Source: Desulfomicrobium sp. (GTDB taxonomy: Bacteria; Desulfobacterota; Desulfovibrionia; Desulfovibrionales; Desulfomicrobiaceae). Taken from it: a stretch of 32,528 bases of DNA. Below, piece by piece: positions 1-32,528 of this stretch. The translations under genes and the position numbers were made by a program. Below the pieces are notes generated by a model. The model was not told the origin of the DNA, ran no database searches, and saw only the letters and a program-made list of their open reading frames with translations. Positions within the stretch are counted from its first letter, which is position 1. Each line of letters begins with the position of its first letter. The stretch covers positions 1 to 32,528 of the forward strand of contig JANJWV010000203.1 of assembly GCA_024709365.1 (NCBI GenBank). Direction: 5' to 3'.

Positions 1-110
1 GGAGCGGCCCCACGAGTCTCTTGGCGATTTGACACCGGCAGAGTTCCTCATGAAAAATTCACCCAAGGAAGTCTCTACTTTTGGATGGCACTAACTTGGG
101 GAGGTTTACA
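1..110 (+). mobile_element. Right end of an IS3-family insertion sequence (truncated by window edge)
   Basis: The first bases encode the last residues of an IS3-type transposase, and a short tail follows the stop codon. The tail 'ggggaggtttaca' ends in CA, as IS3-family right ends do, so the element probably ends near base 110. The left end lies outside the window, so the matching inverted repeat (expected to begin TGTAAACCTCCCC) and the target duplication cannot be checked here. Confidence 0.6.
2..94 (+). CDS. IS3-family transposase OrfB (integrase core), C-terminal end only
   Basis: Reading from base 2 gives ERPHESLGDLTPAEFL followed by about 14 further residues and a TAA stop. The pattern RPH-SLG-LTPAEF is the hallmark C-terminal tail of the DDE integrase domain (rve_3) in IS3-family transposases. 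Only about 30 residues are visible, because the gene runs off the left edge of the window. Whether the full element is intact cannot be judged. It marks the edge of the low-GC accessory stretch that follows. This ORF is too short for the supplied track. Confidence 0.8.
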   Translation, partial: ERPHESLGDLTPAEFLMKNSPKEVSTFGWH

Positions 111-374
111 GCATGACCGGGTGTATTAGGTCTGGATGGAATCGGATGGATTTTTGGATTTCGGGAAATTCAAGATTCAAGATGCGACCCCGCTTCTCTT
201 GCTGGCTCTTCAAATGGAAATCAGTATTGAAGTTTAGGCTTATCATTATTTCTCGTGCTCCTGTAAAGCTATTAGCTAATGTCCATGTTAACTGTCAGCT
301 AGCGCCGAGTTCTGCTGCACATTCGGAGCAAAACGAAAAAATTGTCCTGCAAAAGCGTTTTTTTATAACTAATA
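95..374. other. Gene-poor spacer after the IS end
   Basis: About 280 bases lie between the transposase stop and the 3' end of the next minus-strand gene. The 100-residue plus-strand ORF in the track (113..415) has no recognisable domain, is rich in Arg, Ser and Trp, and runs into the end of the opposite gene, so I do not call it. The sequence becomes increasingly AT-rich towards 374. I see no convincing terminator, tRNA or promoter. Confidence 0.4.
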
Positions 375-1355
375 TTACTTATTATAATTCTTTACTTCCG
401 ACTTCATTGCTTTAGCAAAGTGAGTCATAGTTTCCAAAGCTTCTTTTGCAAAACTCACATCGCCGTTTTTCAAAATGTATGATTCTGGCCACTTAATATC
501 TTCTTCAAGCACCTTTAACATTGCTTGATACTTATTTTCTTCGTTAGGGCTATTACTACCCAGAGACTTTATTGCAAGATAAGACATCATATATTTATCA
601 AAAATAGACTTTACTTTGATGTGGTATGTAGATGTGTCGACAAAATGACGGTATTGTTTTAAAAACCATGCAGCTAAGAACTCAATAAAAATGAACAAAA
701 GTGAACATGACACAATTCCGTATATGTATTGATCTTTAAAACCTGTAATCCAAGATAAAAACTGCCAAGTAATTATGGATGTAATGAAGAATGTTATTCC
801 GCCTTTTGAATATGCCGTTCCCTTATCGAGCAGTATTGACGCTTTTTTGTCCGCCGTATGCGCTTGCTCAATCAAAACACTCCGTATTTCATTGAAGTAA
901 TTTTCAAAAGTGTCAAACATTTCTGCATTATCGATTGATTTTTTATCAATAACCTTTGATACCAACTCTCCGATTTTTTCGGGAGTCATGTTCTGGGAAT
1001 TGGATTTTATACTCCGTATTTCGTTGAGAATACGGGTTTGAAGCTTTCTGTCGTCATTCTCTCTTTTTTCATCTACATCTATGAAACGCTCTTCTCTGCG
1101 AAGCCGTTTTATTTTATTTATTTCACCTGCAGTTAGTAATACGCCAATTAGCGCGCAAATACTACCTAAAATCATTGGTAATTGGTCTCTTAAAACAAAA
1201 ATATCAAATTCTGTTTTCGAAAATAAAGGTATACCCACTCCGGCATATATTAGTAGAATGCCAATGACTACTTTTGGTTTCAGCAAGATGCCTGATAATA
1301 ATGGGCGGTCTAAAGATTGTGCAGCAGGATTTTCCTTAGCTTCTTCGTGTGACAC
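375..1355 (-). CDS. Membrane protein with four predicted TM segments, unknown function
   Basis: The 326-residue protein is not one I recognise by name. Two hydrophobic hairpins are visible: one near residues 29-46 and 58-77, the other near 185-205 and 210-232. They are separated by a charged, probably helical cytoplasmic stretch (about 80-180) that ends in ADKKASILLDKG just before the third segment. The C-terminal 90 residues are soluble. The start is GTG, supported by AAAGGAG six bases upstream. Codon use is AT-rich, unlike the GC-rich core genes, which suggests recent transfer. Two-hairpin membrane proteins with soluble ends are common as effectors in defence systems, but that is only an analogy. 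The next gene upstream (DUF2971) is on the same strand and may be cotranscribed. Confidence 0.65.
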   Translation of the reverse strand: MSHEEAKENPAAQSLDRPLLSGILLKPKVVIGILLIYAGVGIPLFSKTEFDIFVLRDQLPMILGSICALIGVLLTAGEINKIKRLRREERFIDVDEKRENDDRKLQTRILNEIRSIKSNSQNMTPEKIGELVSKVIDKKSIDNAEMFDTFENYFNEIRSVLIEQAHTADKKASILLDKGTAYSKGGITFFITSIITWQFLSWITGFKDQYIYGIVSCSLLFIFIEFLAAWFLKQYRHFVDTSTYHIKVKSIFDKYMMSYLAIKSLGSNSPNEENKYQAMLKVLEEDIKWPESYILKNGDVSFAKEALETMTHFAKAMKSEVKNYNK

Positions 1356-1390
1356 TTCGAGCTCCTTTAAAAGTTATAACGATTAGCACT

Positions 1391-1410
1391 AAAAAAGGGG
1401 TCAGCTACAA
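1391..1410. repeat. AAAAAAGGGGTCAGCTACAA motif (dispersed intergenic repeat type)
   Basis: The intergenic spacer between two accessory genes carries AAAAAAGGGGTCAG. A related motif, GAAAAGGGGACAG, occurs at 9462-9474. Short motifs of this A-run/GGGG-(T/A)CAG form recur between genes in many proteobacteria, often near transposases. Calling it a repeat here rests on that recollection and on the second copy in the window. Confidence 0.35.
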
Positions 1411-1423
1411 GTATTTGTTAATG

Positions 1424-2266
1424 TTACTGCCTCATAACTAATTCAAATCGTATTTCGTGGATCTCCATCCGATATAGGCTTACATGGCGCAGTTCAGGAT
1501 TCGACGCGACCAAAGCCTCGATTTCCGTTGATGTCTCGGATGTTGCCCGGGATCCGATGATTACGGACCTGATAGCTTCAAACGGCACTCGAAATAAATG
1601 GATATTGTGGGGTTTAGCTTCAATTTTCTTGTCGGCCTCTGCAAGAGCATGAATTATTCGCCATTCTTGCTCATAGCTCCACTCGGTGCTCTTAACCAGA
1701 AAGTCACTGAAACCATTGAGTTGGTGCAAACTCAGACTGGGGCGCGTGCTGGAATAGGCAACTTTTCTTAAATGCCGTAGCTCGTCGTTTTCACTTTTCC
1801 GCTGATCAAAGAATCGATGATTGGAATCAAACTCTATGACGTAGCCTTGGTGGCTGTTGGCGTAATGTGCCCACATTAAGATATTGTGGGGGTTTTCCGT
1901 TAGGGACAGGATTCCCACGTGCTTTTCGAAACTTTCGTGCATGACCTTTTCAAGTTGAGGTGTAGCATATTTTACCATTGCCTCCATACTACGGAGTATT
2001 TCTTCCCGCTTCGAAATGGCTAGCTGCTGATATATGGCGAATGGTACTTTAGCGCGGATATGCGCAGGTTGTTTTGCGTATTCTTCTATGATTAACTGCT
2101 GAAGATTAGCCTCAAGGTTTTCTTCTAACCGCGCGCGATCAGCAATTGTGGCAAGGTGTGGTTTTAATTCAAATGGGTCATTGAACGCTTGGGGTTGGGA
2201 AAATCTGATCAAGCCATCTCTAAGGATGCTGGTGCGTTCTGGGGCTAAATATTTGTATAGGCGCAT
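1424..2266 (-). CDS. DUF2971 domain-containing protein
   Basis: The 280-residue protein has the layout of DUF2971: MRLYKYL at the N-terminus, SQPQAFNDPFELKP (about residues 23-36), LSLTENPHNILMWAHYANSHQGYVIEFD in the middle, and an EWSYEQEWRII motif near residue 195. The biochemical role of the family is not settled. Members are frequent in mobile and defence-rich regions. No membrane segment or signal peptide is seen. The ATG is preceded closely by an AGAGAAAAGG purine tract. The gene starts 37 bases downstream of the HEPN stop and immediately after that gene's attC-like site, so it may itself occupy a (decayed) cassette position. I saw no clear attC at its own 3' end. Confidence 0.8.
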   Translation of the reverse strand: MRLYKYLAPERTSILRDGLIRFSQPQAFNDPFELKPHLATIADRARLEENLEANLQQLIIEEYAKQPAHIRAKVPFAIYQQLAISKREEILRSMEAMVKYATPQLEKVMHESFEKHVGILSLTENPHNILMWAHYANSHQGYVIEFDSNHRFFDQRKSENDELRHLRKVAYSSTRPSLSLHQLNGFSDFLVKSTEWSYEQEWRIIHALAEADKKIEAKPHNIHLFRVPFEAIRSVIIGSRATSETSTEIEALVASNPELRHVSLYRMEIHEIRFELVMRQ

Positions 2267-2277
2267 CCTTTTCTCTT

Positions 2278-2338
2278 GTAATATTTGAGTTTAGCGGCAC
2301 GCATTAGCGTGTCCGCTTAAATGGATTGTTAGAAAGCC
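2278..2338 (-). repeat. attC-like integron recombination site
   Basis: Read on the minus strand, the site runs TTTCTAACAATCC... then GCGGACACGCTAATGCGTGCCGC and ends CTCAAATATTAC. The central part folds into the near-perfect hairpin GCGG(A)CACGC-TAAT-GCGTG(C)CGC (2294-2316), and the outer R'' box GGCTTTCTAAC is complementary to GTTAGAAAGCC found just upstream of the gene. This is the architecture of an attC site: R'', L'', loop, L', R'. The terminal core reads ATTAC instead of GTTRRRY, so the downstream junction seems to have drifted. The last codons of the HEPN gene (NNPFKRTR) run into the site, as often happens with cassette genes. Confidence 0.75.
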
Positions 2339-2825
2339 TTGGCTCGATATAAGCCTTGAGCGCCTCAATTAGGCAAAACAGTTCTTCAGGATGGTACACC
2401 ACTACAGCTTCATCTACCGAAGCGCCAAGTTCTTCCCAAAGCTTTCCGAATTCTACCATCTCCTGAGGTGTCCAGCCTTCGTATAATTCATAGTGATAGC
2501 GGGCCTTTTCGAATACGAACTGGTAGCATAGTAGGAGCTTGTTGATGTCTGAAAAGTCTGTGTGCCCTGGCGAGCGCTCCTTGGCTGTTTTCAAAATCTC
2601 CTTCTGAGCGTATCCGGGCAATGCCAGCCATAACTTTGAATAGACATGATGATGCTTCGGCGATTGCCCAGACAGTCGAATCGCACATTTGAGCAGAATT
2701 TCAAATCCTAGAATCTGCAACAGTGCACTAGAGTCCGACGCTGTTTTCATTGAACCTGCCAGTATGTTCGCGTCGTTGATACGCGCGATTGCTTCTTCGA
2801 ACATCCGCTTGGCATCGTGATTCAT
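2304..2825 (-). CDS. HEPN-like domain protein carried in an integron-type gene cassette
   Basis: The 173-residue soluble, alpha-helical protein has FEILLKCAIRLSG (about residues 41-53), a nearby HHHVYSKLWLALP, and FEKARYHYE (about 105-113). This arrangement resembles small HEPN proteins found in cassettes and toxin-like contexts. The clear RxxxxxH ribonuclease motif of toxic HEPNs is not seen, so RNase activity is uncertain. The ATG lies only a few bases from the cassette junction TTGTTAGAAAGCC, and the stop codon falls inside the attC hairpin arm. The last eight residues (NNPFKRTR) are encoded by the recombination site and probably have no functional role. No partner antitoxin is adjacent, and no promoter of its own is visible, as is usual for cassettes. 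Confidence 0.65.
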   Translation of the reverse strand: MNHDAKRMFEEAIARINDANILAGSMKTASDSSALLQILGFEILLKCAIRLSGQSPKHHHVYSKLWLALPGYAQKEILKTAKERSPGHTDFSDINKLLLCYQFVFEKARYHYELYEGWTPQEMVEFGKLWEELGASVDEAVVVYHPEELFCLIEALKAYIEPRLSNNPFKRTR

Positions 2826-2839
2826 GGCTTTCTAACAAT
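2826..2839 (-). repeat. Cassette 5' junction (R'-type core), inverted copy of the attC outer arm
   Basis: On the minus strand the sequence ATTGTTAGAAAGCC lies immediately before the HEPN start codon. Its exact reverse complement, GGCTTTCTAACAAT, follows the coding region at 2325-2338. A 14-bp perfect inverted pair flanking one gene is what a single integron cassette leaves: the 5' end carries TTAGAA... of R', and the 3' end carries the pairing R''. The probable crossover point is G^TTAGAA. Further upstream there is no recognisable second attC or attI. Confidence 0.65.
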
Positions 2840-2874
2840 TTATTGTTTAGTATTTGACTGGAAAAAGATGTTTT

Positions 2875-3550
2875 CTTGGCAATACTTGCGTCAGTGTCCG
2901 TTCTGTTATTTTGCTTGTCATCTTCCAGCGGAAGGCACAGGAAAGCGTAGCCAACGTAAACCTTATGTTGCTCCGATCCAGCTATTTCTTTTGCACATCC
3001 GCTACAAGAAAAGTTGCGGCAACGGCAAGTTCTTCTTTTGTCATACGTAGTTAAATGTAGGACGCCCTTGATTGCCTAGGAACGGCTTGTCGGCAAACTT
3101 CGGGCGTTATGCCTGGATGCGTGCAGCGGAAGTGTGGGGGCGTGGTCAGGACTAGGCTGTGCGGGATGCGAGCAGGACTTTGGCGCAGCCGCTGGCCATG
3201 ATTGTGGCGCAGCCTGCCAGTTGCAGGCCGGACAGGTTTTCCCCGAAGATGGACCAGCCGAAGAAGACCACGGCCAGGGGTTCGAAATAGGCCAGGGTGC
3301 CGAAGGTGGCGGCGGGCAGGCGGCTCAGGGCCGCGACGGCGAAGGTGATGGCCAGGAAGCCGGGGATCAGGCCCGTGGCCAGGAGCCAGAGGGCGTTTGC
3401 GGCGGTGATTTCGGGGCGGGAGTGCAGGAAGAAGGGCAGCATGACCAGGGCTCCGGTCAGGAGTTGGTAAAAGGCGCGGGTCATGACCGGAACGTGGGGT
3501 CGGATGCGGCGGTTCATGAGGATGAAGCTCGCGTAGCAGAGCATGGCCAG
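2875..3550. repeat. Direct repeat, copy A (676 bp)
   Basis: This block is collinear with 4913-5589. It comprises about 275 bp of non-coding DNA (2875-3151) and the last about 400 bp of an EamA transporter gene. By eye the coding part differs at about 15 of roughly 400 positions, whereas the non-coding part is clearly more diverged, in places near 70% identity. Homology stops abruptly at AGCATGGCCAG. The 326 bases between 2826 and 3151 hold no gene. The pattern suggests that copy A came from a related strain rather than from a recent tandem duplication. Confidence 0.85.
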
Positions 3551-3580
3551 CCCATCTTTTACCAAACGAATTTTATGCAA
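3152..3580 (-). pseudogene. Truncated duplicate of the EamA/DMT transporter (C-terminal half)
   Basis: From AMLCYASFILMNRR onward, 129 residues match the C-terminal half of the complete EamA protein encoded at 5185-6051, with about seven substitutions and a stop two codons earlier. The first 11 residues of the ORF (MHKIRLVKDGL) come from unrelated DNA beyond the repeat boundary at 3550. The N-terminal five or so membrane segments are missing, so no working transporter can be made. The preserved reading frame reflects its origin as part of an intact allele. It lies between the HEPN cassette and the DUF1016 gene. Confidence 0.85.
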
Positions 3581-3664
3581 GTCCTTCGAACATCTTGAAT
3601 TATCCGGCTTATTCCGATGGGGCGATGAAGGAGTACAGACCCGTTTTGCTGGTGCCGTTCAACG

Positions 3665-4708
3665 TCATAGGTCTTCCAGCAAGCGTGCGATGTCTTTCGG
3701 TGACGGGAGTTGGCCTTTCAGCGCCCTGGGCAGGGTCTTGGTAATTTCATAGGTGGCCACGCCGATGGGTTTGCGGGCGTTGTGCAGGGCGTATTCCACA
3801 ATAGTTCGGCTTTTCTCCTTGCAGAGGATGATACCGATGGAGGGGTTTTCCGCCTCCTGGCGGACCTGTCGGTCCAGAACCGCCAGATAAAACTGCATTT
3901 TGCCGACGAATTCCGGCAGGAATTCGCCGACTTTCAACTCGATGGCGACAAGACAGCGCAGGCGGCGGTGAAAGAGCAAGAGGTCGATGAAATACTCTTT
4001 GCCGTCCACTTCCAGACGGTATTGGCTTCCCATGAAAGCGAACATGCCTCCCATGGTCCGGAGAAAATCTTCGATCCGGGCGATGAGCGCCCGTTCCAGT
4101 TCCCGTTCGCTGTGCCCCTCGCCCAACTCCAGAAAGTTAAAGGTATATTCGTCCTTCACCGCCAGTTTGGCATGAACGCGAAGTTCCGGTGTTAACGCTT
4201 GGTCGAAATTGGTCTGGCCCAGCAAGGATTTTTCATAGCTCTGGTTGTCGATCTGATGGATGAGCACGTTCTTGGACCAGCCGAACTTGCGGGTCACGCG
4301 CAGATAGAATTCCCGCTCCAGCGGGTCCTTGCAGCGCTCCAAGATGGCCAGATTGTGGCTCCAGCCGATTTCTCGCACCAGTGGTGCGAGTTTTTCCAGT
4401 CCGGCGTACGCTTCAAAAAAGGCCTTCATGCGCCATAGATTGGAGGCAGAGAAACCGCCCACTCCCGGGAATTCCGTGCGCAGATCAACGGCAAGCTGTT
4501 TCACAACTGCCTTGCCCCAGCCTTCAACATCCAATCGTTTTACGATCATCTGGCCGAAATCCCAGTACAGGCCGACCAATTCCTTGTTGACCGCCTTGAG
4601 GGCTTCGTACTGCGCTGAGCGGACGCGTTCCTTGATTGCACTCAGCAAGCCCGGATAGTCTTGCGGTTTGCCAAGGTTGATTTTCGGGGCTTTGTCAGTC
4701 GGCTTCAT
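3665..4708 (-). CDS. DUF1016 / YhcG-family PDDEXK nuclease domain protein
   Basis: The 347-residue protein has the two-part DUF1016 layout. The N-terminal DUF1016_N domain (about residues 15-165) contains ELVGLYWDFGQMIVKR, FSASNLWRMKAFFEAY and an IGWSHNLAIL segment. The C-terminal PDDEXK-like domain (about 180-335) contains KEYFIDLLLFHRRLRCLVAIELKVGEF, where the D and the E-x-K match the catalytic core of this nuclease superfamily. Members are predicted DNA-cleaving or DNA-repair enzymes and often sit inside type I restriction operons. I chose the ATG at 4708 because AGGAGA lies seven bases upstream; the track start at 4726 places that Shine-Dalgarno inside the gene. Directly upstream is an hsdS remnant, and the whole is bracketed by 676-bp direct repeats. 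Confidence 0.9.
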   Translation of the reverse strand: MKPTDKAPKINLGKPQDYPGLLSAIKERVRSAQYEALKAVNKELVGLYWDFGQMIVKRLDVEGWGKAVVKQLAVDLRTEFPGVGGFSASNLWRMKAFFEAYAGLEKLAPLVREIGWSHNLAILERCKDPLEREFYLRVTRKFGWSKNVLIHQIDNQSYEKSLLGQTNFDQALTPELRVHAKLAVKDEYTFNFLELGEGHSERELERALIARIEDFLRTMGGMFAFMGSQYRLEVDGKEYFIDLLLFHRRLRCLVAIELKVGEFLPEFVGKMQFYLAVLDRQVRQEAENPSIGIILCKEKSRTIVEYALHNARKPIGVATYEITKTLPRALKGQLPSPKDIARLLEDL

Positions 4709-4726
4709 CCATAGTCTCCTCGTCAT

Positions 4727-4864
4727 CGATCACGCCATCGGACTGGCCGGTGTCCTAATCTACTGCTAGCAGCTCTGCCATTTCATCTTCGAGAGCAACC
4801 TACGGTGTTTTGATGCCGCCAAGATCCACGTTTCCGGTGACTGCATCGGAAATCAGCAATGTGG
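4727..4864 (-). pseudogene. Remnant of a type I restriction specificity subunit (hsdS) 3' end
   Basis: Minus-strand translation just before the DUF1016 gene gives TTLLISDAVTGNVDLGGIKTP, then an in-frame TAG, VALEDEMAELLAVD, a second TAG, and an acidic tail ending DGVIDDEE. LIS-AVTG-IDVRG followed by an acidic tail is the typical C-terminus of HsdS, which ends the DNA-recognition subunit of type I R-M enzymes. The two stops look like CAG-to-TAG changes. Nothing recognisable of HsdS remains beyond about 4864. DUF1016 genes commonly follow hsdS, so this is the original neighbourhood of the nuclease gene preserved as a scar. Confidence 0.7.
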
Positions 4865-4912
4865 TATTTGAGAATAAGAAAGGAAAATGGGGCAAGCCAC
4901 GCTTTGGCTTAT

Positions 4913-5589
4913 CTTGACAATACGTTTGTCAGTGTTCGCCCTGTTATTGAGTTCACATCTTCCAGCGGTGGGCACATGGAAGCGAAGTCAGCGTAAACCT
5001 CACCTTGCCCCGATCCCGCGATTTCTTTTCGCAATTTTGCTACAAGAAAAGTTGCGGCAACAGCAAGTTCTTATTTTATTATACATAGTTAACTGTATAG
5101 CTATCATCCATTACGTAGGAATGTCTTGCCGACAAAATCTGGCGATTTGTCTGCGTGACATGCTGCGGAAGTGTAGGGGAGTGGTCAGGGCGTAGCAGTG
5201 CGGGATGCGAGCAGGGCCTTGGCGCAGCCGCTGGTCATGATGGTGGCGCAGCCTGCCAGTTGCAGGGCGGACAGGCTTTCCCCGAAGATGGACCAGCCGA
5301 AGAAGACCACGGCCAGGGGTTCGAAATAGGCCAGGGTGCCGTAGGTGGCGGCGGGCAGGCGGCTGTGGGCCGCCACGGCGAAGGTGATGGCCAGGAAGCC
5401 GGGGATCAGGCCTGTGGCCAGGAGCCAGAGGGCGTTTGCGGCGGTGATATCGGGCCGAGAGTGCAGGAAGAAGGGCAGCATGACCAGGGCTCCGGTCAGG
5501 AGTTGGTAAAAGGCGCGGGTCATGACCGGAACGTGGGGCCGGATGCGGCGGTTCATGAGGATGAAGCTCGCGTAGCAGAGCATGGCCAG
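4913..5589. repeat. Direct repeat, copy B (677 bp)
   Basis: This block is collinear with 2875-3550 and has almost the same length. It includes 271 bp of non-coding DNA (4913-5184) and the 3' 405 bp of the complete EamA gene. The 324-bp gene-free stretch 4861-5184 is mostly this repeat. It holds a short dyad TGACAatacgttTGTCA near its outer edge but no clear terminator or gene. This copy is contiguous with the full-length transporter gene and is therefore probably the resident one. Confidence 0.85.
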
Positions 5590-6051
5590 GGCTGCCAGGC
5601 CCAGGCCCGCCGCATGGTTCGAGCCGTCCGCGAAATCGAGCCTGAATTCCATCATGGCCGCGAAGCCGAGCATGGCCAGGCCGATGAGAATCCAGCCCGC
5701 GGGATTCAGCCGCTCCCTCATGAAGCAATGCGCGAAGATCGATGCCGCCACCGGGGCCAGATAGACGAGCATGATGGCGTTGGCCATGGAGGTCAGGTTC
5801 ATGGCCTGAACGTAGAAGATGATGAACCCGGCCAGGAGCGCGCCGTTGACGATCACGGGCCAGGTCGGCCAGCGCCTGAGTGTTGCGGCCTGACGGGTGG
5901 CCAGGAGGAAAACGGCCAGGAACCCCGCGCCGAGCAGGAGGCGGAAGAAGGTGACGGTCTCGGCGGGCAGGCCGGTGATTCTGGAGAAGACGCCGATGGT
6001 GCCCATGAACAGGGCCGAGAGGATGGCCAGGGTGATGCCGGTGGTGTCCAA
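5185..6051 (-). CDS. DMT superfamily transporter, EamA domain
   Basis: The 288-residue inner-membrane protein has about ten hydrophobic segments arranged as two EamA repeats. These proteins export or exchange small metabolites; the substrate is not predictable here. Recognisable stretches are ITLAILSALFMGTIGVFSRI at the N-terminus and FGTLAYFEPL-type LAYFEPLAVVFFGW in the second repeat. The 500-residue track ORF is artificially extended. An in-frame ATG at 6099 lies inside the terminator hairpin of the upstream gene, so I prefer the TTG at 6051, with CGGAG about 10 bases upstream and translation starting just before the first membrane segment. The 3' 405 bp also occur as a truncated copy at 3152-3550. 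Confidence 0.85.
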   Translation of the reverse strand: MDTTGITLAILSALFMGTIGVFSRITGLPAETVTFFRLLLGAGFLAVFLLATRQAATLRRWPTWPVIVNGALLAGFIIFYVQAMNLTSMANAIMLVYLAPVAASIFAHCFMRERLNPAGWILIGLAMLGFAAMMEFRLDFADGSNHAAGLGLAALAMLCYASFILMNRRIRPHVPVMTRAFYQLLTGALVMLPFFLHSRPDITAANALWLLATGLIPGFLAITFAVAAHSRLPAATYGTLAYFEPLAVVFFGWSIFGESLSALQLAGCATIMTSGCAKALLASRTATP

Positions 6052-6078
6052 AGGGAAGTTTCTCCGTTGCGCAAAAGG

Positions 6079-6116
6079 AAAGGACCGGAGCACAGGCATG
6101 CGCTCCGGTCCTTTTT
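6079..6116. terminator. Bidirectional hairpin terminator after the nitroreductase gene
   Basis: AAAGGACCGGAGC ... GCTCCGGTCCTTT forms a 13-bp perfect stem with a short loop, followed on the plus strand by a T-run and on the minus strand by CCTTTTGC. It begins right at the nitroreductase stop codon, so it most likely ends the two-gene oxidoreductase transcript before the EamA gene. Confidence 0.85.
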
Positions 6117-6932
6117 CTATTCGAGGATGTTGACCTTGGCCGGGCCCCGTTTGACGGGGCGGTGGTACTGGACGTCCGGCCTGCCGAAGAGCATCGCGTA
6201 GCCGATGGCGTGATCGGCCGGGATGCGCAGGGTATCCCGCAGTTCCGGGCAGATGGCCAGGGCCATCATGAACATGCCGTCCCACAGGGTGCCCAGGCCG
6301 TGGGAGCTGGCCAGGAGTTCGAAGGTGGTCAGGGCGATGTGCGCGTCCTGGACAGCGCAGGGCACGCCGGGCGGGGTGCTCGTCAGGAGCATGTGCGGCG
6401 CGCCGCGGAAGATGGCGTCCCTGCCTTCGGACCTCCAGACCTTCACGGCGAAGCCCAGGTACTGGGAGATGATCCCTTCCGGCAGTTTCCCTGCGTCGGC
6501 CAGGGCCCCGAGGCGGTCCAGGGTCTCGCGGCGAAGCTTGTCCATGAAGGCCTTGTCCCGGACCACCGTGAACACGACGCCCTGGGCGTTGACCCCGGTC
6601 GGGGCGTGGAACGTCGTATCGACGAGCTCGTCGATGAGGGCCGCGGGCAAGTTCTCGTCCCTGTAGCGCCGAACGGAGCGCCGCCATTTGATCAGGTCCT
6701 TCATCTGCGCCGGTGAGGGCAGCTCTTTCTCGGGCTGGTCCCCTTCAGGCGTCAGGCCGAGGATGGACACGGCCCTCGTCGGGCAGACCGTGTAGCAGTG
6801 CTGGCATCGGTAGCAGCGGCCTTCGTCGGTCATTTCGGGATAATCGCCCATGGCGATGATGCCGGCCGGACAGTCCGCCGCGCATTCGCCGCACTGGATG
6901 CATTTGTCCCGGTCGATGCTGAAATCGATCAT
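6117..6932 (-). CDS. Nitroreductase-family protein with N-terminal 2[4Fe-4S] ferredoxin domain
   Basis: The 271-residue protein begins with two Cys clusters, CIQCGECAADCP (near residue 10) and CYRCQHCYTVCP (near 40), which bind two [4Fe-4S] centres. A nitroreductase FMN-binding domain follows: WRRSVRRYRDENLP (near 85), FHAPTGVNAQG (near 110) and, near the end, GTLWDGMFMMAL and GYAMLFGRP. Such enzymes pass electrons from the clusters to FMN to reduce an unknown organic substrate; in anaerobes they are often linked to redox stress or detoxification. The ATG at 6932 has GGGAGG five bases upstream and is preferred over 6947, which overlaps the preceding gene's stop. It is the second gene of an operon with the FMN reductase (11-base gap) and ends in a strong terminator. 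Confidence 0.9.
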   Translation of the reverse strand: MIDFSIDRDKCIQCGECAADCPAGIIAMGDYPEMTDEGRCYRCQHCYTVCPTRAVSILGLTPEGDQPEKELPSPAQMKDLIKWRRSVRRYRDENLPAALIDELVDTTFHAPTGVNAQGVVFTVVRDKAFMDKLRRETLDRLGALADAGKLPEGIISQYLGFAVKVWRSEGRDAIFRGAPHMLLTSTPPGVPCAVQDAHIALTTFELLASSHGLGTLWDGMFMMALAICPELRDTLRIPADHAIGYAMLFGRPDVQYHRPVKRGPAKVNILE

Positions 6933-6943
6933 CTGAACCTCCC

Positions 6944-7558
6944 TCATTCGCTCACGGCTTCCAGGGCGGGGAACGTCGCCAGGTGCGGTTTGATGGCCGC
7001 GCCCAGCCAGGCGATGGTCTGCCCCAGATTCCTCATGTTGCCAAGCCCTTCGGCGTCGCCCTCGACCTCGCCCTTGTCGCGGCCGTAGCCCATGTTCCAG
7101 TAGACCGAGCCGGGGATGAGCATCTGGTTCATCAGAAACATGTGGTTGATGGTGTCGTAGACGTGGGTCGCCCCGCCGCGCCGCACGGCCACCACGGCCG
7201 CGCCGATCTTGCCCTTGAAGGCCCGGCCGTTGGCCAGGGCCACGAGGCCGGCGCGGTCAAGCAACGCCTTCATCTCGGCCGAGACGTCGGTGAAGTAGGT
7301 CGGGGAGCCGAAGATCAGGGCGTCGGCCCGCAGGAGCTTCTCCATGACCGGGTTGAAGACGTCGTTCTTCATGGCGCACTGGCCGTCCTTGTTCTCGAAG
7401 CATTTGTAGCAGGCCTGGCAGCCGCGGATCTTCTGCCCGCCGACCTGGACCAGCTCCGTCTCCCACCCGGCCGCGGCCAGGGGCTCCAGAACCCTGTTCA
7501 GAAGAATTTCCGTGTTGCCGCCCTTGCGCGGGCTGCCGTTGACTGCGATCGCGTACAT
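6944..7558 (-). CDS. Flavodoxin-family / NADPH-dependent FMN reductase
   Basis: The 204-residue cytoplasmic protein has the flavodoxin-like fold. MYAIAVNGSPRKGGNTEILL at the N-terminus is the phosphate-binding loop for FMN. CQACYKCFENKDGQCAMKND (about residues 48-67) is the Cys-containing segment typical of iron-sulfur-flavoprotein-like reductases. FGSPTYFTDVSAEMKALLDRAG (near 85-106) and AVRRGGATHVYDTINH follow. The start at 7558 has GGAGG seven bases upstream; the longer track ORF is an artefact. It probably supplies reduced flavin or works together with the ferredoxin-nitroreductase immediately downstream. The divergent HxlR gene 112 bases away is the likely regulator. Confidence 0.88.
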   Translation of the reverse strand: MYAIAVNGSPRKGGNTEILLNRVLEPLAAAGWETELVQVGGQKIRGCQACYKCFENKDGQCAMKNDVFNPVMEKLLRADALIFGSPTYFTDVSAEMKALLDRAGLVALANGRAFKGKIGAAVVAVRRGGATHVYDTINHMFLMNQMLIPGSVYWNMGYGRDKGEVEGDAEGLGNMRNLGQTIAWLGAAIKPHLATFPALEAVSE

Positions 7559-7670
7559 ATTTCGTCCTCCATGTTGGGGTTGACTGCGTGTTCCGGACGC
7601 AGATAGAGCACATGTCGACGTTTTTGAAAAGTACTGTCTTGAATGTCTGGTACGTACACGGAGTATAGTA
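7559..7670. promoter_or_regulatory. Divergent promoter/operator region between HxlR gene and oxidoreductase operon
   Basis: This 112-bp spacer separates divergent genes. It holds a perfect dyad CTGCGT-N7-ACGCAG (7584-7602) in the leader of the FMN reductase gene and a second symmetric area AAGTACtgtcttgaatgtctgGTACGTAC nearer the regulator gene. HxlR-type repressors usually bind such sites between themselves and a target oxidoreductase operon. Which dyad is the real operator is not known. No strong -35/-10 pair stands out on either strand. Confidence 0.5.
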
Positions 7671-8126
7671 ATGAGCAAAGACCGGCCCGCGCCCTGCAAG
7701 ATCAAGGAGATAGGCGGAAAGCGATACCGCTGCTATTTCGAGCTGACCCTGTCCGTCATCGGCGGGAAATGGAAGCCCATCATCCTCTACCATCTCTCCC
7801 TGGCCGACGCCGTGCGCTTCGGGGAGCTCCGGCGGGGCATGCCCGACGTGACCGAGCGCATGCTGACGCGCCAGTTGCGCGAACTGGAGGCCGACGGCCT
7901 GGTGCACCGCGAGGTCTACCGCGAAGTGCCGCCCCGGGTCGAGTATTCCCTGACGGACATGGGCGCGAGCCTGATCCCGATCCTCAAGCAGATGCAGGCC
8001 TGGGGCGTGGAATATGAGGATTTTCTCGGCGGTGCGGGAAATTTTGACGGGGAGGGGTACGAGAGGCCGCATCAGGCGGAGGCGGATGCCGGGCGGGGGT
8101 GCGCAGATCGATTTGACAAAGCTTGA
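7671..8126 (+). CDS. HxlR-family transcriptional regulator
   Basis: The 151-residue winged-helix protein has the core motifs of HxlR: CYFELTLSVIGGKWKPIILYHL (about residues 22-43), RFGELRRGMPDVTERMLTRQLRELEADGLV (about 50-79) and EVPPRVEYSLTDMGASL (about 85-101). Family members sense electrophiles, aldehydes or redox change, often through a Cys near the N-terminus; here Cys9 and Cys22 are candidates. The ATG is preceded by CGGAG seven bases upstream. The last 30 residues are a low-complexity charged extension. It is divergent from the FMN-reductase/nitroreductase operon, which is its likely target. Confidence 0.9.
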   Translation: MSKDRPAPCKIKEIGGKRYRCYFELTLSVIGGKWKPIILYHLSLADAVRFGELRRGMPDVTERMLTRQLRELEADGLVHREVYREVPPRVEYSLTDMGASLIPILKQMQAWGVEYEDFLGGAGNFDGEGYERPHQAEADAGRGCADRFDKA

Positions 8127-8188
8127 GAGCGACCGGGTGGAGGCGATGGCCTTGGGCTGTTTGGTGCTTTTTCGGGGCGTGCCGCGAA

Positions 8189-9160
8189 TCAGGATTCCGT
8201 GATCAGGTTGACGATGAGGCGGATGAGCAAGTTCTTGTTGGCCGGCTGGCTTTCGGCCACCAGCAGGGTCAGGGCGGTCAGGGCGGTGTCCCCAATGCCA
8301 CGGACCATGTTTTCCTGGTGCAGGTACAGGAGAAAGAGCAGGGACGCGATGCGCTTGTTGCCGTCCGTAAAGGGATGGTCCTTGATGATGAAATACAACA
8401 GGTGCGCGGCCTTGAGCTCGCGACTGGCGTACAGGGGCTCGCCGAACATGGTCTGTTCGATGTTGCCGAGAATGGCGGCCAAGGCATCGCCGCGCTCCTG
8501 GCCGAACAAGGACGTGGCCTCGCCCCGTCCGGCCAGATCGGCTTTCAGACCGGCAATGGCGGACGAAGCTCGGTCATGGTTCAGCACGCCCCGAGCGGGC
8601 CGGCAGCCTTCGGGCAGGGCCAGACTGTCCTCGTCGTATTGCAGCAGAAGCCGCCACGTCCTGGCATAGCCGGAAATCAGGGCCACCACGGCCTGCCCGG
8701 TGTCGGAAACCAGCCTGTTGGTGGTCAGGGTGCGGGCCAACAGGTCCAGCGCGGCCCGGGCCTCTTCCACGCCGCGTTCGGCCAGGCGATGTCGATTCAG
8801 GGAATACCCTTTGAGGAGATGGTCTTTCAGAACCGATGCGGCCCATTGCCGGAATCGCACGCCGCGCTTGCTGTTGACCCGGTAACCAACCGAGATGATG
8901 GCGTCCAGATTGTAGAACTTGCGGGTACGTTCCACCCGCCGGATCCCTTCGATTTGAACTTGTAAGAATTCCTTACAGGTTGCCGCCTCCTGCAATTCTT
9001 CGTCCGCATACACCCTTTTCAGGTGCATGGTGATGTTCTGAGGCTTGACCTGAAACAGCTCCGCCATCTGCGCCTGGGTCAGCCAGACGGTGTCGCCATC
9101 CAGAGTCACCTGCACCGGGTTGGGCGCGTCCGGGTCTTCGTAGATGATGATCTCGCTCAT
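8189..9160 (-). CDS. RhuM-Fic/Doc fusion protein
   Basis: The 323-residue protein fuses two parts. Residues 1 to about 125 are a RhuM (virulence RhuM family) domain with VWLTQAQMAELFQVKPQNITMHLKRV, an HTH-like start, and RKFYNLDAIISVGYRVNSKRGVRFRQWA. Residues from about 210 to 300 are a Fic/Doc domain with HPFTDGNKR (262-270), close to the HPFx(D/E)GN(G/K)R active-site loop of Fic proteins, which modify targets by adding a nucleotide or phosphate. The catalytic His is present. No Phd-like antitoxin gene is adjacent. The start ATG overlaps the stop of a 30-codon upstream ORF (ATGA), so translation is probably coupled. Genes of this type often accompany type I restriction operons, and remnants of one lie 4 kb away. 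Confidence 0.88.
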   Translation of the reverse strand: MSEIIIYEDPDAPNPVQVTLDGDTVWLTQAQMAELFQVKPQNITMHLKRVYADEELQEAATCKEFLQVQIEGIRRVERTRKFYNLDAIISVGYRVNSKRGVRFRQWAASVLKDHLLKGYSLNRHRLAERGVEEARAALDLLARTLTTNRLVSDTGQAVVALISGYARTWRLLLQYDEDSLALPEGCRPARGVLNHDRASSAIAGLKADLAGRGEATSLFGQERGDALAAILGNIEQTMFGEPLYASRELKAAHLLYFIIKDHPFTDGNKRIASLLFLLYLHQENMVRGIGDTALTALTLLVAESQPANKNLLIRLIVNLITES

Positions 9161-9249
9161 GGCCGCGCATCTCCAAAGGCCTGGGCGAGGCTCTTCCGGG
9201 GCGGGAAGATCTCGGTGATCGACAGCCAGCGGTCTTCCAACTCGGTCAT
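9157..9249 (-). pseudogene. Stump of a small excisionase-type HTH gene, coupled to rhuM-fic
   Basis: The 30-codon ORF reads MTELEDRWLSITEI, then unrelated residues to a TGA overlapping the next ATG. The first 14 residues match the usual start of small excisionase-family HTH proteins (ED-RWLSVDEI-YLGV...). The rest of the HTH is missing, as if deleted right after ITEI. TGGAG eight bases upstream shows that the original translation start survives. It may now act only as a leader that delivers ribosomes to the RhuM-Fic gene. The longer track start at 9342 is not supported. Confidence 0.5.
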
Positions 9250-9552
9250 TTTCATAACTCCACAGGCGTATTGGATTGCGGCCATGTCCGCTGCAGGCGA
9301 AACAGGAGAAAGTGGTCGCACTTCTCCCGAAAGGTGTTTCATGTATGCCCGGCTATTTTATGTGAAGTCAAATGATCTTTGCCGATTACATGCGGATACA
9401 TCCGCCGGACAAGGCACATGGTCTGACGAAATCGGGATGCAGGGGAAGCAATCGGAATTTTGAAAAGGGGACAGTGCAACTGCGTGGGCGGGAACGCCCG
9501 GTTGACGCATCGGACTGGGGTGTAATGGTCTTTCGTGCCGGTCGGGCGGGTT
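9250..9552. other. 303-bp intergenic region with a GAAAAGGGGACAG motif
   Basis: There is no gene between the HTH stump and the 3' end of the DUF401 gene. The stretch contains a possible minus-strand promoter and TTTTGAAAAGGGGACAGTGCAA at 9458-9479, related to the motif at 1391-1410. It also holds a small hairpin GGGCGggaaCGCCC just after that motif, without a T-run. Nothing else is recognisable. Confidence 0.4.
9342..9371 (-). promoter_or_regulatory. Possible promoter for the rhuM-fic unit
   Basis: On the minus strand, TTGACT (9371-9366) is followed after 18 bases by CATACA (9347-9342), about 90 bases upstream of the stump gene start. The -35 is good and the -10 is weak. The surrounding DNA is AT-richer than the core. 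Confidence 0.3.
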
Positions 9553-10812
9553 TCAGAGGGTCATGAGCCAGGTCACCGCCGCGCCGGCCGGGATGAGCAT
9601 GAGGCCGGGCACGAGGATGCGCGGCAGGAGCTTGCCGGGGTCCTGGTGGAAGTACTTGCAGGTCATGAGGTAGCAGATGTGCATGGGCGAGGCCATGATG
9701 CCGGCCAGGCCCGAATAGAAGCCCAGACTCAGGACGGCCGGGATGAGGTGCGCCTGCCCCGTGGACTGGGCCAGGCCGAAGAGCAGGGGGAAGGTCGCGC
9801 CGACGAAGGCGATGGTGATGCCGGAGACGAAGCCGACCAGGAAAGGCAGGGTCGCGGCCATGATGAAGACGGCGTTCCCGCCGCCGATGGCCCCGGCCAG
9901 GGCGTCGACCACATGTCCCTGGTGCAGGATCTCCTTGAAGATGAAGATGGCCCCGACCACGGCCAGGAGGGACATGGTGTTGTCCTTGCCGGCCTCGCGC
10001 AGAACCTCGGTCCACTTGGCTCGGGCCATGGCCAGGCTCACGCCCGATGCCAGCACGAGGGCCGCGATGACGCCGTATTCCATGGGACGGCCGGGCCAGA
10101 GCGTGGCGCACAGCCACTCTCCGGCGATGGAGCCCAGGATGGCCGTGAAGAGCGGGATGCCGCCGCTCCAGCCGGAGTCGCCCTCGCCGTCATCGGAGGG
10201 CGCCTGCAGCCGGGGGGCGTGCCTGAGGGCCGGCCGCAGGATGAAAATCCAGCCGAGGAAGGCGGTCACGACGGGGCCTGGCCACATCAGGGCCACGAGC
10301 CCCGTGACCGGGATGCCGGCCAGGGACGATGCCAGGATGAGGCCCGGGTACAGGGGCCAGGCCAGTTCCCACAGGTGGCGGAACCAGTAGTTGATGAGGG
10401 TCTGGTCCCGCTGGGTCACGTCGAGCTCTTCGGCCGCCTTCTGGACCATGGGCGCCGAGAAGATGGCCCCGCCGGGCATGGGCAAAAGCCCGATGAGAGC
10501 CGGAAAGAAGACGAGCAGGAGCGAGCGCGAGCGCACCTTGCCGCGGATGGCCCGCATGAACCGCGCCGACTGGCCCGAGGCCGAGTAGAGGGCGCTGAAG
10601 GCCAGGATGACGGCGATGATGGCGCAGAGGATGAAGGCTTCCTCGGTCAGCAGCGCTGCGGGCACGGCCAGGGCCCAGTCCAGGGGCGAGAGGCCGAAGA
10701 GGAGCGCCAGCACGAGGCTGCCGGCCAGAATGGACAGGCCGAGGCCCAGTTTCAGCCGGATGCCCGCGAGCATCACGGCGAAGACGGCGGCGACGGACAG
10801 GACGGGCGTCAT
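9553..10812 (-). CDS. DUF401 family integral membrane protein (putative permease)
   Basis: The 419-residue polytopic protein has about ten hydrophobic segments and the motifs of DUF401 (COG1906): LLPMPGGAIFSAPMVQKAAEEL near residue 110, NYWFRHLWELAWPLYPGLILAS near 140, and a C-terminal SPMHICYLMTCKYF segment. The family is related to large carboxylate/ion transporters, with substrate unknown. The start at 10812 overlaps the ychJ-like stop codon (TGATG), which indicates translational coupling; no separate ribosome-binding site is seen. The track start at 10863 lies inside the preceding gene. It is the last gene of a three-gene minus-strand operon with the YchJ-like protein and the NifX/NifB-like protein. 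Confidence 0.85.
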   Translation of the reverse strand: MTPVLSVAAVFAVMLAGIRLKLGLGLSILAGSLVLALLFGLSPLDWALAVPAALLTEEAFILCAIIAVILAFSALYSASGQSARFMRAIRGKVRSRSLLLVFFPALIGLLPMPGGAIFSAPMVQKAAEELDVTQRDQTLINYWFRHLWELAWPLYPGLILASSLAGIPVTGLVALMWPGPVVTAFLGWIFILRPALRHAPRLQAPSDDGEGDSGWSGGIPLFTAILGSIAGEWLCATLWPGRPMEYGVIAALVLASGVSLAMARAKWTEVLREAGKDNTMSLLAVVGAIFIFKEILHQGHVVDALAGAIGGGNAVFIMAATLPFLVGFVSGITIAFVGATFPLLFGLAQSTGQAHLIPAVLSLGFYSGLAGIMASPMHICYLMTCKYFHQDPGKLLPRILVPGLMLIPAGAAVTWLMTL

Positions 10813-11288
10813 CAGCGGCCCGCGCAGCACTTCTTGAATTTCTTGCCGCTGCCGCAGGGGCACGGGTCGTTGCGGCCGACCTTGGGGCTTTCGTTGCGCA
10901 CGGTTTCGGTTTCGTGCTCGCCGTCGAGGTAGTACCAGCGCCCCTCGCGGCGCACGAAACTGCTGCGTTCGGTCAGGCGCTGGGTGCCGCCCTTGTGGCG
11001 GAACGTGGCCCGGAAGCGGACCATCCCTTCATCCCCGTTCTCGGAGGCTTCCAGGATTTCGAGGTCCAGCCAGTCCGTCTCCTTGTTCCAGCGCCGGATG
11101 TCGTCCTCGTGGAATTCCTCGCGGTGCTCCTCGACCATGGACTCGCGCAGATGGGCCATCTCGTTGCGGGTGAAGGCCGTGAAGCGCGAACGCATGAGCG
11201 CTTCGGGGGTGGAGGCGACGGTTTCGCCGGCGATGACGGGGCCGCAGCAGTTTTCGTAGGGCAGGCCGGAACGGCAGGGGCAGTCCAT
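10812..11288 (-). CDS. YchJ-family (UPF0225) protein with two SEC-C zinc motifs
   Basis: The 158-residue cytoplasmic protein starts with [14 protein letters not shown] and ends with [20 protein letters not shown]. Both are SEC-C-type zinc-binding motifs (CxCxSG...CC). Between them is the conserved YchJ core with [21 protein letters not shown] (about residues 27-47) and a C-terminal [15 protein letters not shown] stretch, which folds like NTF2. The precise function of YchJ is not established. The ATG has AGGAGG six to seven bases upstream. The gene lies nine bases after the NifX/NifB-like gene and overlaps the DUF401 start. Confidence 0.92.
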
Positions 11289-11297
11289 ATGTGCCTC

Positions 11298-11651
11298 CTA
11301 GTGGCTGCAGCCTTCGTGGTTGCACAGGATGGGCTGGTCGGCGATCTCGCCGCGGGCCCAGCTGCCGAGCACGTCGCGGACGTCCCCGGTGCAGCCCCGG
11401 ACGACCGTGATGCCGTGTTCGGCCATCTTGTTGATGGCGCCCTGGCCGATGTTGCCGACGAGCATGAGCGTCACGCCCTTGCCCTGCATGGTCACGCCCA
11501 CGGTGGACTTGCATCCGCAGCCAGAGGGCGGGAAGAACGTCTCCTCCTCGACGATGTTCTTGTCCCCGTCGAGGGTGAATACGGTGAAGGTCCGGGCATG
11601 GCCGAAGTGTTCGTCGACGTGTTTTCCGGCGGTGGGAACGGCGATTTTCAT
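11298..11651 (-). CDS. Dinitrogenase iron-molybdenum cofactor biosynthesis (NifX/NifB C-terminal-like) domain protein
   Basis: The 117-residue protein is a single NifX/NifB-type domain: MKIAVPTAGKHVDEHFGHARTFTVF at the N-terminus, SGCGCKSTVGVTMQGKGVTLMLVGNIGQGA in the middle and a Cys/His tail CNHEGCSH that could bind metal. Such small proteins carry Fe-S or Mo/Fe clusters. In sulfate reducers they occur outside nitrogen fixation, so a nitrogenase role should not be assumed, and no nif genes are nearby. CAAGGAG lies a few bases upstream of the ATG. It opens the minus-strand operon and is divergent from the carboxymuconolactone-decarboxylase-like gene. An 18-bp palindrome lies between them. 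Confidence 0.88.
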   Translation of the reverse strand: MKIAVPTAGKHVDEHFGHARTFTVFTLDGDKNIVEEETFFPPSGCGCKSTVGVTMQGKGVTLMLVGNIGQGAINKMAEHGITVVRGCTGDVRDVLGSWARGEIADQPILCNHEGCSH

Positions 11652-11662
11652 GGCAAAACTCC

Positions 11663-11692
11663 TTGTTTTTAGGATCAGGTTGCCCGTATGAT
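11663..11692 (+). promoter_or_regulatory. Candidate sigma-70-type promoter of the CMD-like gene
   Basis: TTGTTT (11663-11668), an 18-base spacer and TATGAT (11687-11692) form a plausible promoter. Transcription would start near 11698, inside the adjacent palindrome, which fits repression by steric block. Confidence 0.45.
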
Positions 11693-11697
11693 CGTTT

Positions 11698-11715
11698 CAC
11701 ATCGACGTCAATGTG
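11698..11715. promoter_or_regulatory. 18-bp palindromic operator candidate CACATCGACGTCAATGTG
   Basis: CACATCGAC/GTCAATGTG is a palindrome with only one mismatched pair across 18 bp. It sits between divergent genes. It overlaps the expected start of plus-strand transcription and contains TTGACG on the minus strand, a good -35 for the NifX-like gene. A dimeric regulator bound here could control both directions. The half-site CACAT differs in order from the TGTGA of CRP/HcpR-type sites, so the regulator is unknown. Confidence 0.55.
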
Positions 11716-11720
11716 CGACA

Positions 11721-11737
11721 GCGGAGAAGCGCTCCGC
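11721..11737 (+). other. Leader hairpin immediately before the CMD gene Shine-Dalgarno
   Basis: GCGGAG-AAGCG-CTCCGC folds into a 6-bp stem with a 5-base loop and is followed directly by AGGAGG. In mRNA it would lie next to the ribosome-binding site and could influence translation or mRNA stability. Confidence 0.4.
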
Positions 11738-11749
11738 AGGAGGCCGGAA

Positions 11750-12061
11750 ATGAGCGAAGGAAAGCCCAAACATTATCGGAAATTGCAGGAAATGTACCCG
11801 GATCTGATCGGCGCCGCCGAAACCCTGGGCAAGACGGCCCAGGAGGCCGGGCCGCTCGGTGAAAAGGAGATGCAGCTGGTCCAGCTCGGCGCGTCCGTGG
11901 CCCTGCGGTCCGAGGGCGCCGTGCGCAGCCATGCCCGCCGGGCCCTGCAGGCCGGGGCGACGGCCGCGGAGGTGCGGCACGCGGTCATCATCTTGACCAG
12001 CACCATCGGATTCCCTACCGTGGCGGCAGCCCTGGACTGGCTGGAAAAGGTCCTCGAATAG
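11750..12061 (+). CDS. Carboxymuconolactone decarboxylase / AhpD-like family protein
   Basis: The 103-residue helical protein matches the CMD domain: EKEMQLVQLGASVALRSEGAVRSHARRALQAGATAAEVRHAVIILTSTIGFPTVAAALDWLE. In AhpD-type peroxidase partners this region carries CxxC plus His; here the equivalent stretch reads RSEGAVRSHARRA and has no cysteine at all. A disulfide-based peroxidase role is therefore unlikely, and the actual reaction is unknown. The start at 11750 has AGGAGG six bases upstream; the 5' extension in the track covers the promoter. A hairpin terminator follows. It is divergent from the NifX-like operon. Confidence 0.85.
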   Translation: MSEGKPKHYRKLQEMYPDLIGAAETLGKTAQEAGPLGEKEMQLVQLGASVALRSEGAVRSHARRALQAGATAAEVRHAVIILTSTIGFPTVAAALDWLEKVLE

Positions 12062-12086
12062 CCCTTTTGCAATCCGATTTCGTGAA

Positions 12087-12113
12087 AAAGCGGCCCCCAG
12101 GGGCCGCTTTCGC
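12087..12113 (+). terminator. Rho-independent-type terminator after the CMD-like gene
   Basis: AAAGCGGCCCC-cag-GGGGCCGCTTT gives a long GC-rich stem ending in TTTCGC. It lies between the CMD-like stop and the RidA start, so RidA may have its own promoter or depend on readthrough. Confidence 0.7.
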
Positions 12114-12125
12114 TTGGAGCTCGTC

Positions 12126-12515
12126 ATGAAGAAAATGGAATTCATCGCCACGGACAATGCACCGGCCGCCGTGGGGCCCTACTCCCAGGCCGTGCGCGCC
12201 GCGGGATTCGTGTACGTCAGCGGCCAGCTGGGCCTCGTGCCCGCCACGGGCGCCTTCGCCGGCCCCGATTTCGAGGCCCAGGCCCGTCAGGCCCTGGCCA
12301 ATCTGGGCGCCATCCTGTCGGCGTCCGGGTGCGGCGTGACCGACATCGTCAGCGTGGACGTGTTCGTCACGGACCTGTCCAACTTCAAACTCTTCAACGC
12401 CATCTACGACGAATTCATGGCCGGCCACCGGCCTGCCCGCGCCGCCGTGCAGGTCTCGGCCCTGCCCCTGGGCGGGGTGGTCGAGGTCAAGTGCGTGGCC
12501 GTGGCCCATTCATAA
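12126..12515 (+). CDS. RidA family (YjgF/UK114) enamine/imine deaminase
   Basis: The 129-residue cytoplasmic protein is a standard-length RidA. It has PAAVGPYSQAVRAAGFVYVSGQLGLVP at the N-terminus, a DFEAQARQALANLGAIL helix in the middle, and the C-terminal RPARAAVQVSALPLGGVVEVKCVAVA, which contains the arginine and glutamate of the active site. RidA hydrolyses reactive 2-aminoacrylate-type enamines made by PLP enzymes. The ATG at 12126 has GGAG six bases upstream; the track start at 12114 is unsupported. The LOG gene follows nine bases later. Confidence 0.93.
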   Translation: MKKMEFIATDNAPAAVGPYSQAVRAAGFVYVSGQLGLVPATGAFAGPDFEAQARQALANLGAILSASGCGVTDIVSVDVFVTDLSNFKLFNAIYDEFMAGHRPARAAVQVSALPLGGVVEVKCVAVAHS

Positions 12516-12524
12516 GGAACATCC

Positions 12525-13424
12525 ATGGTCAACAAACGAACCCGCCGTTTCGGTGTCTTCCCCTCGGCCAACGAGGACGCCCAGGCCGCCCAGCGGCACA
12601 AGGGCACGCCCCAGTGCACCTCCGACTCCTATCTCCTCGCCTTCCAGGACAAGGATTTTCTGCTGCGCCAGGAGCTCAGGCCCGTGCGGCTGCAGCTGGA
12701 GCTCCTCAAGCCCGAGCTGACCCTGCAGGAACACCAGATCGAATCGACCATCGTCGTCTTCGGCAGCGCCCGCATCCTCGACCCCGAGCAGGCCGGCGTC
12801 CGTCTGGAGAAGGTCATGGACGGGCTCAAGAAGAACCCCGACGACCTCGTGCTGCAGCAGGAGCTCGTCCGGGCCCGCAGGGCCATGACCAACAGCCGGT
12901 ACTACACCGAGGCGCGTAAGCTCGGCCGGCTCATCTCCGAGAACATGGACAGCCACGGCCACGTGGTCGTCACGGGCGGGGGCGGCGGCATCATGGGCGC
13001 GGCCAACCAGGGCGCCCACGACGTGGACGCCATCAGCATCGGCATGAACATCGTCCTGCCCTTCGAACAGGAGCCCAACCCCTACATCACACCGGAGCTG
13101 AGCTTCCAGTTCCACTACTTCGCCATCCGCAAGATGCATCTGCTGATGCGGGCCAAGGCCATGATCGCCTTCCCGGGCGGGTTCGGGACCATGGACGAGC
13201 TCTTCGAGACCCTGACCCTCATCCAGACCCGCAAGGTCAAGCCCATCCCGGTCCTGCTCTTCGGCCGGCGCTTCTGGCAGAAGGTCATCAATTTCGAGGC
13301 GCTGGTGGAGGAGGGCACCATCAACGAGGAGGATCTGAAGATCTTCCGCTACGTCAGCACGGCCGAGGAGGCCTGGGAGATCATCTCCTCAAGCAACGGG
13401 CCGACCACGGACGGCAAGTACTAG
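12525..13424 (+). CDS. LOG family protein (Rossmann-fold nucleotide-binding, lysine-decarboxylase-like)
   Basis: The 299-residue protein has a 60- to 80-residue N-terminal extension. A LOG domain follows, with STIVVFGSARIL, VVVTGGGGGIMGAANQGAHD (near residue 145-165) and the signature PGGFGTMDELFETLTLIQTRK (near 215-235). In proven members this motif binds nucleotide 5'-monophosphates and cleaves the base from the ribose phosphate. The ATG has AAGGA six bases upstream. It forms a short operon with RidA. Its stop lies one base from the convergent pqiC-like stop, with no terminator visible between them. Confidence 0.9.
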   Translation: MVNKRTRRFGVFPSANEDAQAAQRHKGTPQCTSDSYLLAFQDKDFLLRQELRPVRLQLELLKPELTLQEHQIESTIVVFGSARILDPEQAGVRLEKVMDGLKKNPDDLVLQQELVRARRAMTNSRYYTEARKLGRLISENMDSHGHVVVTGGGGGIMGAANQGAHDVDAISIGMNIVLPFEQEPNPYITPELSFQFHYFAIRKMHLLMRAKAMIAFPGGFGTMDELFETLTLIQTRKVKPIPVLLFGRRFWQKVINFEALVEEGTINEEDLKIFRYVSTAEEAWEIISSSNGPTTDGKY

Positions 13425-13425
13425 C

Positions 13426-14037
13426 TCAGTTCCCCACCGCAGCGTGCACGTCGGCGATGATTTGTCCCGAGAGCGTGCGCATGACCCGGCTCATGGCTTC
13501 GACCACCGAGCCGGGATTTTTTTTGGCGCTGGGCTCGGACCCGCGGGAGGTGCGCTGGAACAGGACCATGTCGGGCGCGGCCGCTGCCCGCAGGTCCAGC
13601 AGGGTGACGGTCAGTTCGGCCGTGGCCAGCCAGCGGTCCTGGCCGTCCACTTCCAGCCACTCCTCGACCATGCCCTCGACGCGGTGGGTGGCCGGGAGAG
13701 TCGAACCAGGCCCGGACACGGCCAGGAACAGGCCGCTGGCCAGCATGTCGCGGCGCAGGTAGTCCGTGGCCAGGATCTGGGGTGCACTGCGCCACTGGTG
13801 GTAATGGTATTCCTGCCGGCCGAAGGACAGGTCGCGGTAGACGATCTTGGCCGTGTTGTACTCCGGGGCCACGCCGAAGCGGCTCACGCTGACGACGGCC
13901 TGCGCCCGTTCCCCGGATACCGCCGGGGGATCGTACTCCAGGGTGTAGTAGCGGGTGTCGGGCGCCGCGGTGCGGGCGGCGCCGCAGCCCGTCAGGGCCA
14001 GGGCGAGGACGGCGAGGGCGATGCGGAGGATGTGCAT
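13426..14037 (-). CDS. ABC-type transport auxiliary lipoprotein (PqiC/DUF330-like) of the Mla operon
   Basis: The 203-residue protein starts with a lipoprotein signal: MHILRIALAVLALALTGC, with lipobox LTGC and lipid on Cys18. The ABC_trans_aux domain follows, with DTRYYTLEYDPP, VVSVSRFGVAPEYNTAKIVYR and a DYLRRDMLASGLF segment. In MCE-type lipid transport systems this lipoprotein sits at the outer membrane and works with the MlaD-like ring. It is the last gene of the mlaE-mlaF-mlaD operon (7-base gap after mlaD). AGTAGGA precedes the ATG. Confidence 0.87.
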   Translation of the reverse strand: MHILRIALAVLALALTGCGAARTAAPDTRYYTLEYDPPAVSGERAQAVVSVSRFGVAPEYNTAKIVYRDLSFGRQEYHYHQWRSAPQILATDYLRRDMLASGLFLAVSGPGSTLPATHRVEGMVEEWLEVDGQDRWLATAELTVTLLDLRAAAAPDMVLFQRTSRGSEPSAKKNPGSVVEAMSRVMRTLSGQIIADVHAAVGN

Positions 14038-14044
14038 GTCGGTC

Positions 14045-15055
14045 CTACTCCTCGGTTATGCGGGGGGCTTTGGGTTCTCCGAACAGGAGCTGGGCGGGCT
14101 GGTCCTTGACGCTCGTGATGAGGGCGTTCAGGTTGCCCGAGGTCTGCTCCAGGTTCTCGGCCGTGGCTGACAGGCGGTCTTCGAGGTCGCGGATGGTGGC
14201 CTGCATCTGCAGCATGGTCGCCTGGCTCTGGGCCATGAAGGCGTCGGTCTTGAGGGCCGCCCCGGCCAGGGCGCCCATGGTCGTGTCGACGTGGGGCCGG
14301 TTGGCGTCGATCATGGACTGGAACTGCGCCAGCACGGCGTCCATGCGCGTCAGTTCCTCGGCGGCCTTGTCCATGAGCCTGCGCGAGGCCTCCATGCTCC
14401 CGTCCACGTTCCTGGCCAGGGACTGCAGGCGCTCCGGGCTGGCGGCGGCGTTGACGCTGGCCAGCAGGGTGCGAATGTCCGCGGAGATGTCGCCGATGCG
14501 GGCCTGGGCCACGGCGTTGTCCAGGGAGGTGAAGGCGTTCTTGGCCTGGTCGGCGATCCCCCTGAAGTCGATGGCCTTGATCTAGGCGGCGATGTCGTGG
14601 ATCTCGCGGAAAAGCTTGCGGATGTCCGAGGGCTTGGAGGCGATGACCGGGTACTCCGGCGTGAAGTCCAGGGCCGGCGTCGGGCCGTCCAGGGGCGTGC
14701 GCTTGTCGATCTCCACGAACATGGCGCCGGTGATGCCGACGTTGGAGATGGCCGCGACGCTGTCGGCGAAGCGCATTTCGTCGTCCGCATGCTCGTCGTC
14801 CACCAGGATGACGACCTCGATGAGGTGGTAGTCCGGGGCGATGCGGATGGCCTGGACGCGGCCCACGGGCACGCCGCGGTACTTGACTGGCGAGTCGACG
14901 TTCAGGCCCTGCACGGACTCGTCAAAGTAGGTTACGTACAGTTCGCCCTTGCGCAGGAAGGAGGTCATGCCGAGCCAGATGATGGCCAGGGTGGCCAGGC
15001 CGAGCCCTGCGGTCATGAATAGGCCCACGGAAAAATTGACGCGAGCGGAAGCCAT
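14045..15055 (-). pseudogene. mlaD: MlaD-like MCE domain protein interrupted by one in-frame TAG
   Basis: Two track ORFs (14582..15055 and 14045..14512) are one reading frame of 336 codons broken by a single TAG at 14582-14584 (codon 158). The N-terminal part has an uncleaved membrane anchor (VGLFMTAGLGLATLAIIWLGM) and the MCE domain with VKYRGVPVGRVQAI. The frame resumes after the stop with IKAIDFRGIADQAKNAF and continues as a long amphipathic helix, which normally forms the tunnel across the periplasm. Neighbouring residues suggest CAG or another one-base precursor. The downstream half has no Shine-Dalgarno. It is either a genuine nonsense mutation, a sequencing error or a read-through case. 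mlaF overlaps it by one base (TAATG). Confidence 0.85.
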
Positions 15056-15813
15056 TATCCCTCCATCCCGGGCTGTCGGTTGAAGAACTGGCGCACGAAG
15101 GGGTGTGCGCTCCTGTCCCTGAGTTCATGCGGGTCGCCTTCGGCGATGATGGATTTCGACGCCGCGTCGAGCATGACCACCCGCGAGGCGATGGTCAGGA
15201 TGGACGACAGCTCGTGGGTCACGACGACGAAGGTCGTGCCCAGGGTTCGGTTCAGGCGCAGGATCAGGGCGTCGAGCCCGGCCGAGCTGATGGGGTCAAG
15301 GCCCGCCGAGGGTTCGTCCAGGAAAAGGATTTCGGGGTTCAGGGCCAGGGCGCGGGCGATGGCGGCCCGCTTCCTCATGCCGCCCGAGAGCTCCTCGGGC
15401 AGATGGTGCTCGAAACCCTCCAGCCCGACCTGGCGCAGCTTGAGGCGGACCAGGTCGTCCACGGCGCGGCCGCGCAGGCCCGAGTACTCGGTGATGGGCA
15501 GGGCCACGTTTTCGCCCAGGTTCATGGAGGAGAAGAGCGCCCCCCCCTGGAACATGACGCCGATGCGGGCCAGGATGCGCCTGTATGCCCCGTCGTCGTC
15601 CGGGTCCATGTCCATGCCGGCGACGGTTATGCGTCCGGCCATGGGTTTGTACAGCCCGACCATGTGCTTGAGCAGGGTCGACTTGCCGCAGCCGCTGCCG
15701 CCGAGGATGACGAAGACCTCGCCGGCGTGGATGTCGAAATTCAGGTCCCGCATGACGACATGGTCGCCGAAGCCCATGGTCAGGCCGCGTACGGTGATGA
15801 CGGGCGCGCTCAT
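15055..15813 (-). CDS. mlaF: MlaF-like ABC transporter ATP-binding protein
   Basis: The 252-residue cytoplasmic ATPase has Walker A GGSGCGKST (near residue 37-45), Q-loop VMFQGGALF, signature LSGGMRKRAAIARAL, Walker B ILFLDEPSAGLDP and switch His in VVTHEL. LSGGM(R/K)KR and EPSAGLDPI are characteristic of the Mla/Mkl subfamily, which powers phospholipid movement between inner and outer membranes. Its start overlaps the mlaE stop by four bases (ATGA), and its stop overlaps mlaD (TAATG), so the three are translationally coupled. Confidence 0.93.
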   Translation of the reverse strand: MSAPVITVRGLTMGFGDHVVMRDLNFDIHAGEVFVILGGSGCGKSTLLKHMVGLYKPMAGRITVAGMDMDPDDDGAYRRILARIGVMFQGGALFSSMNLGENVALPITEYSGLRGRAVDDLVRLKLRQVGLEGFEHHLPEELSGGMRKRAAIARALALNPEILFLDEPSAGLDPISSAGLDALILRLNRTLGTTFVVVTHELSSILTIASRVVMLDAASKSIIAEGDPHELRDRSAHPFVRQFFNRQPGMEG

Positions 15814-16934
15814 GGCCGCCAGTACCTCAGGATCACGGCCAGGACGGAGTCCGTCAGGATGACCAGGAAGATGCTCGTGACCACGGCGGATGTGGTTGCC
15901 TGGCCGACGCTGGCCGCCCCGCCGCGCACGCGGTAGCCCTTGAAGCAGCCCACCGTGGAGATGAGCAGGGCGAAGACGGCGCTCTTGAAGATGCCCCAGT
16001 TGATGTCGAAGATGGACAGGGTGCTCATGGTCTGGGCCATGTATGCGTTCAGGGTCAGGTTCAGGGTGCCCACGCCGATGACAAGCCCGCCTGCGATGGC
16101 GAAGAGGTTGGAGAAGACGGTCAGCAGCGGCACGACCAGGACCGAGGCGATGACCTTGGGGGCCACGAGGAACATGGCCGGCTTGAAGCCCATGGTGATC
16201 AGGGCGTCCACTTCCTCGGACACCTTCATGGTCCCGATTTCGGCGGCGAAGGCCGAACCCGAGCGCCCGGCCACGATGATGGCCGTCATGATGGGGCCGA
16301 GCTCCCGGACCATGGCCAGGGCCACCAGGGAAGCCACGTAGATGTTGGCCCCGAACTGCTGCAGCTGGACCGCGGACATGAAGGCCATGATCAGCCCCAG
16401 CAGAAAGCTGATGAGCCCGACGATGGGCAGGGCGTCCACCCCGACGCGCTGCATGTAGGAGATCGTGTCCCCGAGGCGCAGCCGTCCGGGCCGGACCAGG
16501 AGGGAGGCCAGGGTCGTGGTCGTCTCGCCGACGAAGGAGACGTGGCTCGCGGCCTGGTCGACGACATGCATGGTCTTTTCGCCGAAGCGCGTCAGGATAT
16601 CCGGCCTGGCGCGGCGGATGGGGCCCGGTTCGGGCGGGGAATCCAGGCGCAGGAAATCAAGGAGTTCGCGCACGTGGTCCGGGGTGCGTTCCATTTCGAG
16701 TTTCCCGCCGGACGCCTCGGCCATGCGCCTGAGCTCCATGATGACCAGGGCGCCGCAGTCGTCCATGCGCGTCACGCCGCCGAGATCGGCGCGAATGCGC
16801 TTCGGCAGCGGACGGGGGACGAGCGCGAGCCGGTCCAGGATTCCCGGGACGGACTGCAGGTTCAGCGCGCCCCGCAGCGTCAGGGACAGGGCGTCGGACC
16901 CGATGGAGATGTCGAGATCGGCGGTGTTATTCAT
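15810..16934 (-). CDS. mlaE: MlaE-like permease with N-terminal STAS domain
   Basis: The 374-residue protein has an N-terminal STAS-like domain of about 95 residues (IRADLGGVTRMDDCGALVIMELRRMAE), then an MlaE permease domain with about five membrane segments. The hallmark is MVRELGPIMTAIIVAGRSGSAFAAEIGTMKVSEEVDALITMG, and the end reads SVLAVILRYWRP. In E. coli the STAS protein (MlaB) is separate; the fused form is common in other Proteobacteria. It heads the mla operon and is divergent from the secreted-protein gene at 17133. No strong ribosome-binding site is visible before the ATG. Together with mlaF, mlaD and the PqiC-like lipoprotein it should form an inner-membrane MCE lipid transporter. 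Confidence 0.93.
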   Translation of the reverse strand: MNNTADLDISIGSDALSLTLRGALNLQSVPGILDRLALVPRPLPKRIRADLGGVTRMDDCGALVIMELRRMAEASGGKLEMERTPDHVRELLDFLRLDSPPEPGPIRRARPDILTRFGEKTMHVVDQAASHVSFVGETTTTLASLLVRPGRLRLGDTISYMQRVGVDALPIVGLISFLLGLIMAFMSAVQLQQFGANIYVASLVALAMVRELGPIMTAIIVAGRSGSAFAAEIGTMKVSEEVDALITMGFKPAMFLVAPKVIASVLVVPLLTVFSNLFAIAGGLVIGVGTLNLTLNAYMAQTMSTLSIFDINWGIFKSAVFALLISTVGCFKGYRVRGGAASVGQATTSAVVTSIFLVILTDSVLAVILRYWRP

Positions 16935-17017
16935 GGTGCGGTCGAATTGCTCGATATTCGGACCTCATAGCCGAGGGCGGACAGGCCGTCTACTCTGCGG
17001 GAACGGCGCCCGGAGTC

Positions 17018-17045
17018 TTGTGACGGGATTCTCGATCTTGATACT
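17018..17045 (+). promoter_or_regulatory. Possible promoter for the secreted-protein gene
   Basis: TTGTGA (17018-17023) and GATACT (17040-17045) are spaced by 16 bases in the divergent spacer 16935-17132, about 90 bases before the plus-strand gene. This is a weak match to a sigma-70 promoter. Confidence 0.3.
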
Positions 17046-17132
17046 GCGACCGGGGTGTGACAAAGGGGCTTGAAAAGGCCGTGGCGCCGTTCACCCTGCC
17101 GCGGTTCCCCACCATGTAACCGGAAGTTTTTC

Positions 17133-18281
17133 ATGACCCTTCGCCTTCTTTGCCTTCTGGCCGCCCTGGTTCTCGGGTTCGCGGCCCCTGTCCGTGCCGA
17201 GTCCCTCAAGCCTGTCCCGGAGTCCCTGTACCCCGAACTCGAATATCTCCTGACCGTCCCGCAGGGGTCGGCAGACCTCGCCCCCGACAAGCTGAACGCG
17301 ATCGTGTCGTTTGTGGCCGCCACCCCGCAGGGCGTGAGCATGGCCATGCGGGACCGCGACAAGGCCGCGGGCGCCTTCCACTCCTTCTCCCTGCGCGGGA
17401 ACCTGGCCCGTGTCGTGGACTACGCCTACAACCCGGACATCCCGGTCTACGTGACCATGCCGTCCTCAGTGCGGGATCAGGAATGGCTCGACCCGGCCAC
17501 CCGCGACGCCCTGAAGGGCCTGGCGCGGGCCGTGGAGCAGGGCGGTTCCTTCCAGCTGCGCGGGCGCGAGCGCGAGATCATCACGCCCGACGCCAACACG
17601 GGCGGCTACTACGCCTACAGGCAGGACCGGGCCATGGCCGTCTTTCCCGGCCCGACGGGGCCGGTTCTCGTCTCCGTGGCCTGCCAGAACGAGCCTTCGG
17701 ACATCGGCCGCAAGGGATTGGTGGTGGGGCCCGACTCCGACTGGAACTACCTCTACTCGGCCGAGACCGGACTGACCAAGACGGGCCTGGGCTGGGTCGA
17801 TTCCTACATGTACCAGGCCTACTCGGTCCTCGTGCTCGTCTCCGACACCGAAGCCGGCGTCGTGCGCGTGGGCTCCTTCAAGTGGCTGAACGCGGGCTGG
17901 GCCAAGGTCAACATGGTCAAGCAGATGCACATCGTCAACGGCATCAAGCGCTTCGCCGCGGACTTCAAGGCCGTCCTCGAATCCCCCCGCCTGCCGCAGG
18001 CCGGGGAGTTGGCCGCCATGTACAGGGATCTGCAGGGGAACAGCCCCGAGAGCCTGCGCGCCCAGGTCGCGCCCTATCTCGACGCCATCGCCGCCGGCGA
18101 GTCGTCCTCGTCCCTGGCGGGCCCCTTCAAGAAGCTGCTGACCTCGGGCGAGTACCTGCGGGACATGAGCCGCGAGGAGATGGTCAAGATCGTGCTCAAG
18201 GAATTCCTCAAACAGCGCCTCGGCCGGCAGACCCTGATCCAGGTCGCCCGGGCCGGGGCGTCCGGGACGGCGCACCCCTGA
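17133..18281 (+). CDS. Secreted protein of unknown function with signal peptide
   Basis: The 382-residue protein begins with a clear Sec signal, MTLRLLCLLAALVLGFAAPVRAE, with cleavage likely after VRA, so the mature protein should be periplasmic. I do not recognise a named domain. The body has VYVTMPSSVRDQEWLDPATRDAL, YYAYRQDRAMAVFPGPTGPVLVSVACQNEPSDIGRKGLVVGPDSDWNYLYS and a helical C-terminus. It contains one cysteine in the mature chain. I chose the ATG at 17133 because the signal peptide starts there; GGAAG is six bases upstream. The longer 562-residue ORF in another frame is a shadow for most of its length. It is divergent from the mla operon, which hints at but does not prove an envelope role. 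Confidence 0.8.
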   Translation: MTLRLLCLLAALVLGFAAPVRAESLKPVPESLYPELEYLLTVPQGSADLAPDKLNAIVSFVAATPQGVSMAMRDRDKAAGAFHSFSLRGNLARVVDYAYNPDIPVYVTMPSSVRDQEWLDPATRDALKGLARAVEQGGSFQLRGREREIITPDANTGGYYAYRQDRAMAVFPGPTGPVLVSVACQNEPSDIGRKGLVVGPDSDWNYLYSAETGLTKTGLGWVDSYMYQAYSVLVLVSDTEAGVVRVGSFKWLNAGWAKVNMVKQMHIVNGIKRFAADFKAVLESPRLPQAGELAAMYRDLQGNSPESLRAQVAPYLDAIAAGESSSSLAGPFKKLLTSGEYLRDMSREEMVKIVLKEFLKQRLGRQTLIQVARAGASGTAHP

Positions 18282-18400
18282 CAGGCGGGCCGTCCCGACA
18301 ACAACGCCCAGACGCGCCGGAGTCCCATGTTCCGTCTCACATGCCCCGCGTCCCTTCTTCGGCACCTTCGCGGCCTGCCGGCCGTGACGGGGAACCGCCC

Positions 18401-18838
18401 ATGACCCGGCCGGGCGACGAGGCGCGTCAGCGCGCCCGCGGCATCCGTGACGAGGCCCTTTCCCGGCTGGCCCAGCGGGACCGCGACTCCATCGACCACC
18501 TGCGGGCCGAACTGGCCGAAATGAAGGCCATGCTGCGCGAGCAGGGCGAGCGGCTGGCCACCCTGACGGCCCTGGTCTCCTCCCTTCCCGTCACGGAAGC
18601 ACGGCCCGAAGACGCGCCCCCCGCATCCAACCCCCGACCCTTGTCCGGCGCCAAGCGCGCCGCCCTCGAACGCATCCGCGACCTGCGCCGCCAGGACCTG
18701 TCTTTCGCCCGCATCTGCGAAATCTTCCAGGAAGAGGACATCCCGACACTGTCGGGGGACGGGCAGTGGTCCAAGGGCACCCTGTGGAACCTCTGGCGCA
18801 ACCACTCCCGCCAGCTCGGCCCGGACGGCAGGGACTGA
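18401..18838 (+). CDS. Small coiled-coil plus HTH (recombinase-C-terminal-like) protein
   Basis: The 145-residue protein has a helical, charged N-terminal half (DRDSIDHLRAELAEMKAMLREQGERLATLTALVS, a probable coiled coil). Its C-terminal stretch reads ALERIRDLRRQDLSFARICEIFQEEDIPTLSGDGQWSKGTLWNLWRNH. The latter resembles the HTH-like segment of large serine recombinases (S-R-IA--LN--GIPT--G--W---TV--IL), but no catalytic resolvase domain is present. A DNA-binding role is inferred only. It lies in the tail of the 562-residue track ORF. I chose the ATG at 18401, with GGGGAA six bases upstream; an upstream in-frame ATG near 18341 is possible. It follows the secreted-protein gene by about 120 bases. 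Confidence 0.6.
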   Translation: MTRPGDEARQRARGIRDEALSRLAQRDRDSIDHLRAELAEMKAMLREQGERLATLTALVSSLPVTEARPEDAPPASNPRPLSGAKRAALERIRDLRRQDLSFARICEIFQEEDIPTLSGDGQWSKGTLWNLWRNHSRQLGPDGRD

Positions 18839-18922
18839 TTTCCGGCTGCGTCGCGTCTGGCGCAGCGTCCGATTCGCATGTTTTGACCGGCATCGGCCCC
18901 GATCCGTTCCCGCAGCGCAAAG

Positions 18923-18940
18923 GGTCTGGATAACCAGACC
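18923..18940. promoter_or_regulatory. Perfect inverted repeat GGTCTGG-ATAA-CCAGACC
   Basis: A 7-bp perfect stem with a 4-base spacer lies in the 237-bp gap before the amidoligase gene. There is no T-run after it on the plus strand, so it is more likely an operator or leader hairpin than a terminator. The core CTGG-ATAA-CCAG resembles dimeric regulator sites. Confidence 0.45.
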
Positions 18941-19019
18941 GATTCGTGGGATACGATGGCTGCGGACACCGTGCGCCAGGACAACGTCCCGGCCCTGAGT
19001 CGGGCGATTTTCCGCATGA

Positions 19020-19040
19020 GGACGCGCGACAGGCGCGTCC
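19020..19040 (+). other. Leader hairpin GGACGCG-N7-CGCGTCC before the amidoligase gene
   Basis: A 7-bp GC-rich perfect stem ends 35 bases before the amidoligase start codon. It could be a weak terminator for upstream transcription or a regulatory leader structure. No poly-T tract follows. Confidence 0.4.
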
Positions 19041-19075
19041 GTTGTATCGCGAGAGATTGATGGCGAGAGGCATCC

Positions 19076-20065
19076 ATGAAACAGTTTGAAGGGTCTTTCC
19101 GCATGCCGCCGCAGCTCGGAACCGGCGATGGCCGGCCCCGACGCGTGGGGTTCGAGCTGGAGTTTTCCGGCATTTTTCTGGATGACGCCGTCGCCGCCCT
19201 GGAGAAATCCATGGGCGGGCACGTCGCGTCGAGGACCGCGGCGGAGGTGCGTTTCCAGTCCGAGCGGCTCGGCATGTTCCATGTCGAGCTGGACTGGTCT
19301 TTCCTCAAGATCAAGGCGGCCCAGGGCGGCGATGCAGGCGGAGGCGGCGAGTGGCTGGAGCTCCTGAGCCATGCCGCGGCCCTGTTCGTGCCGGTCGAAG
19401 TGGTCTGCCCGCCGGTCCCCCTCGCGGATATGGCCAAGCTGGAGCCCCTGCTGGACGTATTGCGGGAGGCCGGCGCCGTCGGCACCGAGGAATCCCTCCT
19501 GGCGGCCTACGGGCTGCACATCAACGTCGAGATGCCGCAGCTGGACGCCCCGACGCTGTATGCCTACCTGAAAGCCTTCTCCCTGCTGCAGTGGTGGCTG
19601 GTCGAGGCCCACGACGTGGATATCGCGCGGCGGGTCAGCCCCTACGTCGACCTCTACCCCGAAGCGTACATGCGCCTGCTGTGCGCGGACCCCGAGCCGG
19701 GCATGGACAGGATTTTCGAGGATTACCTCGAGCACAACCCCAGCCGCAACCGCGCCCTGGACATGCTGCCCCTGCTGGCGCACATCGATGAAGAGCGCGT
19801 GCGCCGGACCGTCAGCGACATGAAGGTCCGGGCCCGCCCGGCCCTTCATTACCGCCTGCCGGACTGCCTCATCGACCGCCCCGACTGGTCCCTGGCCGAT
19901 GCCTGGAACATCTGGTGCGTCGTGGAGCGCCTGGCCGGCAGCGCGGACGACCTCCGCGCGCTGTCCGATGCCTTCCTGGCCGCCGAAAGACCCATCCTGG
20001 GCGTGAGCCGCGGCGACTGGGTCGAGTTCGTTGACCGATGGCTGGCAGACCGCGCGTTGGCGTGA
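19076..20065 (+). CDS. Amidoligase-family (COOH-NH2 ligase) enzyme
   Basis: The 329-residue protein has the motifs of the amidoligase superfamily (glutamine-synthetase-like fold): VGFELEFSG (residues 24-32), VELDWSFLK (70-78), YGLHINVEMPQL (145-156) and, near residue 262, LHYRLPDCLID. These supply the acidic metal ligands, the His/Asn of the second metal motif and the arginine for the carboxylate. Such enzymes use ATP to join a carboxylate to an amine, often glutamate or a peptide; the substrate is unknown. The start codon is preceded by GGCGAGAGGC. The GATase gene overlaps its 3' end by 28 bases, and such pairing is a known theme for this superfamily. Three hydrophobic Trp/Leu stretches are buried-core-like, not membrane segments. 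Confidence 0.8.
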   Translation: MKQFEGSFRMPPQLGTGDGRPRRVGFELEFSGIFLDDAVAALEKSMGGHVASRTAAEVRFQSERLGMFHVELDWSFLKIKAAQGGDAGGGGEWLELLSHAAALFVPVEVVCPPVPLADMAKLEPLLDVLREAGAVGTEESLLAAYGLHINVEMPQLDAPTLYAYLKAFSLLQWWLVEAHDVDIARRVSPYVDLYPEAYMRLLCADPEPGMDRIFEDYLEHNPSRNRALDMLPLLAHIDEERVRRTVSDMKVRARPALHYRLPDCLIDRPDWSLADAWNIWCVVERLAGSADDLRALSDAFLAAERPILGVSRGDWVEFVDRWLADRALA

Positions 20066-20709
20066 CCGGCAACGGCCGGCTGTGGTCGCCGGCCTGGTGG
20101 TGCACCCGGCTGGCCCTGTGGCTGGCCGGGGCCGAACCCGTGCGCCTGAGCGTGCGCCACAGGGCCAGCGTGCGCAGCATGGACGCGCTCGTCATCGGCG
20201 GCGGCAACGACATCAGCCCCGAGCATTTCGGCGGCGACCTTTCGGACAAGGTCAAGTCCGACCCCAAGCGCGACCTGCTGGAGATCGAGTGCATCCGCTG
20301 GGCCCTGTCCCACGGGGTGCCGCTCCTGGGCATCTGCCGCGGGGCGCAGCTCATCAACGTGGTCCTCGGCGGCACGCTGCACCAGGACATCCGGCACCTG
20401 CGCAAGCGCACCTCCAACCGTCCCGGGCTCCTGCCGACCAAGCGGGTGCGCCTCGACCCCGATTCCCTGGTGGCCGGCGTCTGCGGCGCAGGCGCGCTCA
20501 GGGTCAACAGCCTGCACCATCAGGCCGTGCGCAGGCCCGGCACGGGGCTGGCCGTGGTGGGGTGGGACCGCGACGAGATCGTGCAGGCGGTGGAGTGCGC
20601 CGGCGAGCGTCCGGTCATCGGCGTGCAGTGGCACCCGGAGTACCTGCTGTACCTCCCGTCGCAGTTCGCGCTCTTCCGCTGGCTGGTGCGCAACGCAAAA
20701 AAGGCATGA
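20038..20709 (+). CDS. Class I glutamine amidotransferase-like protein (gamma-glutamyl hydrolase, PuuD-like, C26)
   Basis: The 223-residue cytoplasmic protein has a nucleophile elbow GICRGAQ (Cys100), VNSLHHQAV (157-164) and WHPEY, giving the complete triad Cys100, His199, Glu201. MDALVIGGGNDISPEHFGG near residue 48 is typical of peptidase C26/PuuD, which hydrolyses gamma-glutamyl amide bonds. The start lies inside the amidoligase gene, so the two are cotranscribed and probably act on the same product, one making and one cutting or transferring. The last codons and stop lie in the stem of the shared terminator. Confidence 0.88.
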   Translation: MAGRPRVGVTGNGRLWSPAWWCTRLALWLAGAEPVRLSVRHRASVRSMDALVIGGGNDISPEHFGGDLSDKVKSDPKRDLLEIECIRWALSHGVPLLGICRGAQLINVVLGGTLHQDIRHLRKRTSNRPGLLPTKRVRLDPDSLVAGVCGAGALRVNSLHHQAVRRPGTGLAVVGWDRDEIVQAVECAGERPVIGVQWHPEYLLYLPSQFALFRWLVRNAKKA

Positions 20710-20734
20710 CTCCCTGACCGGGAATCATGCCTTT
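20700..20734. terminator. Bidirectional terminator between convergent genes
   Basis: AAAGGCATGA-c-TCCC-tgacc-GGGA-a-TCATGCCTTT forms a long stem. On the minus strand it is followed by TTTTTT, so it should efficiently end the membrane-protein gene transcript. The plus-strand side has a short CTTTG tail for the GATase transcript. The GATase stop codon sits in the stem. Confidence 0.85.
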
Positions 20735-20770
20735 GCTGTCCGTGCGGCGCGGGTCCGCTCTTCTTTCCGG

Positions 20771-21736
20771 CTACATGACCAGGTGCAGGACCCGGGGCAT
20801 GAAGGTCGGCACGTCCCAGCCGGGCACGTAGCGGTTCAGGGTCTCGATGACGGCGACGGCCAGCAGGCCCGCGTGCAGCATGGTGGCCAGCGCGATGACG
20901 ATCATGCTGCCCTTGAGGCGCATGGGGTTCTCGCTGACGCAGACCAGGAGGGACAGGGCCATGGCCAGGACCAGGCAGGCCGCCGAAGCCGCTCCGGCGT
21001 AGAAGATCTGGGGCAGGTGCAGGTTGAAGACGCCCTTCAGGCTCAGGTACATCCAGACCGTGATCATCAGGGTGACCACCCCCAGGGCGATGTGCCACTT
21101 GCACAGGAAGGGCGGGGCGAAGCGGTAGTAGTCGCGGCCCCAGTCGTCGGCGTTGCGGCGCAGCAGCAGGTAGACGAGTCCTCCGGCGGCGGTCAGGCAC
21201 AGGGCCATGGGCAGCCACAGGGCCGCCAGGGGCCACCAGGACGAGCCCCAAGGGGGAAGAAAGGCCGGGTCGTCCAGGGGCAGGCCCCGGAAGTACAGCA
21301 GGGTCAGCAGGACGAGGCCCCAGTATCCGCATTTGACGGCCACGTTGCCGATGCAGCCGAGCAGGACGTGCACGGCCCGGCGTTCCTTGGCCGTCTTCCA
21401 GCCCAGGTCGTAGGCCACCAGGGCCAAGGTTCCGAAAAAGGGCAGGGCCAGGGTCACGGCCAGAAGCATCCGGTTGGCCAGGGCGAATTCGGATTGCCAG
21501 AAGGGGCGGCCCATGAGCAGGGCCCAGCCGGCTAGGATCGCGACCCAGAAAAGGGCGTGGCCGCGCACGCCGAGCCGCGAAATCTGACGGGCCGCGCGGG
21601 CCGGGAAGGGTTTGCCGGAAACCAGGCCGATCAGTTCGCTGACCAGGGAGATGGCCGGCGCCCCCCAGAACAGGGCCGCCAGCAGGAGCAGAAAGGGGAG
21701 CAGGGCGAACGCCCACTGGGGTACGGAAAGCGCCAT
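20771..21736 (-). CDS. Polytopic inner-membrane protein, unknown function
   Basis: The 321-residue protein is mostly hydrophobic with about eight predicted membrane segments, for example ALLPFLLLLAALFWGAPAISLVSELIGLVSG, GHALFWVAILAGWALLMG and SAACLVLAMALSLLVCVSENPMRL. Short charged loops follow, with KTAKERRAVH and RRNADDWGRDYYRF. I do not recognise the family; similar single proteins are seen in sulfate reducers. GAGG lies five bases before the ATG. It is transcribed alone, convergent with the GATase gene and divergent from the TPR gene at 21904. Confidence 0.75.
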   Translation of the reverse strand: MALSVPQWAFALLPFLLLLAALFWGAPAISLVSELIGLVSGKPFPARAARQISRLGVRGHALFWVAILAGWALLMGRPFWQSEFALANRMLLAVTLALPFFGTLALVAYDLGWKTAKERRAVHVLLGCIGNVAVKCGYWGLVLLTLLYFRGLPLDDPAFLPPWGSSWWPLAALWLPMALCLTAAGGLVYLLLRRNADDWGRDYYRFAPPFLCKWHIALGVVTLMITVWMYLSLKGVFNLHLPQIFYAGAASAACLVLAMALSLLVCVSENPMRLKGSMIVIALATMLHAGLLAVAVIETLNRYVPGWDVPTFMPRVLHLVM

Positions 21737-21839
21737 GGGTACCTCGCGCGTGATGTCGGTATGTCGAAGAGTATGGTCAAGGGTATCGAATGCGGGCTAT
21801 CTGCACCAAAAGGGCGCAAGAGGCAAGGCGCGCGCTCCC

Positions 21840-21868
21840 TTGAAAATCGGCCCGTTCTCTCCTATGCC
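21840..21868 (+). promoter_or_regulatory. Candidate promoter upstream of the TPR gene
   Basis: TTGAAA (21840-21845), a 17-base spacer and TATGCC (21863-21868) lie 36 bases before the ATG. The -35 and spacing are good, and the -10 is moderate. It could drive the TPR-dprA run. Confidence 0.4.
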
Positions 21869-21903
21869 TCGGGCGTAAACACGGGGGATATGGTGGCGAA
21901 GCC

Positions 21904-22773
21904 ATGAAAACAGTGCTGGCCTTCGGGGCCGGAGTGCTTGTCGGCGTCCTGATCGCGTTCGCCGCCGGCATGTACGTGCATCCGGGCCAACCCGGCCGGG
22001 CTGCTGCGGAAAAGGCCCTTGCCGGTCTTTTTGCCGTCATGCGGGCCGTACCGGCGCGGATGTCCGCCGCCCTGGACGCAGTCACCGCCCCCAAACCGGT
22101 CGTCCTGCGCCGCCCCGTCGCGCGCGTGCTGCGCATGACGCGCACCGGAGTCGTCCTGGTCCACACCATCCTGCCCGACGAAACGAATGCGGCCGTAAGG
22201 CCGATCCCCGACGAACGACGGCAAACGGCTTCCCTGCCGGCCCCTGAAGCCGCGCCCGCGGCAGGTCCCGAAACCCCGCGCGGTCCGGAACCGGCGCCGT
22301 CCCCTGCGACGCCGGCGTCCCGAGCCGAAGGGGGCACGCCACCGAAGGCGGCCGTCAAGGCCGGTCCCGAGAGCGTGTACGCCCAGGCGCTCAAGGCCTA
22401 CGAAGCGGGCCGGCACAAGGAGGCCAGGCAGCGTTTCGCCGCCTTCCTGCAGGCTTTCCCCGGCCATGCCCTGGCGCCCAACGCCCTCTACTGGACGGGC
22501 GAGACATGGTACGACCAGGGCCGCTACGACCTGGCCACGCAGGCCTTCGCCCGCGTTCTGAACGAACATCCCCGCCACGCCAAGAGCCCGGATGCCCTGC
22601 TGAAGATGGCCTACGCGGCCATGCGCCAGGGACGCCGCGACGCGGCCAGGGCGTATCTGGACCAGCTCGATGCGCGCTATCCCGATTCCGGCGCGTCCCG
22701 GCTGGGTCGGCAGGCGCGGGGCAGGCTGCAGGGCAGAAGCGACGACGGCACCATGGTGGCGGCCCGTGGATGA
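21904..22773 (+). CDS. Membrane-anchored tetratricopeptide (CpoB/YbgF-like) protein
   Basis: The 289-residue protein has an N-terminal membrane anchor or uncleaved signal (VLAFGAGVLVGVLIAFAAGMYV), a Pro/Ala-rich linker of about 100 residues, and a C-terminal TPR domain. The repeats read YAQALKAYEAGRHKEARQRFAAFLQAFPGHALAPNALYWTGETWYDQGRYDLATQAFARVLNEHPRHAKSPDALLKMAYA. This is the YbgF/CpoB-type module, which in other bacteria coordinates cell-wall synthesis with outer-membrane constriction; here it is not next to tol-pal genes. A second, unrelated CpoB-like lipoprotein is encoded at 29550. The ATG lies about 6 bases after GGCGA. The stop overlaps the GTG start of dprA. Confidence 0.8.
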   Translation: MKTVLAFGAGVLVGVLIAFAAGMYVHPGQPGRAAAEKALAGLFAVMRAVPARMSAALDAVTAPKPVVLRRPVARVLRMTRTGVVLVHTILPDETNAAVRPIPDERRQTASLPAPEAAPAAGPETPRGPEPAPSPATPASRAEGGTPPKAAVKAGPESVYAQALKAYEAGRHKEARQRFAAFLQAFPGHALAPNALYWTGETWYDQGRYDLATQAFARVLNEHPRHAKSPDALLKMAYAAMRQGRRDAARAYLDQLDARYPDSGASRLGRQARGRLQGRSDDGTMVAARG

Positions 22774-23893
22774 GTTCGCCGCCAGTCTGGCCCTGCGTCA
22801 CACCCGCGGCCTTGGGCCGCGGACCTGGAAGCGCCTGCTGGACGCCTTCGGCGGCGCCGCGGCCGCTGCCGACCAGTGGGTCTCCTGGGCCGGGCGAGGG
22901 CTGACGACGGCCCGCGTCCAGGAGGAGTTCGGGCGGGGCGGCTGGCGGGAGAAAGCCCTGGCCGAGGAGCGCAGGGCCCGGGAACTCGGCCTGTCCGTCG
23001 TGTTTTACCGCGACCCGGCCTGGCCCGACCTGCTGCGTGAGATACCGGACCCGCCTCTTTTCCTGTACCATCTCGGCGACCTGAGCCTGCTGGCGCGGCC
23101 CTGCGTGGCCGTGGTCGGCTCCCGCGCGGCCTCCCGCTACGGCCTGGGCATGGCCGAGACCATGGCCGCCTCCCTGAGCCGCGCCGGGCTCTGCGTGGTT
23201 TCGGGCTTCGCCCACGGCATCGACCGCGCCGCCCACGTCGGGGCCCTCGGCGGCGTGGGCGGGACCATCGCCGTACTGGGCACGGGCCCGGACCTGGTCT
23301 ACCCCGCGTCCAACCGCGACCTCTGGGACCGCGTCGCCGCCGAGGGCCTCATCGTCAGCGAATTCGCGCCGGGCACGCGGCCCGACGGCATGAATTTTCC
23401 CCACCGCAACCGCATCGTCAGCGGCCTTTCCCTGGGCGTCCTCGTGGTCGAGGGGGCCCTGGGCAGCGGCAGCCTCATCACGGCCGAACTGGCCCTGGCC
23501 CAGAACCGCGACGTCTTCGCCCTGCCCGGTCCGGCCAATCTCAAGACCTACCAGGGCAGTCACCAGCTCATCCGGCAGGGGGCCTGCCTGGTGCAGAGCG
23601 GCGAGGACGTCCTGCGGGAACTGCAGCCGCGCCTGCGCGGTCTCTCCTTGCCTGACGCCTCCGACTCCTTATCTGCTGAACACGCTGCGCCGGGGATCGA
23701 ACGTCCCGAACCGGACGACCCCGAACACAGGGTGGTGCACCGCCTGCTCCGTGGCGTCGACCCGCAGCACATAGACGCCCTGACCCGCGGCACGGGCTGG
23801 CCTGCGGACAAGGTCAGCGCCACGCTCCTCTTCATGGAATTGCAAGGCCTTGTGAAGCAGCTGCCGGGGATGTACTATGCCCTTGCAACCTGA
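22766..23893 (+). CDS. dprA: DNA-processing protein DprA
   Basis: The 375-residue protein loads RecA on incoming single-stranded DNA during transformation. It has an N-terminal SAM/HhH-like part (LALRHTRGLGPRTWKRLLDAFG). The Rossmann DprA core follows, with VAVVGSRAASRYG, VVSGFAHGIDRAAHVGAL, IAVLGTGPDLVYP, HRNRIVSGLSLGVLVVEGALGSGSLITAELALAQNRDVFALPGP and GSHQLIRQGA. A C-terminal winged helix (HRLLRGVDPQHIDALTRGTG) completes the protein. The first residues of the 407-residue track ORF are a shadow; the GTG at 22766 overlapping the TPR stop is the best start, giving the normal length. Confidence 0.93.
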   Translation: MDEFAASLALRHTRGLGPRTWKRLLDAFGGAAAAADQWVSWAGRGLTTARVQEEFGRGGWREKALAEERRARELGLSVVFYRDPAWPDLLREIPDPPLFLYHLGDLSLLARPCVAVVGSRAASRYGLGMAETMAASLSRAGLCVVSGFAHGIDRAAHVGALGGVGGTIAVLGTGPDLVYPASNRDLWDRVAAEGLIVSEFAPGTRPDGMNFPHRNRIVSGLSLGVLVVEGALGSGSLITAELALAQNRDVFALPGPANLKTYQGSHQLIRQGACLVQSGEDVLRELQPRLRGLSLPDASDSLSAEHAAPGIERPEPDDPEHRVVHRLLRGVDPQHIDALTRGTGWPADKVSATLLFMELQGLVKQLPGMYYALAT

Positions 23894-23914
23894 ATGAAGG
23901 CATCGGAGAAACGC

Positions 23915-24265
23915 ATGCAAAAGATACCCCTGCAACTGGCGAAGCCCGACATGGTCCTGGCCAAGCCCGTGGCCCGCGACAACGGCATGGTCCTCGTGGC
24001 GGCCGGGACGAAACTGACGGAATCCCTTATTTCCAAACTGGGCAACATGGGGGTGGAGGAGGTGGCCGTGCAGGGCGACGCCCTTGGGATGGGCGAAGGC
24101 TGCGGAGCCGAGGCCCTGGCCAAGAAGCAGGAGCGGCTGGAGCACCTTTTCCGCAACTACAAGGAAGACAAATACATGCAGCGCGTGAAAGGGCTCATTT
24201 CCGACTACTATGCGCGCAAGTGCGCCCTGGCCGCGGCCCAGGCTGCCCAGGGGGGAGGTGAATGA
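23915..24265 (+). CDS. Small conserved protein, partner of HDOD gene
   Basis: The 116-residue protein starts with LAKPDMVLAKPVARDNGMVLVAAGTKLTESLISKLGNMGVEEVAV. This is a small beta-rich module that recurs next to or fused with HD-GYP and HDOD regulatory domains. Its helical second half has a dense charged stretch, KKQERLEHLFRNYKEDKYMQRV. No catalytic motif is seen. I chose the ATG at 23915, with GGAG six bases upstream; the track ATG at 23894 overlaps the dprA stop and is less likely. The stop overlaps the HDOD start by four bases (ATGA), so the two proteins probably act together in signalling. Confidence 0.75.
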   Translation: MQKIPLQLAKPDMVLAKPVARDNGMVLVAAGTKLTESLISKLGNMGVEEVAVQGDALGMGEGCGAEALAKKQERLEHLFRNYKEDKYMQRVKGLISDYYARKCALAAAQAAQGGGE

Positions 24266-25089
24266 TGGACGAAGATCTGCGCACGAAGCAAAAGGGCGAG
24301 ATCCTGGCCGTCAAGGACCTGCCCACCCTGCCCGGTGTTCTGGAGGAGGTCGCCGTCCTCGTGCAGGACCCCAACACCTCCACGGACCAGATCAGCAAGG
24401 CCATCTCCAAGGACCAGGTCCTGTCGGCCAAGGTCCTGAAGATGGTCAACTCGCCCATCTACGGCTTCCCCGGGCGCATCGGCTCCATCCAGCACGCCCT
24501 GGTGCTCCTCGGCTTCAACGTCATCAAGGGCATCATCATCTCCACCTCCGTGTTCGACGTCATGAACGAGAACATGAAGGGCCTGTGGGAGCACAGCCTG
24601 GGCTGCGCCCTGGCCAGTTCCGCCATCGCCCGGGCCATCGGCTGCAAGGACCCGGAGGAGTACGCCGTGGCCGGCCTGCTGCACGACATCGGCAAGGTCG
24701 TGGCCGCCGTGCAGCTGCCGGACAGCCGCGCGGCCATCGACGCCCTGGTCCGCGAGAAGGACCTGCCCTACCGCAAGGCCGAGGCCGAGGTCCTGGGCTT
24801 CGCCCACGACCGCATCAACCTCTGGCTCTGCACCTACTGGAATCTCCCGCCCAACCTGAAGGAAGGGCTGTCCTACCACCACCGGCCCATGTCGGCCTCC
24901 CTCTACCCGAAGGTGGCGCAGGTCGTGCACGTCGCCGACTTCCTGGCCCGTCTCTACGGCGTGGGCAACGGAGGCGACGACCAGGTCAGCGTCCTGGACG
25001 AGGGGGTGCTGGAGGCCCTGGAGATCACCCCCGAGGTGCTGTACCGGATCATGGACGATCTGGAGCGCGACTTCATGGACCTGATCTAG
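24262..25089 (+). CDS. HDOD domain protein
   Basis: The 275-residue protein is a single HDOD domain: DLPTLPGVLEEVAVLVQDPN near residue 18, AISKDQVLSAKVLKMVNSPIYGFPGRIGSIQHALVLLGFNVIKGIIISTSVFD (48-100) and VAGLLHDIGKVVAAV (near 135). HDOD proteins lack reliable phosphodiesterase activity and act as scaffolds in signalling, motility or DNA-damage response. Here the sequence LLHDIGKV retains HD residues. Coupled upstream to the small conserved gene, with the receiver-GGDEF gene 10 bases downstream. Confidence 0.9.
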   Translation: MMDEDLRTKQKGEILAVKDLPTLPGVLEEVAVLVQDPNTSTDQISKAISKDQVLSAKVLKMVNSPIYGFPGRIGSIQHALVLLGFNVIKGIIISTSVFDVMNENMKGLWEHSLGCALASSAIARAIGCKDPEEYAVAGLLHDIGKVVAAVQLPDSRAAIDALVREKDLPYRKAEAEVLGFAHDRINLWLCTYWNLPPNLKEGLSYHHRPMSASLYPKVAQVVHVADFLARLYGVGNGGDDQVSVLDEGVLEALEITPEVLYRIMDDLERDFMDLI

Positions 25090-25099
25090 GGGGGCGGGC

Positions 25100-26038
25100 G
25101 TGAAGGACGGCAAGCATTTCTTCCTGGTCACGGCCGACCCGAAGCTCGAAGGGGGGCTGCGGGCCCTGTGGCCCGAGGACGAGGTCAAGTGGACCTGTTT
25201 CGGCCGGGGAACGTCGGCCCTGGAGTTCCTCTTTTCGGAGCCCCCGGACCTGCTGGTCGTGGACGAGCGGCTGCCCGACCTGGCCGGGGCCGATCTGGTC
25301 CGGCTCATCAAGGGTGAGAACGTCTACCGCCAGCTGCCCGTGGTCCTCTGCCTGGCGGGCGAGGACGTGGCCGAAACCCTGGATTTCAGCACCCTCGAGA
25401 TCGACGATTTCCTGATCAAACCCATTTCGCCGGCCACGGCCAAGGCCCGCCTCGTGCTGGCCTACCACCGCTCCACCCGCGAGCTCGACGCCAGCCCGCT
25501 GACCAAGCTGCCGGGCAACACGTCCATCATCCACAGGATCCAGGATCTCATCGACCGGCAGGAGGACTTCGCCCTGGCCTACATCGACCTGGACCACTTC
25601 AAGTCCTTCAACGACAAGTACGGCTTTTCGCGCGGGGACGAGGTGCTGCTCATGACGGCCCGGGTCATCGTCAATTCCATCCGGGGCTTCATGGGCGCGA
25701 ACACTTTCGTCGGGCACGTGGGCGGCGACGACTTCGTCTTCATCGTGCCGCCCGACAAGGCCGAGAGCGCCTGCCGGCAGGTCATCGACAACTTCGACTC
25801 CATCGTGCCCCACTTCTACGACCAGGAGGACCGCGCCCGCGGGGCCATTCACTCCCTGGACCGGCGGGGCAACGAGCAGGTCTTTCCCATCATGGCCATC
25901 TCCATCGCCGTGGTCTTCAACCGCGGCGGCCGCCTGAAGCATTTCGGCGAGGCGTCCCAGATCGCCATGAACCTGAAGAAGGAAGCCAAGAAAAATCCGG
26001 GGAGCTGCTATGTCATGGACAAGCGGTCCGGCTCCTGA
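25100..26038 (+). CDS. Receiver-GGDEF protein with GGDDF active-site variant
   Basis: The 312-residue protein has an N-terminal response-regulator receiver (Asp55 in VVDERLPD, Lys107 in FLIKPIS). A GGDEF domain follows: PLTKLPGN (133-140), YIDLDHFKSFNDKYGFSRGDEVLL (161-184) and VGGDDFVFIVP. The metal-binding Asp and the GTP-contacting Asn and Asp of the first motif are intact, but the signature is GGDDF instead of GGDEF, and no RxxD inhibitory site precedes it. It also has an insert with YDQEDRARGAIHSLDRRGNEQ. It may be a weak or specialised cyclase, or a c-di-GMP/GTP-binding regulator. Start is GTG at 25100 after GGGCGGGC. The recombinase gene overlaps its 3' end. Confidence 0.85.
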   Translation: MKDGKHFFLVTADPKLEGGLRALWPEDEVKWTCFGRGTSALEFLFSEPPDLLVVDERLPDLAGADLVRLIKGENVYRQLPVVLCLAGEDVAETLDFSTLEIDDFLIKPISPATAKARLVLAYHRSTRELDASPLTKLPGNTSIIHRIQDLIDRQEDFALAYIDLDHFKSFNDKYGFSRGDEVLLMTARVIVNSIRGFMGANTFVGHVGGDDFVFIVPPDKAESACRQVIDNFDSIVPHFYDQEDRARGAIHSLDRRGNEQVFPIMAISIAVVFNRGGRLKHFGEASQIAMNLKKEAKKNPGSCYVMDKRSGS

Positions 26039-26948
26039 CCCCGTCGCCCTGTTCCTGCTGTACCTCGACGCCCAGCGCGGCTACTCCCCGGCCACCGTGG
26101 CGGCCTACGGCACGGACCTGGAGGGCGTGCACGTCTTTCTGCAGCGGCGGGACAAGGGCCTGCACGACCCGGCGGCCGTGACCAAGAACGACGTCACGGC
26201 CTTCCTCGCCGACCTGCACCGCAAAAGCCTGGCCAAGTCGAGCGTCTGCCGCAAGCTCTCGGCCCTGCGCGCCTTCTACCGCTTCCTGCGCCAGCGCAAG
26301 CTCGTGGCCGAGGACCCGTGCGCGTCCCTGTCCAACCCCAAGCTGCCCAAGCTCCACCCCAAGGTCCTGAACGTCGATCAGGCCGTCCATCTGGTCGAGT
26401 CCGACGTCGCGCCGGACCCCGAAGGCCTGCGCGACCTGGCGCTGCTCGAGGTGCTGTACGGTTCGGGACTGCGCGTCAGCGAGGCACTGGGGCTCGATTT
26501 CGGGGATGTCGATCTGGATCAGCGGTTGCTGCGGGTGCTGGGCAAGGGCAGGAAGGAGCGGGTCGTGCCCCTGACGGGACCGGCCGTGGAGCGCCTGAGG
26601 CGCTATATCGAGCAGAGGGGGGCCTTCGGCCCTGCGCCGCGGGAACAGGCCATCTTTTTGGGAAAGCGGGGGGGCAGGCTGACGCGCAAGCAGGCCGACC
26701 GCATCGTCAAGGCCATGGCGGTGGCAAGCGGCGTTCCGTCCTCCATCAGTCCCCACACCCTGCGCCACAGCTTCGCCACGCACATGCTGCAGGCCGGCGC
26801 TGACCTCCGAAGCGTGCAGGAGCTGCTGGGGCACTCGCGCATCTCGACCACCCAGCGCTACACCCACCTTGACCTGGCGCAGATCATGCGCGTCTACGAC
26901 GCGGCCCATCCCCTGGCGGGAAAGACGGCCGAATCCGAAGAATCCTGA
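26010..26948 (+). CDS. XerC/XerD-family tyrosine recombinase
   Basis: The 312-residue protein has a SAM-like N-terminal core-binding domain (PVALFLLYLDAQRGYSPATVAAYGTDL) and a catalytic domain. All active-site residues are present: Arg155 (SGLRVSEAL), Lys179 (LGKGRKERVVPL), His249-Leu-Arg... with Arg252 (HTLRHSFATHML), His275 (LGHSRISTTQRYTH) and the nucleophile Tyr284. Length and motifs fit XerD-like recombinases that resolve chromosome dimers; whether it is the housekeeping enzyme or an alternative paralogue is not decided. Its start overlaps the GGDEF gene by 29 bases. It ends the plus-strand run. Confidence 0.9.
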   Translation: MSWTSGPAPDPVALFLLYLDAQRGYSPATVAAYGTDLEGVHVFLQRRDKGLHDPAAVTKNDVTAFLADLHRKSLAKSSVCRKLSALRAFYRFLRQRKLVAEDPCASLSNPKLPKLHPKVLNVDQAVHLVESDVAPDPEGLRDLALLEVLYGSGLRVSEALGLDFGDVDLDQRLLRVLGKGRKERVVPLTGPAVERLRRYIEQRGAFGPAPREQAIFLGKRGGRLTRKQADRIVKAMAVASGVPSSISPHTLRHSFATHMLQAGADLRSVQELLGHSRISTTQRYTHLDLAQIMRVYDAAHPLAGKTAESEES

Positions 26949-26973
26949 AAGAGCCCGGGCGGCCCCCGCAGCG

Positions 26974-27438
26974 TCAGCGCCGGTGTTCGGCGATGATTTC
27001 CCGGGCCATTTCGGCCGCCCTGCCGGTGAAGTTCCGGCAGCGCGCCATGAACCCGCGCTCGCGGAACATGACCTGGCCCTCGGGGGTTCCGAGGTTGCAC
27101 CCGTCGAGGAGCGTCCGGCAGTCGCGGCTGCCGAACTCGCCTTCGAACTTTTCGATGAGCTGCCCTGCGGCCGCATAGACCGCATCCATGGCGTCCTTTT
27201 CCGACCTGCGCCCCAGCACCGCGCCCACGGCCATGAGGGCCCCGCTCAGGGCACCGCACGGGCCGCAGGTCCGGGCCTGGCCGCTGCAGAAGGCCGAGGC
27301 CACGGCGGGCAGGAGCGGAGAATCGAGCCCTTCGGCCCTGGTCACGGCCAGCAAGACGCTTTCCGCGCAGTAGAAGCCCGAGGACCAGAGGTTCTCGGCG
27401 GATTGCCGCACGTCGTCGCGCGAAGTTTCTGCCATCAT
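26974..27438 (-). CDS. C_GCAxxG_C_C family redox protein
   Basis: The 154-residue Cys-rich protein has YCAESVLLAVTRAEG near residue 25, FCSGQARTCGPCGALSGALMAVG (near 48-70) and a third Cys group, SRDCRTLLDGCNLGTPEG (near 105), plus RCRNFTGRAAEMA. The Cys pattern and GALSGALMAVG are hallmarks of the C_GCAxxG_C_C family, thought to bind metal or to be electron-transfer proteins in anaerobes. Two successive ATGs (27438, 27435) are possible starts; the second is better spaced from GGGGA. The track's longer version overlaps the upstream small gene. It lies 10 bases after that gene's stop. Confidence 0.85.
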   Translation of the reverse strand: MMAETSRDDVRQSAENLWSSGFYCAESVLLAVTRAEGLDSPLLPAVASAFCSGQARTCGPCGALSGALMAVGAVLGRRSEKDAMDAVYAAAGQLIEKFEGEFGSRDCRTLLDGCNLGTPEGQVMFRERGFMARCRNFTGRAAEMAREIIAEHRR

Positions 27439-27448
27439 GTTTCCCCGG

Positions 27449-27736
27449 CTACTGCATCTGGTCGGCCCCGGCCAGGGGCACGGCCAGGTCATTGGACAGG
27501 ACCCACAGGGCCAGCAGGTGGCGCAGGGTCAGGTCGGCCTGGGCCATGGAGTCGCGGCCCGCATCCTGGCTCGCCATCTCCTGGATGGCCATCATGTATT
27601 CCCGGGCCAGGGTGAAGTCGGCGCAGATCTCGCGCACGAAGTCCTCGTAGGTGTCGGGGTCCTGCTGGAAGAGCTGGTCCAGGACGCTCATGGTTCTGGT
27701 CAGGCTGAAGAGGGTGATGTCGCTCATCTGGGGCAT
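27449..27736 (-). CDS. Small hypothetical helical protein
   Basis: The 95-residue soluble protein, MPQMSDITLFSLTRTMSVLDQLFQ..., is rich in Asp, Gln, Ala and Leu. It is almost certainly all-helical, with no cysteine and no membrane segment. I do not recognise the family. I chose the ATG at 27736, supported by GGAG seven bases upstream; the track start at 27772 lies within the preceding terminator. It follows the cheZ operon terminator and precedes the C_GCAxxG gene by ten bases, so the two probably form their own small transcription unit. Confidence 0.65.
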   Translation of the reverse strand: MPQMSDITLFSLTRTMSVLDQLFQQDPDTYEDFVREICADFTLAREYMMAIQEMASQDAGRDSMAQADLTLRHLLALWVLSNDLAVPLAGADQMQ

Positions 27737-27754
27737 GGTGCTTCTCCGTGAAAA

Positions 27755-27787
27755 GAGCCGGCCGCGGGGCATGTCCGCGGCCGGCTC
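27755..27787 (-). terminator. Strong hairpin terminator downstream of cheZ
   Basis: GAGCCGGCCGCGG-N7-CCGCGGCCGGCTC is a 13-bp perfect stem. On the minus strand it is followed by TTTTCA. It sits 22 bases after the cheZ stop and should end the long ileS-to-cheZ transcript. Confidence 0.85.
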
Positions 27788-27809
27788 GCTGGTGTTTGAA
27801 ATATGGCGG

Positions 27810-28538
27810 CTACAGGCCGAGCTGGCTCAGGAGGTCGTCCACGTCGGTCTGGGACGCCCCGGCCTGGGGGCCTTTGAGATCCGTGGCCCGCGCCTTGGAG
27901 GTCTGACGGATCTCCTCGACGCTGCGTTCCGGGTTCTCTTCCATGGCCTTCATGGACAGTCCCGTGGCCATGTAGAGTTCGAAGACCACCTTCTCGATCT
28001 GCTGCAGGGCGGCGACGATGCGCTTGATGCGCTGGCCCGTCAGATCCTGGAAGCTCAGGGTGGTCATGATCTCCATCAGGTCCTCGCCCAGGGCCTGCTG
28101 GCCTGCGCGCAGCTCCGCGATCTCGGGCGAGGCGTCCCGGGCCGCAAGGGAATCCAGGAGCGCCGCGGATCGTTCGGTCTGGTCCAGGTGCTTCTCGACC
28201 AGGGTCATGATGCTCTCGGTGGCCTTTTCCGTGGTCTGCAGGATGGCCCCGAGCTGGGTCGAGGCCTCGGAGAACATCTCGTCGGCCACGGGCGCCGGCG
28301 TCTCCACGGGCTGCGCCGCCCCCTTGGGCGGGGCGGCGCTGATTTCCTTGTAGATGGACTTGAGGCCGTCCTGCAGGTCCTTGCTGATGGCGCGGTAGAA
28401 TTCGCCTTCGGTCAGGGCCATGGTCAGGGCACGGTTGATCTCTTCCGAAAGCGCCGCGGAGATGACGTCCCGGATGGTGCTCTCGGCCCGTTCCGTGATT
28501 CTGTTCAGCAGTTCCTGGCTCAGCTGTTCCTTGTGCAT
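27810..28538 (-). CDS. cheZ: Chemotaxis protein CheZ-like phosphatase
   Basis: The 242-residue helical protein is a CheZ: MTTLSFQDLTGQRIKRIVAALQQIEKVVFELY (about residues 150-190) is the catalytic helical bundle, with the Asp-x-x-x-Gln pair that drives CheY-P dephosphorylation. The C-terminus DVDDLLSQLGL is the CheY-binding peptide. It removes the signal that switches the flagellar motor. The ATG lies 11 bases after the PilZ stop, with GGAGGC spaced six bases. It is the last gene of the operon, closed by a strong terminator. Confidence 0.92.
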   Translation of the reverse strand: MHKEQLSQELLNRITERAESTIRDVISAALSEEINRALTMALTEGEFYRAISKDLQDGLKSIYKEISAAPPKGAAQPVETPAPVADEMFSEASTQLGAILQTTEKATESIMTLVEKHLDQTERSAALLDSLAARDASPEIAELRAGQQALGEDLMEIMTTLSFQDLTGQRIKRIVAALQQIEKVVFELYMATGLSMKAMEENPERSVEEIRQTSKARATDLKGPQAGASQTDVDDLLSQLGL

Positions 28539-28549
28539 CGGGCCTCCGC

Positions 28550-29083
28550 TCAGGATGAGGGGGAGAGGTGCCTCTCCCGCAGTTGTTCGCGCTGCCGGTC
28601 GACCACGAACTGCACGATCTTCTCGCGTTCGGATTCGCGCATCTCCCTGAACTCGAGGGCCCAGACCTTGTGCCCCCGGTGCTCCTCCTCGCGGATGAGC
28701 ACCCCGGTGGTGCCCGCCAGGCTCTGGGGCTGGCTGCCCAGGGCGACGACCACCTCCACGGCCTGGCCCAGCCGGAACTCGCGGTCCGCGCTGAAGCGCA
28801 ACCCGGCGCCGCTGATGTCGTGGATGAGTACGGTTGCGGGGAAATCCTCCTGCAGGGACTGCTGGGTCAGGAGCGCGAGGATGGAGTTCAGCTTCTCGTT
28901 CATGCTCCGCAGGTACTGGACCAGCCCGTCGGGCAGGGCGTCCTGGGCTGCTTCCGAGAGCTGCGGCCCGGTAGCGGCCGGCGAGGCGTTGAAGAGGGGC
29001 ATCAGGTTGCCGTCGGGCAGGACCCGCAGATAGCCCTTAAGAGCCGTGTCGATGCGTGCAAAGGTGCGCTCCGCGACGCTCAT
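28550..29083 (-). CDS. PilZ domain protein
   Basis: The 177-residue protein has an N-terminal helical part (ERTFARIDTALKGYLRVLPDG) and a PilZ-like C-terminal domain with ATVLIHDISGAGLRFSADREFRLGQAVEVVVAL, the (D/N)xSxxG motif that binds c-di-GMP. The RxxxR switch would have to be formed by the N-terminal part (FARIDTALKGYLR), so the protein is not a textbook YcgR. It probably couples c-di-GMP to motility, consistent with cheZ directly downstream. GGAG lies seven bases before the ATG, and the gene starts 10 bases after the NIL-ferredoxin stop. Confidence 0.85.
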   Translation of the reverse strand: MSVAERTFARIDTALKGYLRVLPDGNLMPLFNASPAATGPQLSEAAQDALPDGLVQYLRSMNEKLNSILALLTQQSLQEDFPATVLIHDISGAGLRFSADREFRLGQAVEVVVALGSQPQSLAGTTGVLIREEEHRGHKVWALEFREMRESEREKIVQFVVDRQREQLRERHLSPSS

Positions 29084-29093
29084 GTTCCCTCCG

Positions 29094-29528
29094 TCACCAG
29101 GCGTTGGTGTCGACTTCCATGACCATGGCGTGCACGGGGCAGACGGTGACGCACATGTTGCAGGCCGTGCACTTCTCCTGGTCGAAATCGACCTTCCTGG
29201 TCTCGTGGTTGAGGTGCAGGGCCTTGGACGGGCACAGGGCCGTGCACAGGCCGCAGTGCATGCACAACTCCTCGCTGCGCGAGATCTCGTGGGCCACGGG
29301 GGTGACCTTGATGCCCTGTTCCTGCAGGTAGGTCACGCCCTGGCGGTAGTGTTCCGTGGTGCCCGAGAGCTCCAGGATCATGTGCCCCTCGCGGCGCGGG
29401 TTGATGTTGGCCTGCAGGATGTTGAAGGTCAGGTCAAAGAGCTTGGCCAGGTTGTACATCATGGGCTGGCCCGACGATTCCGGAGGGAAGCGCAGGCTGA
29501 CGATGCGGCTGTATTCGTGGGTGGTCAT
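29094..29528 (-). CDS. NIL domain protein with 2[4Fe-4S] ferredoxin
   Basis: The 144-residue protein joins an N-terminal NIL domain (RIVSLRFPPESSGQPMMYNLAKLFDLTFNILQANINPRREGHMILELSG), a small ligand-binding fold known from methionine-uptake ATPases, to two 4Fe-4S clusters, CMHCGLCTALCP (near residue 89) and CTACNMCVTVCP (near 119). The combination is typical of anaerobes and methanogens; its role in sulfur or methionine metabolism is suggested only by related genes. No membrane anchor is seen. It is placed in a tight run with the CpoB-like lipoprotein (21-base gap) and the PilZ gene. Confidence 0.9.
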   Translation of the reverse strand: MTTHEYSRIVSLRFPPESSGQPMMYNLAKLFDLTFNILQANINPRREGHMILELSGTTEHYRQGVTYLQEQGIKVTPVAHEISRSEELCMHCGLCTALCPSKALHLNHETRKVDFDQEKCTACNMCVTVCPVHAMVMEVDTNAW

Positions 29529-29549
29529 GTGTTGTCCTGCCGTCGGCGG

Positions 29550-30491
29550 CTACTTGCCTTCCTTCAGGTATGCCTGGGCCCGTTTGGCCTCGGCGGAATC
29601 GGGGTACTTCTTGATCAGGTCTTCGAGAACCAGCTTGCCGGCCTGGTCCTTCTTCAGCTTGTAGAAGGAGATGCCCTGCTTGAGCAGCGCCGGCCGGTAC
29701 TTGTTGGACTTGCTGTGCTCCTCGATGACCTTCTGGTAGGTCAGGACGGCGTTGGCGTAGTCCTGCAGCTGGAAGAAGCATTCGCCCTGCCAGAAGATGG
29801 CGTTGGGCACGAGGGGGTCCTTGGGGAAGCCCTTGACGAACTCGGCCCAGGTCGTCTGGGCCTGCTTGTACTTCATGGCGTAGAAGGCTTCCAGGGCCCT
29901 CTGGTACAGTTCCTGGCCCGGCACGTCGGCGGCCGTCTCCCCTCCCGCCGCCTGGGGCGGCTGGGGCGCCTGGGGCTGGGCGACGGCGGGCTTGCCGGGG
30001 GCCGCCGGGGCGACGGGGGGCTGGGCGGCCGGAGCCTGTCCGGCAGGCATCTGCGGTGCCATGCCCGGTACGGCGGGTGCGGCTTCGGTTTTCGGCATCT
30101 CGTCGAAGACGACGCCGAGCTGCGAGGCCATGAACATGTTCCGGCGCTCGAGCTCCTGGATCTTGGCGTTCAGGGTTTCCACGGTCACGCCGCCCTGCAT
30201 TTCCTGGGTGCGGCGGTAGTCCTCCATCTGGCCGGTCAGGGAGGCGAGCTGGCTGCGCATGGAGTTGAGCTCGGCCCAGCTGTTGGCCTGGACCGGCTGC
30301 GAGCGGGCCAGATCGCTCTCGATCTTGGCGATGCGTTCCTGCAGCTTGGCCTGCTCCTGTTGCTGGTAATAGACTTGGCTGTTCAGGCGGTCGAAGTCCT
30401 TCTTGGACGTGACGCAGGCCGGAAGGGCGCCGAGCATGACGGCCAGGGCCCCGGCGACGAGAATTTTTTTGGATGTGCGGAAAGAAGTCAT
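29550..30491 (-). CDS. CpoB/YbgF-like lipoprotein (Tol-Pal-associated type)
   Basis: The 313-residue protein starts with a lipoprotein signal, SKKILVAGALAVMLGALPAC, with lipobox LPAC. A coiled-coil region follows (DFDRLNSQVYYQQQEQAKLQERIAKIESDLARS..., about residues 33-100), then a Pro/Ala/Gln-rich linker, then a C-terminal TPR domain with ELYQRALEAFYAMKYKQAQTTWAEFVKGFPKDPLVPNAIFWQGECFFQLQDYANAVLTYQKVIEEHSKSNKYRPALLKQGISFYKL. This is the CpoB/YbgF layout, but the tol-pal genes are not in view. The 539-residue track ORF is extended by a shadow; the ATG at 30491 has AGAGAGG seven bases upstream. Confidence 0.88.
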   Translation of the reverse strand: MTSFRTSKKILVAGALAVMLGALPACVTSKKDFDRLNSQVYYQQQEQAKLQERIAKIESDLARSQPVQANSWAELNSMRSQLASLTGQMEDYRRTQEMQGGVTVETLNAKIQELERRNMFMASQLGVVFDEMPKTEAAPAVPGMAPQMPAGQAPAAQPPVAPAAPGKPAVAQPQAPQPPQAAGGETAADVPGQELYQRALEAFYAMKYKQAQTTWAEFVKGFPKDPLVPNAIFWQGECFFQLQDYANAVLTYQKVIEEHSKSNKYRPALLKQGISFYKLKKDQAGKLVLEDLIKKYPDSAEAKRAQAYLKEGK

Positions 30492-30552
30492 GGAAACCTC
30501 TCTGAAGTGCTGTTTGCTCTTCCCTGCTATCCCGTGTCCCGGGTGCAGGGGG

Positions 30553-30756
30553 TTATTTTTTAAGGGCGCGTTTTCTGCCGAAAAGGATATAGCCCACACC
30601 GCCCAGGACCGGCAAGATGACCTGGGCCACAATCCAGGCGGCCCGTTCCTGCTGCGTCGGGAATTCGTTCTTGTACAGGTGCATGATGGACCACATGTTG
30701 GGGATGATGGGCACCAGCAGCAGCGGCAGGGCCCAGAGGGGTATGTCAGCGAACAT
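30553..30756 (-). CDS. PLDc_N domain two-TM protein
   Basis: The 67-residue protein has two membrane segments (LWALPLLLVPIIPNMWSIMHLY and IVAQVILPVLGGVGYILFGRKR). The short form matches the N-terminal PLDc_N domain of cardiolipin-synthase-like proteins, here as a stand-alone gene without the phospholipase D part. It overlaps the lgt stop by 11 bases and ends 61 bases before cpoB. A role in the membrane is inferred only. Confidence 0.85.
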   Translation of the reverse strand: MFADIPLWALPLLLVPIIPNMWSIMHLYKNEFPTQQERAAWIVAQVILPVLGGVGYILFGRKRALKK

Positions 30757-31531
30757 GGCGATTCCTTATGAAAATGAGGTAGATGCCGAGGGTCACGGCG
30801 CACAGGGCGATGAACTGGGTCACGCTGATGGGGCCGAAATCGCCGCGGTAGTCGGAGCGGAAGAGTTCGATCACGTAGCGGAAGGCCCCGAACAGGACCA
30901 GGAAGATGCCCATGAGCTGCCCCGGCGCCCTGACCAAGGGCTTGGCCGCCAGAATTGCGGCGAAGCAGACCAGCCCGGCCAGGCTGTGGTAGAGCTGGGT
31001 GGGGTGCAGGGGCACGTTCAGGGGCGCCAGCGAATCGGGGTGGTAGAAGGTGATGGCCCAGGGCAGGTCGCAGGACGCACCGTAGCAGCAGCCCGCGGCC
31101 AGACAGCCGATGCGGCCGATGGCCTCGCCCAGTCCGATGCCCGGGGCCAGGATGTCCATCCAGACCCATGGGTCCTGCCTTTTGACCTTGAGGAAGGCCA
31201 GGGCCAGGACGGCGGCCATGATGGCCCCGCCGGAATAGACCAGGCCGCCTTTCCAGAACATGAAGATTTCCAGAGGGTTGTGCCAGAAGTACGTCGGGTT
31301 GATGAGGACGTACAGCAGGCGCGCGCCCAGAATGGCGCCCAGGATGATGTAGAAGCCCAGGTCCGAGACCGTGTCGGGGTTCAGGCCGCGCTGCCTGGCC
31401 TCGCGCATGGACCAGCCGATGCCCAGCAAAAACCCGGCGGCCACGAACAGGCCGTAGGTGTGCAGGGCGAAGGGGCCGAGTTCGATGCCGAACAGCACGA
31501 AGGGCGGGATCTCAAGGATTGTCGGAAACAC
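30746..31531 (-). CDS. lgt: Prolipoprotein diacylglyceryl transferase
   Basis: The 261-residue multi-span membrane enzyme transfers diacylglycerol from phosphatidylglycerol to the lipobox Cys, the first step in lipoprotein maturation. Visible signatures are YGLFVAAGFLLGIGWSMREARQRG, GLGEAIGRIGCLAAGCCYG (the conserved Lgt motif with the critical Arg), and HPTQLYHSLAGL. The CC form of the GRIG motif is common in this group. The best start is GTG at 31531 with GAGG seven bases upstream, inside the end of lspA. Its product processes the lipoproteins encoded at 29550 and 13426, among others. Confidence 0.95.
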   Translation of the reverse strand: MFPTILEIPPFVLFGIELGPFALHTYGLFVAAGFLLGIGWSMREARQRGLNPDTVSDLGFYIILGAILGARLLYVLINPTYFWHNPLEIFMFWKGGLVYSGGAIMAAVLALAFLKVKRQDPWVWMDILAPGIGLGEAIGRIGCLAAGCCYGASCDLPWAITFYHPDSLAPLNVPLHPTQLYHSLAGLVCFAAILAAKPLVRAPGQLMGIFLVLFGAFRYVIELFRSDYRGDFGPISVTQFIALCAVTLGIYLIFIRNRHVR

Positions 31532-32051
31532 AGCGTCGCCTCTGCTGGTAGAAGGACACGAGGAGGGCGCCCGCGCCGATGCAGATGCCCATGTCGGCCA
31601 CATTGAAGGCGGGCCAGTGCCACTCTCCGACGTAGAAATCCAGGAAGTCGACGACCACCCCGAGCCGCACGCGGTCCACGAGGTTGCCCAGGGCCCCTCC
31701 CAGGATCAGCCCCAGTCCGTACACGTAGAACGGGCCGTCGTCCTCCTTGCTTCTGGCCAGGACCGCGATGAGCCCCACGGCCAGGATGGAGACGACGACG
31801 AAGAACGGGCGCTGCCAGTCGATGTCGTGCCGGTTCAGAAAGCCGAAGGCCGCGCCCCGGTTCAGGACGTGCACGATGTCGAAGAACCCCGGAATGACCG
31901 AGAAACCCTTTTCCCAGACCGGGATGGCCTGCTGGATCCAGAGCTTGGTCAGCTGGTCCAGGGCGATGACGACACCGGCCAGCACCGCGATGAGGCGGTA
32001 TCTCCGCCTCATGTCCGGCGGCGGGCAGGGGACGTGCTTGGACTTAGGCAT
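31512..32051 (-). CDS. lspA: Lipoprotein signal peptidase
   Basis: The 179-residue inner-membrane aspartyl protease has four membrane segments and motifs VVIALDQLTKLWIQ, VLNRGAAFGFL, GGALGNLVDRVRLGVVVDFLDFY and FNVADMGICIGAGAL. The two catalytic aspartates lie in GNLVDR... D-FLDF and NVAD. It cleaves the signal peptide after Lgt has modified the Cys. The start overlaps the ileS stop (ATGCCTAA), and its end overlaps the lgt start by 20 bases, so the three are coupled. Confidence 0.95.
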   Translation of the reverse strand: MPKSKHVPCPPPDMRRRYRLIAVLAGVVIALDQLTKLWIQQAIPVWEKGFSVIPGFFDIVHVLNRGAAFGFLNRHDIDWQRPFFVVVSILAVGLIAVLARSKEDDGPFYVYGLGLILGGALGNLVDRVRLGVVVDFLDFYVGEWHWPAFNVADMGICIGAGALLVSFYQQRRRCVSDNP

Positions 32052-32528
32052 GATACTCCTGCAGCACCTTGGTGCAGCGCGGGCAGGCCTGGGGGTGGGC
32101 CGGGTCGGTACCGAGGTTCTCGTCGTGAATCCAGCAGCGGGCGCACTTCTCGCCCCTGGCCTTGTCCACGACCACGAACACGCCGGCCACCTCGCCCTGG
32201 ACGGCGTCGGCCGGGGCCGGGGCGTCGGTGACCGCGGCCTGGCTGACGATGAACACGTCGCGCAGGTCCGAGGCCACGGTCGTGAGGCTCTCGAAGGCCT
32301 CGCCCGTGGCGTGCAGGGTCACGCTGGCGTCCAGGGAATGGCCCAGAGCCTTGGACTGGCGCAGGGGCTCGATGGCCTTGGTCACGTCGCCGCGCACGGC
32401 GAAGACGAGGTTCCAGACGGCCTCTTCCTCGTCGCTCAGAAGCCGCCCCTCGATTTCGGGGACGCGCATGGCGAAGACCGTGCCGCCGGCTGGGCGCATG
32501 GCCTCGGGCAGGTGCTGGAAGATCTCCT
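32044..32528 (-). CDS. ileS: Isoleucyl-tRNA synthetase, C-terminal end (5' part outside the window)
   Basis: The visible part covers about 160 C-terminal residues, beginning EIFQHLPEAMRPAGG at the window edge. The frame is open to base 32528, so the track ATG at 32499 is internal. The anticodon-binding C-terminal region (EAVWNLVFAVRGDVTKAIEPLRQSKALGHSLDASV) and a terminal zinc finger CARCWIHDENLGTDPAHPQACPRCTKVL identify IleRS, which charges tRNA-Ile. Gene order ileS-lspA-lgt is widespread. The stop overlaps the lspA start. Confidence 0.95.
   Translation of the reverse strand, partial: EIFQHLPEAMRPAGGTVFAMRVPEIEGRLLSDEEEAVWNLVFAVRGDVTKAIEPLRQSKALGHSLDASVTLHATGEAFESLTTVASDLRDVFIVSQAAVTDAPAPADAVQGEVAGVFVVVDKARGEKCARCWIHDENLGTDPAHPQACPRCTKVLQEYHA

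Follow-up and report, generated by a model that had tools for sequence, protein, structure and literature searches.

The window analysed here, a 32,528-nucleotide stretch of DNA from a Desulfomicrobium, appears from its sequence to carry an orphan integron gene cassette, that is, a single attC site without an integron integrase; the probability of this reading is put at about 0.88. The host is a sulfate-reducing bacterium, as the initial annotation had supposed. The cassette is probably a fossil and now immobile, because the G of the GTT in its 3' R' box has become A, and since the R' core is not intact it is filed as a decayed, orphan cassette rather than as an active one. The integron-type cassette proposed in the initial annotation is upheld by the match of an attC model, by the pairing of the R'' and R' ends and by a homologue that lies in a real cassette run. 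The coordinates of the features are collected in Table 1.

Table 1. Features at and around the putative cassette (positions in the window; a slash within a motif marks the crossover point)
Feature	Position	Strand	Details
Segment absent from the relative G397	203-3555		In G397, 111-202 directly abuts 3556 onwards
DUF2971 gene, downstream of attC	1424-2266	-	PADLOC phage-defence candidate PDC-S31, E 5e-44
attC site, 60 nt	2276-2335	-	attC-model match at 18.0 bits (E 0.053), the only one in the window
Parts of the attC site			R'' TTCTAAC; L'' AAGCGG with extrahelical A; loop TAAT; L' CCGCT; degenerate R' ATTACAA at 2276-2282
Putative gene cassette, 554 bp	2282-2835	-	TTAGAAAGCC-ATG (2835 downwards) to the R' crossover point A2282/T2281
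ORF, 173 aa, predicted HEPN-like helical fold	2304-2825	-	Last 8 residues (NNPFKRTR) encoded by attC
5' cassette junction, ATTG/TTAGAAAGCC, directly 5' of the ATG	2826-2839	-	TTAGAAAGCC complements the R'' side of attC
Upstream flank, 31 bp	2840-2870		No match in the genus; separates the cassette from the eamA-derived segment
Diverged second copy of the eamA 3' region	2871-3550		Other copy at about 4909-5589

The attC site was recognised with a covariance model, R1, built in this analysis from its own training alignment of 25 attC sites that adjoin genes for the integron integrase IntI (TIGR02249 over cutoff) in other genomes. The window was left out of the training set, and one of the 25 sites came from a Pseudomonas alcaliphila cassette run. 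The R and L stems covary in this alignment, 84% of cells being paired as against 70% in shuffled and 26–41% in slid versions. An attC finder written by hand, which required a strict R box, overlooked the window site and the majority of the array sites; it was therefore used only for collecting training sites. With the R1 filters off, the next-best match in the window reaches 11.5 bits as against 18.0 bits for 2276–2335, and at the hairpin itself the minus strand scores 18.0 bits and the plus strand 4.0, the minus strand being the orientation expected for the ORF. The initial annotation had placed the last codons of the ORF in an attC-like hairpin, and the sole R1 match in the window falls on just this hairpin. 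Genuine array attC sites score about 13–55 bits with the same model, and the score of 18 bits is modest: scaled from the E-value in the window, it would not be significant alone in a genome-wide search. It is modest because the R' box reads ATTACAA, not GTTRRRY. In both R boxes the outer base deviates from the pattern (RYYYAAC and GTTRRRY), and the two deviations compensate each other. Folded as ssDNA, the bulged hairpin has an energy of −12.2 kcal/mol (z −4.9); an Rfam search of positions 1–8000 of the window returned no match.

A perfect 14-bp inverted pair had been described around one ORF, and it is present: ATTGTTAGAAAGCC at 2325–2338 and GGCTTTCTAACAAT at 2826–2839 flank a single minus-strand ORF, and the extended arms measure 22 nt and are 86% complementary. 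It is the one perfect 14-mer inverted pair with its arms no more than 600 nt apart in positions 1–6000 of the window; dinucleotide shuffles of the same 6 kb have a mean of 0.025 such pairs, with at least one pair in 4 of 200 shuffles (p about 0.02). Because about 2% of shuffled sequences have such a pair, the arms by themselves are improbable only to a moderate degree and offer little proof. The 5' end of an integron cassette, which follows the G/TT crossover, is complementary to the R'' box. At this locus the 5' end of the putative cassette, TTAGAAAGCC, is fully complementary to GGCTTTCTAA on the R'' side. These 10 bp form the cassette start, while in the rest of the 14-bp arm the G is the crossover base on the upstream side and the ATT is part of the flank beyond it; cassette anatomy therefore explains 10 of the 14 bp. 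When the cassette ends are circularised, they fold with an 11-bp arm (z −7.3) with the actual A at the crossover and with a 12-bp arm (z −9.0) with a G in its place; a genuine attC taken from an array beside IntI gives z −6.3 for comparison.

The cassette limits were set by applying the rule of the integron crossover position, G/TT (PMC2727003), at both ends, and they correct the earlier 2278–2839 to 2282–2835. They agree with the span of DNA homology to the copy in Hylemonella. The 5' junction is intact (G/TTAG); the 3' junction reads A/TTAC, so an intact R' core GTT is absent.

The 173-aa protein was assigned to no family in searches of Pfam, NCBIfam and PADLOC. A structure model made from four homologues (pLDDT 82) has HEPN proteins among its best Foldseek matches, with weak E-values of 0.2–2.8 (none below 0.24) and probabilities of 0.84–0.98 for the best three HEPN entries and 0.28 for 4nqf_A. 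A helical bundle is common to the model and to the HEPN-fold proteins (PDB 1ufb, 1wol, 2hsb, 4nqf); unlike these entries, the window protein has no sequence match to them and no Rx4-6H motif. This catalytic motif of HEPN ribonucleases is absent from the window protein and from two of its three homologues, and is not conserved. The term 'HEPN-like', used in the initial annotation, is acceptable for the predicted fold, for which the model and the Foldseek matches are weak but consistent, and does not extend to activity. As to predicted function, the gene product is most likely an accessory or defence-type protein, encoded beside the defence candidate DUF2971.

A scan for close relatives of the ORF across about 85,000 species genomes found three homologues, in Hylemonella gracilis (79% identity), Andreprevotia lacus (58%) and P. 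alcaliphila (54%). The 395 genomes sampled from the window's phylum contained no further homologue, and neither did the plasmids, phages or viral contigs searched; in the class to which P. alcaliphila belongs, P. alcaliphila itself is the only one of 369 genomes with a homologue. There the gene begins G/TTAGGCCACAC-ATG, with a G/TTAGGC junction, and GCCTAAC and an attC follow the ORF. It lies within a run of at least four attC matches (at 4489, 5422, 5961 and 7908 of the locus L011), and the genome has integron integrases on contigs other than that of L011. This cluster is like the window in its homologous gene, its G/TTAGGC start and the attC after the ORF; it differs in its two-armed attC type, its several cassettes and the presence of IntI on other contigs of the genome. 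In Hylemonella, DNA similarity extends from G(A/T)TAGA(A/T)AGCC-ATG to CCAAGGCTTT, which is exactly the cassette span; it runs from the TTAG junction to the R'' box, and the attC itself has decayed. The Andreprevotia homologue has no attC and no visible cassette ends. Homologous genes occur as cassettes elsewhere: as such in P. alcaliphila, with the same limits but decayed in Hylemonella, and not in Andreprevotia. The initial annotation had named two observations that would speak against a cassette, namely the lack of an attC-model match and relatives that have the same gene without cassette boundaries. The second is what is seen in Andreprevotia; the first is not what is seen, since an attC model does match the window site.

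No integron integrase gene lies in the window, as had been noted, and a genome-wide search for intI, which had been proposed as a check, gave no IntI match (TIGR02249) over cutoff in the host's own genome; this is a draft in 239 contigs, and an intI could therefore be missing from it. An IntI match inside the window at 26073–26870 is well below cutoff and was rejected, the tyrosine recombinase at 26010–26948 being XerD-like. IntI over cutoff was found in none of 16 Desulfomicrobium genomes and in 9 of 199 members of the order, one of them in the same family. At least 9 of the 16 Desulfomicrobium genomes have attC matches without IntI, several of them in clusters (CALINs), these counts being lower bounds from the 150 candidates scored per genome, among which the window site did not fall. 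Cassettes without an integrase are therefore a regular feature of the genus. Clusters of this kind, with at least 3–6 attC matches each, are found in three Desulfomicrobium genomes (L136, 6815–12390; L133; L134; L132). The host's own genome has a second good attC, of 39.4 bits, on contig C232.

CALINs and single-attC elements, both without an integron integrase, are classes distinguished by IntegronFinder (PMC9024848). A CALIN has two or more attC sites without intI, and a complete integron has IntI and an attI beside its cassettes. With one attC only in the window the site is not a CALIN, and with no TIGR02249 match over cutoff in its own genome it is not classed as a complete integron. Like single-attC elements (PMC9024848), the site consists of an attC and a cassette ORF without IntI; unlike them and unlike CALINs, it has a degenerate R' core (ATT for GTT). 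A gammaproteobacterial attC type, CTAACAAT-CATT-AAGC ... GCTTAACTC, found for example in the array L104, matches the 5' half of the window attC at 19 of 23 bases, and shares with it the length class and the extrahelical base in L''. The 3' halves match at only about 13 of 20 bases, and a gammaproteobacterial source taxon is therefore only suggested.

Elsewhere in the genus, five loci in four Desulfomicrobium genomes have about 170 bp in common, from an R' box GTTAT (ATTAT in L129) to a 3' fragment of tRNA-Asp (L127, from G000:C232, 5041–5216; L137, 6083–6259; L138, 232–408; L129, 11849–12025; L145, 1382–1557). They are similar only as far as the R' box; past it, the attC or attC-like hairpin and the gene differ from locus to locus. 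The arrangement suggests a point on tRNA-Asp islands at which cassettes have been inserted repeatedly. It is highly improbable that cassettes in this IntI-less genus arrive at fixed points via other recombinases or islands, with the tRNA-Asp-associated end sequence, at whose G/TTAT junction or a close variant of it the hairpins of all five loci end, as a substitute attI, and that the cassette in the window is one product of this route.

The putative cassette lies in a 3.35-kb segment (203–3555) together with the DUF2971 gene, a membrane-protein gene and an eamA fragment. G397 joins 111–202 to 3556 onwards, and the whole segment is therefore variable. Genes near the cassette, in the left part of the segment, have a GC content of 34–46% as against about 60–66% further into the contig. 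Two diverged copies of the eamA 3' region (2871–3550 and 4909–5589) flank a gene for a DUF1016/YhcG PDDEXK nuclease (3665–4726). Positions 1–110 are the end of a multi-copy element with more than 10 copies in the genus, which resembles the C-terminal end of an IS3-type transposase and would explain why the contig stops there, and positions 2996–3053 are a short dispersed repeat of 50–70 bp that recurs in several unrelated places in four genomes (G395, G404, G396 and G401). The DUF2971 gene had been taken for a possible second cassette. This was not supported: no attC lies 3' of the gene (1330–1430), even with the R1 filters off. The relatives found for it are distant plasmid matches of at most 37% identity and two members of the order at about 30%.

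As an orphan cassette, the element would owe both its circular form and its insertion to an IntI that acted in trans, supplied by a mobile integron or by a chromosomal one that is now lost. Insertion would have proceeded via the folded bottom strand (the plus strand of the window) into a low-GC variable segment adjoining the eamA-derived block, and the G of the 3' GTT would have mutated to A afterwards.

Two histories may have led to this arrangement. With not quite an even chance, the cassette is the remnant of a former cassette cluster (CALIN) in which the neighbouring cassettes lost their attC sites and the block was transferred from one Desulfomicrobium strain to another together with the eamA fragment. 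Several members of the genus hold multi-attC clusters without IntI, which makes a cluster remnant as possible as insertion at a secondary site; the absence of 203–3555 as a block from G397 and the low GC content of the neighbouring genes (34–46%, against about 60–66% further into the contig) point the same way. However, no second attC is found in the segment, even with the filters off, and DUF2971 lacks a cassette 3' end. At somewhat longer odds, and tentatively, an IntI in trans captured this one cassette at a secondary (non-attI) site, as the initial annotation had it. The single attC in the window and the G/TT junction on the 5' side of the cassette are consistent with lone capture, and off-target insertion by integron integrases has been described (mBio 2023, PMC10127599). 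Yet no empty site for the cassette alone was found among the relatives, the smallest empty locus being that of G397 without the whole of 203–3555, and the base at the 3' junction is A rather than the expected cassette G. Insertion at a secondary site is thus possible without being borne out; with no relative that lacks just the cassette, such capture and the decay of a larger cluster are not distinguishable. That there is no cassette, and that a terminator-like or chance hairpin and a chance inverted repeat surround an ordinary gene, is quite unlikely: the 2% of shuffles with such arms and the resemblance of the hairpin alone to a terminator stem could be cited for it, but no run of T follows the hairpin, a model built from sites elsewhere matches this hairpin and no other in the window, on the strand expected from the ORF, and homologues have the same end points, one of them within a true cassette run.

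Stray integron cassettes without an integrase are already well known, and the find in the window, which we take to be real, is ordinary in this respect. It indicates that integron cassettes reach Desulfomicrobium, a genus of sulfate reducers without IntI in the 16 genomes sampled, and that a small unclassified family of proteins with a predicted HEPN-like fold would be travelling as a cassette. The site in the window mainly illustrates the decay of a cassette and the passage of genes from one phylum to another.
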